From: Butyrivibrio sp.
Lineage (GTDB): Bacteria; Bacillota; Clostridia; Lachnospirales; Lachnospiraceae
NCBI GenBank assembly: GCA_017470505.1
Contig: JAFUYO010000005.1
Span: forward strand, 62,001-126,000
Length of the DNA: 64,000 nucleotides
Direction of reading: 5' to 3'
A program made the translations under genes and the position numbers. Below, piece by piece: positions 1-64,000 of the stretch (positions are counted from its first letter, which is position 1; the number at the start of each line of letters is the position of its first letter). Below the pieces are notes generated by a model, which saw nothing but the letters and a program-made list of their open reading frames with translations, had not been told where the DNA came from and ran no database searches.

Positions 1-164
1 AGCCATACCTGTGTGATTGTCTCAAAATGGCGGTCCTCAGCGATCTCCCTGGGACTGATGTGGCAGTGGTAATCAAGGATTGGCATATTCTCAGAATAGT
101 CATGATAGAGCCTCTGGGCTGTCTTACTCTGAAGAAGGAAATCCTTGTCCATAAAATTTTTCAT
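1..164 (-). CDS. uxaC: Uronate isomerase, N-terminal part (runs off the window)
   Basis: Uronate isomerase interconverts D-galacturonate/D-glucuronate and tagaturonate/fructuronate, the first cytoplasmic step of uronate breakdown. Only the first 54 codons are present, read leftward from ATG at 164. They begin MKNFMDKDFLL and contain NMPILDYHCHISPREIAED, the conserved N-terminus of the UxaC amidohydrolase-fold family, with the metal-binding HCH pair. A GGAGGG ribosome site lies 7 bases upstream of the ATG (172-177). The gene is divergent from the altronate dehydratase at 380, the next-but-one enzyme of the same pathway, which supports the call. The tagaturonate reductase step (UxaB) is not in the window. 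Truncation is by the window edge only. Confidence 0.9.
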   Translation of the reverse strand, partial: MKNFMDKDFLLQSKTAQRLYHDYSENMPILDYHCHISPREIAEDRHFETITQVW

Positions 165-219
165 TGCTATACCCTCCATTTGTAAATATTTTCATTTGAA
201 ACAAAAATGTAAAAAATCA

Positions 220-233
220 TGTAAGCATTTTCA
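220..233. promoter_or_regulatory. LacI/CcpA-type operator facing uxaC
   Basis: The sequence TGTAAGCATTTTCA differs by one base from the reverse complement of the operator at 326-339 (TGAAAACGCTTACA). It lies just downstream of the predicted uxaC start site, where a repressor would block transcription. The repressor is not encoded in this window. Confidence 0.6.
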
Positions 234-249
234 CACTTTTTTCAAAAGT

Positions 250-278
250 ATTATACAAGAGCTTTCATGCAAATACAA
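250..278 (-). promoter_or_regulatory. Promoter of uxaC
   Basis: Read on the minus strand, TTGTAT (278-273) and a perfect TATAAT (255-250) are separated by 17 bases, a good sigma-A-type promoter. The start site would fall near 243, so the operator at 220-233 sits about 10-23 bases into the transcript. Confidence 0.65.
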
Positions 279-291
279 TAGCCGAAATGAG

Positions 292-320
292 TTGACGTAA
301 TCCGATATTAAATATATTAT
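292..320 (+). promoter_or_regulatory. Promoter of uxaA
   Basis: TTGACG (292-297) and TATTAT (315-320) are spaced by 17 bases. The expected start near 327 lies inside the operator at 326-339. This promoter is back to back with the uxaC promoter. Confidence 0.65.
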
Positions 321-325
321 TGTAA

Positions 326-339
326 TGAAAACGCTTACA
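326..339. promoter_or_regulatory. LacI/CcpA-type operator of uxaA
   Basis: TGAAAACGCTTACA is a 14-base imperfect palindrome that fits the LacI-family consensus, including the catabolite-response element TGWAANCGNTNWCA. An identical 14-mer lies at 2227-2240 before the sugar importer. The sequence alone does not tell a CcpA site from a pathway-specific LacI-family regulator. Confidence 0.7.
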
Positions 340-379
340 CACAGTTTACATTTTCAAAAAAGAAAAAGGGGTAGGTTAT

Positions 380-1882
380 ATGAGCAGATTTTTACAGATC
401 CATCCGGAAGACAACGTTGTTGTATGCCTCGAGGAACTCAAAAAGGGCGAGAAGATCACCCTCGGGGACGGCAAAGAGATCACGGCAAATGAGGATATTC
501 CCGCCGGCCACAAGATTGCCATAAAGGATATCTCAAAGGATTCAAACATCATCAAGTACGGCTACGCAATCGGCCACGCACTTGAGGATATCACCGAGGG
601 CAGATGGGTTCACACCCACGACATCAAGACCAATCTCGAGGGAATCCTTTCTTATAAATATGAACCGAACACTGACGACATAGGCAAAAAGAAGTCTCAG
701 ATGGGTACCAGAAAGGGCACCTTCAAGGGCTTTGTCAGGAAAAACAAAAAAGTCGGCATCAGAAACGAGGTCTGGATCATTCCTACAGTCGGCTGTGTAA
801 ACAATATTGCGAGAGCTCTCGCAAAAGAGGCAAACAAGTTTGTAAAGGGCAGTGTTGACGAAGTCGTTGCATTTACTCACAACTACGGCTGCTCACAGAC
901 GGGGGATGACCAGGAGCACACAAGGACGATCCTCTCAGACCTCATAAATCATCCGAACGCAGGAGCGGTTCTTGTTTTGGGGCTCGGATGCGAGAACAGC
1001 AATATCGACGTTTTGATGCCCTATATAGGAGAGTACGATCCGGACAGGGTTAAGTTCCTCGTATGCCAGAAGTCTGATGACGAGATGGCTGACGGAACAG
1101 CTCTTTTAAAAGAACTCATAGACGCAGCTGCAGGTGATGAGAGAGAAGACGTAGATCTCTCCAAACTCGTCATCGGCCTTAAGTGCGGCGGATCTGACGG
1201 ATTCTCCGGAATCACTGCAAATCCTCTTGTCGGCAGGATATCCGACAGGATCATAGAGTACGGCGGAACATCAATCCTGACTGAGGTTCCCGAGATGTTC
1301 GGAGCAGAGACCATCCTCATGAACAGATGCAAGGATGAGGCTACCTTCAATGACACGGTGAACATGATAAACGACTTCAAGGACTATTTCACCAAACAGG
1401 GCGAGCCCATCTATGAGAATCCTTCACCCGGAAACAAGGCGGGCGGCATCACGACGCTTGAGGATAAGTCCCTCGGCTGCACGCAGAAGTCCGGCGATTA
1501 CCCTGTTATGAACGTCATGGAGTACGGACAGAGAACAGATACGACAGGATTAAATCTTCTCTGCGCTCCAGGCAACGACCTCTGCGCAGCGACAGCACTT
1601 GCAAGCGCAGGCGCCCAGATAGTTCTCTTCACAACAGGGAGAGGAACACCTTTTGCCTGTCCCGTTCCAACGATGAAGATCGCCAGCAACAACACGATTG
1701 CAAAAAAGAAAGGGAACTGGATAGACTTCTCGGCAGGTCAGATTTTAGAGGGCAGGACCTTCGATGAGCTTACGGACGAACTCTTTGACAAGATAGTAAG
1801 GACGGCTTCAGGTGAAAAGCTTAAGAGCGAGATCGCCGGTTTCCACGATATGGCTATCTGGAAGAGGGGAGTAACGCTGTAA
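380..1882 (+). CDS. uxaA: Altronate dehydratase (UxaA/GarD family)
   Basis: Altronate dehydratase removes water from D-altronate to give 2-keto-3-deoxygluconate in the galacturonate pathway. The 500-residue length is normal for the family. The first ~95 residues form the SAF-type N-terminal domain; the rest is the dehydratase domain, with the conserved HNYGCSQTGDD, LGLGCEN, GLKCGGSDGFSG and TEVPEMFGAE segments whose cysteines fit the family's metal dependence. An AAAGGGG ribosome site precedes the ATG. It is divergent from uxaC and followed by a transporter with the same operator, so it is probably induced by uronates. Galactarate dehydratase is the closest alternative, but the uxaC neighbour favours altronate. 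Confidence 0.93.
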   Translation: MSRFLQIHPEDNVVVCLEELKKGEKITLGDGKEITANEDIPAGHKIAIKDISKDSNIIKYGYAIGHALEDITEGRWVHTHDIKTNLEGILSYKYEPNTDDIGKKKSQMGTRKGTFKGFVRKNKKVGIRNEVWIIPTVGCVNNIARALAKEANKFVKGSVDEVVAFTHNYGCSQTGDDQEHTRTILSDLINHPNAGAVLVLGLGCENSNIDVLMPYIGEYDPDRVKFLVCQKSDDEMADGTALLKELIDAAAGDEREDVDLSKLVIGLKCGGSDGFSGITANPLVGRISDRIIEYGGTSILTEVPEMFGAETILMNRCKDEATFNDTVNMINDFKDYFTKQGEPIYENPSPGNKAGGITTLEDKSLGCTQKSGDYPVMNVMEYGQRTDTTGLNLLCAPGNDLCAATALASAGAQIVLFTTGRGTPFACPVPTMKIASNNTIAKKKGNWIDFSAGQILEGRTFDELTDELFDKIVRTASGEKLKSEIAGFHDMAIWKRGVTL

Positions 1883-2182
1883 TTTTATCTGTAATTATAT
1901 ACAGTTTCTTTACAGAGTATAAAATGTGTATTAAATCTTGGATTAGTATATACACTAAAATGCGATAAGAGATGTATAATAAACAGTGTAGGCAATATGT
2001 ATACCGTTTTGCATAATAACCGAAAAAGTTTTGTGCAGGTTTATCCGGTTTGGGAACTTTTGACGGGTTTTTTGGAAAAAAATATGTAAATTTTTCTATG
2101 TAAGCACTTTCTGAAAAGCCCTAAAAAAGCCGCTTTTTGTCAAAAGATGACGAGATTGTTACAAATATGGCAAAATTCGCTC

Positions 2183-2211
2183 TTGCAAAGGTTTTCAATA
2201 CATGATAAAGT
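2183..2211 (+). promoter_or_regulatory. Probable promoter of the first sugar importer
   Basis: TTGCAA (2183-2188) and TAAAGT (2206-2211) are spaced by 17 bases. The -10 box is weak. The placement is supported by the operator that lies about 10 bases after the expected start site. Confidence 0.45.
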
Positions 2212-2226
2212 ACGTACATAAGCGAT

Positions 2227-2240
2227 TGAAAACGCTTACA
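2227..2240. promoter_or_regulatory. LacI/CcpA-type operator of the importer
   Basis: TGAAAACGCTTACA is identical over 14 bases to the uxaA operator at 326-339. It sits directly downstream of the probable promoter, as a road-block repressor site would. Confidence 0.7.
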
Positions 2241-2283
2241 TTTTACCTTACAAAAATTTCTCACAGGGAGGGAAACACAAACA

Positions 2284-3957
2284 ATGAAAAAGAAAGTTTT
2301 ATCTTTACTTCTTTCAACAGCAATGGTAGCTTCACTTGCAGCCTGCGGATCATCAACTGATTCCGGAAGCAGCACAGGAAGCGCTGACACACAGACATCC
2401 GGCTCATCAACAACCACTTCTGATGCAGGCGCTGCAGCAGATGCAGGTTCAGCTTCAGCCGGCAGCTATGATCTTACAGATCTTTACATCACTGTTGACG
2501 GAACACTTACAGCAAACGTTGACAACGGACAGGACGCATTCGTAGAGCAGTGGCAGACAGCAGTTGCAGAGAAGCTTGGTCATCCCATCACTCTTCACAT
2601 CAACCAGCCTGAGCACTCAGGATACAAGGATAACGTATCCCAGCTCCTTACAACAGGCGAGCCCGGTGACGGACAGTATCCCGATGCACTCATCATGAGC
2701 GCTACAATGTTCAAGCAGTACCAGAACACAGGTATCCTCTGGAATATGGCTGATGCTTATGCAAACGCCGAGTTCCAGTCAAGGATCACACTTCCTTCAA
2801 TCAACGAGAACATGAAGACACCTGCCGGAGAGCTTTACGGATTTGCTCCTACATACGGCAACGGATGTGTTACATACATCAAGCAGTCATGGCTCGATGC
2901 AGCAGGCCTCAAGGCTGATGATATCAAGACCTTCGATGACTACTACAACATGCTCAAGGCATTCACCAAGGACGGCCAGACTGGTGTTATCGCAGCAGGC
3001 TTTGCAAACATGAAAGAGGCTCCTTACATCAACTACATGCCTGAGTTCTGGCAGGGTGCTTACCCGGCAATCTATCAGAAGGACGGAACATGGATTGACG
3101 GATTCCAGGAGCAGGCTACAATCGATGCTCTTACAAGACTCCAGACAGCATACGCTGATGGCGTTATCGATAAGGATACTGAGGAAGCTACAACAAAGAC
3201 AGCTCGTGAGAAGTGGTTCTCAAACGACCAGACAACTTCCGAGGGTGTATTCACATACTGGGCTGGCACATGGCTTCGTACCCTTACAGACAACCTTGAC
3301 AAGAACGACGTTGACGCAGATCTCGGCGACGACAGACTTGTACAGCTTCCTCCTATCAAGGAGATCAAGGATACATGGGGCGGATACCTCAACAGAGAAG
3401 CTCCTGTATGGGTAATCACAGATGACGGCGACGGAGACGACTCCCGTGAGCAGGCTATCTTCGATGCACTTCTTGAGACAATGCTTGACGGCGACAAGGT
3501 TCAGACACTCTGGACATACGGTGCTGAGGATGTTCACTGGTCAACACACGCTGAGACATTCACAACAAATCCTGATGATCCTGAGAAGAAGAAGGATTAC
3601 GAGTATGCAGAGGGTGAGTTCCACCTTAAGCAGACTCCTAACGATCCTAACTCTGTATGGAAGAAGAACCACCTTGATCCCGTACTTGTAATTGCTCCTC
3701 TTACAAACGGTTTCGTAGACAGCGATCCCCTTGTTGAGGCAGGTAACAAGTTCTTCACATCAAACGCTGTTGATGCACCTCAGTCACCTTCAAATGAGAC
3801 ACTTACAGAGGTTGAGGCTGACCTTACAGTTGATAAGACAACACTCATCAATGAGGTTGTAGCAGGCAAGAAGAATGCAGCAGACGCTGTTGCTGAGTAT
3901 CAGGCTAAGTGGGGCGACACAGTTGCTTCTATCCTTGAAGATCTCAACGCACAGTAA
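2284..3957 (+). CDS. Sugar ABC transporter substrate-binding lipoprotein (YtcQ/LipO-like)
   Basis: This is the extracellular sugar-capturing lipoprotein of a CUT1-type importer. The first 21 residues are a lipoprotein signal with lipobox SLAAC; Cys21 would be lipidated. A Ser/Thr/Gly/Ala-rich linker (about 22-60) precedes the binding domain. The 557-residue size is typical of the large YtcQ/LipO proteins that pair with YteP/LplB and YtcP/LplC permeases, which follow directly. In Bacillus subtilis YteP-YtcP-YtcQ imports rhamnogalacturonan disaccharides. The neighbouring acetylesterase, GH43 and uronate genes make a pectin oligomer the likely substrate; this is inference. Codon use is strongly biased, as in a highly expressed gene. 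A hairpin separates it from the permeases. Confidence 0.88.
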   Translation: MKKKVLSLLLSTAMVASLAACGSSTDSGSSTGSADTQTSGSSTTTSDAGAAADAGSASAGSYDLTDLYITVDGTLTANVDNGQDAFVEQWQTAVAEKLGHPITLHINQPEHSGYKDNVSQLLTTGEPGDGQYPDALIMSATMFKQYQNTGILWNMADAYANAEFQSRITLPSINENMKTPAGELYGFAPTYGNGCVTYIKQSWLDAAGLKADDIKTFDDYYNMLKAFTKDGQTGVIAAGFANMKEAPYINYMPEFWQGAYPAIYQKDGTWIDGFQEQATIDALTRLQTAYADGVIDKDTEEATTKTAREKWFSNDQTTSEGVFTYWAGTWLRTLTDNLDKNDVDADLGDDRLVQLPPIKEIKDTWGGYLNREAPVWVITDDGDGDDSREQAIFDALLETMLDGDKVQTLWTYGAEDVHWSTHAETFTTNPDDPEKKKDYEYAEGEFHLKQTPNDPNSVWKKNHLDPVLVIAPLTNGFVDSDPLVEAGNKFFTSNAVDAPQSPSNETLTEVEADLTVDKTTLINEVVAGKKNAADAVAEYQAKWGDTVASILEDLNAQ

Positions 3958-3990
3958 TAAATTTGTCAGTTTTTTCTATTTTCTATATAA

Positions 3991-4022
3991 GCTCCGTGGC
4001 CATCTTCGGATGACCATGGGGC
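3991..4022 (+). other. UUCG-capped hairpin between binding-protein and permease genes
   Basis: Arms of 14 bases (3991-4004 and 4009-4022) pair with one mismatch and two G-T pairs around a TTCG tetraloop. No T-run follows, so it looks like an mRNA-stabilising or processing hairpin rather than a full terminator. Such an element would keep the lipoprotein message in excess over the permeases. Confidence 0.65.
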
Positions 4023-4091
4023 ACTTCAAAAAATCTTTACGTTTCAATGTAGGATAGTCAAAAAGTTTTTTATAAGAATGGGGCAGGTTAT

Positions 4092-5042
4092 ATGAGCAAA
4101 CAACAAAAGGTTACATCAACAGGCCAGACACTTAATAAAAAGCCGCTTGGAATGCGTATATGGAACCACAGAGGTTTCTATCTGATGTTCTTGCCTGTAT
4201 TTATCTATGTGCTGATAATCTATTATTGGCCTATGCTGGGTGTCAGGTATTCGTTCTATGACTACACCTTAAAGAAAATTGAATTCGTTGGCCTGAAGCA
4301 TTTCACCAGCATGTTCGCTGACAAGGATTTCTGGACGGCCTTCATCAATACACTGCAGCTGTCTATCATCAAGCTGCTGATCACGACCGGTACAGCGGTT
4401 ATTGTTTCCGTATTCATCAATGAAATGGGGAACATGCTTGCAAAGAAGACACTGCAGACAGTTATCTATCTTCCTCACTTCATGTCATGGACAGTTACAG
4501 CAGCTATCTTCACGCTGTTCCTTTCAACATCTTCAACAGGTTTCATCAACGAGACCCTGAAGAGCTGGGGATGGATAAAAGAGAGTATCGACTTCATGCA
4601 TGAGACGACACTCTGGCGACCGGTTTACTACCTGGTTAACATCTGGAAGGAGACAGGTTGGGGAACAGTTATATTCCTCGCAACTCTTTCAGGTATCAAC
4701 CCCGAGATCTATGAGGCTGCCGATATCGACGGTGCATCAAGACTTCAGAAGATCTGGTACGTAACAGTTCCTGAACTTCTTAACACCATCATCATCGTGC
4801 TGATCCTGAACCTGGCTAAGGTTCTTAACCTCTTTGAGTCAGTATTCGTTATGTACAACAACCGTGTATTCTCAGTATCGGACGTTGTATCAACCTACAT
4901 TTACCGCAAGACCTTTATGACAGCTATCCCTAACTACGGATACACGACAGCAGTAGGTCTTTTCAAGTCACTCGTCGGATGTGCTCTGGTTCTTATTTGT
5001 AACTGGGCCAGCAAAAAAGTTCGCGGTCGCGGAATTATTTAA
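4092..5042 (+). CDS. Sugar ABC transporter permease (YteP/LplB-like)
   Basis: This is one of two membrane subunits of the importer. About six hydrophobic segments are visible, the first at roughly residues 30-50. The EAA loop for contact with the ATPase is seen as EAADIDGASRLQKIWYVTVP. The length, 316 residues, and the N-terminal SKQQK...LGMRIWNHRGFYLMFLP stretch fit the YteP/LplB branch of CUT1 permeases, which work with the large lipoproteins. A GGGGCAGG ribosome site lies before the ATG. No ATPase gene is present, so a shared MsmK/UgpC-type ATPase elsewhere probably drives it, as is usual for these systems. Confidence 0.9.
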   Translation: MSKQQKVTSTGQTLNKKPLGMRIWNHRGFYLMFLPVFIYVLIIYYWPMLGVRYSFYDYTLKKIEFVGLKHFTSMFADKDFWTAFINTLQLSIIKLLITTGTAVIVSVFINEMGNMLAKKTLQTVIYLPHFMSWTVTAAIFTLFLSTSSTGFINETLKSWGWIKESIDFMHETTLWRPVYYLVNIWKETGWGTVIFLATLSGINPEIYEAADIDGASRLQKIWYVTVPELLNTIIIVLILNLAKVLNLFESVFVMYNNRVFSVSDVVSTYIYRKTFMTAIPNYGYTTAVGLFKSLVGCALVLICNWASKKVRGRGII

Positions 5043-5056
5043 GGGGGTGGCGAATA

Positions 5057-5923
5057 ATGGCTAAGGCAAAAGAGTTTGCAACAGGTCGTAAGAGAAAGAC
5101 CGATGCATTTGATATTGTTAACTACATAGTATTTATCTTACTTGGACTTATTGTACTGATTCCTATCTGGAAGGTAGTAGTAGACTCCTTCAACGCTGTC
5201 GGCGTTTACAGATTCCAGCTCCTTCCTAATGACTTTACACTTGACGGATATCGTACCATCATCCACACATCCAAGCTGTACCAGCCCTTTGTTAACTCAG
5301 TTATCACAACTATTCTGGGAACCCTGCTTGGACTGGTTATGAGTACACTCGGTGGATATGTTCTTTCACAGTACGAGATGCCCGGCAGAAACCTCATGGC
5401 TTATTTCCTTCTTTTCACCATGATCTTCTCCGGCGGTATGATTCCTGAGTACCTGGTTATGAAACAGCTCCACCTTGTTAACAACATGTGGATCCTTGTT
5501 GTTAAGCATGGTATGAACGTTTACAACCTGGTCCTGATGCGTAACTTCTTCGAGGGTATTCCCGCTTCACTCTTTGAGGCTGCCAAGATCGACGGCTGCT
5601 CACCTATGGGAATCTTCTTCAAGATAGTGCTTCCTCTCTCAAAGGCAGCTCTTGCATCTATCGGACTTATGTTCGCAGTTACTGTATGGAACGACTACTC
5701 AACAGTTCAGATCTACATCACAAACCGTGATCAGGTTAACTTCCAGTACATCCTGAGAGTTATGGTCATGGACGGTGACACGCCGACGACGGCATACAAG
5801 GTATCACAGAGCACACTTTACTACGCAGCAATTGTTTGTGCGATCCTTCCTTTTATGGCTCTGTATCCTTTCCTTCAGAAGTATTTCGTTAAGGGTGTTA
5901 ATGTTGGTGCCGTTAAGGAGTAA
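5057..5923 (+). CDS. Sugar ABC transporter permease (YtcP/LplC-like)
   Basis: This is the second membrane subunit, pairing with the permease 14 bases upstream. About six membrane segments are seen, the first at residues 21-42. The EAA loop reads FEAAKIDGCSPMGIFFKIVLPLSKAA in outline, with the conserved EAAKIDG. The 288-residue length and the GVNVGAVKE end are typical of the YtcP/LplC branch. AAGGGGGTGG before the ATG is a strong ribosome site. The transcript probably ends in part at the hairpin at 5955-5982. Confidence 0.9.
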   Translation: MAKAKEFATGRKRKTDAFDIVNYIVFILLGLIVLIPIWKVVVDSFNAVGVYRFQLLPNDFTLDGYRTIIHTSKLYQPFVNSVITTILGTLLGLVMSTLGGYVLSQYEMPGRNLMAYFLLFTMIFSGGMIPEYLVMKQLHLVNNMWILVVKHGMNVYNLVLMRNFFEGIPASLFEAAKIDGCSPMGIFFKIVLPLSKAALASIGLMFAVTVWNDYSTVQIYITNRDQVNFQYILRVMVMDGDTPTTAYKVSQSTLYYAAIVCAILPFMALYPFLQKYFVKGVNVGAVKE

Positions 5924-5954
5924 TTGCCACAATATTTTAGTTTGTTAAAACAAA

Positions 5955-5989
5955 GCCATCTGTGTCATGTGATGCAGATGGCTGTTTTC
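5955..5989 (+). terminator. Hairpin terminator or attenuator after the importer
   Basis: GCCATCTGTGTC (5955-5966) pairs with the segment ending 5982, giving 12 base pairs with two G-T pairs and an ATGT loop, followed by TGTTTTC. It lies only 63 bases before the esterase start, so some read-through into the hydrolase genes is likely. Confidence 0.65.
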
Positions 5990-6051
5990 ATAATAAGCCC
6001 CAGGAATGGTCCCTTGACTCCGTCCCCAGGGCTCAAGCAGGAGGTAAGAAA

Positions 6052-6774
6052 GTGAGACATATATTTTGGGCGGGAGACTCCACCGTCAAGACCAACAAGT
6101 TTGTTACATATCCCCAGACCGGTATCGGACAGGCGTTTGACAGGTACACCAAGACTGATGTTGTGATCTGCAATCACGCAGAGAACGGCAGGAGTACAAA
6201 GAGCTTTATCGACGAGTCAAGACTTGCTCCCATCTATGATGATATAACCGAGGGGGATTTTCTTTTTATTCAGTTCGGACACAATGACGAGAAAGAGCAG
6301 GATCCTGCGAGGTACACGGATCCGCACGGAGAGTTTATCGGTAACCTAGTCAAGTTTGTGAACGCAGCAAGAAACAAAAAAGCCTATCCCGTGTTCATAA
6401 CGTCCGTTGAGAGAAGACTCTTTGATGAAAACGGGAACTTGAGGCAGTCAGGGCATGAGGAGTATGTAAAGGGGATGAAGGAGGCCGCTGCAAAATTCGA
6501 CGTCCCTGTTGTTGATCTCTACTCGATGAGCCGCGAGTTTTTGCAAAAGACAGGTGATGAGGCGTCAAAGAAGTACTACATGAACCTCGCACCGGGAGAA
6601 GCCTCCTGGGCACCTGAGGGAAAGAATGACAACTCGCACCTTCGCTATGAGGGAGCAATGCTGTACGCAGGGATGATAGCAAAGGGATTGTCAGACCTTG
6701 GCGGAGTATATGCTGATCTCATTGCTGATGACAACCTGCTTTCTGATTCATCAAAGATCGAGGTGAACGGATAA
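6052..6774 (+). CDS. SGNH hydrolase, rhamnogalacturonan acetylesterase-like (RhgT/YesT)
   Basis: It is likely to remove acetyl groups from imported rhamnogalacturonan oligomers in the cytoplasm. The protein starts MRHIFWAGDSTVK and shows the family blocks: GDST (nucleophile Ser), NGRSTKSF, GHND (oxyanion Asn) and the C-terminal NSHL (catalytic His). There is no signal peptide. The GTG at 6052 is chosen because AGGAGGT lies 6 bases upstream (6039-6045); the earlier in-frame ATG at 5962 lies inside the hairpin at 5955-5982 and has no ribosome site. The resulting 240 residues match YesT length. The link to pectin rests on family and neighbours; other O-acetylated oligomers are possible. Confidence 0.85.
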   Translation: MRHIFWAGDSTVKTNKFVTYPQTGIGQAFDRYTKTDVVICNHAENGRSTKSFIDESRLAPIYDDITEGDFLFIQFGHNDEKEQDPARYTDPHGEFIGNLVKFVNAARNKKAYPVFITSVERRLFDENGNLRQSGHEEYVKGMKEAAAKFDVPVVDLYSMSREFLQKTGDEASKKYYMNLAPGEASWAPEGKNDNSHLRYEGAMLYAGMIAKGLSDLGGVYADLIADDNLLSDSSKIEVNG

Positions 6775-6809
6775 CCATTTTTCAGGAGATTTTTTTGGAG
6801 TGTACTATT

Positions 6810-8591
6810 ATGAACAGATACAGTGACAGAGGAGATAAATTCAGAAACCCGATACTGTTTGCGGATTACTCAGACCCGGATGTGATAAGGGTGGGCGATA
6901 CTTATTATATGACGGCGAGCAGCTTTAACTATACGCCGGGGCTTCCCATTCTGGTATCACAAGACCTGGTGAACTGGGAGCTCAAAAATTATGCACTTGA
7001 AAATATAGGGCAGGAGAGATTTAAGATCCCACGCCACTCTGAGGGCGTATGGGCTCCTGCAATCAGGTTCCATGAAGGCATGTTCTATATCTACTACGGA
7101 ATGCCTGACGAGGGCTACTATGTAGTCAGGACAAAAGATCCTCTCGGAAAATGGGAGGAGCCTGTGTGCGTCCTCCCGGGAAAAGGACTTATTGATTCGT
7201 GTCCTATATGGGATGATGACGGAAGAGCCTACATCGTTCACGGCTATGCAAAATCCAGGATCGGCTTTAAGAGCATACTGGGTATATTTGAGATGAGCCC
7301 TGACGGACTCAAGGCAATTTCCGAGGATCACTTTATCTTCAATGGAAACGACCCTGAGCACCCCGCAATTACGATTGAGGGACCCAAGGTTTATAAGAGA
7401 AACGGCTACTACTACATCTGGGCTCCCGCAGGAGGCGTAAGAGAGGGCTATCAGGTGGTACTCAGGAGCCGTGATATACATGGCCCTTACGAGATAAAAA
7501 AGGTCATGGACAAGGGCAGTACTGTCATAAACGGGCCTCACCAGGGCGGACTTGTCGATACAAATAAAGGGGATGAGTGGTTTGTTCATTTCCAGGACAG
7601 AGGTCTGTACGGCAGAATATGTCATCTTCAGCCTGTTACCTGGGATGGGGACTGGCCTGTTGTCAGCGTTAATAAGCATGATGAGGGCTGGGGCGAGCCT
7701 GTATATGAGTTGCAAAAACCCGCAAGCTCAAGGGAAAGCGCAGCTAAAACAGTTGTTATGTCAGGCTCTGACAGTGATGATCTGTCATCCGCAGACATTT
7801 CTGTTTCCGGCTCAAAGTCTGATCCTTTCGATTATCAGGCGCTTTCTACTGATTTATTTGAGGACGGGAAATACAATCTCTCCTGGCAGTGGCTCGGTGA
7901 CCACGAAGATGGCTTTTATGGAAAGGCAGATGGAGAGAGGGGCCTCAGACTCTTTTGCAAAAATCCTTCAGGCGAAAAAGAGCCTGTTATCTGGCGCAGC
8001 AGCAATGTGCTCACGCAGAAGATAGTATATCCCGTTTTTGAAGCGAGGATACGTGCTGACGTATCAGGCCTTTTTGACGGGGACAGAGCGGGAGTCTGCA
8101 TGACGGGCGGACAGTACGTAACAGCATACATCGAGAGAGATAGCGATAAATATATTCTCAAAGTCGCCGAGTCAGAGGGCGGAGACTCAGACAAGAGAGA
8201 AGTCATAAAGTCAGAGACTGACCTGTTTGAACTTTTGAGAGAAGATGAAAGATGTGCAGATTCATCTTCGCATATCCTTAAGAACCTGGAGTTTGTCATG
8301 ACCTTTGACCTTGATGGCAGAGACTTCCCATCAGAGAAGCTCTACTTCCAGGATGTAAAGCATCCTCTCGGCGGCAAAGACCCGAGCCTCAAGATCAGCC
8401 TCGGAGTAACCTTTGATGAGGATGGTGCCGAAGAACACTCCGCTCAAAGCCGCAGAGACCTTGGCATATCCTACACACCCTCAGACCACACCTGGGTCGG
8501 CGCCAAGATCGGAATCTACGCACTCGCCGGAGGTGAAAACAGTTCAAATGGTTACGCAGATTTCAAGGAAGTAATAGTATCAGAACTGTGA
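6810..8591 (+). CDS. Cytoplasmic glycoside hydrolase family 43 (beta-xylosidase/arabinofuranosidase type)
   Basis: GH43 enzymes are inverting five-bladed beta-propeller hydrolases for xylosides, arabinofuranosides or galactans. The propeller covers about residues 10-310. The three catalytic acids are visible: the base Asp in YSDPDVIRVGDTYYM (Asp22), the modulator Asp in LIDSCPIWDDDG and the acid Glu in TIEGPKVYKRNG. The C-terminal ~270 residues look like the lectin-like beta-sandwich found after many GH43 domains. No signal peptide is present, so it acts on imported oligomers. ATG 6810 with GGAG at 6797-6800 is preferred; a TTG at 6795 would add five residues. Exact substrate cannot be read from sequence. 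Confidence 0.88.
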   Translation: MNRYSDRGDKFRNPILFADYSDPDVIRVGDTYYMTASSFNYTPGLPILVSQDLVNWELKNYALENIGQERFKIPRHSEGVWAPAIRFHEGMFYIYYGMPDEGYYVVRTKDPLGKWEEPVCVLPGKGLIDSCPIWDDDGRAYIVHGYAKSRIGFKSILGIFEMSPDGLKAISEDHFIFNGNDPEHPAITIEGPKVYKRNGYYYIWAPAGGVREGYQVVLRSRDIHGPYEIKKVMDKGSTVINGPHQGGLVDTNKGDEWFVHFQDRGLYGRICHLQPVTWDGDWPVVSVNKHDEGWGEPVYELQKPASSRESAAKTVVMSGSDSDDLSSADISVSGSKSDPFDYQALSTDLFEDGKYNLSWQWLGDHEDGFYGKADGERGLRLFCKNPSGEKEPVIWRSSNVLTQKIVYPVFEARIRADVSGLFDGDRAGVCMTGGQYVTAYIERDSDKYILKVAESEGGDSDKREVIKSETDLFELLREDERCADSSSHILKNLEFVMTFDLDGRDFPSEKLYFQDVKHPLGGKDPSLKISLGVTFDEDGAEEHSAQSRRDLGISYTPSDHTWVGAKIGIYALAGGENSSNGYADFKEVIVSEL

Positions 8592-8671
8592 TGTATTAAA
8601 TAAATCAACATAATTATTTACGATGACCCGTACCTTATAAATATAGTAGTTTTATCGAAGGAGCGTGTACT

Positions 8672-10798
8672 ATGTCTGAAATACCAAAGAACCGCCTGAT
8701 GGAGTACATCAAAGAGGGAAATATGTCCAAGGTTAAGTATATCCTCATCGAGGACCCAAGCCTCATTGATGCGGAAACTTTTTTTGCGGTAGCAGAACTT
8801 GGAAATTTCGAGATGCTTAAGTACCTCGTCGAGTACTCGAGGATCAGCTTAAATGAGTACAGTAAAGAGCACGAAAACGTACTTCACTTTGCTGCGAGAT
8901 CGGGGAACCTGATGCTTTTCAGATATCTGGTCGAAAAGTGCGGTATGGACCCGCTTGAAGGCGATATAAATCTTATTACCCCCTGGGATATTATAAGGCA
9001 GCATTTATCTTCTGATGGTATGACAGAGGGCTCGGCAGATAAGAGCGAAACTGGGAAAGAGCCATTCAGGCAGATTGATGAGTACCTCACAAAAAGATAT
9101 GGACACCCCTTTGAAGACTTCTACAGGAACCCGGTAAGGAGCGGCTTTTTTCCCGACCCCTCGATATGCAGGGTTGGAGAAGACTACTACATGGTCAACT
9201 CGTCCTTCATATTCTTTCCGTGCATCCCGATATCTCACTCCAGGGACCTGATCCACTGGGAGATAATCGGTCACGCCATTACAAATCCTGAGTGGGCATA
9301 TCTGGATGAGCTTGAGGGCGGAAGAGGCTACTGGGCGCCGGACATCTCTTACTATGAGGGGATGTTCTATATTACAGCGACCTACAGACTAAATGACAGG
9401 CCGCCGATCTACAGGCGTCAGATGGTTGTAAAGTCGCTGAGGCCTGAGGGCCCTTACTCCAAGCCCGTCTTTATCGACGAGGACGGTATCGATCCCAGCA
9501 TTTTCAATGACGATAACGGAAAGAGATATATGCTCTTAAACCGCGGCGCCAGGATATTTGAGCTTGATAAGAGCGGTACCAGAAAGATATCGGACGCACA
9601 GCTCCTATATTACGGGGATTATAAGAGAGCTCCCGAGGGTCCTCACCTTTTCAAGAAGGACGGCTGTTACTATCTGCTAGAAGCCGAGGGCGGAACGGGG
9701 CCCGGCCACAGGGTTACCATCTCAAGGTCCAAAGAGCTGTTTGGAAATTACGAGCCATGCCCCTACAATCCGATAATGAGACAGTGCGATGAAGATGCTG
9801 CAATCCAGAGATGCGGTCACGGCGATATGGTCGAGACTTCCGACGGGAGATGGTACATGGTCTATCTCTGCGGAAGGATGATAGATGGAAGCTACAGCAT
9901 TTTGGGAAGGGAGACCGCGATCGATCCGGTGACCTGGACTGCTGACGGCTGGCCCATAGTCAACAGCTTAAAGGGTCCTTCCTGCCTGCAGGTTAAGCCA
10001 TTTCCTGAGATGAGCGTTGAGATCTTTTCACAGGGGTCAGGCCAGATGGCGTTCGTCCCCGGCAATATGGTAAGCTCAAAGCCTTCAAAGGAGAGGGAGG
10101 CTGTAGATGTCCTATCGCCCTGCGGTCTTTTCATGGACTACATGACGCCGCGCCCCTTTGAGGAGGGGGCTGTCAGATGCTCAGTAACAGGCTCCGGAAA
10201 TAAAAAAGAGAGGCACTTTGTGATAAGAGGGAGTAAGTTCCCTCTCTCAGACGTTCACTCGAGGAATATCGTTTTAAGGAGGCAGACCTCTTTTAAGTTT
10301 GAGTATTCAGTCACCCTTGAAATTCCCAAAAAAGGCGGGATAACAGCAACTTATGGAAGCACATCTTCTAAAGATGAAGCTTTCCTTAATATGAAAGAGG
10401 GGCAGTGCGCCGGCATAACGGGTTATTACGACGAGAACACCTTCTTTGAATTCGGAGTTATCTGCAAGGACAATTATCTTTATATATATGCAAAAGAGCA
10501 TGTGGGAGACAGCGATAGGCTTACGATATCAGATGAAACTCTTGATTTAAGTGTGAATGAGATAAGGCTTATCATGCGGACGGATTACCTGAAGAGAGAG
10601 CTTTCCTACGCACTTTCTGAGGAAGGTGGCGAAATACCTTTTACTACTCTTCATAACGTCAACTATCTCTGCGATGAGGGACTTAAAAAAGGAAAGCGCT
10701 TCACCGGAGCACTTGTCGGAATGTATGCATTCAGAGGTGCCCTGGATTTATCTGTATCTTTCAGAAATGATATCTATAATGATTTGGGGGAATGCTGA
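8672..10798 (+). CDS. Ankyrin-repeat / GH43 fusion protein
   Basis: A 708-residue protein with two parts. Residues ~1-150 are helical and ankyrin-like: FFAVAELGNFEMLKYLVEY (about 37-55) and VLHFAARSGNLMLFRYLVEK (about 70-89) follow the ankyrin pattern. From ~152 a GH43 propeller begins, with the catalytic base in FFPDPSICRVGEDYYM (Asp162), the modulator Asp in GIDPSIFNDDNG and the acid Glu in APEGPHLFKKDG, so it should be active. The C-terminus is again a beta-sandwich. No signal peptide. It has its own GAAGGAG ribosome site and follows the first GH43 by 80 bases. Ankyrin modules bind proteins, so docking to a partner is possible but is inference. Confidence 0.85.
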   Translation: MSEIPKNRLMEYIKEGNMSKVKYILIEDPSLIDAETFFAVAELGNFEMLKYLVEYSRISLNEYSKEHENVLHFAARSGNLMLFRYLVEKCGMDPLEGDINLITPWDIIRQHLSSDGMTEGSADKSETGKEPFRQIDEYLTKRYGHPFEDFYRNPVRSGFFPDPSICRVGEDYYMVNSSFIFFPCIPISHSRDLIHWEIIGHAITNPEWAYLDELEGGRGYWAPDISYYEGMFYITATYRLNDRPPIYRRQMVVKSLRPEGPYSKPVFIDEDGIDPSIFNDDNGKRYMLLNRGARIFELDKSGTRKISDAQLLYYGDYKRAPEGPHLFKKDGCYYLLEAEGGTGPGHRVTISRSKELFGNYEPCPYNPIMRQCDEDAAIQRCGHGDMVETSDGRWYMVYLCGRMIDGSYSILGRETAIDPVTWTADGWPIVNSLKGPSCLQVKPFPEMSVEIFSQGSGQMAFVPGNMVSSKPSKEREAVDVLSPCGLFMDYMTPRPFEEGAVRCSVTGSGNKKERHFVIRGSKFPLSDVHSRNIVLRRQTSFKFEYSVTLEIPKKGGITATYGSTSSKDEAFLNMKEGQCAGITGYYDENTFFEFGVICKDNYLYIYAKEHVGDSDRLTISDETLDLSVNEIRLIMRTDYLKRELSYALSEEGGEIPFTTLHNVNYLCDEGLKKGKRFTGALVGMYAFRGALDLSVSFRNDIYNDLGEC

Positions 10799-10815
10799 AG
10801 CATTCAGCGTTTCCC
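10788..10815. repeat. Palindromic repeat, family B, copy 1
   Basis: A 28-base imperfect palindrome, GGGAATGCTGA...TCAGCGTTTCCC. The stop codon of the ankyrin-GH43 gene (10796-10798) lies inside its left arm. Related 28-base copies are at 32545-32572 (inverted) and 44718-44745. Confidence 0.7.
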
Positions 10816-10824
10816 AGGGTATGA

Positions 10825-12633
10825 ATGATAATGCGCTATGACAAAGTGCAGAAATTGGGGAAAGCCATGAAACTTGATACGGATGTTTATTTTGAGAGCT
10901 TTGAAAAGTACAAAGGAAATCCTCTGATGATCCTGTTAGGATTCTACAAGGGGATGTACTCAAACTTTTTCTGGTCGACATTCTTCTATATTATCAAGCA
11001 CTCGCCGGTATGGATACTGCCAATTGTGACCGCGAGCATCATTAACAACGTAACTGAAAATAACCCCGATGTTGTTGCAATCATTGCCTTCGATGTGGGG
11101 CTGATGATATTCCTGCTGATACTGAACGTGCCGATGAACTATCTTCACATCCACTTCAGGAGCAAGGCGGTCAGGAAGGTTGAGGCGGGGCTCAGAAGTG
11201 CGCTGGTTCACAAGATACAGGTCATGTCCATACCGCACTTAAAGGACATGCTCTCAGGGCGGCTTCAGTCCAAGATAATAAGGGATGTTGAGGCGGTTGA
11301 GACGCTATCGGACCAGCTCTTTGTGTCTCTTATCAACATCGCGATAAACATTGTTGTTGCGCTATTTGTGACAGTACAAAGGAGTACGATAGTATTTCTT
11401 TTCTTTCTTCTGACGGTTCCCCTTGCGGCCTTTCTGGTGGTTGCCTTCAAGAAGCCGATCAAAAAGCACAATCAGAAGTTCAGAAAAGAGATGGAGGAGA
11501 CAAGCGCCAGAGTAACCGAGATGGTGCAGCTGGTTCCTGTTACAAGGGCGCACGGCCTCGGAGATGAGGAGATAGTCAGGATGGATACACAGGTTGACCT
11601 CATCGCACAGGCGGGGTACTCGCTCGATATCATCCAGGGCAATTTTGGCGCTGTCAGCTGGGCATTTTTCCAGATAGCCCAGGTTCTGTGCCTTGCATTT
11701 ACTTCGATCCTCGCTGTAAACTCCCGCGTCCAGGTGGGCGACGTCGTCCTGTATCAGAGCTATTTTACGACGATAGTGGGGCAGGTATCTTCGCTCCTAA
11801 CGCTCCTTCCGATAATCTCCAAGGGCCTTGAGTCCGTGTCGAGTATCGGGGAGATACTCCAGTTTGAGTACATAGAGGACAGCGCATCCAAAGAGGATAT
11901 CGGAAAGATCACGGGACAGTACAGCTTTGAGAATGTGTGCTATTCCTACCCTGACACCAAAGAGGATATACTCAACGATCTTACTTTTGATGTAAAGAGC
12001 GGTGAGACCATCGCCTTTGTTGGAGAGTCGGGAGCCGGAAAGTCAACCATAATGAACCTGCTACTCGGTTTTGGATTTCCGCAGTCAGGTGTTCTTAAGA
12101 TCGATGGAAAAGACATAACCCAAATTAATCTAAAGAGCTACCGTAAGCAGCTTGCCGTTGTGCCCCAGAACACGATTCTCTTTTCCGGGAGCATTAGGGA
12201 CAACATCCTCTACGGAACGGGCAATGTCTCTGAGGAAAAGCTAAAGAGGGTTATCGATGAGTCGGGCCTAAAAGGCGTCATCGAAAAGTTGCCGGATGGA
12301 CTTGACACAGTTGTGGGAGAGCACGGAGATAAATTATCGGGCGGTCAGAAGCAGAGAATATCGATCGCGAGGGCCCTCATAAGAGACCCAAAAGTTATCC
12401 TCCTTGATGAGGCCACATCAGCCCTCGATGCTCTTTCAGAAAAAGAGGTGACCTACGCCCTCGAGAACATGTCGCAGAAGTGCACGACCTTCATCGTCGC
12501 CCACAGACTTGCGACAATAGAGAAGGCGGACAGGATAATCGTCGTTGATGACGGCAGGATTAAAGAGAGCGGAAGCTACAAGGAGCTTATGGATAAAAAA
12601 GGTATTTTTTACAGAATGGAGATGACGAGATGA
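10825..12633 (+). CDS. Exporter-type ABC half-transporter (membrane and ATPase domains fused)
   Basis: This is a single-chain half-transporter that would act as a homodimer. Residues ~45-330 hold six membrane helices; ~365-600 hold the ATPase, with Walker A GESGAGKST, signature LSGGQKQR, Walker B VILLDEATSALD and the switch His in IVAHRL. The arrangement is that of MsbA/LmrA-like exporters, not of sugar importers. It lies between the ankyrin-GH43 gene and a sugar isomerase whose start overlaps its stop by four bases, so a role linked to the sugar locus is possible, but the substrate is unknown. ATG 10825 is preferred because AGGG lies 5 bases upstream; ATG 10831 is an alternative. Confidence 0.9.
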   Translation: MIMRYDKVQKLGKAMKLDTDVYFESFEKYKGNPLMILLGFYKGMYSNFFWSTFFYIIKHSPVWILPIVTASIINNVTENNPDVVAIIAFDVGLMIFLLILNVPMNYLHIHFRSKAVRKVEAGLRSALVHKIQVMSIPHLKDMLSGRLQSKIIRDVEAVETLSDQLFVSLINIAINIVVALFVTVQRSTIVFLFFLLTVPLAAFLVVAFKKPIKKHNQKFRKEMEETSARVTEMVQLVPVTRAHGLGDEEIVRMDTQVDLIAQAGYSLDIIQGNFGAVSWAFFQIAQVLCLAFTSILAVNSRVQVGDVVLYQSYFTTIVGQVSSLLTLLPIISKGLESVSSIGEILQFEYIEDSASKEDIGKITGQYSFENVCYSYPDTKEDILNDLTFDVKSGETIAFVGESGAGKSTIMNLLLGFGFPQSGVLKIDGKDITQINLKSYRKQLAVVPQNTILFSGSIRDNILYGTGNVSEEKLKRVIDESGLKGVIEKLPDGLDTVVGEHGDKLSGGQKQRISIARALIRDPKVILLDEATSALDALSEKEVTYALENMSQKCTTFIVAHRLATIEKADRIIVVDDGRIKESGSYKELMDKKGIFYRMEMTR

Positions 12634-13472
12634 TGCAGATTGGAATCAGATTTCACGACACAAAACAGCTGCCATTTGAGGAGAGGCTGACCGAGATCAG
12701 GAACCAGGGATTTTCCTGTGTTCATATAGCTCTCTCAAAGGTTCCCGGATTTACCGCTGACACGGACGCGCTAAATCCCGGTTATGCCATGTACCTGAAA
12801 AATGCCTTCAGAAAGGCAGACCTCGATGTGGCTGTCCTTGGGTGCTATTTAAACCTTGCAAACCCAAACCCCGAGTCACTTAAAAAAATCCAGGACAAGT
12901 ACTACGCACACCTTAGGTTTGCTTCTGTCCTTGGCTGCGGGATGGTTGGCACCGAGACAGGTGCTCCAAATGAGGAGTACAGTTATGACAAACAGGCCTG
13001 CCACTCGAAGGAGGCACTTGAGACTTTTATAAAGAACCTGACACCTGTAGTTAAGTGCGCGGAGAAGATGGGAGTCATCATGGCGATAGAGCCGGTATAC
13101 AGGCATATTGTCTACGACGCAAAGAGGGCAAGAGAGGTGCTCGACAGGATTGAGTCCCCCAATCTTCAGATAATCTTTGATCCGGTTAATCTCTTGTGGA
13201 CAGACAACTTTGATCAGAGAAATGAAGTGATCGATGAGGCGATAGACCTTCTTGGAAGAGACATTGCCATGATCCATCTAAAGGACGCTGTGCCTGAAGA
13301 AGACAGGATAAAGAGCGTCGGCTGCGGCTTTGGTCAGATGAACTACACAAACATCATAAGGTTTGCCCTTGAGAAAAAGCCGTACATCCACGCGACACTT
13401 GAGGACACAAAGCCTGAAACTGCGGCTGCCTCCAAAAAGTGCATAGAGGACGTGATCGCCACGCTCTCATAA
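12630..13472 (+). CDS. Sugar phosphate isomerase/epimerase (xylose-isomerase-like TIM barrel)
   Basis: A 280-residue TIM-barrel protein of the AP-endonuclease-2/xylose-isomerase-like superfamily. Metal-ligand positions typical of the family are visible: Glu in MAIEPVYRH, Asp/Asn in IIFDPVNLLW, His and Asp in MIHLKDA and Glu in ATLEDT. Members epimerise or isomerise keto-sugars and inositols; the substrate here cannot be named, although the uronate/pectin context suggests a sugar acid or ketose. The ATGA overlap with the ABC gene indicates translational coupling. Its stop is only three bases from the stop of the convergent tmcAL gene, and no terminator fits between them. Confidence 0.8.
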   Translation: MMQIGIRFHDTKQLPFEERLTEIRNQGFSCVHIALSKVPGFTADTDALNPGYAMYLKNAFRKADLDVAVLGCYLNLANPNPESLKKIQDKYYAHLRFASVLGCGMVGTETGAPNEEYSYDKQACHSKEALETFIKNLTPVVKCAEKMGVIMAIEPVYRHIVYDAKRAREVLDRIESPNLQIIFDPVNLLWTDNFDQRNEVIDEAIDLLGRDIAMIHLKDAVPEEDRIKSVGCGFGQMNYTNIIRFALEKKPYIHATLEDTKPETAAASKKCIEDVIATLS

Positions 13473-13475
13473 AAA

Positions 13476-14729
13476 TCAGATGATCAGAGGCACTTTCCTG
13501 TACTCGTTACAGACAGCGCCTTCCCGGATAAGAGAGTAGATTTTGCCCGAGTTCAGAGTTTCATCAAAGAGTCTTTTTTCGAGGGGATTAAGGATCTTAT
13601 CTGCGTCCTTCAGCCTGGAAAAAACCGGTATTTTGCTCTTCTTGTTTATGAGAGATATAAGGTCGGAGGACTCCTTTTTAAATCCAAGTATCCTTCCATA
13701 GGATGTAAAGCCGTCTTCTTTGTATTCGTTCATGTTCTTTTCGGTTATGCCAAGGAGTATGTGCATCATACAGCGGCTTATTCTGGTGTAGGTGAGGTCC
13801 TTTGACTTCAGCTTCATGCAGAAAGAGGCTGTGTCTGTAAATGAGTAAAGGGATGAGGCAATCTTGTTGGAGAGGTCCTTTGTGATATCAAGGTAGTCTG
13901 TATAGCCGTTTTTTTCTTCTGAGAGGAGCCTGTAGCAGAGAAGTGATGAAAAATCGCTGCTGTCTAAAAAGCGCCCCTCATAGGATGATATCGTATCAAG
14001 GGCTGCATCAGGCATAACACTGCAAAGAACCTTACGTGAGCTGTCTTTTATGTTTTCGCTCTTTTCTGAGAGGAGCCACGCTCTGATACCGGACGAACTT
14101 GGAAGAGGTAACAGGTCCTTACTGTGGTAGGAGCTTCCTGTGCGAAGTATCGGATATGGAGTTATTGTGCTATTAAGTATCTTAAGGCTCTTTATGTACT
14201 CGACTGCGAGTATGCTGTTGGGAGATGAGAGAAGAGCATCTGCTTCAGCCAAAGAGGCTTCATCTAAGATCTTTGTCAGATTATTTTTAAGGGCCAGGCT
14301 CCTTGCAGCCGGGTATGACAGACCGGACTTTAAAGCAGAGTTTAACTCATCCCTGTAGGATGTGGGTTCTTCTATTAGTATATCCGAAATGGCGTTTAAC
14401 TTATCAACATCGGGATACTCACTTCCAAAACACAGGTAATCGACAACACCGAGCCTGTCAAGAAGAGAGACTGCTCCCCGGGCAAAAAACTCTGCGCTCC
14501 CTAAGCTGTAGTAGACAGGAAGCTCGAAAACAATATCGGCGCCGGATAAAAGGGCTGCTTTTGCGCGCGAGAAGTTGTTCATCACGGCAGGTGCGCCGCG
14601 CTGCACAAAGTCGCCGCTCATGACGACGATACATCTGTCGGCATTAAGCTCATTTTTGCAGGTGTCAATTAAGTACTTATGTCCGTTGTGAAGCGGGTTA
14701 AACTCGGCAATAACTCCTATGGTCTTCAT
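13476..14729 (-). CDS. tmcAL: tRNA(Met) cytidine acetate ligase (YlbM)
   Basis: TmcAL acetylates the wobble cytidine of elongator tRNA-Met using acetate and ATP. The 417-residue protein begins MKTIGVIAEFNPLHNGHKYLI, with the HxGH-type nucleotidyltransferase motif seen as HNGH, followed by SGDFVQRGAPA and the conserved NNFSRAKAALLSGADIVFELP block. Length and motifs match B. subtilis YlbM. It is divergent from acetate kinase, and acetate is the substrate of both enzymes; whether that pairing has meaning is inference. The palindromic repeat at 14741-14767 lies just upstream of its start. Confidence 0.92.
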   Translation of the reverse strand: MKTIGVIAEFNPLHNGHKYLIDTCKNELNADRCIVVMSGDFVQRGAPAVMNNFSRAKAALLSGADIVFELPVYYSLGSAEFFARGAVSLLDRLGVVDYLCFGSEYPDVDKLNAISDILIEEPTSYRDELNSALKSGLSYPAARSLALKNNLTKILDEASLAEADALLSSPNSILAVEYIKSLKILNSTITPYPILRTGSSYHSKDLLPLPSSSGIRAWLLSEKSENIKDSSRKVLCSVMPDAALDTISSYEGRFLDSSDFSSLLCYRLLSEEKNGYTDYLDITKDLSNKIASSLYSFTDTASFCMKLKSKDLTYTRISRCMMHILLGITEKNMNEYKEDGFTSYGRILGFKKESSDLISLINKKSKIPVFSRLKDADKILNPLEKRLFDETLNSGKIYSLIREGAVCNEYRKVPLII

Positions 14730-14740
14730 GGCGTTTCCCT

Positions 14741-14767
14741 GTTACTGTTCAGTTCCTGACCGGTAAC
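14741..14767. repeat. Palindromic repeat, family C, copy 1
   Basis: A 27-base palindrome bounded by GTTAC and GTAAC. Its reverse complement aligns with 41797-41824 with one indel and about three mismatches, including the shared segments GTCAGGAA and TGAACAGTAAC. It lies 12 bases upstream of tmcAL. Confidence 0.6.
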
Positions 14768-14888
14768 GTTTTCTTTTCTTAAAATATCAGGTTTTGTGCA
14801 GTTTTTTCCTTGTAGTTAGATTATATAATAAGTATTATAATCATGAGCGGTTTTTTGACCAGACTCAAGGAACTTTTTTCATAACTGA

Positions 14889-14906
14889 CCTATGATTAAT
14901 CGTAGG
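14889..14906. promoter_or_regulatory. Dyad symmetry upstream of ackA (possible operator)
   Basis: The 18-base sequence CCTATGATTAATCGTAGG is a near-perfect palindrome (only position 5/14 unpaired) lying 40 bases before the ackA start. TATAAT at 14836-14841 lies upstream, but no good -35 box fits it. A regulator site is inferred from symmetry only. Confidence 0.4.
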
Positions 14907-14946
14907 TTTATTCAGAAAATTCAATTGGGAAAGAGGTTACACAAAT

Positions 14947-16137
14947 ATGAAAATTCTTGTTATCAATTGCGGAAGTTCATCACTTAAGTTCCAGCTCATC
15001 GACTCAGACTCCGAGGCAGTCATCTGCAAGGGTCTCTGCGAGAGGATCGGAATCGACGGAAGCCAGATCGTCTATACCCCCGAGGGGAAGGACAAGATCA
15101 CAAAGGTTTCACCAATGCCTGACCACAACAGGGCCATCGAGCTCGTGATCGAGGCGCTCACCAATTCGGAGAACGGTGTTGTTAAGCTCTCTGAAATCGG
15201 AGCAGTGGGACATCGTATCGTACACGGCGGAGAGAAGTTTACGAAGTCCGTTGTCATCAACGAAGAGGTCATGAAGGCAATAGAGGATGTATCGGATCTT
15301 GCTCCTTTACACAACCCTGCAAACCTCATCGGTATAAGAGCCTGCCAGAAGGCAATGCCCGGTGTTCCCATGGTAGCTGTCTTCGACACAGCCTTCCATC
15401 AGACAATGCCCGAGGAGGCTTACCTCTATGGACTTCCTTATTCATACTATGAGAAGTACGGAATCAGGAGATACGGCTTCCACGGAACCAGTCACTCCTA
15501 TGTCAGTAAGAGAGCAGCTAAGATCCTTGGCAAGGACGCTTCCGACCTCAACATCATCGTATGCCACCTCGGAAACGGCGCTTCAGTATCAGCTGTCAAG
15601 GGCGGAAAGTGCATCGATACATCAATGGGACTCACACCTCTTGAGGGACTCATCATGGGAACCAGAACAGGTGACATCGATCCTTCCGTTGTAGAGTTTA
15701 TCATGAAAAAAGAGAACTCATCTGTCGCAGACGTCACAAACCTTCTCAACAAGAAGTCAGGTGTATTCGGTCTCTCAAACGGCCTGTCATCTGATTTCAG
15801 GGATCTTGAGGACGGCTACGTAAAGGGAGATGCCGGAGCAAAGAGGGCAGTAGATGCATTCGCATACAGAGTTCTCAAATATATCGGTTCGTACTCCGCA
15901 GCACTTGGCTCAGTTGACGCTATCTGCTTCACAGCAGGTGTCGGAGAGAACAGCAGCTTTGTCAGGAAGCTCATCTGTGACCGTCTGTCATTCATTGGAG
16001 GAAAGCTCGATGAAGAGGCCAATGACGTTCACGGCAAGGAGAGGATTATCTCAGCATCAGACAGCAAGGTGACACTCATGGTAGTACCCACCAACGAGGA
16101 GCTTGCTATCGCACGCGATACAGCAGCACTTGTCTGA
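14947..16137 (+). CDS. ackA: Acetate kinase
   Basis: Acetate kinase makes ATP from acetyl phosphate, the energy-yielding end step of acetate fermentation. The protein begins MKILVINCGSSSLKFQL and shows PVFDTAFHQTMP-type and RRYGFHGTSHSYV blocks (the first as VAVFDTAFHQTMP), HLGNGASV and GLMMGTRTGDIDP-like LIMGTRTGDIDPS, all diagnostic of the family. Length 396 residues is standard. AAAGAGG lies before the ATG. No phosphotransacetylase gene (pta), the usual partner, is adjacent. The gene ends with a strong terminator. Confidence 0.96.
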   Translation: MKILVINCGSSSLKFQLIDSDSEAVICKGLCERIGIDGSQIVYTPEGKDKITKVSPMPDHNRAIELVIEALTNSENGVVKLSEIGAVGHRIVHGGEKFTKSVVINEEVMKAIEDVSDLAPLHNPANLIGIRACQKAMPGVPMVAVFDTAFHQTMPEEAYLYGLPYSYYEKYGIRRYGFHGTSHSYVSKRAAKILGKDASDLNIIVCHLGNGASVSAVKGGKCIDTSMGLTPLEGLIMGTRTGDIDPSVVEFIMKKENSSVADVTNLLNKKSGVFGLSNGLSSDFRDLEDGYVKGDAGAKRAVDAFAYRVLKYIGSYSAALGSVDAICFTAGVGENSSFVRKLICDRLSFIGGKLDEEANDVHGKERIISASDSKVTLMVVPTNEELAIARDTAALV

Positions 16138-16152
16138 TAAAATGCAAATTAC

Positions 16153-16190
16153 CCGGGCATCGCCGCAAAAAAGAGCGGTGCCCGGTTTTT
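16153..16190 (+). terminator. Terminator of ackA
   Basis: CCGGGCATCGC (16153-16163) pairs with GCGGTGCCCGG (16175-16185), an 11-base-pair stem with one G-T pair, followed by five T residues. Confidence 0.9.
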
Positions 16191-16202
16191 GTTAAGCTGA
16201 AT

Positions 16203-16238
16203 AAAAAAGTCCGGTCCAAAGCGCACCTTGGATCGGAC
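16203..16238 (-). terminator. Terminator of the RpiB/LacAB gene
   Basis: On the minus strand GTCCGATCCAA (16238-16228) pairs with TTGGACCGGAC (16219-16209), followed by six T residues (16208-16203). It faces the ackA terminator. Confidence 0.88.
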
Positions 16239-16266
16239 TCTTAACTTTATATATTGATAATATTGA

Positions 16267-16911
16267 TTACTTGCCGAGGATCTCGTGTACTGCTGCCTTG
16301 ATGCCCTCATCCTTGGCATTGGCGTCGAAGTACTCAAGGAAGTGTGCTCCTGAAAGTGCGCCCTTAACGAGCTCTCTGTCGAGATTCTTGAGAATTGCAG
16401 GAACATCCTGAACGTAGGTCACCTTCTTGACTTCGTCGAGGATCTTCTTGTTGCGCTGCTCGGGAACGGCTCTCTCTCTGGGATATCCCTGGCCGCTCTC
16501 CTCCGAGAAGAGCTTCTCGAAGATGTACTCGAAGTTGAGCTCTGCGCCCCAGCCTGACTTAAGTGCGAAGTTGATGGAAATCGCATTGCCGTCATTGATC
16601 TGAGCAAAGGTGTAGGCGTCGAGAGGGTCTGTAACGTGACCGCAGATAACTCCGGGGAAGCTGTTGCAAGCGAGCATTGCGCCTTCGCCTGTGCCGCATC
16701 CTGTTATAACATAGTCGCAGGCACCTGAGTTAAGCAGTACGCAGGCAAGAATGCCGTTCTGTACATAGGTCAGCTGGTTTTCATCCTCAGCTGAGTACAT
16801 TCCGTAGTTAAATACTTCAAAGCCGTGGCTATCGGCAACCTTCTTGAGGGATTTGTAGATGATCTCATTCTTGGCCGCCTGGCTGTTTTCGTTGATAAGA
16901 GCGATTTTCAT
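16267..16911 (-). CDS. RpiB/LacA/LacB family sugar-phosphate isomerase
   Basis: Members of this family interconvert aldose and ketose phosphates such as ribose-5-phosphate or galactose-6-phosphate. The N-terminal ~150 residues match the fold: MKIALINENSQAAKN, then the phosphate-binding GCGTGEGAMLACNSFPGV with the family cysteine, and NDGNAISINFA. At 214 residues it is longer than RpiB (~150), with a C-terminal extension of about 60 residues containing PRERAVPEQRNKKILDEV. The GTGEG variant of the usual GTGIG loop sets it apart from classic RpiB, so the substrate is open. GGAGGTG precedes the ATG. Confidence 0.75.
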   Translation of the reverse strand: MKIALINENSQAAKNEIIYKSLKKVADSHGFEVFNYGMYSAEDENQLTYVQNGILACVLLNSGACDYVITGCGTGEGAMLACNSFPGVICGHVTDPLDAYTFAQINDGNAISINFALKSGWGAELNFEYIFEKLFSEESGQGYPRERAVPEQRNKKILDEVKKVTYVQDVPAILKNLDRELVKGALSGAHFLEYFDANAKDEGIKAAVHEILGK

Positions 16912-17052
16912 TTTGCACCTCCGTAGATTTTTTTATTTACCTTGATTGTAAAAAAAAGAGAGAAAAGTGTAAAGGCGGGATGCGCTTTTTGTGCGGTTTT
17001 TTCAAGGTTTTAGTCAAAAAATAAAATGTTACAAAAAAAGTAATTATTGCCT

Positions 17053-17080
17053 TTTGATAAGGCTGATTTTGTGTTATACT
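17053..17080 (+). promoter_or_regulatory. Promoter of the TPR protein operon
   Basis: TTTGAT (17053-17058) and TATACT (17075-17080) are 16 bases apart. The start near 17087 precedes the chosen TTG start at 17122, which supports that start over an upstream TTG at 17047. Confidence 0.55.
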
Positions 17081-17121
17081 GTTCAAGCAGTTTTGGTTTT
17101 GATAGGAAAAGGATATTTGTT

Positions 17122-18537
17122 TTGAGTAATACAGTACATACAGGATATAGAAAGCAGGACAGAAGTTTTTCTGAGAACGTCAGATTAAAAAAGAAAAGAA
17201 AAAGAAGAAAACCCTTAAACCTAAAGAAAACAGGCGTCGTTGCAGCAGCGGCAGTAGTAGCGGCAGTTTCTGCATACGCGATTTATTCGCATCTTCCCTT
17301 TGTCAAGGTGGGCAGGGCGATCGCCGCAGGTGACAGATATACCGAAGAGTCAGATTATGAGGCAGCTATCGACTCATATTCCAAGGCTATCAGGATAGAT
17401 TCTAACTCAGTGACAGCCTACAGCAATATGGCAGGAGCGTATCTCTCAATAGACGACTCGGAGTCAGCCAAAAAGATTCTCTACGACGGCTGGCGCAACA
17501 CCGAAAATACAGACCTTCTTAACAGCTACCACACAGTTATTTTAAACGAGGCTGTGGATGAGATGAACGCCGGGAAATCAGATATGAACACGGTCATGTC
17601 GATCGTGTCTGTCCTCGAGGAGGACAACGAAAACGCAGATGCCGTAGCGCTCCTCGATTCCGCGTATGAGAGAGTATTTAACAACTCCTACAGCTACAGC
17701 GCCGATGCACTTTTCAGGTCAGATGCAAGCACTTACTCTTCAGAGGGCGGAAGTGCCACCTACAGTTACAATGAGTATGAGGCTTTTTTGAATAAGCTCC
17801 TTGATATCTTTTCTGCCACAGGCAACCAAAAGCTCGGTGATACGATAGTCAGATTTGCAACGCCCAATCTCAGCTCTTTTACAATGTCACTTGACGATAC
17901 GCAGAGCTATCTGAAAATTCTTGAAAAGATTGAGAGCGCCGGGCTCTCAGGTGATAACCTGAGCACTATGATGGATTGTCTTAAAAACTCAGAGGAAGTT
18001 CTTGGAATCTTTTCCGGGATATTTGAGCAGCTTGATGTGGGAAACGTTGATGAACTGCGCGACTTTGTCGTATCGGACAGTTACCTTGGGCTTCGCGATG
18101 TCTTTTTAAACGATGAAGAGACGCCTCAGGAGAACACGGTTTATGTTCCGATCAGCAGAGAGGCAATTGTCCTTAATAACAGCGAAGGAAAGTGGACCTA
18201 CAGATTTTTGGATTTTGATGAGAACCCCACTACAAAAGGAGTCATAACTCTCTGGGCCAACTATTTCGAGGACGACGGAGTTCAGAGAAATTCAATCTCC
18301 TATGAGCCGGCTTCTCTCGAGGACAACTATTATCCTCACACCAAGTACTCTGTGACATATCTTTACAGCTATATCACACAGGGCAGATCTACCAGGGTCG
18401 CCAAGATGAACTACAGACTTGATACTACAATAACCACCCGGGACGGCGAGGAGATAGAAACTATTGTCGGCGACTGGGGCGGACCAAATGAGTGGACGAT
18501 GGATATCGATACCATTGAGTCCAGGATAAAGGCATAA
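17122..18537 (+). CDS. Membrane-anchored TPR-repeat protein of unknown function
   Basis: I do not recognise a named family. A lysine/arginine-rich N-terminus (residues ~20-36) is followed by one hydrophobic segment (~37-57), so the protein should be anchored with its bulk outside the membrane. TPR-like repeats follow at about 65-130, for example YEAAIDSYSKAIRIDSNSVTAYSNMAGAYLS in outline. The C-terminal half is acidic and tyrosine/serine rich. The start is TTG at 17122, 8 bases after AGGAAAAGGA and downstream of the promoter. It is followed after one base by thiN and then a cation exporter, likely one operon. Compare the zinc-ribbon/TPR protein at 33470. Confidence 0.75.
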   Translation: MSNTVHTGYRKQDRSFSENVRLKKKRKRRKPLNLKKTGVVAAAAVVAAVSAYAIYSHLPFVKVGRAIAAGDRYTEESDYEAAIDSYSKAIRIDSNSVTAYSNMAGAYLSIDDSESAKKILYDGWRNTENTDLLNSYHTVILNEAVDEMNAGKSDMNTVMSIVSVLEEDNENADAVALLDSAYERVFNNSYSYSADALFRSDASTYSSEGGSATYSYNEYEAFLNKLLDIFSATGNQKLGDTIVRFATPNLSSFTMSLDDTQSYLKILEKIESAGLSGDNLSTMMDCLKNSEEVLGIFSGIFEQLDVGNVDELRDFVVSDSYLGLRDVFLNDEETPQENTVYVPISREAIVLNNSEGKWTYRFLDFDENPTTKGVITLWANYFEDDGVQRNSISYEPASLEDNYYPHTKYSVTYLYSYITQGRSTRVAKMNYRLDTTITTRDGEEIETIVGDWGGPNEWTMDIDTIESRIKA

Positions 18538-18538
18538 G

Positions 18539-19219
18539 ATGGATCAGAGGCAACATGAGCCAAAGTGCGTGATAATATCGGCAGGAAGCTTTCCGGATGT
18601 TGAGATAGAGCTGGATGAGGGCGATTTCTGCATCGCCTGTGACGCGGGCTTTAAGTACGCGCAGCAGCTTGGGATACTTCCTGACCTCATTGTGGGCGAC
18701 TTTGACTCTGCGAGTGAAGCAGGGCCTGATGTGATGAGAGGCATTTCGGAGATAGCCTCATTAAGTCCCGAGAGAATATTAAAGCTCGACGTCAAAAAGG
18801 ATGATACGGACACCCTTCGCGCCGTGAGGATTGGCCTTTCAAGGGGCTACAAAAAGTTTATCTTCTACGGGGCTCTCGGCGGAAAACGCTTTGACCACAC
18901 GCTCGCCAATATTCAGACGCTTCTGTTTGTAAAGCACAGCGGCGCAAGAGGATATATCATGGAGAGCGATAAGATGATCCTCATTGCCGAAAATGAGACC
19001 ATCAGGTTCAATCGCGGTAACACCGGTATTCTGTCGGTTTTTTCACTGGCTCCGGTATCAAGGGGTGTGAGCCTTTATGGACTGATGTATAATATGGAGA
19101 GAGGAACTCTTACAAGCGATTTTCCTCTGGGAGTCAGCAACGAATTTATCATCGATGAGGAGGCAGTGGTTACTGTTGAGGACGGAACGCTTCTCATAAC
19201 GGTTTCCTGGGCACAATGA
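18539..19219 (+). CDS. thiN: Thiamine pyrophosphokinase
   Basis: ThiN transfers pyrophosphate from ATP to thiamine to make the cofactor thiamine diphosphate. The 226-residue protein shows the family blocks: ACDAGFKYAQQLGILPDLIVGDFDS, KDDTDTLRA and YGALGGKRFDHTLANIQ, given here as separate segments carrying the substrate-binding Asp residues. Length is normal. It starts one base after the TPR gene stop and overlaps the next start by four bases, so the three genes are co-transcribed. Confidence 0.92.
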   Translation: MDQRQHEPKCVIISAGSFPDVEIELDEGDFCIACDAGFKYAQQLGILPDLIVGDFDSASEAGPDVMRGISEIASLSPERILKLDVKKDDTDTLRAVRIGLSRGYKKFIFYGALGGKRFDHTLANIQTLLFVKHSGARGYIMESDKMILIAENETIRFNRGNTGILSVFSLAPVSRGVSLYGLMYNMERGTLTSDFPLGVSNEFIIDEEAVVTVEDGTLLITVSWAQ

Positions 19220-20391
19220 TAGTTTTTCTTGCAGGATTTTTTATTAAAAATTATAAGGATACAGAAAGACCTGAGGTAAGGCAAAGCTATGGCATCCTAA
19301 GCGGTGCTTTTGGCGTTGCCTTAAATATTGTCCTTTTTCTCTCTAAGCTCCTGGCAGGTTTCCTCAGCGGCTCGATATCTATAATGGGCGATGCCTTCAA
19401 CAATTTATCAGACGCAGCATCATCTGTTATAACGCTTGCAGGGTACAAGTTATCGGGAAGGGCTCCCGACAGGGAACACCCCTTTGGACACGGAAGAACA
19501 GAGTACATCGCAGGTCTTATCGTGGCATTTCTCATAATCATTACGGGATTTCAGCTGATAGAAGAGTCCGTCTCCAAGATCTTCAAACCTGAGCCGACGC
19601 GTTTTAACGCTCTTATCGGCGGGATCCTTGTCATGTCAATTGTTGTGAAGCTTATCATGTTTTTCAGTAATATGCAGGTGTCTAAACTGATTCACGCAGA
19701 AGCGCTCAAAAACACAGCAATCGACTCAATTTCTGACGTTATAACGACAAGTGTCGTTCTTGCCTGCGCCTTTTTGAGCTCCCGCTTTAATCTGAATATT
19801 GACGGCTATGTGGGAACTATCGTCGGTTTACTAATCCTGAAGGCAGGGTATGAAGCTGCCAGGAACACGATAAGCCCGCTCCTCGGTGAGCCCCCGGAAA
19901 AAGAGTTTTTGGACGATATAAAGGCTGTTGCCTCAAGGCACAGCGAGATACTTGGCGTGCACGATATCGTCGTCCACAACTACGGACCGTCGAGGATCTT
20001 CATGTCCCTTCACGTAGAAGTAGCCGACACCATGAATATTGTGACAGCCCATAACATAATCGACGAAATAGAAAAAGAGCTCCACATGAAATACCACTGC
20101 ACCGCAGTGATCCATGCAGATCCTGTTGCAGTAACCGACCCTGCGGTAGCAGATTTAAAGCACAGGGTAGGAACAGCACTAAAAGAGCTCGACCCGAAGC
20201 TGTCCTTCCACGATTTCAGGGTAATAACCCCAAGCTATCCGGGTGAGCGCAAAAAGATTACCTTCGACGTCCAGGTGCCCTACGGCTACGCTATGTCCGA
20301 TGAGGAAATCACAACCTACCTTAATGACTTTTTGCATACAGTAGTGCACGATGCAGAGGTTGAGATAACCGTGGACAAAGAAGTTATATAA
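19216..20391 (+). CDS. Cation diffusion facilitator (metal cation efflux)
   Basis: This is a proton-coupled exporter of divalent metals in the FieF/MamB-type CDF family. Membrane segments occupy about residues 28-220. The metal site in helix 2 reads DAFNNLSDAASS, and helix 5 carries the second site in NTAIDSISD, so both Asp pairs are kept. HPFGHGRTEYIAG is a family signature. The cytoplasmic C-terminal domain (~225-300) contains the usual ferredoxin-like dimerisation region, and a further ~85 residues extend beyond it. The start overlaps thiN (ATGA). Zinc, iron or manganese cannot be told apart here. Confidence 0.88.
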   Translation: MIVFLAGFFIKNYKDTERPEVRQSYGILSGAFGVALNIVLFLSKLLAGFLSGSISIMGDAFNNLSDAASSVITLAGYKLSGRAPDREHPFGHGRTEYIAGLIVAFLIIITGFQLIEESVSKIFKPEPTRFNALIGGILVMSIVVKLIMFFSNMQVSKLIHAEALKNTAIDSISDVITTSVVLACAFLSSRFNLNIDGYVGTIVGLLILKAGYEAARNTISPLLGEPPEKEFLDDIKAVASRHSEILGVHDIVVHNYGPSRIFMSLHVEVADTMNIVTAHNIIDEIEKELHMKYHCTAVIHADPVAVTDPAVADLKHRVGTALKELDPKLSFHDFRVITPSYPGERKKITFDVQVPYGYAMSDEEITTYLNDFLHTVVHDAEVEITVDKEVI

Positions 20392-20419
20392 AAGATACAT
20401 TAAGCTTTTTGTTAAATGC

Positions 20420-20449
20420 TTGTCATATCTACTGAATTTGAGCTATACT
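20420..20449 (+). promoter_or_regulatory. Promoter of gpmI
   Basis: TTGTCA (20420-20425) and TATACT (20444-20449) are spaced by 18 bases, followed by a GGAGG ribosome site near 20493 before the ATG. Confidence 0.7.
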
Positions 20450-20503
20450 TAGCTGTGACTATCTCAAACAATTAAATGCCAAAGGCAGAATGGAGGATAT
20501 ATA

Positions 20504-22051
20504 ATGAAAGGTTCCAAACCAACAGTATTGCTCATCCTTGACGGATACGGACTCAATGAAAACCCTGAGGGAAATGCCATCGCCATGGCCAAGACCCCTG
20601 TGATGGACGGCCTTATGAAGGAATATCCCTTTGTGAAGGGCTACGCATCAGGGCTTGCCGTAGGACTCCCCGACGGACAGATGGGTAACTCAGAGGTCGG
20701 ACATATGAATATGGGAGCCGGCAGGATCGTCTATCAGGAGCTCACCAGGATCACCAAGTCCATCGAGGACGGAGATTTCTTTACCAATGAAGGGCTTATG
20801 GCCGCTATCAATAACTGCAAAGAGAAGGGCTCTGCACTTCATATGTACGGCCTTGTTTCTGACGGCGGAGTACACAGCCACATCACGCATATCTACGGAC
20901 TTTTGGAGCTTGCCAAGAAGAACGGACTTGATAAAGTATATGTACACTGCTTCCTCGACGGAAGAGACACTCCTCCCGAGAGCGGTATCGACTTTGTCAA
21001 GCAGCTCGAGGACAAGATGAAGGAGCTCGGAGTCGGTGAAGTTGCCTCCATCTCAGGCCGCTACTACGCAATGGACAGAGATAACAACTACGACAGAGTG
21101 GAGATTGCCTACAACGCCCTTACCAAGGGAGAGGGCAACAAGGCTGACAGCGCTCACGAGTGTATGGTGCAGACCTACAAGGACGGCAAGACAGATGAGT
21201 TTGTAGTTCCTACAGTCATCATGAAGAACGGTGCTCCCGTTGCTACGATTAAGGACGGAGATTCAATCATCTTCTATAACTTCCGTCCCGACAGAGCGAG
21301 AGAGATCACACACTGCTTCTGCGACGACGATTTTGACAAGTTTGAGAGAGGAAAGAGACTCGACGTGACCTATGTCTGCTTTACAGACTATGATCCGCTC
21401 ATCCCCAACAAGGAAGTTGCCTTCAAGAAGGTTCTTTTAAACAACACCTTCGGTGAGTGGCTTGCAGGAAAAGGAATGAAGCAGGCTCGTATCGCCGAGA
21501 CTGAGAAGTACGCCCATGTCACATTCTTCTTTAACGGCGGGGTAGAGCAGCCCAACGAGGGGGAGGACAGAGTCCTTGTAAACAGCCCCAAGGATGTTCC
21601 CACATACGACCTGAAGCCTCAGATGAGTGCTCCCGAGGTATGTGACAAGATCCTCGATGCGATTACATCACAGAAGTATGACGTAGTTATCGCCAACTTT
21701 GCCAACCCTGACATGGTAGGACACACAGGAGTTATTCCCGCTGCGGTAAAGGCCATCGAAGTTGTCGATGAGTGTGTCGGAAAGATCGTTGACGCAATAA
21801 AGTCTGTTAACGGAACTCTCTTTATCTGCGCAGATCACGGCAATGCGGACATGATGATCGACTACGAGACAGGAGAGCCCTGGACAGCTCACACAACAAA
21901 TCCTGTTCCGTTCATCCTTGTAAACTACGATCCCGCATACAAGTTAAGAGAGAATGGATGCCTTGCAGATATCATTCCCACACTGATTGAGTGCATGGGA
22001 GAGGAGCAGCCCGCTGAGATGACAGGTAAATCACTGTTGGTAAAGGCTTAA
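20504..22051 (+). CDS. gpmI: 2,3-bisphosphoglycerate-independent phosphoglycerate mutase
   Basis: GpmI interconverts 3- and 2-phosphoglycerate in glycolysis, using two manganese ions and a phosphoserine. Seen: the N-terminal metal Asp in LLILDGYGLNENPEGNAI, the serine nucleophile in GNSEVGHMNMGAGR, FLDGRDTPP, NFRPDRAREIT and the metal site FICADHGNAD. Length 515 residues is typical. It has its own promoter and stands alone, with secG following under a separate promoter. Confidence 0.96.
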   Translation: MKGSKPTVLLILDGYGLNENPEGNAIAMAKTPVMDGLMKEYPFVKGYASGLAVGLPDGQMGNSEVGHMNMGAGRIVYQELTRITKSIEDGDFFTNEGLMAAINNCKEKGSALHMYGLVSDGGVHSHITHIYGLLELAKKNGLDKVYVHCFLDGRDTPPESGIDFVKQLEDKMKELGVGEVASISGRYYAMDRDNNYDRVEIAYNALTKGEGNKADSAHECMVQTYKDGKTDEFVVPTVIMKNGAPVATIKDGDSIIFYNFRPDRAREITHCFCDDDFDKFERGKRLDVTYVCFTDYDPLIPNKEVAFKKVLLNNTFGEWLAGKGMKQARIAETEKYAHVTFFFNGGVEQPNEGEDRVLVNSPKDVPTYDLKPQMSAPEVCDKILDAITSQKYDVVIANFANPDMVGHTGVIPAAVKAIEVVDECVGKIVDAIKSVNGTLFICADHGNADMMIDYETGEPWTAHTTNPVPFILVNYDPAYKLRENGCLADIIPTLIECMGEEQPAEMTGKSLLVKA

Positions 22052-22070
22052 GGGATAGTGCATAAATATA

Positions 22071-22100
22071 TTGACTTTTATATAAAGGTTGTGCTATAGT
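22071..22100 (+). promoter_or_regulatory. Promoter of secG
   Basis: TTGACT (22071-22076) and TATAGT (22095-22100) are 18 bases apart; AGGAGG (22133-22138) then precedes the GTG start. Confidence 0.7.
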
Positions 22101-22146
22101 TAGTTTTGCTTGTTTATGCAGAACATAACCTTAGGAGGTTCTTTTT

Positions 22147-22389
22147 GTGAGTGCTTTAAATTATGTTTTTGGAGTAATATTCATACTTATTTGTGTCGCA
22201 CTTGTAGTGCTGGTACTTGCTCAGGAGGGCAAGAATCAGGGACTCGGTGCAATTCAGGGAACAGTTGAGAATACATACTGGGCCAGGAACAAGGGGCGTT
22301 CCCGTGAGGGCGTTCTCAAGAAGGTGACTGTTGCACTTTCAGTTCTTTTCATTGTATTTGCCATATTTCTCAACATGGGTATCATTTAA
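22147..22389 (+). CDS. secG: Preprotein translocase subunit SecG
   Basis: SecG is the small accessory subunit of the SecYEG export channel. The 80-residue protein has two membrane helices (about residues 5-25 and 60-79) joined by a loop with GKNQGLGAIQG, the conserved SecG loop. The GTG start at 22147 is supported by AGGAGG 8 bases upstream. The order secG-rnr-smpB-ssrA is conserved in Firmicutes. A terminator directly follows. Confidence 0.92.
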   Translation: MSALNYVFGVIFILICVALVVLVLAQEGKNQGLGAIQGTVENTYWARNKGRSREGVLKKVTVALSVLFIVFAIFLNMGII

Positions 22390-22414
22390 TTTTACCTGAG
22401 CGATGAATTACCGG

Positions 22415-22450
22415 GGACACTCTAATGAATATTAGGGTGTCCTTTTTTTT
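22415..22450 (+). terminator. Terminator after secG
   Basis: GGACACTCTAAT (22415-22426) pairs with ATTAGGGTGTCC (22431-22442) around a GAAT loop, with one G-T pair, followed by eight T residues. Confidence 0.92.
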
Positions 22451-22494
22451 AGGCACTGTAAATAACTTCATAAAGATGCGCTTACAGTGCCTTA
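22450..22494. repeat. Palindromic repeat, family A, copy 1
   Basis: AGGCACTGTAA (22451-22461) and its exact inverse TTACAGTGCCT (22482-22492) enclose AATAACTTC-containing sequence. It is fused to the T-run of the secG terminator and precedes rnr. An inverted relative is at 39013-39048, and partial copies are at 46501 and 54894. Confidence 0.7.
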
Positions 22495-22516
22495 ACATTA
22501 TGACAGAGGTTCTTTT

Positions 22517-24472
22517 ATGAGACAGAATAGTACACTGACCGGAAGATTCATATCAAATCCCCGCGGATTCGGCTTTGTGGAAATAGAGGATCAGGAAGAA
22601 GACATCTATATTTCAGAGGATAATCTGAACGGAGCCTTCCACAATGACACTGTCGAGGTCGAGATAATATCCGGGGGTGGCGGCGACGGCAAAAGAAGAG
22701 AGGGAAGGATTATAAATATTCTCCTAAGGGGAATAACCGAACTTGTCGGAACCTATCAGGCAAATCCTACTTTTGGCTTTGTCGTTCCGGACAACAGGAG
22801 GATAACTGAGGATATCTTCATCCCTGTAGAGCACTCCAAGGGGGCGGTCACGGGAGACAAGGTCCTGCTCACCTTAACTGACTACGGAGATAAGAAAAAG
22901 AGGACAAAGCCGGAGGGAAAGGTCCTTCAGATAATAGGAAACATAAATGACCCCGGAGTTGACATACTCTCCATTGTCATGGGCTATGATATCCCGTATG
23001 AGTTTCCCGAGAAGGTCATAAACCAGGCGAACAAATGCCCTGACAGGGTCAGTGAAGCTGATATGTACGGAAGGGAGGACCTTCGCAGTGTCACTATGGT
23101 CACAATAGATGGAGAGGACGCCAAGGACCTGGACGATGCCGTTTCACTTAGCATTGATGAAAAGGGGCTCTACCACCTGGGAGTACACATTGCGGATGTT
23201 TCCAACTATGTGCAGGAGAGCTCAGCTCTTGACAGGGAAGCTCTAAAGCGCGGAACGAGCGTCTACCTCGTTGACAGGGTCATACCAATGCTGCCGCACA
23301 CTCTCTCGAACGGGATCTGCTCACTTAATCATGGCGAGGACAGACTCAGCCTGAGCTGCCTTATGACGATTGACAAAAATGGCACTGTGGTGGACCACGA
23401 CATCGTTGAATCTGTCATAAACGTAAACGAGAGGATGTCCTACACAGACGTTGCAAAGATCTTAGAGGACAGGGATGAAGAGGTCACTAAGAGGTACAAA
23501 GATCTTGTTCCGATGTTTGAAGATATGGCAGAACTCTCAGGAATTCTCAGGAAAAAACGTGAGAGCAAGGGAGCAATTGATTTTGACTTTCCCGAATCAA
23601 AAATAATCCTTGATGAAAAGGGAGAAGTTATCGATATTGTTCCACATGAGAGAAATACAGCAACAAGGCTTATTGAGGACTTTATGCTTATAGCGAATGA
23701 GACGGTGGCAGAGCATTTTTACTACATGCAAAGTCCCTTTGTCTACAGGGTTCACGAAAAGCCTGACCCTGAGAAAATAACCTCTCTGTCGTCGTTTGTG
23801 AGGGGCTTTGGATACCACATAAAGACAGGCACAGATGGGCGTATTCATCCCATGGAGCTTCAGAAACTCCTCAAAAAGGTCAGGGATACCAAGGAGGAGG
23901 GCGTAATCAGCCGCATGGCACTTCGCAGTATGATGCAGGCGAGGTACTCAACTGAGTGCACAGGGCACTTCGGGCTCTCGTTTGATTTCTACTGTCACTT
24001 CACATCGCCCATCAGAAGATACCCGGATCTGCAGATCCACAGGATAATCAAGGACTATATCCGCGGCAGAATGAGTGACAGGAAACTCTCGCACTATGAG
24101 GAGATTCTCGATGAAGTGTGCAGGCACTCATCCGAGACAGAAAGACGCGCTGAGGAAGCGGAGCGCGAGACAGACAAGCTCAAAAAGGCGCAGTTCATGG
24201 AAAACCATATTGGAGAGATATTTGAAGGCATTGTCTCAGGTGCCTGTTCCTTTGGAATGTATGTGGAGCTTGACAACAGCTGCGAGGGTCTTGTCAGGGC
24301 CGCAGACATGGAGGATGATTTTTATATTTTCGACGAACTAAACCTGCGGCTCATTGGAGAGATGACAAAAAAGGAGTATACTCTTGGTCAGAAGGTAAGG
24401 GTAAGGGTTTTGGGTGCAGACCGGCTGACAAAGACCATCGACTTCAGACTCTGCACGGACGGTGAAGATTAA
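22517..24472 (+). CDS. rnr: Ribonuclease R (short form)
   Basis: RNase R is a 3'-to-5' exoribonuclease that degrades structured RNA and works with tmRNA in quality control. Order of domains: two cold-shock/OB domains (about residues 5-75 and 78-150), the RNB catalytic domain (about 180-520) with the metal-binding Asp cluster in TIDGEDAKDLDDAVSLS, and a C-terminal S1 domain (about 565-648). At 651 residues it lacks the N-terminal helix-turn-helix region and the Lys-rich tail of longer RNase R proteins. It is followed by smpB and ssrA, its functional partners. Confidence 0.94.
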   Translation: MRQNSTLTGRFISNPRGFGFVEIEDQEEDIYISEDNLNGAFHNDTVEVEIISGGGGDGKRREGRIINILLRGITELVGTYQANPTFGFVVPDNRRITEDIFIPVEHSKGAVTGDKVLLTLTDYGDKKKRTKPEGKVLQIIGNINDPGVDILSIVMGYDIPYEFPEKVINQANKCPDRVSEADMYGREDLRSVTMVTIDGEDAKDLDDAVSLSIDEKGLYHLGVHIADVSNYVQESSALDREALKRGTSVYLVDRVIPMLPHTLSNGICSLNHGEDRLSLSCLMTIDKNGTVVDHDIVESVINVNERMSYTDVAKILEDRDEEVTKRYKDLVPMFEDMAELSGILRKKRESKGAIDFDFPESKIILDEKGEVIDIVPHERNTATRLIEDFMLIANETVAEHFYYMQSPFVYRVHEKPDPEKITSLSSFVRGFGYHIKTGTDGRIHPMELQKLLKKVRDTKEEGVISRMALRSMMQARYSTECTGHFGLSFDFYCHFTSPIRRYPDLQIHRIIKDYIRGRMSDRKLSHYEEILDEVCRHSSETERRAEEAERETDKLKKAQFMENHIGEIFEGIVSGACSFGMYVELDNSCEGLVRAADMEDDFYIFDELNLRLIGEMTKKEYTLGQKVRVRVLGADRLTKTIDFRLCTDGED

Positions 24473-24502
24473 ACGTATTGATACGTATTTGGGATTAAAA
24501 AA

Positions 24503-24973
24503 ATGGGTGATAACAACACGGACAGAAAACTAATTGCAAATAACAAGAAGGCATACCACGACTATTTTATCGAGGAGAAATATGAGGCGGGAATTGAGCT
24601 CTTTGGAACAGAGGTCAAGTCCATCCGCATGGGCAAGTGCAGCATCAAGGAATCCTGGATAGATATCGATAACGGGCAGGCATATATCAAGGGTATGAAC
24701 ATCAGCCCCTATGAGAAGGGAAATATCTTTAACCGCGATCCCTTGAGGGTAAAAAGGCTCCTTCTCCACAAGGAGGAGATCAGGAAGCTTGACCAGCAGA
24801 AGATGGCTCTGGGGTACACATTAGTACCTCTAGAGGTTTACTTAAAGCGCGGGCGTGTCAAGGTTGAGATCGGCCTCGCAAAAGGTAAAAAGCTCTATGA
24901 CAAGAGGGCTGCCATGGTCAAAAAGGACCAGCAGAGAGAGGCTGCAAGGGAGTTCAGACAGAGCTTTAAGTGA
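24503..24973 (+). CDS. smpB: SsrA-binding protein SmpB
   Basis: SmpB binds tmRNA and brings it to stalled ribosomes in trans-translation. The 156-residue protein shows [59 protein letters not shown]-type segments and the basic C-terminal tail [19 protein letters not shown] that enters the ribosome mRNA channel. Length is standard. The tmRNA gene follows 77 bases later under its own promoter. Confidence 0.97.
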
Positions 24974-25002
24974 TGATCTCCCAAAAATAAACCTCAGGGT
25001 TA

Positions 25003-25031
25003 TTGATTTATGCTGATAATACCGATATACT
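25003..25031 (+). promoter_or_regulatory. Promoter of ssrA
   Basis: TTGATT (25003-25008) and TATACT (25026-25031) are spaced by exactly 17 bases. The transcript would start near 25038, some 13 bases before the mature 5' end. Confidence 0.75.
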
Positions 25032-25050
25032 AAGGGGGCAAACTAAATAA

Positions 25051-25403
25051 GGGTTAGTAAAGGTTTCGACAGGGATTTTGAAGCTGGAGAAGCTATCCGC
25101 AGGACGGTGCGTCAAACCTCAAATTAAAATTAAACGCTGAAGATAATTTAGCATTCGCTGCCTAAGTGCAGCCCGTGGACCCGTGTACACCTACATACAC
25201 GGCAATCCGCGTCAAACTTTGTAGGAAACGACATATCTTAAGCTTTGCGGGTATGGTCGTATCATGAAGCTACCAAATACCTTTGGTTGTCAATTTCCGG
25301 AGGTACGAGGGAACAGGAGTTTAGAGCTCCGGAATAATTGACTATGATAGTAGAAGGACAGGGGATGAATTTTTGGACGCGGGTTCGACTCCCGCCTAAT
25401 CCA
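25051..25403 (+). ncRNA. ssrA: tmRNA (transfer-messenger RNA)
   Basis: tmRNA rescues stalled ribosomes and tags the unfinished protein. The 5' strand GGGTTAG (25051-25057) pairs with CTAATCC (25396-25402) to form the seven-pair acceptor stem with a G3-U70 pair, the alanyl-tRNA synthetase determinant. The T arm is GGGTTCGACTCCC; the 5' side has the TTTCGAC element. The tag frame ends NAEDNLAFAA followed by TAA at 25163-25165; the reading frame is open from GCG at 25109, so the tag is at most about 18 codons. After the discriminator A (25403) comes CTC, so CCA is not encoded and must be added. Ends were set by acceptor pairing. Confidence 0.96.
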
Positions 25404-25447
25404 CTCATGTTAACACTTTTTCGTGAATTAATATTCTTGTAGAAAAT

Positions 25448-25473
25448 AGCAGGGAATAATCTCTGCTGTTTTT
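25448..25473 (+). terminator. Terminator after ssrA
   Basis: AGCAGGGA (25448-25455) pairs with TCTCTGCT (25460-25467) around ATAA, with one G-T pair, followed by GTTTTT. Confidence 0.82.
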
Positions 25474-25588
25474 GTATTTGCAGGGGGAGATTGATTTTTT
25501 ATGAGCGAAAAACTTAATTTCAGCTGTGACTATACATCCGACCGGGCATAGTCAGATATAAACAAGTGTTTATAGAGGAGGAACCCTC

Positions 25589-26191
25589 ATGAATAAGAAT
25601 ATATACGTTGACTTTGATGACTGCCTGTGTGAGACGGCAAAGAGCTTTTCAAAGCTTGTCGCTGATATGTTCGGCAAAAACGTCCCGTACGAAGATATTA
25701 AGTACTTTGATCTGAAGAGGTCTTTTAACCTGACAGATGAGCAGTACGATGAGATGATGATAGAGGGACACACGGAAAAAGTGCTCTTGTCCTATGAGGA
25801 GACCCCGGGGGCATCTGATACATTAAGGGGCTGGATGGCTCAGGGGCACAGCGTATCAGTGATAACAGGGCGGCCTGACAGCGCATACGTTGCGTCCAGA
25901 AAATGGCTCGATGAGCACGGGCTGGGAGAAGCAAGGCTCTATTGCCTCAATAAATACGGCAGGGACAGTTTCATAAAGAACAGTGAGTTTAACTTGGAGC
26001 TCGAGGATTATTACAGGATGAATTTTGACATAGCTGTTGAAGATTCTCCCTCGGCATTTAAGTATTTTGATCATCTGAAAGATGTTAAGGTAATGGTATT
26101 TAACAGGCCGTGGAATGAAGAGAGTGCGCTCCCGGGAGATAACTATTGCAGGTGCTTGTCCTGGACAGAAATCAAAAACAAAGCATTTTAA
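25589..26191 (+). CDS. HAD-family 5'(3')-deoxyribonucleotidase-like protein (NT5C type)
   Basis: A 200-residue HAD-superfamily phosphatase resembling 5'(3')-deoxyribonucleotidases, which dephosphorylate nucleoside monophosphates. The catalytic aspartates are in YVDFDDCLCET (motif I), the Thr of motif II is in SVITGRPDS, and the C-terminal acidic motif is DIAVEDSPSAF. The helical cap insert lies at about residues 20-80. A strong AGGAGG site lies upstream. It is followed by proB after 22 bases and may share its transcript. The specific nucleotide substrate is not shown by sequence. Confidence 0.75.
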   Translation: MNKNIYVDFDDCLCETAKSFSKLVADMFGKNVPYEDIKYFDLKRSFNLTDEQYDEMMIEGHTEKVLLSYEETPGASDTLRGWMAQGHSVSVITGRPDSAYVASRKWLDEHGLGEARLYCLNKYGRDSFIKNSEFNLELEDYYRMNFDIAVEDSPSAFKYFDHLKDVKVMVFNRPWNEESALPGDNYCRCLSWTEIKNKAF

Positions 26192-26213
26192 ATAAACACA
26201 TAAGGGGAGAGAG

Positions 26214-27008
26214 ATGGGAGTCAGTAAAAAGAGGATTGTTGTAAAGGTTGGAACGAGCACCATAACAAATGAGTCGGGAAATATCGACATCAGGTCTCTT
26301 GACCATTTGTGCCGCGCCCTTTCGGGAGTTGAGAATCTGGGATATGACCTCGTGCTTGTTTCATCGGGCGCAATTGCGGTAGGAGCAGGCAAGATGAGAC
26401 TGAAGCAGAAGCCTCAGGAGATCAGGATGAAGCAGGCCGCAGCGGCAGTTGGGCAGACTCACCTCATGCATCTGTACGACAGATTCTTTGGCGAGTACGG
26501 CAGGATGGTAGGCCAGATTCTTCTTGATAACGGTGATATCACAGACCCTGTCAGGAGCGAGAATTTAAAGAATACCTTTGATGCTCTTTTGGAGAATCAC
26601 ATTATTCCGATCGTAAATGAGAACGACTCCGTCAGCCACGCCGAGATCGAGTCAGAGAAAAAGCTCTTTTCCGACAACGATATGTTATCTGCGGTTGTTG
26701 CCGTTTTCTGCAACGCCTGCAAGCTCATAATATTCTCTGATATTGACGGACTCTATGACGGCAATCCGCAGACCAACCCGGACGCTAAGATAATCAGCAG
26801 GGTAGAGGAGATAACGGAGGAACTTAAATCCGTCGCATCAGGCTCCGGATCGAACAGGGGAACCGGCGGCATGATCACCAAGCTCGAGGCGGCAGAGCTC
26901 GCGACAAACCACGGGATAGACGTACTTATCACAAACGGCAAAAACCCGGAGAAGCTCTATGACATCATAGACAAGAAGAAGGTCGGGACACTCTTTGTCG
27001 CCAAATAA
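26214..27008 (+). CDS. proB: Glutamate 5-kinase, short form without PUA domain
   Basis: ProB phosphorylates glutamate in the first step of proline synthesis. Seen: the N-terminal IVVKVGTSTIT phosphate loop, LVSSGAIAVG, the central IVNENDSVSHAEI and FSDNDMLSA, and the C-terminal GTGGMITKLEAAELA. The 264 residues cover only the amino-acid-kinase domain; the C-terminal PUA domain of the ~370-residue E. coli enzyme is absent, which is known in some bacteria. The partner proA is not adjacent but about 28 kb away at 55073. GGGGAGAG precedes the ATG. Confidence 0.93.
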   Translation: MGVSKKRIVVKVGTSTITNESGNIDIRSLDHLCRALSGVENLGYDLVLVSSGAIAVGAGKMRLKQKPQEIRMKQAAAAVGQTHLMHLYDRFFGEYGRMVGQILLDNGDITDPVRSENLKNTFDALLENHIIPIVNENDSVSHAEIESEKKLFSDNDMLSAVVAVFCNACKLIIFSDIDGLYDGNPQTNPDAKIISRVEEITEELKSVASGSGSNRGTGGMITKLEAAELATNHGIDVLITNGKNPEKLYDIIDKKKVGTLFVAK

Positions 27009-27026
27009 AGAAAAATGATCGCACAA

Positions 27027-27058
27027 AAAAGCAGCCTGTAAGTAATCAGGCTGCTTTT
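27027..27058. terminator. Bidirectional terminator between proB and a convergent gene
   Basis: AAAAGCAGCCTG (27027-27038) and CAGGCTGCTTTT (27047-27058) form a 12-base-pair perfect stem with an 8-base loop. The A and T runs serve both strands. Confidence 0.88.
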
Positions 27059-27086
27059 GTCTTAATTCCTGCTACTTGAAAAGCAC

Positions 27087-27656
27087 TCAGGGATTTTCGT
27101 GGTATTTGTCGTAGAGCTCTGCGAGGTATGTCTTGACGATCTGTATGTTTGACATCTTACGAAGATCTGCATTTCCCATCATGACAGAAATCTCATCAGC
27201 AAGAAGGAGCATGTTGAAGATCTTGAGCTTGAACTCATCTCTTGTAAGAGCATCAACATTGATCTCCATAAGAGGAGCGCCCAGCTTCATCGTTATGTTC
27301 TCGTCAGCAATACCTGTCATGACCATGCGCGACTCGGGGTCAAAGTTGACATAGAGGATGAGCTGTTCCTTCTCAAACTTTTTGAGAGAAGTGGGAGTCT
27401 GGTGTGAGAGCTCCATCCACTCGTAGAGATCGGCTTCATCAGGATTCATGAGGTATCTGGTGAGCTCTTCCCTGTGCTTGTCAACATACTGCATATATTT
27501 GCTGGCGTTAGGTCCTGTGTAAGAAAGATCAACCTTGACGCCGTTATCGGTCTTGACCAGACGGCATTTCTCAGCAACCTCCTTGATCTTCAAGGAAGTT
27601 TCCGTGTTGCCGATCATCTTAAAAGTACCGGTTTCCAATTCCTGTCTAAATTCCAT
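27087..27656 (-). CDS. Conserved-looking cytoplasmic protein of unknown function
   Basis: I do not recognise this family. The 189-residue protein has no signal peptide or membrane segment and looks mixed alpha/beta: a beta-rich N-terminal part (MEFRQELETGTFKMIGN), a central segment with HREELTRYLMNPDEADLYEWM and a helical C-terminus. The ATG at 27656 is preferred because AAGGAG lies 6 bases upstream; a start at 27683 has no ribosome site. It is divergent from ftsK and shares overlapping promoter elements with it. A clear ribosome site, terminator and codon pattern support a real gene. Confidence 0.75.
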   Translation of the reverse strand: MEFRQELETGTFKMIGNTETSLKIKEVAEKCRLVKTDNGVKVDLSYTGPNASKYMQYVDKHREELTRYLMNPDEADLYEWMELSHQTPTSLKKFEKEQLILYVNFDPESRMVMTGIADENITMKLGAPLMEINVDALTRDEFKLKIFNMLLLADEISVMMGNADLRKMSNIQIVKTYLAELYDKYHENP

Positions 27657-27698
27657 TACTATCTCCTTCATATGTTTATGCATGAATATTAAATCAGT

Positions 27699-27737
27699 GT
27701 TAGTATAGCATAAAGGGTTTAAAAATGATATACTAAC
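27699..27737. promoter_or_regulatory. Divergent -10 boxes as a perfect inverted repeat
   Basis: GTTAGTATA (27699-27707) and TATACTAAC (27729-27737) are perfect inverses. Each contains a TATACT -10 box, one reading left to the unknown gene and one right to ftsK. The -35 regions would overlap the opposite -10 box. Neither -35 box is clear, so promoter activity is inferred. Confidence 0.5.
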
Positions 27738-27780
27738 TAGGTTGAATTATTATATATAAAGTTTTTGTGACGGGGAAGAA

Positions 27781-30700
27781 ATGGCTACAAATAATAGGGG
27801 AAATTCTGGAAGAAAGACTACAGCAAGGAGTACTTCTTCATCTAAAACCAGGTCTGCCAGGACCAGAAATGTCCAGGAGGAAGAGCTTGACTACTCTTTG
27901 AGGAGTGAACTGGTCATCATTGGTATGGTGGCGCTGACTGTTTTTTTATTCCTGTGTAATTTTGGCATATGCGGAGCATTTGGAAACGCTGTGAGCAGCG
28001 TCCTTTTTGGGCTGTTCGGCTTTACTGCCTATGTGGCGCCTCTTGTTGCGCTTCTCTCGGTGGCAGTGGGAGTTGCAAACTTCGGATCGAGTGCCTCAAA
28101 GCGAAAGATAATATCGGGACTTGTGATCTTTTTTATCGTGGGAATGGTGGCTGAGCTGCTCAGCGGAAGACCACAGGCGGCTTCATCCTACGACATCGGT
28201 GGGATTTTTGCGGGTGCCAGCACGCAGAGGAACGGAGGCGGAATATTTGCCGGGTCACTGGCTTATTTTTCCTACAAGCTCTTATCGCTTGTCGGGACGG
28301 TACTTGTTCTTCTGGTTGCAGGAATAGTTGCAATAGTCGTGTTCACGCAGCACTCCTTCGTGGGCGGTCTTAAGATGGGCGGAATAAGGCTCCTTGAAAA
28401 GACCAGGGAGGAAGCCGACAACTACAGGGATTATGCGGAAAGACGCCGCGAAAAGATGGAGCAGCGCAGGGCAGAGATTGAGAGGGAGAGGCAGCTCGCC
28501 ATCGAACAGAAAGAGGATGAGAAGATCCTCCGCATGGAAAAGAAGGTGAGCGGAGTCATGATCGACACCGCCCTCGACAAGGAGAAGGAAGCGGAAGCTG
28601 TATCCGATGAGCTCAGCGAGATGCGCGATGAAAAGAAAAATGACAGGAATCTCTTTATCCCTGATGAGGACGAGTTCCACGACGACATACATGAGATCAC
28701 GCTGAAGGATGAGGCAGACAGGGCAATCCGTGCGATTGAGGGCGCAGAAAGCTATGAGGAAGAGTCTGATAAGGAGTATGAAGAGGAGCCAGGTTACGGA
28801 TCTGACCTTGAAGTCAGGGCACATGCCATAGTTAACCCGGAGCCTGATGCAAGAATACAAACGTTGAGAGATCCTGGTGTTGTTCGAAAATCGGTTTCAA
28901 GGTATGAGGATGAGCCGGGATATGAGATGGGGCCGCGCTCCAATGAAGCTGCCCCTTCTGAATATGCTACTGATATAGAATCTGATCCTTCATACGATCA
29001 TGACGCTGAGAGAGAATACGAGCCTGAGTATCAGGATGAGCCCATACCTGATGAGGAGCCTGAGCACGGTTCAGTACAGGACTACGAGCCGGCGCCTGTT
29101 CCTTCGCCTTCATCAGATGGGAGAGATACATCACTTCAGAGGCTTGTCGCAAGGGCAACAGATGAGTTTGAAGATGAAGATATCCTCCCTGATGTACCTG
29201 TGCACGCAGAGCACTTAGGAAACGGCATGAACGGCGACTACGTCATTCACGCACAGGATCACATCTCGAGGAGCACCTCGGGAAGCACCGCAATAAACGG
29301 TGCGGCTCCTGCAATAAGCAGCACTCCCGGGCCGCACACAACATCGCCCGGAATGGAAAAGGCAATAGAGCAGCACAAAAAGGCTGTTCCTAAGAAATAT
29401 ATTTTCCCTCCGCTTGACCTTTTGGAGAAGGGCAAAAAGAACAAGAACAATGACTCTGAGAGAACCCTTAAAGAGACTGCCGTAAAGCTGCAGGAGACTC
29501 TTAAGACCTTCGGCGTCAATGTCACTGTCACAGATATCAGCCAGGGACCTGCTGTCACAAGGTTTGAGCTTCAGCCTGAGGCAGGCGTGAGGGTTAACAA
29601 GATTGTCGGGTTATCAGACGATATCAAGATGAACCTCGCTGCGAGTGATATCAGGATTGAGGCGCCCATTCCGGGTAAGGCGGCAGTCGGAATCGAGGTT
29701 CCCAACAAGGAGAACCAGGCCGTTGCCTTAAGGGATCTATTTGAGTCGGATGAGTATCAGAATTTCTCGTCGCGACTTGCCTTTGCGGTAGGTAAGGATA
29801 TTGCGGGCAAGACCGTCGTGACTGATATTGCCAAGATGCCTCACCTTCTGATCGCCGGCGCCACAGGTTCAGGTAAGTCAGTATGTATCAACACGATCAT
29901 AATGAGCCTTATCTACAAATCAGATCCCAAGGACGTACAGATGATCATGATCGATCCCAAGATAGTTGAGCTCTCTGTCTATAACGGGATACCGCATCTG
30001 ATGATCCCTGTAGTGACGGATCCCAAGAAGGCTGCAGCAGCGCTTAACTGGGCTGTGGCTGAGATGACGAACAGATACAAGAAGTTTGCAGAGACAGGAG
30101 TCAGGGACTTAAAGGGCTACAACAAGATGCTCATTGAGAAGAATGACCCGGATCAGCCGCCGCTTCCTCAGCTCGTTGTGATAGTGGACGAGCTTGCTGA
30201 CCTCATGATGGTATCAGCCAAGGAAGTTGAGGATTCTATCTGCAGACTGACTCAGCTTGCCAGAGCTGCCGGTATCCATCTGATAATCGCAACGCAGCGT
30301 CCTTCGGTAGACGTCATCACCGGCCTCATCAAGGCCAATATGCCCAGCCGAATCGCCTTTGCGGTATCAAGCGGTGTCGATTCAAGGACGATCCTCGACA
30401 TCACGGGCGCGGAGAAGCTCCTCGGAAAGGGCGATATGCTCTTTTACCCGCAGGGCTACACTAAGCCCGCGCGCGTTCAGGGTGCGTTTGTTTCAGACAA
30501 GGAAGTGCAGGCAGTAACCGACTTTTTGCGAAATCAGGGGATTGACTCCTCCTACGGTGCGAACATAGAGGAGCAGATAAACAGTATGCAGGGCCAGTCG
30601 GGCGGTGATGCAGGTGCATCTTCCGGCGGCGATTCGGGCTCTGATATGGATGAGTACTTTGTTCAGGCAGGGAACATTATAATAGAGAGTCAGAAGGCAT

Positions 30701-30867
30701 CAATCGGAATGCTGCAACGAAAATTCAAGATCGGCTTTAACAGGGCGGCCAGGATAATGGATCAGCTCTGCGAAGCCGGAGTTGTGGGAGACGAGGAGGG
30801 AACCAAGCCCAGAAAAGTACTGATGACAAAGGCGGAGTTTGATGAGTTATTAGGTGGAGGAGAGTAA
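27781..30867 (+). CDS. ftsK: DNA translocase FtsK/SpoIIIE
   Basis: FtsK/SpoIIIE pumps chromosomal DNA through the septum during division or sporulation. The 1028-residue protein has a basic N-terminus, four to five membrane helices (about residues 40-190), a long charged linker (about 200-510) rich in Glu/Asp/Pro/Tyr, the RecA-like motor (about 530-915) with Walker A GATGSGKSVCIN and Walker B VVIVDELADLMM, and a C-terminal winged-helix gamma domain (about 965-1025, QRKFKIGFNRAARIMDQL). The linker is longer than in B. subtilis SpoIIIE (787 residues in all). fhs starts directly at its stop codon with the ribosome site inside its end. Confidence 0.95.
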   Translation: MATNNRGNSGRKTTARSTSSSKTRSARTRNVQEEELDYSLRSELVIIGMVALTVFLFLCNFGICGAFGNAVSSVLFGLFGFTAYVAPLVALLSVAVGVANFGSSASKRKIISGLVIFFIVGMVAELLSGRPQAASSYDIGGIFAGASTQRNGGGIFAGSLAYFSYKLLSLVGTVLVLLVAGIVAIVVFTQHSFVGGLKMGGIRLLEKTREEADNYRDYAERRREKMEQRRAEIERERQLAIEQKEDEKILRMEKKVSGVMIDTALDKEKEAEAVSDELSEMRDEKKNDRNLFIPDEDEFHDDIHEITLKDEADRAIRAIEGAESYEEESDKEYEEEPGYGSDLEVRAHAIVNPEPDARIQTLRDPGVVRKSVSRYEDEPGYEMGPRSNEAAPSEYATDIESDPSYDHDAEREYEPEYQDEPIPDEEPEHGSVQDYEPAPVPSPSSDGRDTSLQRLVARATDEFEDEDILPDVPVHAEHLGNGMNGDYVIHAQDHISRSTSGSTAINGAAPAISSTPGPHTTSPGMEKAIEQHKKAVPKKYIFPPLDLLEKGKKNKNNDSERTLKETAVKLQETLKTFGVNVTVTDISQGPAVTRFELQPEAGVRVNKIVGLSDDIKMNLAASDIRIEAPIPGKAAVGIEVPNKENQAVALRDLFESDEYQNFSSRLAFAVGKDIAGKTVVTDIAKMPHLLIAGATGSGKSVCINTIIMSLIYKSDPKDVQMIMIDPKIVELSVYNGIPHLMIPVVTDPKKAAAALNWAVAEMTNRYKKFAETGVRDLKGYNKMLIEKNDPDQPPLPQLVVIVDELADLMMVSAKEVEDSICRLTQLARAAGIHLIIATQRPSVDVITGLIKANMPSRIAFAVSSGVDSRTILDITGAEKLLGKGDMLFYPQGYTKPARVQGAFVSDKEVQAVTDFLRNQGIDSSYGANIEEQINSMQGQSGGDAGASSGGDSGSDMDEYFVQAGNIIIESQKASIGMLQRKFKIGFNRAARIMDQLCEAGVVGDEEGTKPRKVLMTKAEFDELLGGGE

Positions 30868-32544
30868 ATGGCTGTAAAAAGTGATATCGAAATCGCACAG
30901 GAAGCAAAGATGCTTCACATCAGAGAGATCGCTAAGGAGCTTGGGATTACCGAAGATGACCTTGAGTATTATGGCAGATACAAGGCGAAGCTGAGTGAGG
31001 AGTACCTCGAAAAGGTAAAAAACAACAAAAAAGGGAAACTTATTCTTGTGACAGCGATAAACCCTACACCTGCGGGTGAGGGCAAGACTACGACAAGCGT
31101 CGGACTTGGAGATGCAATGAAAAGGCTTGGCTACAAGACTGTCATTGCGCTTCGTGAGCCATCACTCGGACCCTGCTTTGGTATAAAAGGCGGCGCAGCA
31201 GGGGGCGGATACGCGCAGGTTGTTCCCATGGAGGATCTGAATCTCCACTTTACGGGAGATTTCCATGCGATAACATCTGCCAACAACCTTCTTGCAGCTC
31301 TTCTGGATAACCACATCCAGCAGGGCAATGAGCTGAACATAGATACAAGACAGATCATATGGAAAAGAGCTGAGGACATGAATGACAGGGCCCTTCGTAA
31401 TATCGTTGTAGGGCTCGGTGCAAAGGCTGACGGTGTTCCGAGAGAGGACCACTTTGTAATAACGGTTGCCTCCGAGATAATGGCAATTCTCTGTCTTGCA
31501 AGTGATATGAAGGATTTAAAAGAGAGACTCTCCAGGATCATTGTTGCTTACACAAGAGATGGAGAACCTGTGACTGCAGGAGACCTCAAGGCTGTCGGGG
31601 CAATGGCAGCTCTTTTAAAGGATGCAATAAAGCCCAATCTTGTCCAGACACTTGAGCACACACCGGTTATCGTACACGGCGGTCCCTTTGCGAATATTGC
31701 TCACGGCTGCAACTCGGTAAGGGCTACAAGAACAGCTCTTTCGATTTCGGATTACACTGTCACCGAGGCAGGCTTCGGCGCTGACCTTGGCGCTGAGAAG
31801 TTCCTTGATATCAAGTGCAGGATAGCAGGCCTTAAGCCAAATGCAGTCGTACTTGTCGCAACAGTCAGAGCGCTCAAGTACAACGGCGGCGTTCCGAAGG
31901 CTGAGCTTGGAGAAGAGAACCTAGATGCACTCAAAAAGGGAATCGTAAATCTTGAGAAGCACATTGAGAATATACAAAAATACGGAGTTCCGGTTGTCGT
32001 GACTCTCAACTCATTCCTGACAGATACAGATGCTGAGCTAAAATTTGTTAAGGAGTTCTGTGAAGGAAAGGGCTGCAGGTTTGCCCTGTCTGAGGTGTGG
32101 GCAAAAGGCGGAGAAGGCGGCGAAGCGCTCGCAAAGGCAGTTGTCGACACAATAGAGAACATACCTTCAAATTATGCGCCTATCTATGAGGATGACTTAT
32201 CCTTAAAGGACAAGATAACAAGGGTTGCGACCGAGATTTACGGCGCTGACGGAGTGAATTTTGCCCCGTCAGCCTTAAAGCAGCTTCAGAAGATAGAGGA
32301 CATGGGATTTGGAAAGATGCCTGTCTGCATGGCCAAGACCCAGTACTCACTCTCGGATGACCCGAATCTCCTCGGAAGACCAAGGGACTACAAGATAACC
32401 GTCAGAGAGGTCTATGTATCTGCCGGTGCCGGCTTTGTTGTGGCACTTACGGGAACCATAGTTACGATGCCGGGACTTCCCAAAAAACCCGCCGCATTTG
32501 ATATTGATGTAAACGACGACGGAAAGATTGTAGGTCTCTTCTGA
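30868..32544 (+). CDS. fhs: Formate-tetrahydrofolate ligase
   Basis: Fhs joins formate to tetrahydrofolate with ATP, feeding the one-carbon pool and, in acetogens, the Wood-Ljungdahl methyl branch. Seen: [18 protein letters not shown] (P-loop), [19 protein letters not shown] in outline and [19 protein letters not shown] in outline, all signature segments. Length 558 residues is standard. It follows ftsK without a gap (GGAGGAG in the ftsK end) and is followed by folD, the next enzyme of the pathway. Confidence 0.97.
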
Positions 32545-32572
32545 GGAAAACGCTGATCAGTTCAGCAGTTTT
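32545..32572. repeat. Palindromic repeat, family B, copy 2 (inverted)
   Basis: Begins at the base after the fhs stop codon: GGAAAACGCTGA...TTCAGCAGTTTT. Its reverse complement aligns with the copies at 10788 and 44718. Confidence 0.65.
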
Positions 32573-32605
32573 ACGGCAGTAATATAAAACTATCAGAGGA
32601 TGAAT

Positions 32606-33469
32606 ATGAGTGCGAAGATAATAGACGGTAAATTAATATCACAGCAGATAAAGGATGAGCTTAGGGGTAAGTGCGCAGAGCTGATGGAAAAGGATATAAG
32701 AGTCACTCTTGCCGTTATCCTGGTGGGCGAGGACCCTGCGTCACAGGTATATGTGAGAAACAAGAAAAGAGCATGTGAGTATATAGGCTACAACTCACTT
32801 TCCTATGAACTGCCACAGAATACCACGCAGGATGAGCTCCTTGAGCTTATCGACGGACTAAATGAAAGGGATGATGTTGACGGGATCCTGGTGCAGCTCC
32901 CTCTGCCCGGGCAGATCGATGAAAAGACAGTTTTAAACAGGATAAAGCCTGACAAGGATGTTGACGGATTTCACCCCATAAACGTAGGAGCGCTGCTTGT
33001 CGGCGACAAGGGCTTTGTGTCCTGCACGCCTTCAGGTGTAATACAGCTCCTCAAAAGAGGCATTCCTGAATACGATCTATCCGGAAAAGAGTGCGTGATT
33101 GTCGGAAGGTCAAACATTGTCGGAAAGCCGATGTCTCTTCTGATGCTGCGTGAAAATGCCACTGTTACCGTGGCTCACTCAAGGACCAAAGATATAAAAG
33201 ACGTGTGCAGGAGAGCGGATATAATCATTGCAGCCATTGGAAAGCCGCGCTTTATAACAAGTGACTTTGTAAAAGAGGGAGCTGTTGTGATCGATGTCGG
33301 TATCAACAGGACTTCTGACGGAAAACTCTGCGGAGATGTCGATTATGAGAATGTAAGGGACAAGACCTATGCGATAACTCCCGTACCGGGCGGAGTGGGT
33401 CCCATGACTATTGCGATGCTCATGAACAACTGCTACGAAGCAGCTCTTTTTCACAAGCTTGGAGAATAA
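32606..33469 (+). CDS. folD: Bifunctional methylene-THF dehydrogenase / methenyl-THF cyclohydrolase
   Basis: FolD converts 10-formyl-THF to 5,10-methylene-THF using NADP(H). Seen: VILVGEDPASQVYVRNKKRA with the catalytic Lys/Tyr region, DGILVQLPLPG, KDVDGFHPINVGAL-type segment, CTPSGVIQLL and the nucleotide-binding VIVGRSNIVGKP. ATG 32606 is preferred: AGAGG lies 6 bases upstream, whereas it abuts the in-frame ATG at 32600. The product is then 287 residues. It is coupled with fhs upstream and a zinc-ribbon/TPR gene that starts at the next base. Confidence 0.96.
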   Translation: MSAKIIDGKLISQQIKDELRGKCAELMEKDIRVTLAVILVGEDPASQVYVRNKKRACEYIGYNSLSYELPQNTTQDELLELIDGLNERDDVDGILVQLPLPGQIDEKTVLNRIKPDKDVDGFHPINVGALLVGDKGFVSCTPSGVIQLLKRGIPEYDLSGKECVIVGRSNIVGKPMSLLMLRENATVTVAHSRTKDIKDVCRRADIIIAAIGKPRFITSDFVKEGAVVIDVGINRTSDGKLCGDVDYENVRDKTYAITPVPGGVGPMTIAMLMNNCYEAALFHKLGE

Positions 33470-34915
33470 ATGAAGTGTCCTAATTGCGGACTGGAGATTC
33501 CGGAAGGTCATATGTACTGCGACAGCTGCGGTACAGAAATAAATTTCGTTCCGGATTTCGAACCAGAGGTTGAAAATGAAATAGATGCAACTCTTCTTGG
33601 GATGGCTGATGAGCTGAACAGGGAAGAGAAAAGGCGGCGTGAGAGAAGAGAAAAGATCAAAAGATTCTTTTCCGGTATATTAAGGAACTGGAAGCAGGTT
33701 CTTCTGGGCGCCGTGATGCTGATACTTGTGGCTGCAGCGGTTTTTGTTTTTGTGGTTTACAGAAACAGGACGTCTCTTTACTACCTCTCACTTGCTGAAA
33801 ATGCGAGGTCGTCGGGAAATATGGAGTCTGCCATAAATTACCTCAAACAGGGCAACAGAGACCACCCGGACAATCCCGATATTATTTTCAGGCTGTCGGA
33901 CTATTACCTTGAACAGGGTAGTACTGAGCAGGCTGTGGATGCACTTATGCTGATCGCAACTTCAGATGGTTTTGCGTCTGACAAGGTGGTATCTGCCTAC
34001 GAGAGTATAATCTCTATCTACAAGCAGAGCGGCGACTTTGATAAACTCTCTGACCTTCTGACCGGGAGTGACAACGAGGCTGTCCGCGCACTATATGAGA
34101 AATATGTGCCCGGGATGCCTTATATTTCGCCGTCCTCAGGTACCTATGACGAGGTGAATATCTCAATCAAAAATCTTGACGGCTCATCCAATAGTATCTA
34201 TTACACCGTCAACGACGGGGATCCTGATGCATCGAGCATACTCTACGAGAATGAGATCGTTTTAGACAGCGACGGAACCTACGACATCAAGGCTGTTGCT
34301 GTCAACGAGTACGGCATCAGAAGCGTTATCGCAAGTGAGAGCTATGTGGTTGAAAAGGGTGCGCCTGCGCCTCCCCAGGTCATGGAGGCAAGCGGTGAGT
34401 ACAACCAGAACACCATGATAGTGGCTGTGGCTGAGGCAGGCTGTTCAATTTTTTACACGACGGACGGCACTGACCCGACAAGTGAATCCAAGCAGTATGT
34501 ATCGCCTATAACAATGCCTGTAGGAAGGAGCCATTTCAGGTTTATAGCCTATAATGCAGACGGCGATTTCAGTGAGATAGTTGAGAGGGATTACCACCTT
34601 GTATACACGAGACTGGTATCGACAGAGCAGGCTGTAAATACGCTTGTAAGTACTCTTGTAAGGCTCGATATCCTGCTTGACAACACCGGCAAGGTCAGGG
34701 GTGTTGACGGGCACAATGAATATATATACAACTCAGTCATTGAGATCGAGGGGGCAGGCGAGTACTATGTGGTACTGGAAAACCATGTGTCCTACGATGG
34801 AGTTTCTACTCCAACAGGCCTTATGTACGCTGTTAACACCCACGACGGCGCAGTGAACAGACTCGGATATGACTCGAGCGGAAAATACACACTTATAACT
34901 ATTTCAAACAGATAA
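33470..34915 (+). CDS. Zinc-ribbon / TPR / chitobiase-type C-terminal domain membrane protein
   Basis: No named function. Domains in order: a zinc ribbon (Cys3, Cys6, Cys17, Cys20: CPNCGLEIPEGHMYCDSCG), a charged stretch, one membrane helix (about residues 77-97), TPR-like repeats (about 105-170, for example NMESAINYLKQGNRDHPDNPD), then one or two beta-sandwich domains of the CHB_HEX_C type (about 220-390) with SIYYTVNDGDPDASS and SIFYTTDGTDPTSES, and a C-terminal domain. The zinc ribbon would be cytoplasmic and the rest external. It starts at the base after the folD stop. A sensor, scaffold or wall-binding role is possible but unproven. Confidence 0.8.
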   Translation: MKCPNCGLEIPEGHMYCDSCGTEINFVPDFEPEVENEIDATLLGMADELNREEKRRRERREKIKRFFSGILRNWKQVLLGAVMLILVAAAVFVFVVYRNRTSLYYLSLAENARSSGNMESAINYLKQGNRDHPDNPDIIFRLSDYYLEQGSTEQAVDALMLIATSDGFASDKVVSAYESIISIYKQSGDFDKLSDLLTGSDNEAVRALYEKYVPGMPYISPSSGTYDEVNISIKNLDGSSNSIYYTVNDGDPDASSILYENEIVLDSDGTYDIKAVAVNEYGIRSVIASESYVVEKGAPAPPQVMEASGEYNQNTMIVAVAEAGCSIFYTTDGTDPTSESKQYVSPITMPVGRSHFRFIAYNADGDFSEIVERDYHLVYTRLVSTEQAVNTLVSTLVRLDILLDNTGKVRGVDGHNEYIYNSVIEIEGAGEYYVVLENHVSYDGVSTPTGLMYAVNTHDGAVNRLGYDSSGKYTLITISNR

Positions 34916-34919
34916 ATCA

Positions 34920-34948
34920 TTGAATTATTATTATTATTCGTTTATAGT
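34920..34948 (+). promoter_or_regulatory. Promoter of nfnAB
   Basis: TTGAAT (34920-34925) and TATAGT (34943-34948) are separated by 17 bases, just before the AGGAGG ribosome site at 34967-34972. Confidence 0.65.
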
Positions 34949-34978
34949 ATTTACAATAATTTTAGTAGGAGGATGACT

Positions 34979-35851
34979 ATGTTTAAGATTTTGGAGGCTC
35001 GTGAGCTTACAACGAACATTTTTCAGATGATTGTTGAGGCTCCGCGTGTGGCAAGCGCATGTCAGCCGGGCCAGTTTCTCATCATCAGGGTCCATGAGGA
35101 CGGAGAGAGAATCCCGCTGACAATTTGTGACTATGACAGAGATAAGGGGACAGTTGAGATTGTTGTCCAGGCTATCGGTGCCGAGACCTATAAGCTCTCT
35201 CACCTTAAGGCAGGAGATGAACTTGCGGACGTTGTTGGACCTTTGGGAAGACCCTCTGACCTCGTCTATGAGGACATTGAGGAGCTTAAGAAAAAGAAGA
35301 TTGTATTTATCGCCGGTGGTGTCGGAACAGCTCCTGTTTATCCGCAGGCCAAGTGGCTCAAGGAGCACGGCGTAGACTGCGATGTTATCATAGGTGCCAA
35401 GAACAAGGACCTTGTTATTCTTGAAGACAGATTCAAGGAAGTGTGCAACCTTCATATCACAACAGATGACGGTTCATACGGCAGGAGCGGAATGGTTACG
35501 GTTGCCCTTCAGGATCTCTGGAACGAGGGCAACAAGTACGATCACTGCGTGGCAATAGGCCCCATGATCATGATGAAATTCGTATGTAAACTCACAAAAG
35601 AGCTTGGGATTCCCACAGTTGTCAGCATGAATCCCATCATGGTAGACGGAACCGGAATGTGCGGCGCGTGCAGACTTACAGTCGGCGGCGAAGTAAAATT
35701 TGCCTGCGTTGACGGTCCTGAGTTTGACGGTCACAAGGTTGACTTTGATCAGGCCATGAACAGGATGAAGCTCTACAAGACTGAAGAGGGAAGACTTTAC
35801 CTTGCAGCCAAAGAAGGTGATTCTCACCATGGCGGATGCGGTAATTGCTGA
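34979..35851 (+). CDS. nfnA: NfnA-type flavoprotein subunit (ferredoxin:NADP oxidoreductase, small subunit)
   Basis: NfnA binds FAD, NAD(H) and a [2Fe-2S] cluster and pairs with NfnB to transfer electrons between NADH, reduced ferredoxin and NADP+ by flavin-based bifurcation. Seen: FAD-binding RIPLTICDYD, nucleotide-binding FIAGGVGTAPVYPQ, and the C-terminal cluster ligands in GTGMCGACRLTVGGEVKFAC. The family is shared with sulfide dehydrogenase and dihydroorotate dehydrogenase PyrK subunits; the adjacent GltA-like gene favours Nfn. ATG 34979 is used because AGGAGG lies 6 bases upstream; ATG 34973 abuts it. 290 residues. Confidence 0.87.
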   Translation: MFKILEARELTTNIFQMIVEAPRVASACQPGQFLIIRVHEDGERIPLTICDYDRDKGTVEIVVQAIGAETYKLSHLKAGDELADVVGPLGRPSDLVYEDIEELKKKKIVFIAGGVGTAPVYPQAKWLKEHGVDCDVIIGAKNKDLVILEDRFKEVCNLHITTDDGSYGRSGMVTVALQDLWNEGNKYDHCVAIGPMIMMKFVCKLTKELGIPTVVSMNPIMVDGTGMCGACRLTVGGEVKFACVDGPEFDGHKVDFDQAMNRMKLYKTEEGRLYLAAKEGDSHHGGCGNC

Positions 35852-35888
35852 TAGACAATAAACTCGAAATAAGAGGGAGATATTATAT

Positions 35889-37271
35889 ATGGATGGATTT
35901 GTAAGAGTTCCTGTACGTGAACAGGACGCAAAAGAAAGGGCAAAAAACTTCAGAGAAGTTTGCCTTGGATATAACAAAGAAGAGGCCGAGAGCGAGGCAA
36001 CAAGATGCCTCAACTGCAAGAATCCCAAGTGTGTTGAAGGGTGTCCGGTTTCTATCGACATTCCCGCATTTATCCAGCAGGTCAAGGAGGGAAATGTTGA
36101 GGGAGCATATCAGACTATCAGTAAGTCAAGTGCGCTTCCCGCAGTCTGCGGAAGAGTCTGTCCCCAGGAGAGCCAGTGTGAGGGCAGATGCGTAAGAGGT
36201 ATCAAGGGTGATCCCGTATCAATCGGCAAGCTCGAGAGATATGTCGCTGATACAGCAAGAGAGATGGGCATAGTTCCAGAGGGAGCAAAGGAAAAGAAAA
36301 ACAAGAAGGTTGCCGTTATCGGTTCAGGCCCTTCAGGTCTTACCTGCGCAGGAGATCTCGCCAAGATGGGCTACGATGTAACGATCTTCGAGGCTCTTCA
36401 CGAGGCTGGCGGAGTACTTGTTTACGGTATTCCCGAGTTCCGTCTTCCCAAGACTTCAGTTGTCAAAAAGGAGATTGAGAACGTAAAGGCTCTCGGCGTT
36501 AAGCTCGAGACTGACGTTGTTATAGGAAAATCAGTTACAATAGACGAGCTCATGGAAAAAGAGGGCTTTGAAGCTGTATTTATAGGATCTGGCGCAGGAC
36601 TTCCAAGGTTCATGAACATTCCCGGCGAGCAGGCAATGGGTGTGTTCTCTGCAAATGAGTTCCTGACAAGGTCAAACCTCATGAAGGCCTTTGATGAGAG
36701 CTCGACTACTCCTATCATGAGACCCAAGAAGTGCGTCGTTGTAGGCGGCGGTAACGTTGCCATGGACGCTGCAAGAACGGCTTTAAGGCTCGGATCGGAA
36801 GTACATGTTGTATACAGACGAGGCGAGGAAGAGCTTCCTGCCCGTAAGGAAGAAGTTGGCCACGCCAAGGAAGAGGGCATAATCTTTGACCTTCTGACAA
36901 ACCCTGTTGAGATACACGAGGATGAGAACGGCTGGGTTAAGAGCATCACCTGCATACGCATGGAGCTTGGTGAGCCCGATGAGTCCGGAAGAAGAAGTCC
37001 CGTTGAGATCCCGGGATCTGAATTTGAGATTGAGTGCGATGCGGTCATCATGTCGCTCGGAACATCACCCAATCCTCTTATTTCATCTACGACTGAGGGA
37101 CTTGACGTCAACAGGAGGAAGTGCATCGTGGCTGATGAGTCAAACGGTCAGACCTCCAAGAAGGGCGTCTTCGCCGGAGGAGATGCCGTAACAGGAGCAG
37201 CGACCGTAATCCTCGCAATGGGTGCAGGAAAGGCTGCAGCAAAGGGAATTGATGAGTACCTCTCCAAATAA
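35889..37271 (+). CDS. nfnB: NfnB / GltA-type FAD- and iron-sulfur-dependent oxidoreductase
   Basis: This is the large subunit with two [4Fe-4S] clusters and FAD. The N-terminal cluster cysteines are in CLNCKNPKCVEGCP and VCGRVCPQESQCEGRC; the FAD site is AVIGSGPSGLTCAGDLA, and the NADPH site is VVVGGGNVAMDAARTALRLG. The 460-residue length fits NfnB and glutamate synthase small subunit (GltD), which are homologous. Pairing with nfnA 37 bases upstream, with no glutamate synthase large subunit nearby, makes Nfn the better call. A terminator follows. Confidence 0.88.
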   Translation: MDGFVRVPVREQDAKERAKNFREVCLGYNKEEAESEATRCLNCKNPKCVEGCPVSIDIPAFIQQVKEGNVEGAYQTISKSSALPAVCGRVCPQESQCEGRCVRGIKGDPVSIGKLERYVADTAREMGIVPEGAKEKKNKKVAVIGSGPSGLTCAGDLAKMGYDVTIFEALHEAGGVLVYGIPEFRLPKTSVVKKEIENVKALGVKLETDVVIGKSVTIDELMEKEGFEAVFIGSGAGLPRFMNIPGEQAMGVFSANEFLTRSNLMKAFDESSTTPIMRPKKCVVVGGGNVAMDAARTALRLGSEVHVVYRRGEEELPARKEEVGHAKEEGIIFDLLTNPVEIHEDENGWVKSITCIRMELGEPDESGRRSPVEIPGSEFEIECDAVIMSLGTSPNPLISSTTEGLDVNRRKCIVADESNGQTSKKGVFAGGDAVTGAATVILAMGAGKAAAKGIDEYLSK

Positions 37272-37286
37272 AATATAACATACCGT

Positions 37287-37317
37287 TTGCCCGGGGACTT
37301 TTCTCCGGGCAATTTTT
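37287..37317 (+). terminator. Terminator after nfnAB
   Basis: TTGCCCGG (37287-37294) pairs with CCGGGCAA (37305-37312), followed by five T residues. Confidence 0.88.
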
Positions 37318-37445
37318 AAATTATGAAGAAATCTTAATAAATTTCGACGGTAAATCTTAAGATTTTCCTGCTACCATTGATTCATCAAGGTTTTTTCGAG
37401 GCATGAAATGTAGTATAATAAGAAAGATTGTTAAGTGGAGGAGAG

Positions 37446-38519
37446 ATGGATAAACAGGAAAAAATAAAGATTGCGATAACGGCGGGGATTGCGGCGGTTA
37501 TTCTTCTTATCTTCGTGCTGGTGCTGGCACTTAATACGGGTAAGAGCACAGGAAGCGACGATGAGAAGCTGAGTGAGAATATCGCGGCGTATACTGATTC
37601 AGCGGCGCTTTCTTCTGCTGATGATGCGCTTATAAAAAGCGAAGATGAAACTCAAATGAATTCTGAAGACGCATCAAAAGAAGATGACAAAAAGGATGCT
37701 TCAGCAAATGCGTCGTCTGATGATAAAGATAAATCTTCAGAGATTGTTCTGACAACACCTCAGAATAAGGATACCTCAGCAAAGTCCGTGTCAGGGAACA
37801 GCTTCTACAGCGCTTCCCAGGCAGTGCTTAAGAATAACTACAAGGGCATGAAGGTAGATGTCCCGGAGCAGCTAAAGGAGATGCTAACCTACTGGGCTGA
37901 GGGAAATACCGAGGCTGTGAGGGACCTGGCTCACCTTGCAAGGTTTGAGGCGATGTCTTATGCGCTTTCGGGGAGTAATGACTTTTACTACTACGGGGAT
38001 ACAGGATCAGACGGGAGTCCTGACGGGTACGGACTTGCGGTTTATGGAGGTGATCAGTATTACTACGGTCACTGGTCGAACGGTGTCAGGAGCGGTGAAG
38101 GGACCTGGATATCTTTTTACCCGGATTACAGCAATTATGTTGTAACCGAGCATATGTACTCAGGCGGCTGGTCGGACGATCTTCCGTCCGGACAGGGGCA
38201 GGAGCACTACGACTACAACTTTGATCTGATGAACGAGGACGATGTCTACCTGCAGAATGCCATTGGTTCATTTGTAAAGGGCATGTACGACGGCCAGATG
38301 TACATCATAACCGTTGACAGCGATGAGGACACAACTGAGTGGGTCGGAAAGTGCGATAACGGCAGCTGGGAGCAGGTTTCTTACGCCTCTCTGGGCAAGA
38401 ACAACAAGATACCTGTCCTGAGCGAGAGGGAGGATAGCGAGCACCACCTGTATATGTCCGGGGAAGGCGCCAAAAATAACGGAGTCCGCGGGATCATAAC
38501 CGGCGGAAAGAAAAAGTGA
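37446..38519 (+). CDS. Membrane-anchored MORN-repeat protein
   Basis: No named function. One membrane helix (about residues 8-30) follows a short charged start, then a Ser/Asp/Glu/Lys-rich low-complexity linker (about 35-110), then a globular part with MORN-like repeats around residues 178-265: GYGLAVYGGDQYYYGHWSNG, GEGTWISF and YSGGWSDDLPSGQGQEHY. MORN repeats bind lipids or act as scaffolds. The helix places the repeats outside the cell. ATG 37446 with GGAGGAG just upstream is chosen over an upstream TTG at 37428. TATAAT at 37414-37419 is a likely -10 box, without a clear -35. The next gene, rlmH, follows after 12 bases. Confidence 0.78.
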   Translation: MDKQEKIKIAITAGIAAVILLIFVLVLALNTGKSTGSDDEKLSENIAAYTDSAALSSADDALIKSEDETQMNSEDASKEDDKKDASANASSDDKDKSSEIVLTTPQNKDTSAKSVSGNSFYSASQAVLKNNYKGMKVDVPEQLKEMLTYWAEGNTEAVRDLAHLARFEAMSYALSGSNDFYYYGDTGSDGSPDGYGLAVYGGDQYYYGHWSNGVRSGEGTWISFYPDYSNYVVTEHMYSGGWSDDLPSGQGQEHYDYNFDLMNEDDVYLQNAIGSFVKGMYDGQMYIITVDSDEDTTEWVGKCDNGSWEQVSYASLGKNNKIPVLSEREDSEHHLYMSGEGAKNNGVRGIITGGKKK

Positions 38520-38531
38520 CGGGAAGTTTTC

Positions 38532-39014
38532 GTGATAAAGATCAGCATAATCTGTGTCGGGAAGATAAAAGAGAAATACTGGCTGGACGCCATAGGAGAG
38601 TACTCAAAGAGGCTTTCGAGGTACTGCGTTCTTAAGATCTTAGAACTTGCGGATGAGAAGACGCCGGAGGATGCTCCCGATGCAATCTGCGACCAGATCA
38701 GGAAAAAAGAGGCTGAGAGGATTCTGAAAGTCATTGATGATAAAGGCTTTGTCTGCACCCTTGAGATAAAAGGGAAGAAGATGACCTCTGAGGGCTTTTC
38801 GGATTTTCTGGATGATGCAGCTGTTCGGGGTGTGAGCCATATCCAGTTTGTCATCGGAGGGTCTCTTGGGCTTCATGATAGCGTTCTTTCAAGGTCGGAT
38901 TTGGGAGTCAGCTTCTCAGACATGACCTTTCCGCACCAGATGATGAGGGTCATACTTCTTGAGCAGATTTACAGAGCATACAGAATCATAAACGGGGAAC
39001 CGTATCACAAATAA
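38532..39014 (+). CDS. rlmH: 23S rRNA (pseudouridine-1915-N3)-methyltransferase
   Basis: RlmH (YbeA) is a SPOUT-fold methyltransferase that modifies pseudouridine 1915 in helix 69 of 23S rRNA, using S-adenosylmethionine. The 160-residue protein begins MIKISIICVGKIKEKYW and shows FVIGGSLGLHDSV (the SAM-binding knot) and the C-terminal FPHQMMRVILLEQIYRA and GEPYHK, which match the family end. Start is GTG at 38532, with GGGAAG upstream. Its stop codon touches repeat family A copy 2. Confidence 0.96.
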   Translation: MIKISIICVGKIKEKYWLDAIGEYSKRLSRYCVLKILELADEKTPEDAPDAICDQIRKKEAERILKVIDDKGFVCTLEIKGKKMTSEGFSDFLDDAAVRGVSHIQFVIGGSLGLHDSVLSRSDLGVSFSDMTFPHQMMRVILLEQIYRAYRIINGEPYHK

Positions 39015-39048
39015 GGCACTGCAGGAAGTTATTTGTTTACAGTGCCTA
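39013..39048. repeat. Palindromic repeat, family A, copy 2 (inverted)
   Basis: AGGCACTG (39014-39021) and CAGTGCCT (39040-39047) bracket GAAGTTATTTGTTTA. Its reverse complement matches copy 1 in TTAGGCACTGTAAA and ATAACTTC. The left end overlaps the rlmH stop codon, and phoH starts 16 bases after the right end. Confidence 0.7.
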
Positions 39049-39063
39049 AGTCGGGGATATTTA

Positions 39064-40113
39064 ATGAGTGAGATAACAGAGATTTCGTTGACGCTTACCG
39101 CTGATGATGAGAGAAACATCTTCGGAGGCGGTGACAGCTACATCAAAAAGATAGAGAAGAGCTTTTCCGTGGAGATAATCGACAGAAACGGAGAGCTTCA
39201 CATAATAGGTGACAAAGAGGGCGCATCGAAAGCTTCTTCGATCATCAGGGAGCTGGTGCAGCTCTCGAGAAGGGGGACAATGATAGAGGAGCAGAGCGTC
39301 GATTACGCCATTTCTCTCAAAGAGACCCCTGTCAAAAAGACAGATATACCGGGTGACAATGTCCTCACCTACATGGACAACGATATAATCTGCCACACGG
39401 TTTCCGGAAAACCTGTAAAACCAAAGACCTTGGGACAGAAGAGGTACATCGACGCAATACGCAACAAGATGATAGTCTTCGGGCTCGGACCTGCCGGCAC
39501 CGGCAAGACCTATCTTGCAATGGCAATGGCGATCACGGCGTTCCAGAGGGAAGAGGTTGGCAGGATCATCCTGACAAGGCCTGCAATAGAGGCAGGGGAA
39601 AAGCTCGGATTCCTTCCGGGGGATCTTCAGAGCAAGGTTGACCCTTACCTTCGCCCTTTGTATGACGCGCTCTATCAGATCATGGGGACAGAGAACTTTT
39701 TGAAGAACATGGAAAAGGGCCTTATCGAAGTGGCTCCCCTTGCCTATATGAGAGGGCGTACACTGGACAATGCCTTTATAATACTCGACGAAGCCCAGAA
39801 TACGACGCCCGCCCAGATGAAGATGTTCCTGACGAGGATCGGTTTTGGCTCAAAGGTGATCATAACCGGTGATGCCACGCAGAAGGACCTCTCACCCGAT
39901 ACAAGGTCGGGACTTGACGTTGCGAGTACTGTATTAAAGGGCATAGATGACATAGCTTTCTGCAACCTGACAAGTGCCGATGTAGTAAGGCACCCGCTTG
40001 TTCAGAAGATTGTCAAGGCCTATGAGGACTACGAGAAAAAGGCTGAGAACAAAAAGATTAGGAAAAATATTCAGAAGCTGGAGAGAGTAAGGACTAATGG
40101 AAAGCAGATTTAA
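39064..40113 (+). CDS. phoH: PhoH-like ATPase
   Basis: PhoH-family ATPases lie next to ybeY in most Firmicutes and are linked to RNA metabolism. The 349-residue protein has an N-terminal KH-like region (about 10-85), then the ATPase with Walker A GLGPAGTGKTYLAMAMA, Walker B FIILDEAQNTTPAQMKMFLTR in outline and the sensor GDATQKDL. Length is standard. It overlaps the next gene by 17 bases, showing tight coupling with the membrane protein and ybeY. Confidence 0.93.
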   Translation: MSEITEISLTLTADDERNIFGGGDSYIKKIEKSFSVEIIDRNGELHIIGDKEGASKASSIIRELVQLSRRGTMIEEQSVDYAISLKETPVKKTDIPGDNVLTYMDNDIICHTVSGKPVKPKTLGQKRYIDAIRNKMIVFGLGPAGTGKTYLAMAMAITAFQREEVGRIILTRPAIEAGEKLGFLPGDLQSKVDPYLRPLYDALYQIMGTENFLKNMEKGLIEVAPLAYMRGRTLDNAFIILDEAQNTTPAQMKMFLTRIGFGSKVIITGDATQKDLSPDTRSGLDVASTVLKGIDDIAFCNLTSADVVRHPLVQKIVKAYEDYEKKAENKKIRKNIQKLERVRTNGKQI

Positions 40114-41308
40114 GTTTCTAAAGGACGAGAAGCGCGTATATGCCATTATGTTCTTTTTCACCGGCATATTCGTATTTGCCTTTTCACTTATCCTTGGAAA
40201 GAACTATGAGGCGCTCCTTCGGAACACCATAGTTGCCTTTATCTTCTCAGGGAGCGTCATCTTCATGCAAAAGGATGCCCGTGAGAGAGGAAAAGATGGT
40301 TTTTCCTATGATAACTACTACAAACCTGAGAGATATTTTGTCATATATATGGTCATGGTGGTCCTTTCATGTCTCTTTTCCCTGATACCGTACGAGTTCT
40401 GGCCCTATATGGCGCTGGTTGTCATAATGGGGCTGTTTTCAAACAATGAGATAGGGATGCTCAGCGGCATTGGCTTTATAACTATCTCGGTCATGCTTGA
40501 AGCAAACGGCACCTACTCTGAGCTCTTTATGTATGTGATAGCATCGGTTGTCTCGCTGACACTCCTGCGCACTCTTTCTGAGGATACGGATATCTCGTAT
40601 CCCGTGTTTATTTCAGTTCTTGTACAGGCGCTTCTCCTTGTCGCCTGCAGCGTGCTTTTCATGAACAGGACGCTCTCGATCAACCTGTTTATACTTCCAA
40701 TTCTGAACCTGATGATAAACCTTGTAATACTCCTTTTGTTCCTCAATATGTTTGGAGTATACGTTATCCGAAAATCCAACGACATGTATATGGAGATCAA
40801 CGATTCTGCTTATCCGCTTCTTGGCTCGCTCCGTGAAAAGAGCCGGGATGAGTATTTCAGGGCAATCCACACTGGCTATCTTGCGGAGAGGATCGCTCTG
40901 GGGCTTTCTTTTAACGACAGGGCAGTGAAGGCTGTTTCCTATTACCACAGGATAGGGATTCCTGACGGCAAAAATAAGTGGGAGGATGTCGAGCACTACT
41001 ACATTGAGAATAACTTCCCGGAAGAGGCGATTGAGTATCTGCATGAGTACATTGAGCCTAGAGCCGGAGCCGCAAAGTCGAGAGAGATGCTCACGGTTCA
41101 GCTCTCTGACACATTGATCGCGTCCATCATGTATCTTATCAAAAAGGATAAAAATGCTAAAATAGATTATGACAAGCTGATTGATACCCTGTTTGACAAA
41201 AAGGAAAAAGAAGGCAATCTTAAGGAGTACAATGTCACCTACAGGGAGTTTGATGAAATGAGGAAGATTCTTAAGAAAGAGAAACTATACTATGACTTTT
41301 TACGTTGA
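40097..41308 (+). CDS. PgpH/YqfF-like membrane protein with degenerate HD domain
   Basis: It occupies the place of pgpH (cyclic-di-AMP phosphodiesterase) between phoH and ybeY. The 403 residues have about seven membrane helices (about 15-235) and a C-terminal domain aligned with the PgpH HD domain. The large extracellular 7TM-HDED domain of true PgpH (~700 residues) is missing. In the HD domain the first His is kept (AIHTGYLAERIA, His258), and so is a late Asp (VQLSDTLIASIMYL, Asp338), but the hallmark HD is YYHRIG, so Asp is replaced by Arg285. Catalysis is therefore unlikely. Overlaps of 17 bases with both neighbours indicate coupled translation. Confidence 0.75.
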   Translation: MESRFKFLKDEKRVYAIMFFFTGIFVFAFSLILGKNYEALLRNTIVAFIFSGSVIFMQKDARERGKDGFSYDNYYKPERYFVIYMVMVVLSCLFSLIPYEFWPYMALVVIMGLFSNNEIGMLSGIGFITISVMLEANGTYSELFMYVIASVVSLTLLRTLSEDTDISYPVFISVLVQALLLVACSVLFMNRTLSINLFILPILNLMINLVILLLFLNMFGVYVIRKSNDMYMEINDSAYPLLGSLREKSRDEYFRAIHTGYLAERIALGLSFNDRAVKAVSYYHRIGIPDGKNKWEDVEHYYIENNFPEEAIEYLHEYIEPRAGAAKSREMLTVQLSDTLIASIMYLIKKDKNAKIDYDKLIDTLFDKKEKEGNLKEYNVTYREFDEMRKILKKEKLYYDFLR

Positions 41309-41792
41309 GAATGAGACCGGGGCTGATTTCGGTTTTGATATCGAAAAGACAGCCATGGATGTTGCCCTTGAGGTACTCGGGAGCGAAGAGTGTGACTACG
41401 ACGTTGAGATAGGTCTTACCATCACTGACGATGAGGGTATAAGGGAGCTGAACAAAAGTTTTCGGGATATAGATGCCCCGACGGATGTTCTCTCGTTTCC
41501 AAATGTCAGCTATGAGGAGGCCGGAGATTTTTCCGTGATCGAATCAGAGAAAAACGACCTGTTCAATCCTGATACCGGAAGGATCATGTTTGGCGATATT
41601 GTGATAAATGAGATGAGGGTGAGATCCCAGGCTGAGGAGTACGGTCACAGCCTCCTCAGGGAATTTGCTTTTCTTGTGGCTCACAGTATGCTGCACCTGT
41701 GCGGGTACGATCATATCGAAGACGCCGAAGCGAAGGTAATGGAGGAGAAGCAGAGGAAAGTTTTGGATAAACTTGGGATAAGCAGAGAGTAA
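41292..41792 (+). CDS. ybeY: Endoribonuclease YbeY (16S rRNA maturation)
   Basis: YbeY is a zinc-dependent endoribonuclease needed for 16S rRNA 3'-end maturation and ribosome quality control. The 166-residue protein shows NKSFRDIDAPTDVLSFP, GDIVINEMRVRSQAEEYGHS-type segment, and the zinc motif HSMLHLCGYDH (three His). Length is normal. It overlaps the upstream gene by 17 bases. Confidence 0.96.
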   Translation: MTFYVENETGADFGFDIEKTAMDVALEVLGSEECDYDVEIGLTITDDEGIRELNKSFRDIDAPTDVLSFPNVSYEEAGDFSVIESEKNDLFNPDTGRIMFGDIVINEMRVRSQAEEYGHSLLREFAFLVAHSMLHLCGYDHIEDAEAKVMEEKQRKVLDKLGISRE

Positions 41793-41796
41793 TTAT

Positions 41797-41824
41797 GTTA
41801 CTTGTCAGGAAATTGAACAGTAAC
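41797..41824. repeat. Palindromic repeat, family C, copy 2
   Basis: A 28-base palindrome bounded by GTTAC and GTAAC, four bases after the ybeY stop. It matches the reverse complement of 14741-14767 in GTCAGGAA and TGAACAGTAAC. Confidence 0.6.
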
Positions 41825-41847
41825 GTAAGTTTTGGTGGGGAGATCAG

Positions 41848-43488
41848 ATGTCTATGAGGACATATACTGAAGAGAAGAGAATCAGACCTGACGTACTGAC
41901 AGGTGCAGTTTATTTATCCTGTATGGTATTCATGGTCTTTGAGATGATAATTCAGAGAATAATAGGGGACAAGGGGGCGTTTTTTCTGACGGCTCCCATG
42001 GTATTATATCTTTTGTTCTACTGTGTCTATGTACTTGCCGTGCAGAAGGCGGTCTATGTGATGGTAAGGCTACGCGCCAGAAGATCACAGTTTCAGAATG
42101 CCCGGACCAATATGGTGAGAACGCTCAGGATTTTTGCTATCACAGGATCAGTATCCGGTGTTCTCATAATCCTGACTTCATACCTGTTATCGTCAAGGAT
42201 CCTCGGAACGGAGAGGTGCCTGTTTCTTCTGATCATTTCAGGTGCAGCCATAATCTTCCTTGGGGTTCAGGGGGCGATTCGGGGATTTCTTCAGGGGATT
42301 GGCTACACCAGACCCATCATGCTCTCAGACCTTCTGATAGCTGTTGTATCACTCTTTACAGGCAGCATAGCTTCCGGTGTTATGTACTCCTATGGACTTA
42401 AGGTCAACGAGCTTTTGCACGTGGATGAGTTCAGTGCAGTCTACGGAGCGGCAGGAGCTCTTTTTGGAGTTCTTTTAGGCTCTGTAGCAGGGCTTGTTCA
42501 GAGTATCGTAAGCTACAGGGTCAGGAAGAGAGAGATAGATGAATTTGTAAAGACCGGGGCACCGAGGTACCTCGACAACAAGAACGATGTGCTACTCGGC
42601 GTAAGACCTATTATTGTTCTCTACGCTTCACCTGCGCTGATGGTTCTTTTGGATATATTCTTTTACTGCTTTGTATCCAAAAAGATGGGACTTAACGAGA
42701 GCTATATGACGAGCTACGGGGTATTTTCGGGAAAGGTCATTCCGACCATTGTTTTTTTAATCCTTCTTTGCTGCCTTCCATACATCAGATCCTGGAACAG
42801 GGTCATGGCCAGGATAGAGAGGGATGAGCTCGAGGGGGCAAGGGACAGATACAGAAGACTGATACGTTTTTCAAATATGCTCTTTATGCCGGTAAGCGTC
42901 TTTTCATTTGTATGCGCATCATCTATACTGGTGGCCCTTTTTGGAAAGGGCAGCACCTTTGCTTCAAACCTTCTGATGAGCGCATCACTCATCATATATT
43001 TTGGATGTGCAGCGGTTTTCTTTGCGTGGCTCTTAAACCACATGGGTAAGTCAGTGATCATCATGCTGAATATCGGACTTACATGGATTGTGCATATCGC
43101 CGCGATATTCCTTTTAGTGGTCGTCTTAAAGCTCGATGTGCAGGGAGTTGTTTTCTCAATTGCAATTGCTTTTTTTGTATTTGATGCGCTGTGTTATTTT
43201 TTGCTAAAGAAAATGCTCCGATACAATCAGGAGTATATCTACACATTCCTGCTCCCTTTGGGAGCTTCGGCGCTTTCGGGACTTGCGGTATTCTTTTTGA
43301 ACGGATTTCTTGCAGGTGCGATCGGGGAAATTCTGACGCTCATATTATGTGTTGTGATCTACTGGGCCCTCTATATGGTGTTCATGGTTGTCAGCAAGGC
43401 ACTCAGGCCCTATGAGCTTCAAAGGATCCCTCTTGGAAGCCTCTTTATCGGATTGTCACAGTCAGTTACGGGCCAAACAGGAGAGTGA
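41848..43488 (+). CDS. Polysaccharide/lipid II flippase-like membrane protein (SpoVB/MurJ-type, MOP superfamily)
   Basis: A 546-residue membrane protein with about 14 hydrophobic segments, the layout of MOP-superfamily flippases that move lipid-linked sugars across the membrane. Similarities to SpoVB/MurJ-like proteins include the RGFLQGIGYTRPIMLSDLL segment and the repeated pattern of helices. A charged N-terminus and basic cytoplasmic loops are seen. GGGGAG precedes the ATG; a second ATG two codons on is possible. It overlaps the next gene slightly. Lipid II or another undecaprenyl-linked sugar is the likely cargo, but this is inference from the family. Confidence 0.75.
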   Translation: MSMRTYTEEKRIRPDVLTGAVYLSCMVFMVFEMIIQRIIGDKGAFFLTAPMVLYLLFYCVYVLAVQKAVYVMVRLRARRSQFQNARTNMVRTLRIFAITGSVSGVLIILTSYLLSSRILGTERCLFLLIISGAAIIFLGVQGAIRGFLQGIGYTRPIMLSDLLIAVVSLFTGSIASGVMYSYGLKVNELLHVDEFSAVYGAAGALFGVLLGSVAGLVQSIVSYRVRKREIDEFVKTGAPRYLDNKNDVLLGVRPIIVLYASPALMVLLDIFFYCFVSKKMGLNESYMTSYGVFSGKVIPTIVFLILLCCLPYIRSWNRVMARIERDELEGARDRYRRLIRFSNMLFMPVSVFSFVCASSILVALFGKGSTFASNLLMSASLIIYFGCAAVFFAWLLNHMGKSVIIMLNIGLTWIVHIAAIFLLVVVLKLDVQGVVFSIAIAFFVFDALCYFLLKKMLRYNQEYIYTFLLPLGASALSGLAVFFLNGFLAGAIGEILTLILCVVIYWALYMVFMVVSKALRPYELQRIPLGSLFIGLSQSVTGQTGE

Positions 43489-43490
43489 CC

Positions 43491-44717
43491 ATGAAAAGAA
43501 GAGTAGGTATTGCAGGCGGCGGCGCAGCAGGCATGTGCGCTGCCATTTACGCGGCGAGGTCAGGCGCAGAGGTTACAATCATTGAAAAAAACGACTGCCT
43601 TGGAAAAAAGCTGTCCATGACAGGGAACGGCAGATGTAACCTGACAAATCTCGATTTGAAGAGTGAATACTATAACCCTTCCGCGCGAAGGAGAATGGAT
43701 GGGTGGATTGAGAGATATGGCGCTGTGGACGCCATTGATTTTTTTAGATCACTTGGAGTCATTACAAGGAGCGAAGACGGTTACATTTACCCGGTATCGG
43801 GACAGGCGCAGACTGTAGTGAATGCTCTTAAAAATGAGCTTAAAAGGCTCGGTGTCACCGTAATTTACAAAGAGCAGGTAAAGAGCATAAGACGCGAGGG
43901 AGACTGTTATATTATAAAGACAAGTGAGTCTGAGACAGAGGTTGATTCCTGCATCATATCGACAGGGTCGCTCTCAGGAGTTAAGAGCACACTGTCAACA
44001 GGGGACGGGTACTATATCTGCTCGCAGCTTGGGATGAACATAAAGGATACGTATCCTGCGCTGGTTGGTTTTAAGTGCGCTCAGGATGAGATAATGCCCG
44101 CGCAGGGAGTGAGATGTGATTGCAGGGTTACCTTTTATCTCGGAAAAGAAGTCATCGCGACTGAGAGAGGTGAAGTGCAGCTGACAAAGGACACTGTCTC
44201 AGGAATTCCGGTCATGCAGGCATCGAGGGACATCATTCAGTATGTGAAAAACGAGGGGGCTGTCACTGCAGAACTTGATTTTTTCCCGGATTACGGGGAT
44301 AAAGAATTTGCAGACCTCAAGGAAGATATGATGGCGCTCTCGGATGAGCGGAGTTTAAGTGAGTTTCTCTTGGGCTTTTCCAACAGCAATATAAATGAGA
44401 TGATCCTCGGCAGGATGAAGCTGTCCGGGGACATGAAGATGAAAAACATACATAGGAGCATGATAAACTGTATCCTTGATAACTACAGAGCTCTTAAGAT
44501 AAAACTTCTATCTGACAGCGGCTATGCAGCTTCCCAGGTAACCAAAGGCGGAGTGAGCCTTGGGGATATTACGGATGATATGTCTTACAAAAATGACCCC
44601 GGGATATTTGTCACGGGAGAACTTTTGGATGTTGACGGAAGATGCGGAGGGTACAACCTTCAGTGGGCCTGGTGCAGCGGAAAGCTTGCCGGAGTTGCGG
44701 CTGCAGGGCAAAAATAA
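43491..44717 (+). CDS. NAD(P)/FAD-dependent oxidoreductase, HI0933/YhiN (BaiN/RdsA) family
   Basis: A flavoprotein of 408 residues. The FAD-binding start VGIAGGGAAGMCAAIYAAR is followed by the family block KNDCLGKKLSMTGNGRCNLTN, and the C-terminus has TKGGVSLGDI, FVTGELLDVDGRCGGYNLQWAWCSG in outline. Members include a bile-acid reductase (BaiN), but most are uncharacterised. ATG 43491 is chosen, with AGGAGAG 5 bases upstream; GTG 43485 is an alternative. It overlaps the flippase gene only if the upstream start is used. A palindromic repeat abuts its stop. Confidence 0.87.
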   Translation: MKRRVGIAGGGAAGMCAAIYAARSGAEVTIIEKNDCLGKKLSMTGNGRCNLTNLDLKSEYYNPSARRRMDGWIERYGAVDAIDFFRSLGVITRSEDGYIYPVSGQAQTVVNALKNELKRLGVTVIYKEQVKSIRREGDCYIIKTSESETEVDSCIISTGSLSGVKSTLSTGDGYYICSQLGMNIKDTYPALVGFKCAQDEIMPAQGVRCDCRVTFYLGKEVIATERGEVQLTKDTVSGIPVMQASRDIIQYVKNEGAVTAELDFFPDYGDKEFADLKEDMMALSDERSLSEFLLGFSNSNINEMILGRMKLSGDMKMKNIHRSMINCILDNYRALKIKLLSDSGYAASQVTKGGVSLGDITDDMSYKNDPGIFVTGELLDVDGRCGGYNLQWAWCSGKLAGVAAAGQK

Positions 44718-44745
44718 GGGAATGCTGATTATTTCAGTGTTTTCC
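44718..44745. repeat. Palindromic repeat, family B, copy 3
   Basis: GGGAATGCTGA...TTCAGTGTTTTCC, starting at the base after the stop codon of the BaiN-like gene. It shares the first 11 bases exactly with the copy at 10788. Confidence 0.65.
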
Positions 44746-44767
44746 TAAAAAATGGCAGTGATGATCT

Positions 44768-46483
44768 ATGATTAGAGTTGGACAGATTAAAATAAAAAAT
44801 GACGGCAACACGATAATATCGGGAGATGAACTAAAAAGGCTCCTCGTCGAAAAAGCGGTAAAACGGCTAAGAGTCAAAGCAGGTGACGTAGAAGAGGTGC
44901 TTATCAGGAAGCACTCGGTTGATGCGAGGAAAAAGCCGGAGCTCTTTGACATCTATGTTGTGGATATACTGTTAAAGGGTAATTCCGAAGAAAAAACAGT
45001 TAAGACCTGCAGGGATAAGGATGTTTCTATAGCCAAAGACGTTCAATACGATTTTTGGGAGAATGTAAAGGGCCGTTTTGATGTAAAAGATATTCAGAGG
45101 GATAAAGGCTTTGGCGCTGATAAGAAGGTCGTCATTATAGGGAGCGGGCCGGCTGGCCTTTTTTGCGGCTTGGAGCTTGCAAAGAACGGCTTTAAACCGG
45201 TTATCATAGAGCGCGGTAGCGACGTTGATACTCGAAGCAGGATTGTTGAGGAATTCTGGAAGAGCGGGAAGATTAATCCATCGACCAATGTCCAGTTCGG
45301 TGAGGGAGGCGCTGGGACGTTTTCTGACGGGAAACTGAATACCGTAGTCAAAGACAGGTTCCTTCGCGGGAGTGAGGCACTTGATATATTCGTGAAATTC
45401 GGAGCCCCTGAAAGAATCAGATATGAGTCAAAGCCCCATATAGGGACAGACATTTTAAAGAATGTTGTAAAGAACATCAGGGGGGAGATCATAAGGCTTG
45501 GCGGAGAGGTTGTTTTTGAGTGTTGCGCTACTGACCTTGTTCCGGATGAGAACGGCCATATCAGGAAGGTTCTGACCACAAAGGGAGAGTTTGACGCAGA
45601 CTGTGTCGTTCTCGCTATCGGTCACAGCGCAAGGGATACCTTCAAAATGTTAATGGACAGAGAGGTCCGGATGGAGCCCAAACCATTTGCTGTGGGCTTT
45701 CGCGTTGAGCACCCTCAGAAGCTGATAAACCTTTCTCAGTACGGGATAGAAGAGCCCAAAGCCCTGCCCGCATCCCCCTACAAGCTGACTGCGACGACAC
45801 ATGACGGAAGAGGTGTATATTCATTTTGCATGTGTCCCGGAGGGTACGTGGTAAACGCATCTAGCGAGGAGGGGGGCCTTGCCGTAAACGGGATGAGCTA
45901 CAGCGCCCGCGCCGGAAAAAACGCAAACTCCGCCATAATCATCACGATTGACCCGACGGACTATGGGGATGGAGCCGTGGACTCAGGCATAGAGTTTCAG
46001 AGAAAACTTGAAAAGAAGGCATATGATATTGCAAACGGCAGGATACCTGTCGAATATTACGGCGACTTTAAAGAGGCTGTCCTAAGAAATGCAGGTGAAG
46101 AAGAAAAAAGTAAGTTATGCGGAGAGAATATAGACCTGATAGAAAGAGAGTCTTTCTCTCCACAGATGAAGGGCGAGTATGCCTTTGCACCTGTCCACGA
46201 GATACTTCCAAAGAAGCTGAATCTCTCATTTATCGAGGGCATGGAGAAGTTCGGGAAGATGATACAGGGCTACAACTCAGAGAGTGCGCTCATATCGGGT
46301 GTTGAGAGCAGGACATCTTCTCCTGTGAGGATCCTGAGAAATGAAGACGGAGAGTCAGTTAATGTAGCCGGACTCTATCCATGCGGGGAGGGCGCCGGAT
46401 ACGCAGGAGGCATAATGTCCGCAGCCATGGACGGCATAAGGACAGCTGAACTCATAGCGGGAAGAGTGCTTTGTGCCCGCTGA
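44768..46483 (+). CDS. Uncharacterised FAD-dependent dehydrogenase (COG2509-like)
   Basis: A 571-residue protein with an N-terminal ~110-residue domain (VDARKKPELFDIYVVDI) and an FAD-binding core starting KVVIIGSGPAGLFCGLELAKNG. Typical blocks are NVQFGEGGAGTFSDGKLNT, AIGHSARDTFKML and the C-terminal GAGYAGGIMSAAMDGIR. These match a widespread family of FAD-dependent dehydrogenases found next to cofactor and housekeeping genes in Clostridia. The reaction is not established. It starts 22 bases after the repeat and ends 37 bases before the formyl-THF cyclo-ligase. Confidence 0.85.
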   Translation: MIRVGQIKIKNDGNTIISGDELKRLLVEKAVKRLRVKAGDVEEVLIRKHSVDARKKPELFDIYVVDILLKGNSEEKTVKTCRDKDVSIAKDVQYDFWENVKGRFDVKDIQRDKGFGADKKVVIIGSGPAGLFCGLELAKNGFKPVIIERGSDVDTRSRIVEEFWKSGKINPSTNVQFGEGGAGTFSDGKLNTVVKDRFLRGSEALDIFVKFGAPERIRYESKPHIGTDILKNVVKNIRGEIIRLGGEVVFECCATDLVPDENGHIRKVLTTKGEFDADCVVLAIGHSARDTFKMLMDREVRMEPKPFAVGFRVEHPQKLINLSQYGIEEPKALPASPYKLTATTHDGRGVYSFCMCPGGYVVNASSEEGGLAVNGMSYSARAGKNANSAIIITIDPTDYGDGAVDSGIEFQRKLEKKAYDIANGRIPVEYYGDFKEAVLRNAGEEEKSKLCGENIDLIERESFSPQMKGEYAFAPVHEILPKKLNLSFIEGMEKFGKMIQGYNSESALISGVESRTSSPVRILRNEDGESVNVAGLYPCGEGAGYAGGIMSAAMDGIRTAELIAGRVLCAR

Positions 46484-46500
46484 TTTCGCGCCGGAAACAC

Positions 46501-46520
46501 TTAGGAACTGCAAACAAATT
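46501..46520. repeat. Palindromic repeat family A, degenerate partial copy
   Basis: TTAGGAACTGCAAACAAATT aligns with the conserved TTAGGCACTGTAAACAAATA of copy 2 (read inverted). It occupies the whole leader just before the ATG at 46521 and has no visible right arm. Confidence 0.5.
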
Positions 46521-47132
46521 ATGACCAAGAACGAGATAAGAAAAGAGACAATCAAAAAGAGGAATGCACTGACTGAAAAAGACAGGAGAGACAAGAGCTC
46601 ACAGATCTTCATGCGGTTAAAGAGCCTTGTGCTTTTGGATGATGATCTTTCAGAAAAAAATAGCGGAGGTATTTACCAAAATTGCGATAACCTCCTTGTC
46701 TACGCCTCAATGGGGAGCGAAGTTATAACGGATGACATTATCTCGGATGCACTTAACTGCGGGAAAAATGTCTTTTGCCCGCTTGTCACTGATAAAAGCA
46801 ACGGCGCAATGACTTTCGTGAGGATACGCGCTTTGTCAGACCTTAAAGCGGGATACTTCGGGATAAGGGAGCCTCATATTGATGCAGCATCAGAAGTGTT
46901 CGGAGCAGATACAAAGGGGAATAGTCTGATCATTGTTCCGGGAGTCTGTTTTGACAGGGACAGGAACAGGATAGGCTATAAGGGAGGCTTTTATGACAGG
47001 TTTCTTGAGCGCTTCCCACAGATATATTCCGTGGCTGTTGCCTACGACGTGCAGATATCAGAAAAGACACTTCCATTTGAAGAACATGACAAAAGGCCGG
47101 ATAAGGTAATAACTGAGACGGCCTGCTATTAA
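46521..47132 (+). CDS. 5-formyltetrahydrofolate cyclo-ligase
   Basis: This enzyme recycles 5-formyl-THF to 5,10-methenyl-THF with ATP, part of the folate network with fhs and folD in this window. It begins MTKNEIRKETIKKRNAL, the usual basic N-terminus, and has FGIREPH and the signature VPGVCFDRDRNRIGYKGGFYDR in outline with the catalytic GYGKGYYD-like RIGYKGGFYDR. ATG 46521 is chosen from homology: 203 residues. Ribosome binding is weak (AGGA 14 bases upstream, inside the repeat). A GTG at 46473 would overlap the upstream gene. Confidence 0.88.
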   Translation: MTKNEIRKETIKKRNALTEKDRRDKSSQIFMRLKSLVLLDDDLSEKNSGGIYQNCDNLLVYASMGSEVITDDIISDALNCGKNVFCPLVTDKSNGAMTFVRIRALSDLKAGYFGIREPHIDAASEVFGADTKGNSLIIVPGVCFDRDRNRIGYKGGFYDRFLERFPQIYSVAVAYDVQISEKTLPFEEHDKRPDKVITETACY

Positions 47133-47146
47133 TACGGTATCAAAGT

Positions 47147-48085
47147 ATGGGAAGAAAAAAGAGAGCTAAAATTGAATTTCGTTTCTATGAAGTTCCTCAG
47201 GGGGAGAGGTGCCTTGCTCTTCTTGGCGAGAAGTGGATCATGGTGTATGGAAAGAGTGACAAGTATCTCCATTTCCACAACCTCTTTGAGGTGGGGTACT
47301 GCAGAAACGGAGAGGGCCATCTGATCCTAGGTGAAAAGACCTGCAATTACGAGAGCGGGATGTTCTCTGCGATACCTGCAAACTATCCGCATACCACGAT
47401 CAGCTATCAGGAGAACTTCTGGGAATATATATTTTTTGACATGGAAGAGGTTCTGTCCCAGATCTATCCCGGAAATCCCTCCAGGGTCAGACAAACTCTT
47501 GATATTGTGAATAAGAGGGCCGATCTGTTTTATGAGGACGAACAGGCAGAGATGGCTCAGATAATAAAGAGCATAATGGAGGAGATGAGGGACAAAAAGC
47601 CCTATTACAACGAGACAACTGCCAATCTCCTAAGGGCCTTTGTGCTTCTTCTTATAAGGATACAGGAGCACAGGACTGCCGACAGCAGGTTTGTCCGGGG
47701 TGAAGACAGGGCAGCATTAAAGAGCATAAATCCCGCCATCGAATTCGTCGACAGAAACTACTCAGAGAATGTCAAAATAGCGGAGCTGGCCCTTAGCTGC
47801 AGCATGAGTGAGACTCATTTTCGCAGGGTGTTTGAGGACGTCATAAATATGTCGCCAATAGACTATTTGAACCTTGTCAGGATCCAGAATGCCTGCAGGA
47901 TCATGAACACCACAGAGCACTCAATGGAGGTAGTGGCTTCCGAGTGCGGGTTCACTAATTTTTCGACGTTCAACAGGAATTTCAGGAAGTTTTTGAATAC
48001 ATCCCCCTACCAGTGGAAAAAGAACCGTGAAAACTACGAAAGTAAGCTCCTCAATTACAATATCAGCGCCATAAGAGGATGGTGA
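47147..48085 (+). CDS. AraC-family transcription regulator
   Basis: A 312-residue regulator with an N-terminal cupin-like sensor domain (about residues 20-105, LHFHNLFEVGYCRNGEGHLILGEK in outline) and a C-terminal double helix-turn-helix domain (about 205-300): VKIAELALSCSMSETHFRRVF and EVVASECGFTNFSTFNRNFRKFLNTSPYQW in outline. The final FxNxSPYQW-type motif is diagnostic. It stands just upstream of a sugar importer and beta-galactosidase on the same strand and is the likely local activator. The inducer is not known; it is probably a galactoside or its breakdown product. Confidence 0.9.
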   Translation: MGRKKRAKIEFRFYEVPQGERCLALLGEKWIMVYGKSDKYLHFHNLFEVGYCRNGEGHLILGEKTCNYESGMFSAIPANYPHTTISYQENFWEYIFFDMEEVLSQIYPGNPSRVRQTLDIVNKRADLFYEDEQAEMAQIIKSIMEEMRDKKPYYNETTANLLRAFVLLLIRIQEHRTADSRFVRGEDRAALKSINPAIEFVDRNYSENVKIAELALSCSMSETHFRRVFEDVINMSPIDYLNLVRIQNACRIMNTTEHSMEVVASECGFTNFSTFNRNFRKFLNTSPYQWKKNRENYESKLLNYNISAIRGW

Positions 48086-48112
48086 TGTTACCGAAATTAT
48101 CGACAAATAATG

Positions 48113-48124
48113 AACGTTAACGTT
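48113..48124. promoter_or_regulatory. Perfect 12-base dyad upstream of the second importer
   Basis: AACGTTAACGTT is a perfect palindrome of the LacI-operator type. A second inverted repeat, CACATTTTA...TAAAATGTG, lies at about 48162-48187, and a TATAAT box is at 48209-48214 with only a poor -35. Regulators may act here, but the site is identified from symmetry only. Confidence 0.45.
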
Positions 48125-48347
48125 GCGATGTGTTCACAAATTGTACATATATGATTGAAAATGCACATTTTACATTTTAAAATGTGTATTTTTTTATTTT
48201 GTATTTGTTATAATGTACATATGACCGGTCGGAAATCGAGGACTTTCCGTCAAAATGTATATGAGCCGTCAAATTTGTATCATCTGACTGTCGGCAGAAT
48301 ACATAATCGGTACAATAATCATACTTTTTATCTAGGGAGGGTAAAAA

Positions 48348-49739
48348 ATGAACAGAAAAGCAATTTCACTCATGCTCGCTTCAGCTATGTCAGTTTCAAT
48401 GCTGGCAGGATGCGGCAGCACAGCAGCAGAAACAACAACAGGCACAGATGCAGCACCTGCTGAGACAGCAGAGGCACCTGCAGAAACTCAGGCAGAGGCA
48501 CCTGCCGAGACAGCATCAGCAGATGTATCAGCAGAGGGTGATCACGAGCTCTCAGTTTACGCTTGGGACAAGAACTTCAACATCCCTGCACTTGAGGCAG
48601 CTGCTGAGGCTTACAAGACTGTAGATCCTGATTTCTCACTCAACATCGTTGAGCAGTCAGCTTCATCTGACGTTGAGAACGCAATCACACTTGCAGCTTC
48701 ATCAGGTGACTACTCACAGCTTCCTGATATAGTTCTTTTCCAGGATCACTACATCCAGAACTATGTAACAAACTATCCTGATGCATGGATGGATCTTGAG
48801 GATGCAGGAATCAACTGGAGTGACTTCGGAGCTGAGAAGCTTTCATACTCTACAATCGGCGGCAAGCACTACGGTGTGCCTGTAGATAACGGAACATCGA
48901 TCTTTGCATATCGTACAGACGTACTTGAAGAGTGCGGCTACACAATTGAAGACGTAACAGGAATCACATGGGACAGATGGCTTGAGATCGGCCGTGACGT
49001 CAAGGCTAAGACAGGCAAGTACCTCGTATCCATGGACCACAACGGAGATGACCTTCCTTACATGATGATGCAGGCTGAGGGCCAGTCACAGTGGAAGGAC
49101 GGAGAGCCTAACTTCGCAAACAACGACACACTCAAGCAGATTCTCAACGTTATCATCACAGGTGCTAAGGACGGCGTTATCTACCTCTGCAACGACTGGA
49201 CAGAGTACACAGATACATCAATCATCGGAGACCAGGTTGCCGGTGTATTCAACGGAAACTGGATCATTCCTACCATGCAGCAGGTTGCTGAGAACAGCGG
49301 AAAGTGGGCTATTACATCAACACCTACACTTTCAGGTAAAGAGGGATACGCAGCAAACGGCGGTTCTTCACTCTATGTAACAGGCAACTGCTCAAAGCCT
49401 GAGCTTGCAAAGGCATTCCTTGCTTACACATTCGGCGGCGGAGAGGGTGCAATCGACACATATGACAACGCTCTTAGAAACGGCGGCGTTATCACATGCT
49501 GCATCTCAGCTTCCAAGTCAGATGTTTACACAGAGGGTGTTGACTTCTTTAACGGCCAGTCAATCTACGCTGACATCGTATCAATGGGTGCAAACGTTCC
49601 CGTTGTAGAGCAGAACGACTACCACTACACAGCACGTCAGTACATCGGCGCAGCTATCACAAACGTTATCAACGGTTCTGACCTCGACACAGAGCTCCAG
49701 GGAGCAGAGGATCAGGTGAGGTTTGAGATGGGACTGTAA
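48348..49739 (+). CDS. Sugar ABC transporter substrate-binding lipoprotein (CUT1)
   Basis: This is the binding protein of the second sugar importer. The signal ends in lipobox SMLAGC with Cys22 as the lipid site. A repetitive Ala/Pro/Glu/Thr linker (about 23-63, with APAETA- and EAPAET-type units) spans to the binding domain. The fold contains SLNIVEQSASSDVENAI-like and the C-terminal hinge segments of family 1 solute-binding proteins. 463 residues. A strong AGGGAGGG site precedes the ATG and codon use is biased, both fitting high expression. The beta-galactosidase downstream suggests a beta-galactoside or galactan oligomer; this is inference. Confidence 0.87.
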   Translation: MNRKAISLMLASAMSVSMLAGCGSTAAETTTGTDAAPAETAEAPAETQAEAPAETASADVSAEGDHELSVYAWDKNFNIPALEAAAEAYKTVDPDFSLNIVEQSASSDVENAITLAASSGDYSQLPDIVLFQDHYIQNYVTNYPDAWMDLEDAGINWSDFGAEKLSYSTIGGKHYGVPVDNGTSIFAYRTDVLEECGYTIEDVTGITWDRWLEIGRDVKAKTGKYLVSMDHNGDDLPYMMMQAEGQSQWKDGEPNFANNDTLKQILNVIITGAKDGVIYLCNDWTEYTDTSIIGDQVAGVFNGNWIIPTMQQVAENSGKWAITSTPTLSGKEGYAANGGSSLYVTGNCSKPELAKAFLAYTFGGGEGAIDTYDNALRNGGVITCCISASKSDVYTEGVDFFNGQSIYADIVSMGANVPVVEQNDYHYTARQYIGAAITNVINGSDLDTELQGAEDQVRFEMGL

Positions 49740-49778
49740 GCACTTGATGAGGTTTTTTCGAATCTGGTGCGCACAGTT

Positions 49779-49810
49779 GTTCCGGCGAGCACGTAGTGCG
49801 AGAGCGGAAC
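49779..49810 (+). other. Stem-loop after the second binding-protein gene
   Basis: GTTCCG (49779-49784) and CGGAAC (49805-49810) form an outer stem, and GCAC GTA GTGC (49789-49799) an inner hairpin. It lies upstream of the terminator-like hairpin at 49846 and may help to stabilise the lipoprotein message. Confidence 0.45.
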
Positions 49811-49845
49811 TTCCTTGTGAATCCACAAGATTTAATACTAATTTT

Positions 49846-49879
49846 AATAGGGAATCGGACTTCCGATTCCCTATTTTAT
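49846..49879 (+). terminator. Terminator-like hairpin between binding protein and permeases
   Basis: AATAGGGAATCGGA (49846-49859) and TCCGATTCCCTATT (49862-49875) are perfect inverses, followed by TTAT. The T-run is short, so partial termination is likely, lowering permease expression relative to the lipoprotein. Confidence 0.7.
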
Positions 49880-49911
49880 CAGAAACACTAACTATCTAAA
49901 GGGGGACTACA

Positions 49912-50811
49912 ATGAATAACAAGAGTAAACTGGGTCTCTTAGCAAAACAAAAAGCTGCAGGATGGGCATTCCTGTTCCTTGCGTCAGCTATGATCTTGGT
50001 TATGAGCTTTTATCCTATGGTTCAGGCGCTTATAACTTCTTTTAAGACCGGTTCAAGTGCAAACATGCAGTGGGCTGATCCTGTCATTTACAACTACAAG
50101 AGAATGTTCCAGGACAAGATGTTCATGAGATCAGTCGGAAACACTTTCCTTTATCTCATCATCCAGGTGCCGATCATGCTGATCCTGGCCATACTTCTTG
50201 CGCAGCTCCTCAATACAAGGGACCTTAAATTCCGCGGACTTTTCCGTACATGTATTTTCCTTCCCTGTGCAGTTTCACTGGTTTCTTACGCACTTATTTT
50301 CAGAACCATTTTTGCAACACAGGGACTTATAAACATTATACTTACAAATCTCGGTATTATCTCCGAGAACATCAACTGGCTGGGAAATACCACAACCGCC
50401 AGGATAGTTATCATCGTAGCCCTGATCTGGAGATGGACAGGCTACAACATGGTATTCTATCTGGCAGGACTTCAGAATATCGAATACTCAGTGTATGAGG
50501 CAGCCAAGATTGACGGAGCAAACGGATGGAAGACCTTCTGGTATGTCACAGTACCTCTTCTTCGTCCCGTCATCATAATGACATTCATCATGTCAATAAA
50601 CGGTACTTTGCAGCTCTTTGATGAGTCAGTCAACTTAACAAACGGCGGACCTGCAAATACAACAATTACAATGTCTCACTACATTTACAATAACTCATTT
50701 GGTCAGGGTGTTGCCAACTTCGGTTACGCATCCGCAATGTCATTCTTTGTATTTATACTTGTTGCGATCCTTGCAGCTATCAATCTGAAAGTAGGTGATA
50801 CACGTGATTAA
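49912..50811 (+). CDS. Sugar ABC transporter permease (UgpA/MsmF-like)
   Basis: A 299-residue CUT1 permease with about six membrane helices (first at residues 17-40). The ATPase-contact loop is EAAKIDGANGWKTFWYVTVPLL in outline. A long periplasm-equivalent stretch contains TNGGPANTT, typical of the first permease of CUT1 pairs. AAAGGGGG lies before the ATG. It overlaps the second permease. No ATPase gene is in the cluster, so a shared MsmK/UgpC-type ATPase is expected elsewhere. Confidence 0.9.
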   Translation: MNNKSKLGLLAKQKAAGWAFLFLASAMILVMSFYPMVQALITSFKTGSSANMQWADPVIYNYKRMFQDKMFMRSVGNTFLYLIIQVPIMLILAILLAQLLNTRDLKFRGLFRTCIFLPCAVSLVSYALIFRTIFATQGLINIILTNLGIISENINWLGNTTTARIVIIVALIWRWTGYNMVFYLAGLQNIEYSVYEAAKIDGANGWKTFWYVTVPLLRPVIIMTFIMSINGTLQLFDESVNLTNGGPANTTITMSHYIYNNSFGQGVANFGYASAMSFFVFILVAILAAINLKVGDTRD

Positions 50812-51631
50812 GAAGAATAAGAGCAATATTCAGAGAAGACTGATACCTACATACATTTTTTTGACCATAGTATCACTGTTTTCGGTTTTCCCGCTTTTCT
50901 GGATGATCACGGCGGCAACAAACCAGACAGTAGAAGTTTCAAGAGGTAAGATCTGGTTCGGAACTCACCTCGTTGAGAACTTCAACAACCTCGTTGCAAG
51001 CACAGATCTGTGGAAGGCGATGGGCAACTCATTTTTGTACTCAACAGTACAGACACTTCTTGCTATCTTTATCTGCTCACTGGCAGGTTACGGATTTGAG
51101 CTCTATCACGACAAGGGAAAAGATCTCTTGTTCAGCATACTGCTCATGGCTATGATGATCCCCGGAGTTGCAACAATGATCCCTCTGTTCACGATGATGA
51201 GCAAATTGCACTTTCTGAACACGGTATGGGGCTTTGCGCTTCCCGGAATTTCCACCCCGTTCCTGATCATGATGTTCAGACAGAACTCACGTAACTTCCC
51301 CAGGGACATTCTTGAGGCGGCTCGTATTGACGGGCTTAGTGAATTTGCTATCTTTTTCCGCATGTACATGCCCGTCATGAAGGCAACCTATGCAGCAGCT
51401 GCAGTTATCACCTTCATGAATGCCTGGAACTCATACCTGTGGCCCAGAGTCGTAATGACAGATAACAGAGCTCAGACTATGCCTATGCTGATCGCAAACC
51501 TTGCAGGCGGATACACAATTGACTACGGTATGCTGATGATGGGCGTTTTGTTCTGCTCACTTCCTACCATGATCATATTCTTTATCCTTCAGAAGCAGTT
51601 CACGGAAGGTATAACAGGTTCTGTAAAATAA
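50804..51631 (+). CDS. Sugar ABC transporter permease (UgpE/MsmG-like)
   Basis: The second permease, with six membrane helices and the loop EAARIDGLSEFAIFFRMYMP, the EAA motif. The C-terminus QKQFTEGITGSVK is the standard end of the family. Start is GTG 50804 with AGGTG 5 bases upstream; GTG 50795 would add three residues. Both overlap the end of the first permease gene, so translation is coupled. 275 residues. Confidence 0.9.
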   Translation: MIKKNKSNIQRRLIPTYIFLTIVSLFSVFPLFWMITAATNQTVEVSRGKIWFGTHLVENFNNLVASTDLWKAMGNSFLYSTVQTLLAIFICSLAGYGFELYHDKGKDLLFSILLMAMMIPGVATMIPLFTMMSKLHFLNTVWGFALPGISTPFLIMMFRQNSRNFPRDILEAARIDGLSEFAIFFRMYMPVMKATYAAAAVITFMNAWNSYLWPRVVMTDNRAQTMPMLIANLAGGYTIDYGMLMMGVLFCSLPTMIIFFILQKQFTEGITGSVK

Positions 51632-51649
51632 ATGTGTGAGGAAACAATT

Positions 51650-54600
51650 ATGAACGAGTTTAATTATGCTGTTGTCGGGAATCCGGAAGTTTTTGAACAG
51701 AACAGACTTCCGGCCCATTCCGATCACATAGCCTACAGGTCTCTTCAGGAGCTGTATGCCGGAAAGAGCAGCTACAGAATAAGCCTTAACGGAGTGTGGC
51801 ATTTTCATTATTCAAAAAATATAAGTGATGCACCTGTCGGCTTTTATAAGACGGATTACGACACCGCCTCGTGGGACAGGATCCATGTTCCTGCACACAT
51901 CCAGATGGAGGGCTACGACAGACCTCAGTATGTAAACGTGCAGTATCCGTGGGATGGGAGAGAAATGCTGACACCTCCTGAGATCCCCACCGGGTTTAAT
52001 CCCGTGGCTGACTACGTAAAGCTCTTTACTCTGCCCAGGGGATTTAAGGAGGAGAAGGTTTGTATCTCCTTCCAGGGCGTTGAGAGCGGCTTTGCTCTCT
52101 GGCTCAACGGAGAGTATGTGGGATACAGCGAAAATACCTTTGATCCGGCTGAGTTTGATCTGACTGACAAGCTCGTTAAAGGAGAGAACAGGCTCGCAGT
52201 CAGAGTCTTTAAATGGACAGCGGGCAGCTGGTGTGAGGATCAGGATTTCTTCAGGTTCTGTGGTATATTCAGGAGCGTCTATCTCTACACAGTGCCCAGG
52301 GCACACATATATGACCTCTCGATACAGCCTGTGCCTGATGAGGATTTAAAGAGCGCTGCTTTAAGTGTTAAGGCAATCACAGAGGGCTCCGGAAGTATCG
52401 ACTTAAAGCTCTTTTATAAAAAAGAAAAAGTGCTTGACGGAACAATTCCGATTGACCAATCAGGCGAGACCACCGGAAGCTGCACCATAAATGAGCCCCT
52501 TCTCTGGAGCGCTGAGGATCCAAATCTGTACGAACTCTATCTCTATGTAAAGGATGGCAGCGGAAAAGTTCTGGAAGTAATAAAGCAGTATGTCGGCTTC
52601 AGGCGCTTTGAGATGAAAAACGGCCTGATGCTCTTAAACGGCAAGCGCATTGTCTTCAAGGGCGTCAACAGACACGAGTTTTCCAACAAAAACGGAAGAG
52701 TTCCTGACAGGGACGAACTTCTTACAGATATTGTCACAATGAAAAAGAACAATATCAACGCGATCAGGACGAGTCATTATCCTGATGATTCAGCTCTCTA
52801 TGAGCTGTGTGACATCTACGGGCTCTATCTGATTGCTGAGAACAACCTTGAGACCCACGGAACCTGGGAGCCCTATGAGAGGGGAGCCAGGGACGTATCC
52901 TATGTTGTGCCGAGGGACAATAAGATATGGGAGGGACTTCTTCTTGACAGAGTCAATTCCTGCTATCAGAGGGACAAAAATCACCCCTCGATCCTGATAT
53001 GGTCCTGCGGAAACGAGGCAAACGGCGGAGAAGTCATCCGCAATATGTCAGCTCTTTTCAAAAAGCTCGATCCCTACAGGCTTGTACACTACGAGGGACT
53101 CTTCCACGACAGAAGATTTCCCGAGACCTCCGACATGGAGAGTCAGATGTATCCTTCGGTTGCAGCGATAAAGGAGTTCCTCTCAAATAACGGGGATAAG
53201 CCTTTTATCTGCTGTGAGTACACCCACGCAATGGGAAACTCCTGCGGCGGAATGTTTCTGTACACTGATCTCACAGACAAAGAGCCCAGATATCAGGGCG
53301 GCTTTATCTGGGATTACATCGACCAGTCGATTACACAAAAGGACAGATACGGCAGGGACTACGAAGCCTTTGGCGGAGACTTCGGCGACAGGCCATGCGA
53401 CTACAACTTCTCAGGGAACGGCATAACCTACGGAGACAGGACGCCTTCTCCCAAGATGCAGGAGGTTAAGTTCAACTATCAGAACATCTCCGTTACATTT
53501 GATAAGTCCAAAAAGAAGTTCAAGGTCACAAACAAGAACCTGTTTGTTAATACAGATAAGTACAGGGCTGTGGCACAGCTTTTGTCAGACGGAAGAGAGG
53601 TTTACTCGGAGGATATTGCCATAAGTGTTCCTCCGCTGTCATCAAAGACCTATAATGTTCCGGAGAGCATCTTAAATTATGTAAATGACATGTCCAAGGA
53701 TGCTTCCTTAAAGGAGCTTAATACTGAGTTTGTTGTCACTATCTCATTCAGGCTGAAAGAGGACACTCTCTGGGCCGGAGCAGAGCATGAGGTAGCATTT
53801 GGACAGGCTGCTTTAAATTCTGTTTCCTATAAGTTTAAGTGTGACAAGGCGTTAAAGATTGTCTATGGAAACAACAATATCGGCGTTTACGGAGATGAGT
53901 TCTCGGCTCTGTTTACTTATCCTGTAGGAGCGCTTGTATCCTATGTTTACTGTAACAGAGAGATGATAGAAAAATCTCCCGCTCCGAATTTCTGGAGAGC
54001 TCCTACTGACAATGACAACGGCTACATGGAGCAGTTCCTCTATGCACAGTGGAAGATAGCGAGCATGTACTCAGCTCTCAGAAAGCCCGGAGGAGAATAT
54101 AAGCTCCCTGAGGTTTCAGAGGGAAAGAACAGTATCAGGATTAAGTACACGTATTTCCTCCCGACCACACCTGAAGCGGAGGTCTGTGTCACCTATGAGG
54201 TCTTCGGAGACGGAACCATCAGGTGTGAGATGGAGATGGATTCAAACAGGGAGCTTGGTGATTGCCCTGAGTTTGGCATGATGTTCAAGCTCTCAGCAGA
54301 CTTCGACCAGCTGACCTGGTACGGACTTGGACCTGATGAGACCTACGCAGACCGCAAAGAGGGCGGAAAGCTCGGAGTCTACAGCAATGAAGTTAAGGAC
54401 AATGTGGCAAAATACCTTGTACCTCAGGAGTGCGGCAACAAGTGTGACGTAAGGTATGCCAAGGTAACGGATAAGCGCGGACACGGTATGATGTTCTTTG
54501 GAAAGCCTTTCTTCTTCAGCGCACTTCCATATTCTCCTCACGAGATGGAGAACGCATGGCACCCGTTTGAGCTGCCAAACGTCCACTACACCTATGTGAG

Positions 54601-54721
54601 GGCAGCCCTCATGCAGATGGGCATCGCGGGAGACGACAGCTGGGGTGCCAAACCTCACCCTCAGTACCTGCTTCCCGGGGAAGGCAAGCTGCAGTTTGAG
54701 TTCTATTTCAAGGGTACCTAA
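51650..54721 (+). CDS. lacZ: Beta-galactosidase, glycoside hydrolase family 2 (LacZ type)
   Basis: A large retaining GH2 enzyme that cuts terminal beta-galactosides. Domain order: N-terminal sugar-binding domain (about 40-215), immunoglobulin-like domain, TIM barrel (about 325-615) and C-terminal beta-galactosidase small-chain domain (about 740-1020). The acid/base is Glu456 in WSCGNEANGG, the nucleophile is Glu523 in FICCEYTHAMGNSCGG. No signal peptide, so it acts on imported oligomers. ATG 51650 has GAGG 8 bases upstream; ATG 51632, directly after the permease stop, is an alternative. 1023 residues matches E. coli LacZ. Galactan-derived oligomers as well as lactose are possible. Confidence 0.94.
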   Translation: MNEFNYAVVGNPEVFEQNRLPAHSDHIAYRSLQELYAGKSSYRISLNGVWHFHYSKNISDAPVGFYKTDYDTASWDRIHVPAHIQMEGYDRPQYVNVQYPWDGREMLTPPEIPTGFNPVADYVKLFTLPRGFKEEKVCISFQGVESGFALWLNGEYVGYSENTFDPAEFDLTDKLVKGENRLAVRVFKWTAGSWCEDQDFFRFCGIFRSVYLYTVPRAHIYDLSIQPVPDEDLKSAALSVKAITEGSGSIDLKLFYKKEKVLDGTIPIDQSGETTGSCTINEPLLWSAEDPNLYELYLYVKDGSGKVLEVIKQYVGFRRFEMKNGLMLLNGKRIVFKGVNRHEFSNKNGRVPDRDELLTDIVTMKKNNINAIRTSHYPDDSALYELCDIYGLYLIAENNLETHGTWEPYERGARDVSYVVPRDNKIWEGLLLDRVNSCYQRDKNHPSILIWSCGNEANGGEVIRNMSALFKKLDPYRLVHYEGLFHDRRFPETSDMESQMYPSVAAIKEFLSNNGDKPFICCEYTHAMGNSCGGMFLYTDLTDKEPRYQGGFIWDYIDQSITQKDRYGRDYEAFGGDFGDRPCDYNFSGNGITYGDRTPSPKMQEVKFNYQNISVTFDKSKKKFKVTNKNLFVNTDKYRAVAQLLSDGREVYSEDIAISVPPLSSKTYNVPESILNYVNDMSKDASLKELNTEFVVTISFRLKEDTLWAGAEHEVAFGQAALNSVSYKFKCDKALKIVYGNNNIGVYGDEFSALFTYPVGALVSYVYCNREMIEKSPAPNFWRAPTDNDNGYMEQFLYAQWKIASMYSALRKPGGEYKLPEVSEGKNSIRIKYTYFLPTTPEAEVCVTYEVFGDGTIRCEMEMDSNRELGDCPEFGMMFKLSADFDQLTWYGLGPDETYADRKEGGKLGVYSNEVKDNVAKYLVPQECGNKCDVRYAKVTDKRGHGMMFFGKPFFFSALPYSPHEMENAWHPFELPNVHYTYVRAALMQMGIAGDDSWGAKPHPQYLLPGEGKLQFEFYFKGT

Positions 54722-54796
54722 AAATTACCAGTGCATAGTTAATAGGACGGCGGAGGGGGCATAACAGAACCTCAAGTCCGCTGGCGCGTGCATCGT

Positions 54797-54884
54797 GATT
54801 TGCATAAATTCAAAATCAGAAGAACACCTCATTTCATGTTATTCAAAGCAATCGGTGTTCTTCTGATTTTTCATTTTGCAAATC
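54797..54884 (+). terminator. Long hairpin terminator after lacZ
   Basis: A 17-base-pair perfect stem, left arm 54812-54828 (AAAATCAGAAGAACACC) and right arm 54854-54870, is followed by a T-run. An outer pair GATTTGCA (54797-54804) and TGCAAATC (54877-54884) extends it to an 88-base near-palindrome. Confidence 0.85.
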
Positions 54885-54893
54885 ATCTCTTCC

Positions 54894-54920
54894 TTAGGAA
54901 CTGTAGCGAAATAACTTGAA
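54894..54920. repeat. Palindromic repeat family A, partial copy
   Basis: TTAGGAACTGTAGCGAAAT followed by AACTTGAA aligns with the family A left half (TTAGGCACTGTAAACAAAT, AACTTC). No right arm is obvious. Confidence 0.5.
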
Positions 54921-55072
54921 CAATTTACTTGCCTGACTTTCCCTCTGTCACACTTGTATTTATTTCTGCCCTGGCGGACAGTGGAAGGAAATAATTAGAC
55001 TAAAATCGGATTTTATGGGATAATTAGAAGTAATTTCACTGTTTAATAGAATGAAAATTTTGGGGGATGAGG

Positions 55073-56317
55073 ATGAGTTTGACGGATCTTTGTAAGAGTG
55101 CTTGTGAGGCTAAATATATTGTACAGAATCTGAGTACTGATGAGAAGAACAGGGCGCTTCTTGCGGTGGCGGATGCGCTTGTTGACGGAAAGAGCAAAAT
55201 ACTCTCGGCCAATGAGAAGGATGTTGCAAACGGGCATGAGAATGGTATGCATCAGGGGATGATCGACAGGCTGACCCTTGATGATAAGAGGATTAAGGCC
55301 ATGGCTGAGGGAGTCAGAGAAGTTGCTGCGCTCCCTGACCCGATTGGCGAAGTCATGGATGAGTTTGAAAGGCCAAACGGCCTTAAGATACGAAAGGTCA
55401 GGGTTCCGCTGGGGGTTATTGGAATAATCTATGAGTCAAGACCGAATGTTACAGCTGATGCCTTCGCGCTGACCTTCAAGTCGGGGAACGCTGTCATCTT
55501 AAAGGGTGGGAGCGATGCGATAAACAGCAACATAGCTATAACAAACATCATCAGAGATGCGCTAAAATCCTGCGGCATATGTGAGACGGCGGTCTCTCTT
55601 ATTGAGGACACGGACAGGAGCGTAACCAAAAAGTTCATGACCATGAATGAGTATGTCGATGTGCTGATCCCCAGGGGAAGCGCAGGTCTTATCAGGACAG
55701 TTGTTGAGAACTCAACGATTCCTGTTATTGAGACCGGGACAGGTAACTGCCACATATACGTCGATAAGGATGCCGACCTTGATAAGGCAATTCCGATCAT
55801 CATAAATGCCAAGACACAGAGGATTGGTGTCTGCACCGCTGCGGAGTCTCTGATTGTACACGAGGATATACGTGATACATTCCTTCCCCTCTTTTCAAAG
55901 GCGATGAAGGAGAATAAGGTCGAAGTGAGGGCAGATGAGGGGAGCCGGAGTCTTATAGAGGGAGCCGTTTCTGCAACCGAGGAGGATTTTGGCAAAGAGT
56001 ACCTCGACTATATTATTTCCGTCAAGACGGTAAAGAGCGTAGATGAGGCAATTGAGCATATTAACAGGTACAACACTCACCACTCGGAGAGCATAATAAC
56101 CGGGAATGAGGAGAGTGCGCAGAGGTTTCTTGACAGAGTTGATGCAGCATGCGTATATGTGAATGCTTCCACAAGGTTTACAGATGGCTTTGAATTCGGA
56201 TTCGGTGCAGAGATCGGAATCAGCACGCAGAAACTCCACGCCAGAGGCCCAATGGGACTTAAAGAGCTTACTTCTTACAAATATCAGATCCGTGGAGAAG
56301 GGCAGATCAGAGGATGA
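55073..56317 (+). CDS. proA: Glutamate-5-semialdehyde dehydrogenase (gamma-glutamyl phosphate reductase)
   Basis: ProA reduces glutamyl-5-phosphate to the semialdehyde with NADPH, the second step of proline synthesis after ProB at 26214. Seen: [37 protein letters not shown] in outline, the catalytic Cys in [16 protein letters not shown] and the C-terminal [17 protein letters not shown] with ELTSYK. ATG 55073 is preferred, with GGGGG 6 bases upstream; ATG 55067 abuts it. 414 residues is normal. The stop overlaps the aldolase start by four bases, an unexpected partner for proA. Confidence 0.95.
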
Positions 56318-57402
56318 CAGACAAGGAATATTTGAAAACACAGGAAAATATAATTAATATATCCAGGCAGCTCCACGATATTGGGCTTCTGGTCAGGACC
56401 TGGGGGAATATAAGCTGTCGGATTGACGAGGACCACTTTCTCATAACTCCGAGCGGCATTAAATATGAGGACCTGATCCCTGAGATGATCGTTCCCGTCA
56501 ATATTAAGGACCTCACATATGTAGGGGATTACCTTCCGTCGAGTGAACTCAAGGTCCACGCAGCGGCATACAGGGTGAGAAAGGACTGTAATTTCATCGT
56601 CCACACTCATCAGGTCTACGCCTCATGCGCAGGAACACTCGGGATGAAAAAGATCTTTTCATATTACGAGGATGATGACATGACAATTCCGGTCGCACCC
56701 TATGAGGCACCCGGAACAGATGCTCTTGCCCAGAGCGTTTCGAGAACCTTAAAAAAGTTCAAGACTTCAAACGGCATCATCATGTCAAACCACGGAACGC
56801 TCTGCCTTGGAACAAACTCTGATGAAGCCGTCTACGAGGCTGAGATGATGGAGAGTGCTGCCTGCAATTTCCTCTCGGATGTTTGCAAGATGGATATGCC
56901 GCACGGCGTCGAGGAGATGTTTTCAAGCCACCTGGAAAACGGCAGGATCATCTACAAGGAAAAGGACACACCTGAGAGAGTCAAGAGCATCCACAAGGCT
57001 ATCTACGCCAAGAGACCCGATGTGAAATACATAATACACAACAAATCCGAGGCAGTCATGATGGTGTCGAGACGGGCGAGTCACATGAAGCCTCTTTTGG
57101 ACGATTTTGCCCAGCTCATAGGAACTTCAGTCAAGATTCCGGCCAATGACGCAGAGCTTTACCACCAGATAAAAAAGAACGTAAATGTCGTTTTTGTGCC
57201 TGATGACGGGGCATACTGCCTTGGGGCTACCGCGGATGACGCCGAGGCTGTCGGAATTGTTCTTGATAAGGGCTGCATAGCCTACATCGCAGTCATGAGA
57301 AACGGAGAGGGACATTACATTTCATTCTTCGACTGCCTTAAGATGAACCGTCACTACAAAAAGACCTATTCCAAACTTGCAGATATAGGAGTTTCACAAT
57401 AA
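56314..57402 (+). CDS. Class II aldolase/adducin family protein with tandem, degenerate second domain
   Basis: Residues ~8-195 are a class II aldolase (AraD/FucA-like) domain with the zinc ligands His97, His99 and His160 ([20 protein letters not shown]) and Glu78 in the active site, plus GNISCRID. Residues ~221-325 look like a second, shorter copy: [13 protein letters not shown] aligns with the HTH segment, and [18 protein letters not shown] with [15 protein letters not shown]. There the metal residues are lost (HxH becomes HNK, and NHG becomes DDG). The first domain could be active as an aldolase or epimerase on sugar phosphates. It overlaps proA by four bases and touches the S66 peptidase gene. 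Confidence 0.82.
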
Positions 57403-58464
57403 ATGATACGAAGACCACAGAGTATAAAAAAGGGATCTACAATAGGAGTTACGGCGCCTTCCTATGGCGCTGCAACAGAGCCTTATTCGCTCAGATACCC
57501 GATAGCAAAAACAAAAATAGAGGACCGCGGCTACAGGATTTTGGAGGGCGAGACCGTCTTTAAGGGAGACGGCCTGGGAATCAGCACAGATCCCGTGACA
57601 ACAGCCAGAGAGCTGATGAAGTTCTATGAGAGTGATGAGTGCGATGCCATCATTTCAGCCGGCGGCGGTGAGCTCATGAACGAGACCATAACCGGTGTTG
57701 ATTTCAACAGGCTGAAAAACTGCCGCCCTAAGTGGTTTATGGGATATTCCGACAACACCAACTTTATCTTTCCCATGGTAACGATTGCAGGCGTACAGGG
57801 AATTTACGGTCCCTGCTTCGGAGGCTTTGCCAAGGAATGGGAGAGGACTGAATTTGACAGCTTTGCTCTCCTTGAGGGAACAAAGAGTGTGTTTGAAGGA
57901 ATAAACAAGTTTGTTGACCCGACTCTTCCTATGTCGATGCCGGAAAATAAAGTTGGCGGAGTGCATGTCTACACTGACAAGGAGCTCATGGCGCCCTATG
58001 ACCTCAATGCCAACAGACACCTTAAGTACTCTGGATGTGAAGACGAGCATGTCAGAATGGACGGGCTTCTTTTGGGCGGGTGCCTCGATATTCTTGCAAA
58101 TCTTGTGGGAACAAGGTTTGACAGGGTGAAGGATTTTAAGAGAGAAAATCAGAGGATAATCTGGGTGTTTGAAGCCTGTGACCTTTCGCCCATGAGCATA
58201 AGAAGGAGCCTCTGGAACCTGAGGGAAGCCGGGTGGCTTAAGGACGCTGCAGGCTTTATCATAGGTCGTCCATACGCATCCTGGAAGCAGAACATGTTAG
58301 GCGTAGATCAGTACAATGCGGTGACAGATGTCCTGTCAGGAATCGGTGCTCCCATGCTCATGGATGTCGAGATAGGCCATGTGGAGCCGATGCTGCCCGT
58401 TATAATCGGAGCAGAAGCTGTCATCGAAGCTGCTGAGGATACGCTCCTTATAAGCTATACCTGA
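57403..58464 (+). CDS. LD-carboxypeptidase / S66 family serine peptidase (MccF-like)
   Basis: S66 peptidases cut peptidoglycan LD-bonds (LdcA) or detoxify microcin-like compounds (MccF). The 353-residue protein has the N-terminal GSTIGVTAPS, the nucleophile Ser116 in MGYSDNTNF, the LGGCLDILANLVGT segment, and the C-terminal Glu and His of the triad in WVFEACDLSP and IGHVEPMLPVIIG. No signal peptide. Length is nearer MccF than LdcA. It starts at the base after the aldolase stop, so proA, the aldolase and this peptidase appear to be one transcript. Function in that context is unknown. Confidence 0.87.
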   Translation: MIRRPQSIKKGSTIGVTAPSYGAATEPYSLRYPIAKTKIEDRGYRILEGETVFKGDGLGISTDPVTTARELMKFYESDECDAIISAGGGELMNETITGVDFNRLKNCRPKWFMGYSDNTNFIFPMVTIAGVQGIYGPCFGGFAKEWERTEFDSFALLEGTKSVFEGINKFVDPTLPMSMPENKVGGVHVYTDKELMAPYDLNANRHLKYSGCEDEHVRMDGLLLGGCLDILANLVGTRFDRVKDFKRENQRIIWVFEACDLSPMSIRRSLWNLREAGWLKDAAGFIIGRPYASWKQNMLGVDQYNAVTDVLSGIGAPMLMDVEIGHVEPMLPVIIGAEAVIEAAEDTLLISYT

Positions 58465-58551
58465 TAAAAGAGTACACCCATCAGATTATTAGAAAAAATA
58501 ATATGCAATTTCGATAATTTTTTATATAATAGTAGTACAAGGAGGTGTACC

Positions 58552-59241
58552 ATGAAAAAGAAATTGAGTTTATTGCTGTCAGTTATTTTTGCTTTAGTTC
58601 TGATACTTGCTTCTCCCGCTTTGAGAGCTTATGCATACAGCGAGGTTGACTGCTTTGACTTCGGAGATGCGACTCTTTCGATTGAGGCAGGCGGCTCGAA
58701 GCAGATGTGGTTTCGGACAGAGTATGACTACACCTATTACATTGAGGGTGCAACGAGCAGTGCCACATATCTTGAGTGCTCATTTGGTGCAGGTTCACAG
58801 TATGTGACCTTCCACATCGGTCCCGACGAGCAGGGAAAGAATGTTTTCTTCCACTTCTACGTAACTGATGAGAGACTTCAGACTGAGGACAAGCACGACT
58901 GCGTTGAAGTTTATGTGCAGAACATCAAGGCTACGGATGCGGCTGTTGTGGCTCCCATAGCAGGCGGCAGGAACGGTTCACTCGTTCAGACAGGAAACGT
59001 ATCGATGCTCTACAACCAGGCAGGCGTTGCGATGGCATCATTTTCACTCGGAACCGGGAACGGAGTTATGACTTCCTACAAGCAGCAGGGCATTGTAAGT
59101 AACGCCGGAGCAAACTACTTTACAGTTACTGCTTCTGACGGAAACGCTTCCCCGAAGATTTCTGACTCCGACAAGGCTGTTATGAGTGCAAACGGCTACG
59201 CAGGTGTTTGCGTAAACGGCGCCTTCAAAAACTGGCCATAA
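58552..59241 (+). CDS. Small secreted protein of unknown function
   Basis: No family recognised. The first ~28 residues are a cleavable signal peptide (MKKKLSLLLSVIFALVLILA, then LRAYA before the probable cut). There is no lipobox, membrane anchor or sortase motif, so the ~200-residue mature protein should be released. It is rich in Gly, Ser, Thr and aromatic residues, with two Cys near DCFDFG and LECSFG, and looks like beta structure. A strong GGAGGTG site and TATAAT at 58525-58530 precede it, so it has its own promoter. It is likely to be well expressed. Confidence 0.72.
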   Translation: MKKKLSLLLSVIFALVLILASPALRAYAYSEVDCFDFGDATLSIEAGGSKQMWFRTEYDYTYYIEGATSSATYLECSFGAGSQYVTFHIGPDEQGKNVFFHFYVTDERLQTEDKHDCVEVYVQNIKATDAAVVAPIAGGRNGSLVQTGNVSMLYNQAGVAMASFSLGTGNGVMTSYKQQGIVSNAGANYFTVTASDGNASPKISDSDKAVMSANGYAGVCVNGAFKNWP

Positions 59242-59271
59242 ACAAAATCAGATCAAAATCATGTGAATAAC

Positions 59272-59311
59272 AAAAATGCAGCTATCAACAGGTATCGATA
59301 GCTGCATTTTT
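59272..59311. terminator. Bidirectional terminator between the secreted protein and potD
   Basis: AAAAATGCAGCTATC (59272-59286) and GATAGCTGCATTTTT (59297-59311) are exact inverses of 15 bases with a 10-base loop; A and T runs serve both convergent genes. Confidence 0.92.
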
Positions 59312-59335
59312 ATATTTACATTATTTCAAGGGTAC

Positions 59336-60394
59336 TTAGTTTGCTGACTTTACCTGCATCCATGCGTCGTTGTAGAGCTTGTCACCTTCTTCGCCCAGGT
59401 ACTTGTAGGCCTCAGTCTTTAGCTTGGTCAGATCAGGGAAGGCGATTTCGGAATTTCTCGTCTCCTCATCGATCAGTTCCTGTGCCGCTACGTTCGGTGT
59501 TGAGTAGGTTATATACTCAAAGTTTCTGAGGGCTATGTCGGGCCTGCACATGTAGTTGATCCATTTCTCGGCGTTTGATACGTTCTTTGAACCCTTGGTG
59601 ATAACCCAGGAATCTATCCATACATTGGTGCCTTCCTTGGGCACCACATACTCAAGATTTGGGTTCTCCCTGAAGGTGTAGATGGCTTCTCCGGAGTAGA
59701 TGACACCCAGTGCAGCCTCATCTCCGATCATCTTGTCCCTGACCTGGTCTATGACATATGCCTGAACGAGGGGCTTTTGTGCAATAAGATCGTCGGTTGC
59801 CACCTTGATTTCATCGGGATTGGTTGAGTTCTGTGAATAGCCGTTTCTGATGAGAGATACCATGAAGGCGTCCCTTACGGAGTCCTGCATGAGAATCTGA
59901 CCTGAATACTTCTCATCCCACAGAATATCCCAGGAATCAACGACCTCATCTACCATGGTCTTGTTGTAGAGGATGCCGACGGTTCCCCAGCAGTAGGGCA
60001 CTGAGTAGAGATTTCCGGGATCAAAGGCCTCGGATTCCTTGTAATACTGTTCGCCTATGTTTACCGAGTTGGGGATGTTCTCAAGATTAAGAGGCTGCAC
60101 CAGGTTGTTCCGGATCATCTTCTGGATCATGTAGTCCGACGGACATACAACATCGTAGGCTGATGTGTCCTGTGCGAGCTTGGCGTACATGATCTCGTTC
60201 GTCTCGAACATATCGTAGATGACATCGATCCCGGTCTCTTTTTCAAAATCAGTGATCACGTCCTCGTCGATGTACTCACCCCAGTTGTACACGTAGAGCT
60301 TGCCGCCTGTTCCCTGGGCAGATCCGCAGCCTGAGAGGGCAGTTGCCGCAAGAGCTGATAACAGTACCATGCTTACAATTCTTTTTTTCATCAT
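59336..60394 (-). CDS. potD: Spermidine/putrescine-binding lipoprotein
   Basis: PotD is the external polyamine receptor of the PotABCD importer. Lipobox TALSGC puts the lipid on Cys23. The mature protein begins KLYVYNWGEYIDEDVITDFE in outline, a hallmark of PotD/PotF proteins, and contains VVCPSDYMIQKMI, VPYCWGTVGILYN and AALGVIYSGEA. Length 352 residues is standard. It is the last gene of the operon and overlaps potC by four bases. Confidence 0.94.
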   Translation of the reverse strand: MMKKRIVSMVLLSALAATALSGCGSAQGTGGKLYVYNWGEYIDEDVITDFEKETGIDVIYDMFETNEIMYAKLAQDTSAYDVVCPSDYMIQKMIRNNLVQPLNLENIPNSVNIGEQYYKESEAFDPGNLYSVPYCWGTVGILYNKTMVDEVVDSWDILWDEKYSGQILMQDSVRDAFMVSLIRNGYSQNSTNPDEIKVATDDLIAQKPLVQAYVIDQVRDKMIGDEAALGVIYSGEAIYTFRENPNLEYVVPKEGTNVWIDSWVITKGSKNVSNAEKWINYMCRPDIALRNFEYITYSTPNVAAQELIDEETRNSEIAFPDLTKLKTEAYKYLGEEGDKLYNDAWMQVKSAN

Positions 60395-61170
60395 TTCTTC
60401 TCCTTGATAATATTGTCCGAAGCCCCTGAATTGATGAGAAGGAGCGTTAATACAACAACAAAAATTATTGCCGAGAGAGCGTATATCTCCGGCTGAATAC
60501 CTCTCTTGACCTCATTATAGATGAGAGTTGACAGGGTTTCAAAGCCTGAACCTTTGGTAAAGTATGTGATGATAAAGTCATCCAGTGACATTGTAAAGGC
60601 CATCAGGGCCCCGGAAATCACACCGGGCATGAGGTCCGGAAGTATTGTCTTTCTAAAGGCGTAAAAGGGTGTTGCGCCAAGGTCAAGCGCTGCTTCGTAG
60701 ACATAGAAGTTCATGTTTTTGATCCTTGGCATGACGCTTAACATGACAAACGGGATGTCAAAGGTTATGTGCGCAAGGAGTATGGTCATGAAACCCGACC
60801 CTATGTGCAGAAAGCGAAACAGCAGCATCAGTGAGATACCTGTGACAATATCGGCATTTATCATCGGAATGTTGGTAACTCCGGTGATGACAGAGCGTAG
60901 CCTTGGGCTGAGGCCAATCATTGCGATACAGGTTATCGTGCCTATAATAGTCGAAAATATTGTGGCAAGAACTGCAATCGAGAGCGTGTTCATAAGAGCT
61001 GAGGCAACGGCCCTGTCTGAAAAGAGCCTTATGTACCAGTTCAGTGTAAAGCCTCCCCATCTGGCTCTTGACTTACTTAAGTTGAAGGAGAGCACAATAA
61101 GAGTAACGATGGGAGCATACATGAAAAGAAGGATGATCCCGAGGTAAATCCTCTCAAGTATCTTTTTCAT
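60391..61170 (-). CDS. potC: Spermidine/putrescine ABC transporter permease
   Basis: A 259-residue permease with six membrane helices. The ATPase-contact motif is EAALDLGATPFYAFRKTILPDL in outline, the polyamine-type variant EAAxDLGA. The conserved MSLDDFIITYF segment near the C-terminus marks PotC. Four-base overlaps with potB and potD show translational coupling. Confidence 0.94.
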   Translation of the reverse strand: MKKILERIYLGIILLFMYAPIVTLIVLSFNLSKSRARWGGFTLNWYIRLFSDRAVASALMNTLSIAVLATIFSTIIGTITCIAMIGLSPRLRSVITGVTNIPMINADIVTGISLMLLFRFLHIGSGFMTILLAHITFDIPFVMLSVMPRIKNMNFYVYEAALDLGATPFYAFRKTILPDLMPGVISGALMAFTMSLDDFIITYFTKGSGFETLSTLIYNEVKRGIQPEIYALSAIIFVVVLTLLLINSGASDNIIKEKK

Positions 61171-61997
61171 CCGAGGGCACCTCCTTCCTTGTCATACACA
61201 GCCTGCACGATCATGTTGATCAGGATAAAGATCATCAGGACTATAGAGAGTCCGCTTCCAAGGTGCCAGTCATAAACAAGAGTAAACTGCTGCTCGATGA
61301 TATTGCCGATTAGCAGTATCTTGGAGCCTCCGAGCATGGTGGATATGGCAAAGGTGGTCAGCGCCGGAATAAACACCATGGTGATCCCGCTTATTATGCC
61401 GGGAACTGAGAGCGGAAGTGTTATCCTCATAAAAGTCTGAACAGAGTCAGCTCCGAGGTCGCGAGCCGCATTTATTATATTCTCATCGATCCTGCTGAGT
61501 GAGTTGTATATGGGAAGTATCATAAAGGGCAGGAAGTTGTAAACCATACCGAGAATGATGGCTCCGGGTGTGTTGATGATGTTTATGGCAGGAAGATGAA
61601 CAATATCAAGCAGGGTGTTGATAACTCCCTTTCCCTCGAGAAGGGTCATCCAGGTGAGCGTCCGAAGCAGGAAGTTCATCCACATCGGCAGGATAAACAG
61701 TGTCACTAAAAATGCGTTGTTTGAGAGCTTCATGGACGATAGTATCATTCCAAGCGGGTAGGCGATCAAAAAACAGATCAGTGTGCTGATAACTGCCAGA
61801 TATATGGAGCGCCAGAGAGCTTTGAAATACCCCGGGTCCGATATGCGCACAACGTTATTTAAGGTAAAAGAGCCGTTTCCATCTGTAAAGCCGTAGTAAA
61901 CAACCATGGCGAGCGGCACCAATATGAAGATGACAGCCCAGGCTAAATATGGTGATGCCATGAGATAGGCATTTCGACCGGATTTAAACAGTTTCAC
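61167..61997 (-). CDS. potB: Spermidine/putrescine ABC transporter permease
   Basis: A 276-residue permease with six helices and the contact loop [22 protein letters not shown] in outline. [11 protein letters not shown] and [18 protein letters not shown] are typical PotB blocks. It overlaps potA by 14 bases and potC by four. Confidence 0.94.
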
Positions 61998-63057
61998 TTA
62001 TTGCCTCCTCATCCTCCGACTCAGGAACGTTCATGATCTGTAGGTTGAAGGGATCGACTTTGATACTGACTTTTTTGCCGACTTCGGAGAGCCTGGTTGA
62101 GTGAACGAGCCACTCAAAGCCTCCGGCCTCGACGTCCATCTCATAGTGTACACCCTTAAAGGTGAGACCTGTCACAACGCCGTCCATACTGCCTTCTCCG
62201 GGAGGAAGGAGCTCAACGTCCTCGGGCCGGATAACGACGTCCACAGGCTTGTTCTCACCAAAGCCCTTGTCGACGCAGGCAAAGCGCGTTCCGAGTATCT
62301 CGACGAGCTCATCCCTTATCATGGTCGACCTAATGATGTTGCTGTCGCCGATAAAGTCAGCAACAAAGGCGTTCTCGGGCTCGTTGTAGATCTGCTCGGG
62401 AGTGCCTTCCTGCTGGATGTAGCCCTGGTTCATGACCACTATGTGGTCTGACATGGTGAGAGCTTCCTCCTGGTCGTGGGTTACATATATAAAGGTAATC
62501 CCAAGCTCCTCCTTGAGGCGCTTGAGCTCATACTGCATGTCCTGTCTGAGCTTAAGGTCCAGGGCGCCAAGTGGCTCGTCAAGAAGCAGGACCTTGGGCT
62601 CGTTGACAATTGCTCTTGCAATTGCGATTCTCTGCTGCTGACCGCCTGATAAAGAGTCGGGCATGCGGGTTTCGTAGCCCTCGAGATTTACGAGCTTAAG
62701 GGCGTAGCTGATCTTGTCCTTGATGTAGCTCTCCGGCTTATTCTTGATTTTTAGTCCAAAAGCGATGTTCTCTGCGATATTCATATTGGTAAAGAGGGCA
62801 TACTTCTGGAAAACGGTGTTGAGCTGTCTCTTGTTAGGGGCAAGCCTTGTGATATCTTCGCCGTCAAAAATAACTCTGCCGTTGTCAGGTGTCTCAAAAC
62901 CTCCTATTATACGAAGGGTAGTTGTCTTTCCGCAGCCGCTGGGCCCAAGGAGAGTGACAAAAGAATTCTCGTATATCGAAAGACTTAAGTCGTCAAGAAC
63001 GAGCTGTGAACCAAAGGATTTACTTATATGTTCAAGTGAGATAAGAGTTTTTGGCAT
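61984..63057 (-). CDS. potA: Spermidine/putrescine ABC transporter ATPase
   Basis: The ATPase that drives polyamine uptake. Walker A is [13 protein letters not shown], the signature is [14 protein letters not shown], Walker B is [12 protein letters not shown], and the switch His is in YVTHDQEEA. The C-terminal ~110 residues form the TOBE-type regulatory domain ([10 protein letters not shown]). GGAGAAG precedes the ATG. First gene of the operon. The 357 residues match PotA/FbpC family length. Confidence 0.95.
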
Positions 63058-63108
63058 TTATACTTCTCCGCAATACGCAATATAATAATGAAAATACTAA
63101 TCTACTCT

Positions 63109-63136
63109 ATTTTAATTGAGAAAGAACGTGTGTCAA
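63109..63136 (-). promoter_or_regulatory. Promoter of potABCD
   Basis: On the minus strand a perfect TTGACA (63136-63131) and TAAAAT (63114-63109) are 16 bases apart. The transcript would start near 63102, 45 bases before the potA ATG. Confidence 0.72.
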
Positions 63137-63237
63137 TTACTTTTTTTCATATATTTAAAGTTTGTTGACGTTGTGATAAAATATTTTTAACTGTTTTTAA
63201 TAGTAATCATACAGATATCAGATCAGGAGGCACTTAA

Positions 63238-64000
63238 ATGGCCGCAAAAGATAAGTACGTTGCGTATATCTCAAGTTATACATCGGGTCTTGGAACCAAG
63301 TACGGTATCAGGATCTATGATGTGGATCTTGAGAAGGGAAGACTTACAGAGAAGCAGGCAGTTGAGATCACAAACTCTTCATATGCAGGCATATCTCATG
63401 ACGGAAACACTCTTTATTCTATAACGGATGCAGGTGTTGAGTCCTATCATATTCTTAAGGACGGAAGTCTTGAGTTTTTGAACGAGGCATCAATTAACGG
63501 TATGCGGGGATGTTACCTGAATATGGATCAGGAGGACCACTTCCTTGTGACAGCAGGTTACCACGACGGCAAGGTCACGATCTTAAGGCTCAATGAGGAC
63601 GGCAGTATCGGTGAGATAACCGATGAGAGATACCATAAGGGGCTCGGCACAGCCGCAGGCAGGAACCACGTGCCGCACGTTCAGTGCATCAAGGTGTCCA
63701 AGGACAACAAATATCTTCTTGCGGCCGATCTTGGAATGGACAGGATCAATATCTATTCGCTCGACCATGAGACGGGCAAGATCAAGGAGGTCGATGTCAT
63801 CCACTGCGATCAGGAGTCATCTCCGAGGCACATGCAGTTCTCCAGGGAGGGCAGGTTCCTCTACGTCTGCCTTGAGCAGAAATGTGCCATCGATGTCTAT
63901 GAGTACCACGAAGAGGACGGTGTGCCTGAGTTTACCAAGATCCAGGAGGTGTCAAACTCCGATGAGGCCGATTCCATCGGTGTTGCATGCTCAGCCCTGA
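63238..64000 (+). CDS. 6-phosphogluconolactonase-type beta-propeller lactonase, N-terminal part
   Basis: The first 254 codons of a gene that runs off the window. AGGAGG lies 7 bases before the ATG. The protein begins MAAKDKYVAYISSYTSG and shows the repeated blades of the seven-bladed lactonase family (Pgl of the YbhE type): GIRIYDVDLEKGRLTEKQ, HDGNTLYSITDAGVESY, and the family block NHVPHVQCIKVSKDNKYLLAADLGMDRI in outline with NHVPHVQ. The reaction would be hydrolysis of 6-phosphogluconolactone or a similar sugar lactone. It is divergent from potABCD. Confidence 0.87.
   Translation, partial: MAAKDKYVAYISSYTSGLGTKYGIRIYDVDLEKGRLTEKQAVEITNSSYAGISHDGNTLYSITDAGVESYHILKDGSLEFLNEASINGMRGCYLNMDQEDHFLVTAGYHDGKVTILRLNEDGSIGEITDERYHKGLGTAAGRNHVPHVQCIKVSKDNKYLLAADLGMDRINIYSLDHETGKIKEVDVIHCDQESSPRHMQFSREGRFLYVCLEQKCAIDVYEYHEEDGVPEFTKIQEVSNSDEADSIGVACSAL

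Follow-up and report, generated by a model that had tools for sequence, protein, structure and literature searches.

Genomic context of the ankyrin-GH43 enzyme

The window analyzed here, a 64,000-nucleotide stretch of a Butyrivibrio sp. genome (contig JAFUYO010000005.1, positions 62,001 to 126,000), encodes a protein in which an ankyrin module precedes a GH43 propeller and a C-terminal GH43_C2 domain (Table 1). An AAGGAG sequence lies 8 bases 5' of its ATG. The gene lies in a cassette whose order is repeated in many genomes of the genus and comprises an altronate dehydratase, an importer binding protein, two permeases, a GDSL esterase, a second GH43 enzyme (the candidate partner, hereafter PART) and the ankyrin-GH43 enzyme, often followed on the 3' side by an ABC half-transporter and then a TIM-barrel protein. 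The binding protein holds a conserved place in this order and gave no Pfam match above cut-off.

Table 1 Genes, domains and predicted catalytic residues of the locus (coordinates are window positions).
Feature	Coordinates	Strand	Basis
Altronate dehydratase (UxaA type)	380–1882	+	Pfam GD_AH_C 341 bits, GD_AH_second, SAF
Lipoprotein-type substrate-binding protein of importer	2284–3957	+	LAAC motif and signal read from sequence; hydrophobic N-terminus
Two sugar-ABC permeases	4092–5923 (4092–5042, 5057–5923)	+	Conserved clusters; named by sequence character
GDSL esterase, predicted cytosolic	5962–6774	+	Pfam Lipase_GDSL_2; NCBIfam PaeY match far under cut-off
PART, second GH43 with GH43_C2, candidate partner	6795–8591	+	Pfam; first ATG at codon 6
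Ankyrin-GH43 enzyme	8672–10798	+	ORF call; 708 aa, ATG start
Ankyrin domain, residues 1–147, about four repeats	8672–9112	+	Pfam Ank_2/Ank_4, alignments, lengths
Repeats R1 (~6–37), R2 (38–69), R3 (70–98), R4 (99–147, with loop insertion)		+	Borders by eye
GH43 catalytic propeller, residues 151–428	9122–9955	+	Pfam PF04616 264 bits; 6ms3 E 3.5e-118
D162, predicted general base	9155–9157	+	Aligns with PDPS of 6ms3; invariant 13/13
D274, predicted pKa-modulating acid	9491–9493	+	Aligns with GIDPS of 6ms3; invariant 13/13
E322, predicted general acid	9635–9637	+	Aligns with EGPH of 6ms3; invariant 13/13
GH43_C2 concanavalin-like domain, matched part residues 571–688	10382–10735	+	Pfam PF17851 59.3 bits (cut-off 22.7)
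ABC half-transporter (ABC_membrane + ABC_tran)	10825–12633	+	Pfam; downstream cassette member
Xylose-isomerase-like TIM barrel	12630–13472	+	Pfam AP_endonuc_2; downstream cassette member

Glucuronate isomerase is another frequent neighbor of the cassette, and in loci of other genera a GH28, a GH88-family (GH105-like) hydrolase or a pectinesterase adjoins (Pfam, one representative each). These neighbors point to imported pectin oligosaccharides as the substrate, and the cassette probably serves their uptake and cytosolic breakdown. The ankyrin-GH43 enzyme, PART and the GDSL esterase are all devoid of a hydrophobic N-terminus, in contrast to the upstream binding protein, which fits the cytoplasmic location proposed in the first-pass annotation of the window. 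Most GH43 enzymes of Butyrivibrio, along with the pectin-related GH28, GH88 and GH105 enzymes, are placed inside the cell by two earlier Butyrivibrio studies (PMC2914790, PMC6912079), and a cytosolic oligosaccharide-degrading proteome is described in a third (PMC5217386); the term "ankyrin" does not occur in the main texts of these three papers.

Several features of the neighborhood vary or stand apart. The ABC half-transporter is of the exporter type, yet frequent in a cassette for sugar uptake. In two loci (L253 in genome G075 and L159 in G010) the cassette stretch is present, but PART and the ABC gene have no ankyrin-GH43 gene between them; that of G075 lies elsewhere in the genome (L140), and the ankyrin profile found none in G010. 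Downstream of the cassette, a gene of ~700 aa on the opposite strand (cluster 8, e.g. L136:12838-14949) is conserved in 25 loci, its representative having no Pfam match at E ≤ 1e-5. In seven loci (L105, L109, L110, L111, L113, L115 and L120), permease A is lengthened at its N-terminus by a zinc ribbon plus a membrane segment, giving ~480–537 aa compared to ~318, and PART is missing from the fetched stretch of all seven. The extension was considered as a docking site in loci devoid of PART and set aside: it is real, but nothing was found linking it to the ankyrin module.

Architecture of the ankyrin module and the catalytic part

Two ankyrin-like units had been noted in the first ~150 residues at first pass, with a profile-HMM search as the proposed check. 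Two ankyrin families scored above threshold, Ank_2 over residues 9–94 (34.6 bits, cut-off 27.3) and Ank_4 over residues 39–87 (28.8 bits, cut-off 22.7), which upholds membership of the ankyrin repeat family; the number of repeats has to be raised from two to about four. Scores for Ank_3 (22.2, cut-off 22.3), Ank and Ank_5 fell below the Pfam cut-offs. Solved ankyrin proteins in the PDB were matched by residues 1–153 alone (best whole-sequence E 8.6e-18), and a 13-row profile of the ankyrin region had matches to 217 different sequences in the PDB (E ≤ 0.001). At the same threshold, Ank_2 was found in all 15 members of set A7, and the enzyme is the sole Ank_2 match in the host genome (84% complete). 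Five of seven further ankyrin-bearing proteins pass a Pfam cut-off, with L308 and L129 falling below.

The N-terminal unit R1 is weaker than the others and in the alignment was variable and absent from some relatives. R4 of the window protein contains a loop insertion of ~19 aa, so that the segment I107-Y138 spans 32 residues compared to 13 in 42 of 78 homologs; among all 78 it ranges from 10 to 109 residues. The joint Y138-Y151, connecting the last ankyrin helix to the GH43 part, is in contrast nearly constant, with 14 residues in 75/78 homologs and 13 in 3/78. The fixed length of this joint suggests that the module is mounted rigidly and is no flexible docking arm; it is likely to be attached to the GH43 part in fixed geometry, not via a flexible tether. 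Its repeat signature is shared with eukaryotic ankyrin scaffolds such as espin and ankyrin-1; these are long scaffolds, whereas the window protein carries three to four repeats on a bacterial hydrolase.

The first-pass description of a GH43 propeller retaining all three catalytic acids was confirmed by the strong PF04616 match and by D162, D274 and E322, which fall on the motifs of 6ms3, were invariant in all 13 aligned homologs, and which we take to fill the usual GH43 roles of general base, pKa-modulating acid and general acid, respectively. Residues 148–443 have their closest solved relative in 6ms2/6ms3 (PDB, "Glycoside Hydrolase Family 43"; E ~1e-118), with which the acid motifs are shared; that protein differs in being a 538-residue chain with no ankyrin match, the similarity starting at the GH43 part. 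An NCBIfam naming as arabinan endo-1,5-alpha-L-arabinosidase was dropped as the scores (27.5 vs 800 and 24.9 vs 480) were far under the equivalog cut-offs. The enzyme is predicted to be a cytosolic exo-type GH43 resembling xylosidases/arabinofuranosidases. Members of the ankyrin-bearing clade have residues of their own beside the WAPD motif (G216, G217 and R218, vs D, S and H) and in the GH43_C2 sandwich (D587, E588 and F677), indicating that the fusion accompanied a change in the enzyme and that the ankyrin module may belong to a remodeled enzyme.

Distribution of the fusion

How often the fusion occurs, a question raised at first pass, was answered by draws of genomes at several taxonomic ranks. 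Within the genus, the ankyrin profile matched 37 of 79 genomes, 36 of them through an ankyrin-GH43 gene (33 strong and 3 divergent, the latter in G061, G062 and G102, with the G062 copy broken); the match in G073 was weak and confined to a frame of 167 residues. The family draw yielded 31 matching genomes out of 397, with ankyrin-GH43 in 30, and G402 holds a 300-residue ORF that matches the ankyrin profile and is free of GH43. In the order draw (246 genomes), matches including the ankyrin part occurred in families f2, f8, f11 and f22 besides f1. In the phylum draw (299 genomes), 11 genomes besides that of the window had GH43 matches of this kind, none of which begins within the ankyrin part (before model position 120). 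The viral contigs searched contained no relative. Outside the order according to NCBI naming, a 637-residue copy with an Ank_2 score of 49.7 bits is encoded by Monoglobus pectinilyticus (Monoglobales), annotated merely as "family 43 glycosylhydrolase" with no mention of ankyrin.

A free-standing ankyrin gene (L133) was considered as proof of an adaptor and rejected because of a small frame disruption relative to the near-identical intact L134; by this comparison, either the gene broke recently or its sequence contains an error.

Origin and selective constraint

In a bootstrap tree of 57 rows, picked by hand and excluding L103, L241, L236, L311, L133 and L312 as well as many near-copies and part of the outgroups, the ankyrin-bearing GH43s formed a single clade with support of 100/99. 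Ankyrin is present in 37 of the 38 rows of this clade, and its sister clade is ankyrin-less. Two changes of the ankyrin trait are needed in this tree, interpreted as one gain and one loss. Five changes appeared in a fuller tree of 93 rows, built by a quick method and with long branches flagged, in which the bare rows within the ankyrin clade were L037 (on a long branch there), the broken L133, the contig fragment L241 and L236. The last, a divergent partial gene on a very long branch, possibly represents a second loss or decay of ankyrin. Judging from the tree topology, the ankyrin module is a single later addition to one of the two GH43 enzymes. The ankyrin-less sister clade (e.g. L222-L235, L034 and L313-L316) consists of GH43s of the same profile that differ in residues close to WAPD and within the sandwich, and PART adjoins in just 1 of the 14 loci L222-L235 (L228).

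The first-pass annotation had allowed for the N-terminal part being a poorly conserved extension absent from orthologs. This can be set aside, as the part is present in orthologs and has a median dN/dS of 0.11 (15 pairs with a value), compared to medians of 0.034 (17 pairs) in the propeller and 0.16 (19 pairs) in the sandwich; the values derive from 25 non-overlapping close pairs, of which saturated or zero-dS pairs gave none, and are rough as several dS exceeded 1. By this measure the ankyrin part is under purifying selection. The positions conserved across the clade are, in our own judgement, chiefly ordinary positions of the ankyrin fold, the exceptions clustering around E54-S59.

Association with the second GH43 enzyme

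Docking of the ankyrin module onto a partner, with the other GH43, the ABC protein or a regulator as candidates, had been proposed at first pass. PART emerged as the best-supported of these in the sequence comparisons, while the ABC half-transporter and regulators were less consistent neighbors. Among 64 ankyrin-GH43 genes, 38 had PART immediately upstream in the same orientation (including the degenerate L102 and the broken fusion L122) and 4 were fused to it, giving 42/64 upstream or fused; PART was near in 3 and absent from the fetched stretch in 17, and 2 of the ankyrin-GH43 genes lie at contig edges. The gap to the ankyrin-GH43 gene was between -59 and 127 bp for 36 of the 38 adjacent genes (median 18), and exactly -4 in seven. 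Adjacency is rarer among 15 further genes, 14 of which are from other families of the order: 3 are immediately preceded by PART, and for 12 no PART was seen in the fetched stretch.

Four intact single proteins (L119, L121, L123 and L124) combine PART, ankyrin and GH43, with the ankyrin module between the two enzymes (Pfam on L119 and L124), and L122 is a broken fusion of the same kind. Parsimony requires three changes for these fusions, of which well-supported branches force just one. As judged by eye, PART stands in place of repeat 1 in three of these proteins (L119, L123 and L124), its last part being joined to repeat 2 by a short linker. The reverse situation is seen in L037, a direct GH43-PART fusion devoid of ankyrin whose GH43 falls within the ankyrin clade, at a fork shared with L126 (support 100/99); on the strength of this placement it is one clear ankyrin loss. 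Ankyrin-less PART-GH43 fusions of 1100 residues also exist in the sister clade (the near-identical L035 and L036); these two share their preceding genes (clusters c37, c36 and c35), and their neighborhood differs from the pectin cassette.

In the 397-genome draw, using E ≤ 1e-120 as the threshold for presence, PART was found in 27 of the 30 genomes with ankyrin-GH43 and in 23 of the 367 others (Fisher p 7e-25, kinship ignored). It was likewise present in all 11 genomes holding solely an ankyrin-less sister-clade GH43. When PART was missing from the fetched stretch (17 genomes), a strong PART was encoded elsewhere in 15, G354 and G378 being the exceptions. One of the 15 is G101, where both genes lie near contig ends and are perhaps true neighbors. 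Twelve of these 15 distant PARTs belong to a different PART clade from those of the cassette, the exceptions being G446, G075 and G101. At the order level, PART was found in 13/15 genomes, adjacent in two, and was lacking in G652 and G617; in one order-level genome (G685) the ankyrin part itself is cut by a contig end. A PART-like GH43 is also carried by Monoglobus. PART and ankyrin-GH43 are thus linked by context, fusion and co-occurrence, more weakly outside the family (3/15 adjacent), and the two GH43s clearly belong together. The best solved match of PART is 6mly (PDB, "Bifunctional GH43-CE protein"), in which a GH43 and an esterase share one chain, whereas the GDSL esterase, PART and ankyrin-GH43 of the window are encoded by separate genes.

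The ankyrin module was, in addition, found to be kept and constrained in loci other than those with a cassette PART beside it. The ratio of ankyrin dN to GH43 dN had a median of 2.6 in the absence of an adjacent PART (7 pairs) vs 4.2 with one (10 pairs; p 0.055, and 0.10 and 0.014 under other pair choices), so that constraint is not relaxed there, the opposite of what a contact made only with the cassette PART would predict. The 11/11 co-occurrence in genomes with solely the ankyrin-less GH43 also shows that PART and a GH43 can pair with no ankyrin module. On both grounds, PART as a strictly required partner was rejected as a simple rule.

Possible roles of the ankyrin module

The fusions with ankyrin in the middle and its loss in a direct fusion suggest that the module brings the two enzymes together. 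The four-repeat ankyrin domain, N-terminal to the GH43 propeller and fixed in its geometry relative to it, could act as a rigid coupling surface keeping the enzyme next to PART, and the coupled pair would then trim the same short pectin oligosaccharide together. That PART and ankyrin-GH43 cooperate is very probable. That the ankyrin module couples the enzymes as a rigid surface is tentatively proposed, at somewhat less than even chances, and the same caution applies to its surface forming a contact with PART. The fuller picture, in which a dedicated ankyrin coupling piece between two cytosolic glycosidases creates a two-enzyme trimming unit, present as a single PART-ankyrin-GH43 polypeptide in some Lachnospiraceae and replaced by a direct enzyme-enzyme fusion in one lineage, is more doubtful.

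An intrinsic role, where the ankyrin module packs on its own propeller or on a second copy of the enzyme (a homo-oligomer) and shapes substrate access or stability with no binding of PART, is nearly as likely as the coupling. It is favored by the joint of 13–14 residues in 78/78 homologs, by the retention of ankyrin in 37 of the 38 clade rows of the 57-row tree whatever the neighbors, by the unrelaxed constraint where PART is distant, and by the clade's own residues near WAPD and in the sandwich; the PART fusions built around ankyrin and its clear loss in a direct PART fusion are left unexplained. The tentative standing of the coupling relative to this intrinsic role follows from the pairing that occurs in the absence of ankyrin, the ankyrin that occurs with no adjacent PART, the constraint, the prevalence of ordinary fold positions and the clade-specific residues.

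Docking onto another protein, be it the importer, the GDSL esterase, the ABC half-transporter or a regulator, appears improbable. The importer and GDSL esterase genes are frequent neighbors and the ABC half-transporter gene is found in 36 of 81 clustered loci, but among loci from families f2, f8 and f11 such genes were seen only in L299, which has importer genes, and in L309, which has a short permease-like ORF, and none adjoins the Monoglobus pectinilyticus gene. The variability of repeat 1, missing in some relatives, and the 10 to 109 residues of I107-Y138 through the repeat 4 loop would suit a near-neutral leftover of a fusion event, free of any specific role; this is very unlikely given the median dN/dS of 0.11 in 15 pairs, a selection result that already disfavors it, and the retention of the module by several families after a single origin.

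Scaffolded glycosidase complexes are known extracellularly in the form of cellulosomes, and intracellular oligosaccharide breakdown is usually pictured as the work of free enzymes; if the coupling is true, the two GH43s would form a miniature scaffolded complex inside the cell. Ankyrin-assisted oligomerization has been proposed for glutaminase, where an ankyrin part on an enzyme acting on small molecules would build assemblies; that case differs in the type of enzyme and in having ankyrin at the C-terminus. In the open-licence literature searched, no paper appeared to concern an ankyrin-GH43 fusion, and searches there for the 6ms2/6ms3 enzyme found nothing. With its single acquisition and its conservation, the natural fusions of three parts and the one loss in a directly fused protein, the ankyrin module of this GH43 lineage offers a concrete test of whether protein contacts organize the breakdown of glycans in the cytosol of gut and rumen Clostridia, for which Monoglobus pectinilyticus provides a named example in a pectin degrader. 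Two sequences labelled as plasmids of this species (NZ_OY725742 and NZ_OY725739) carry the housekeeping genes lysA, era, recO, ftsZ and ftsK and look like pieces of the chromosome.
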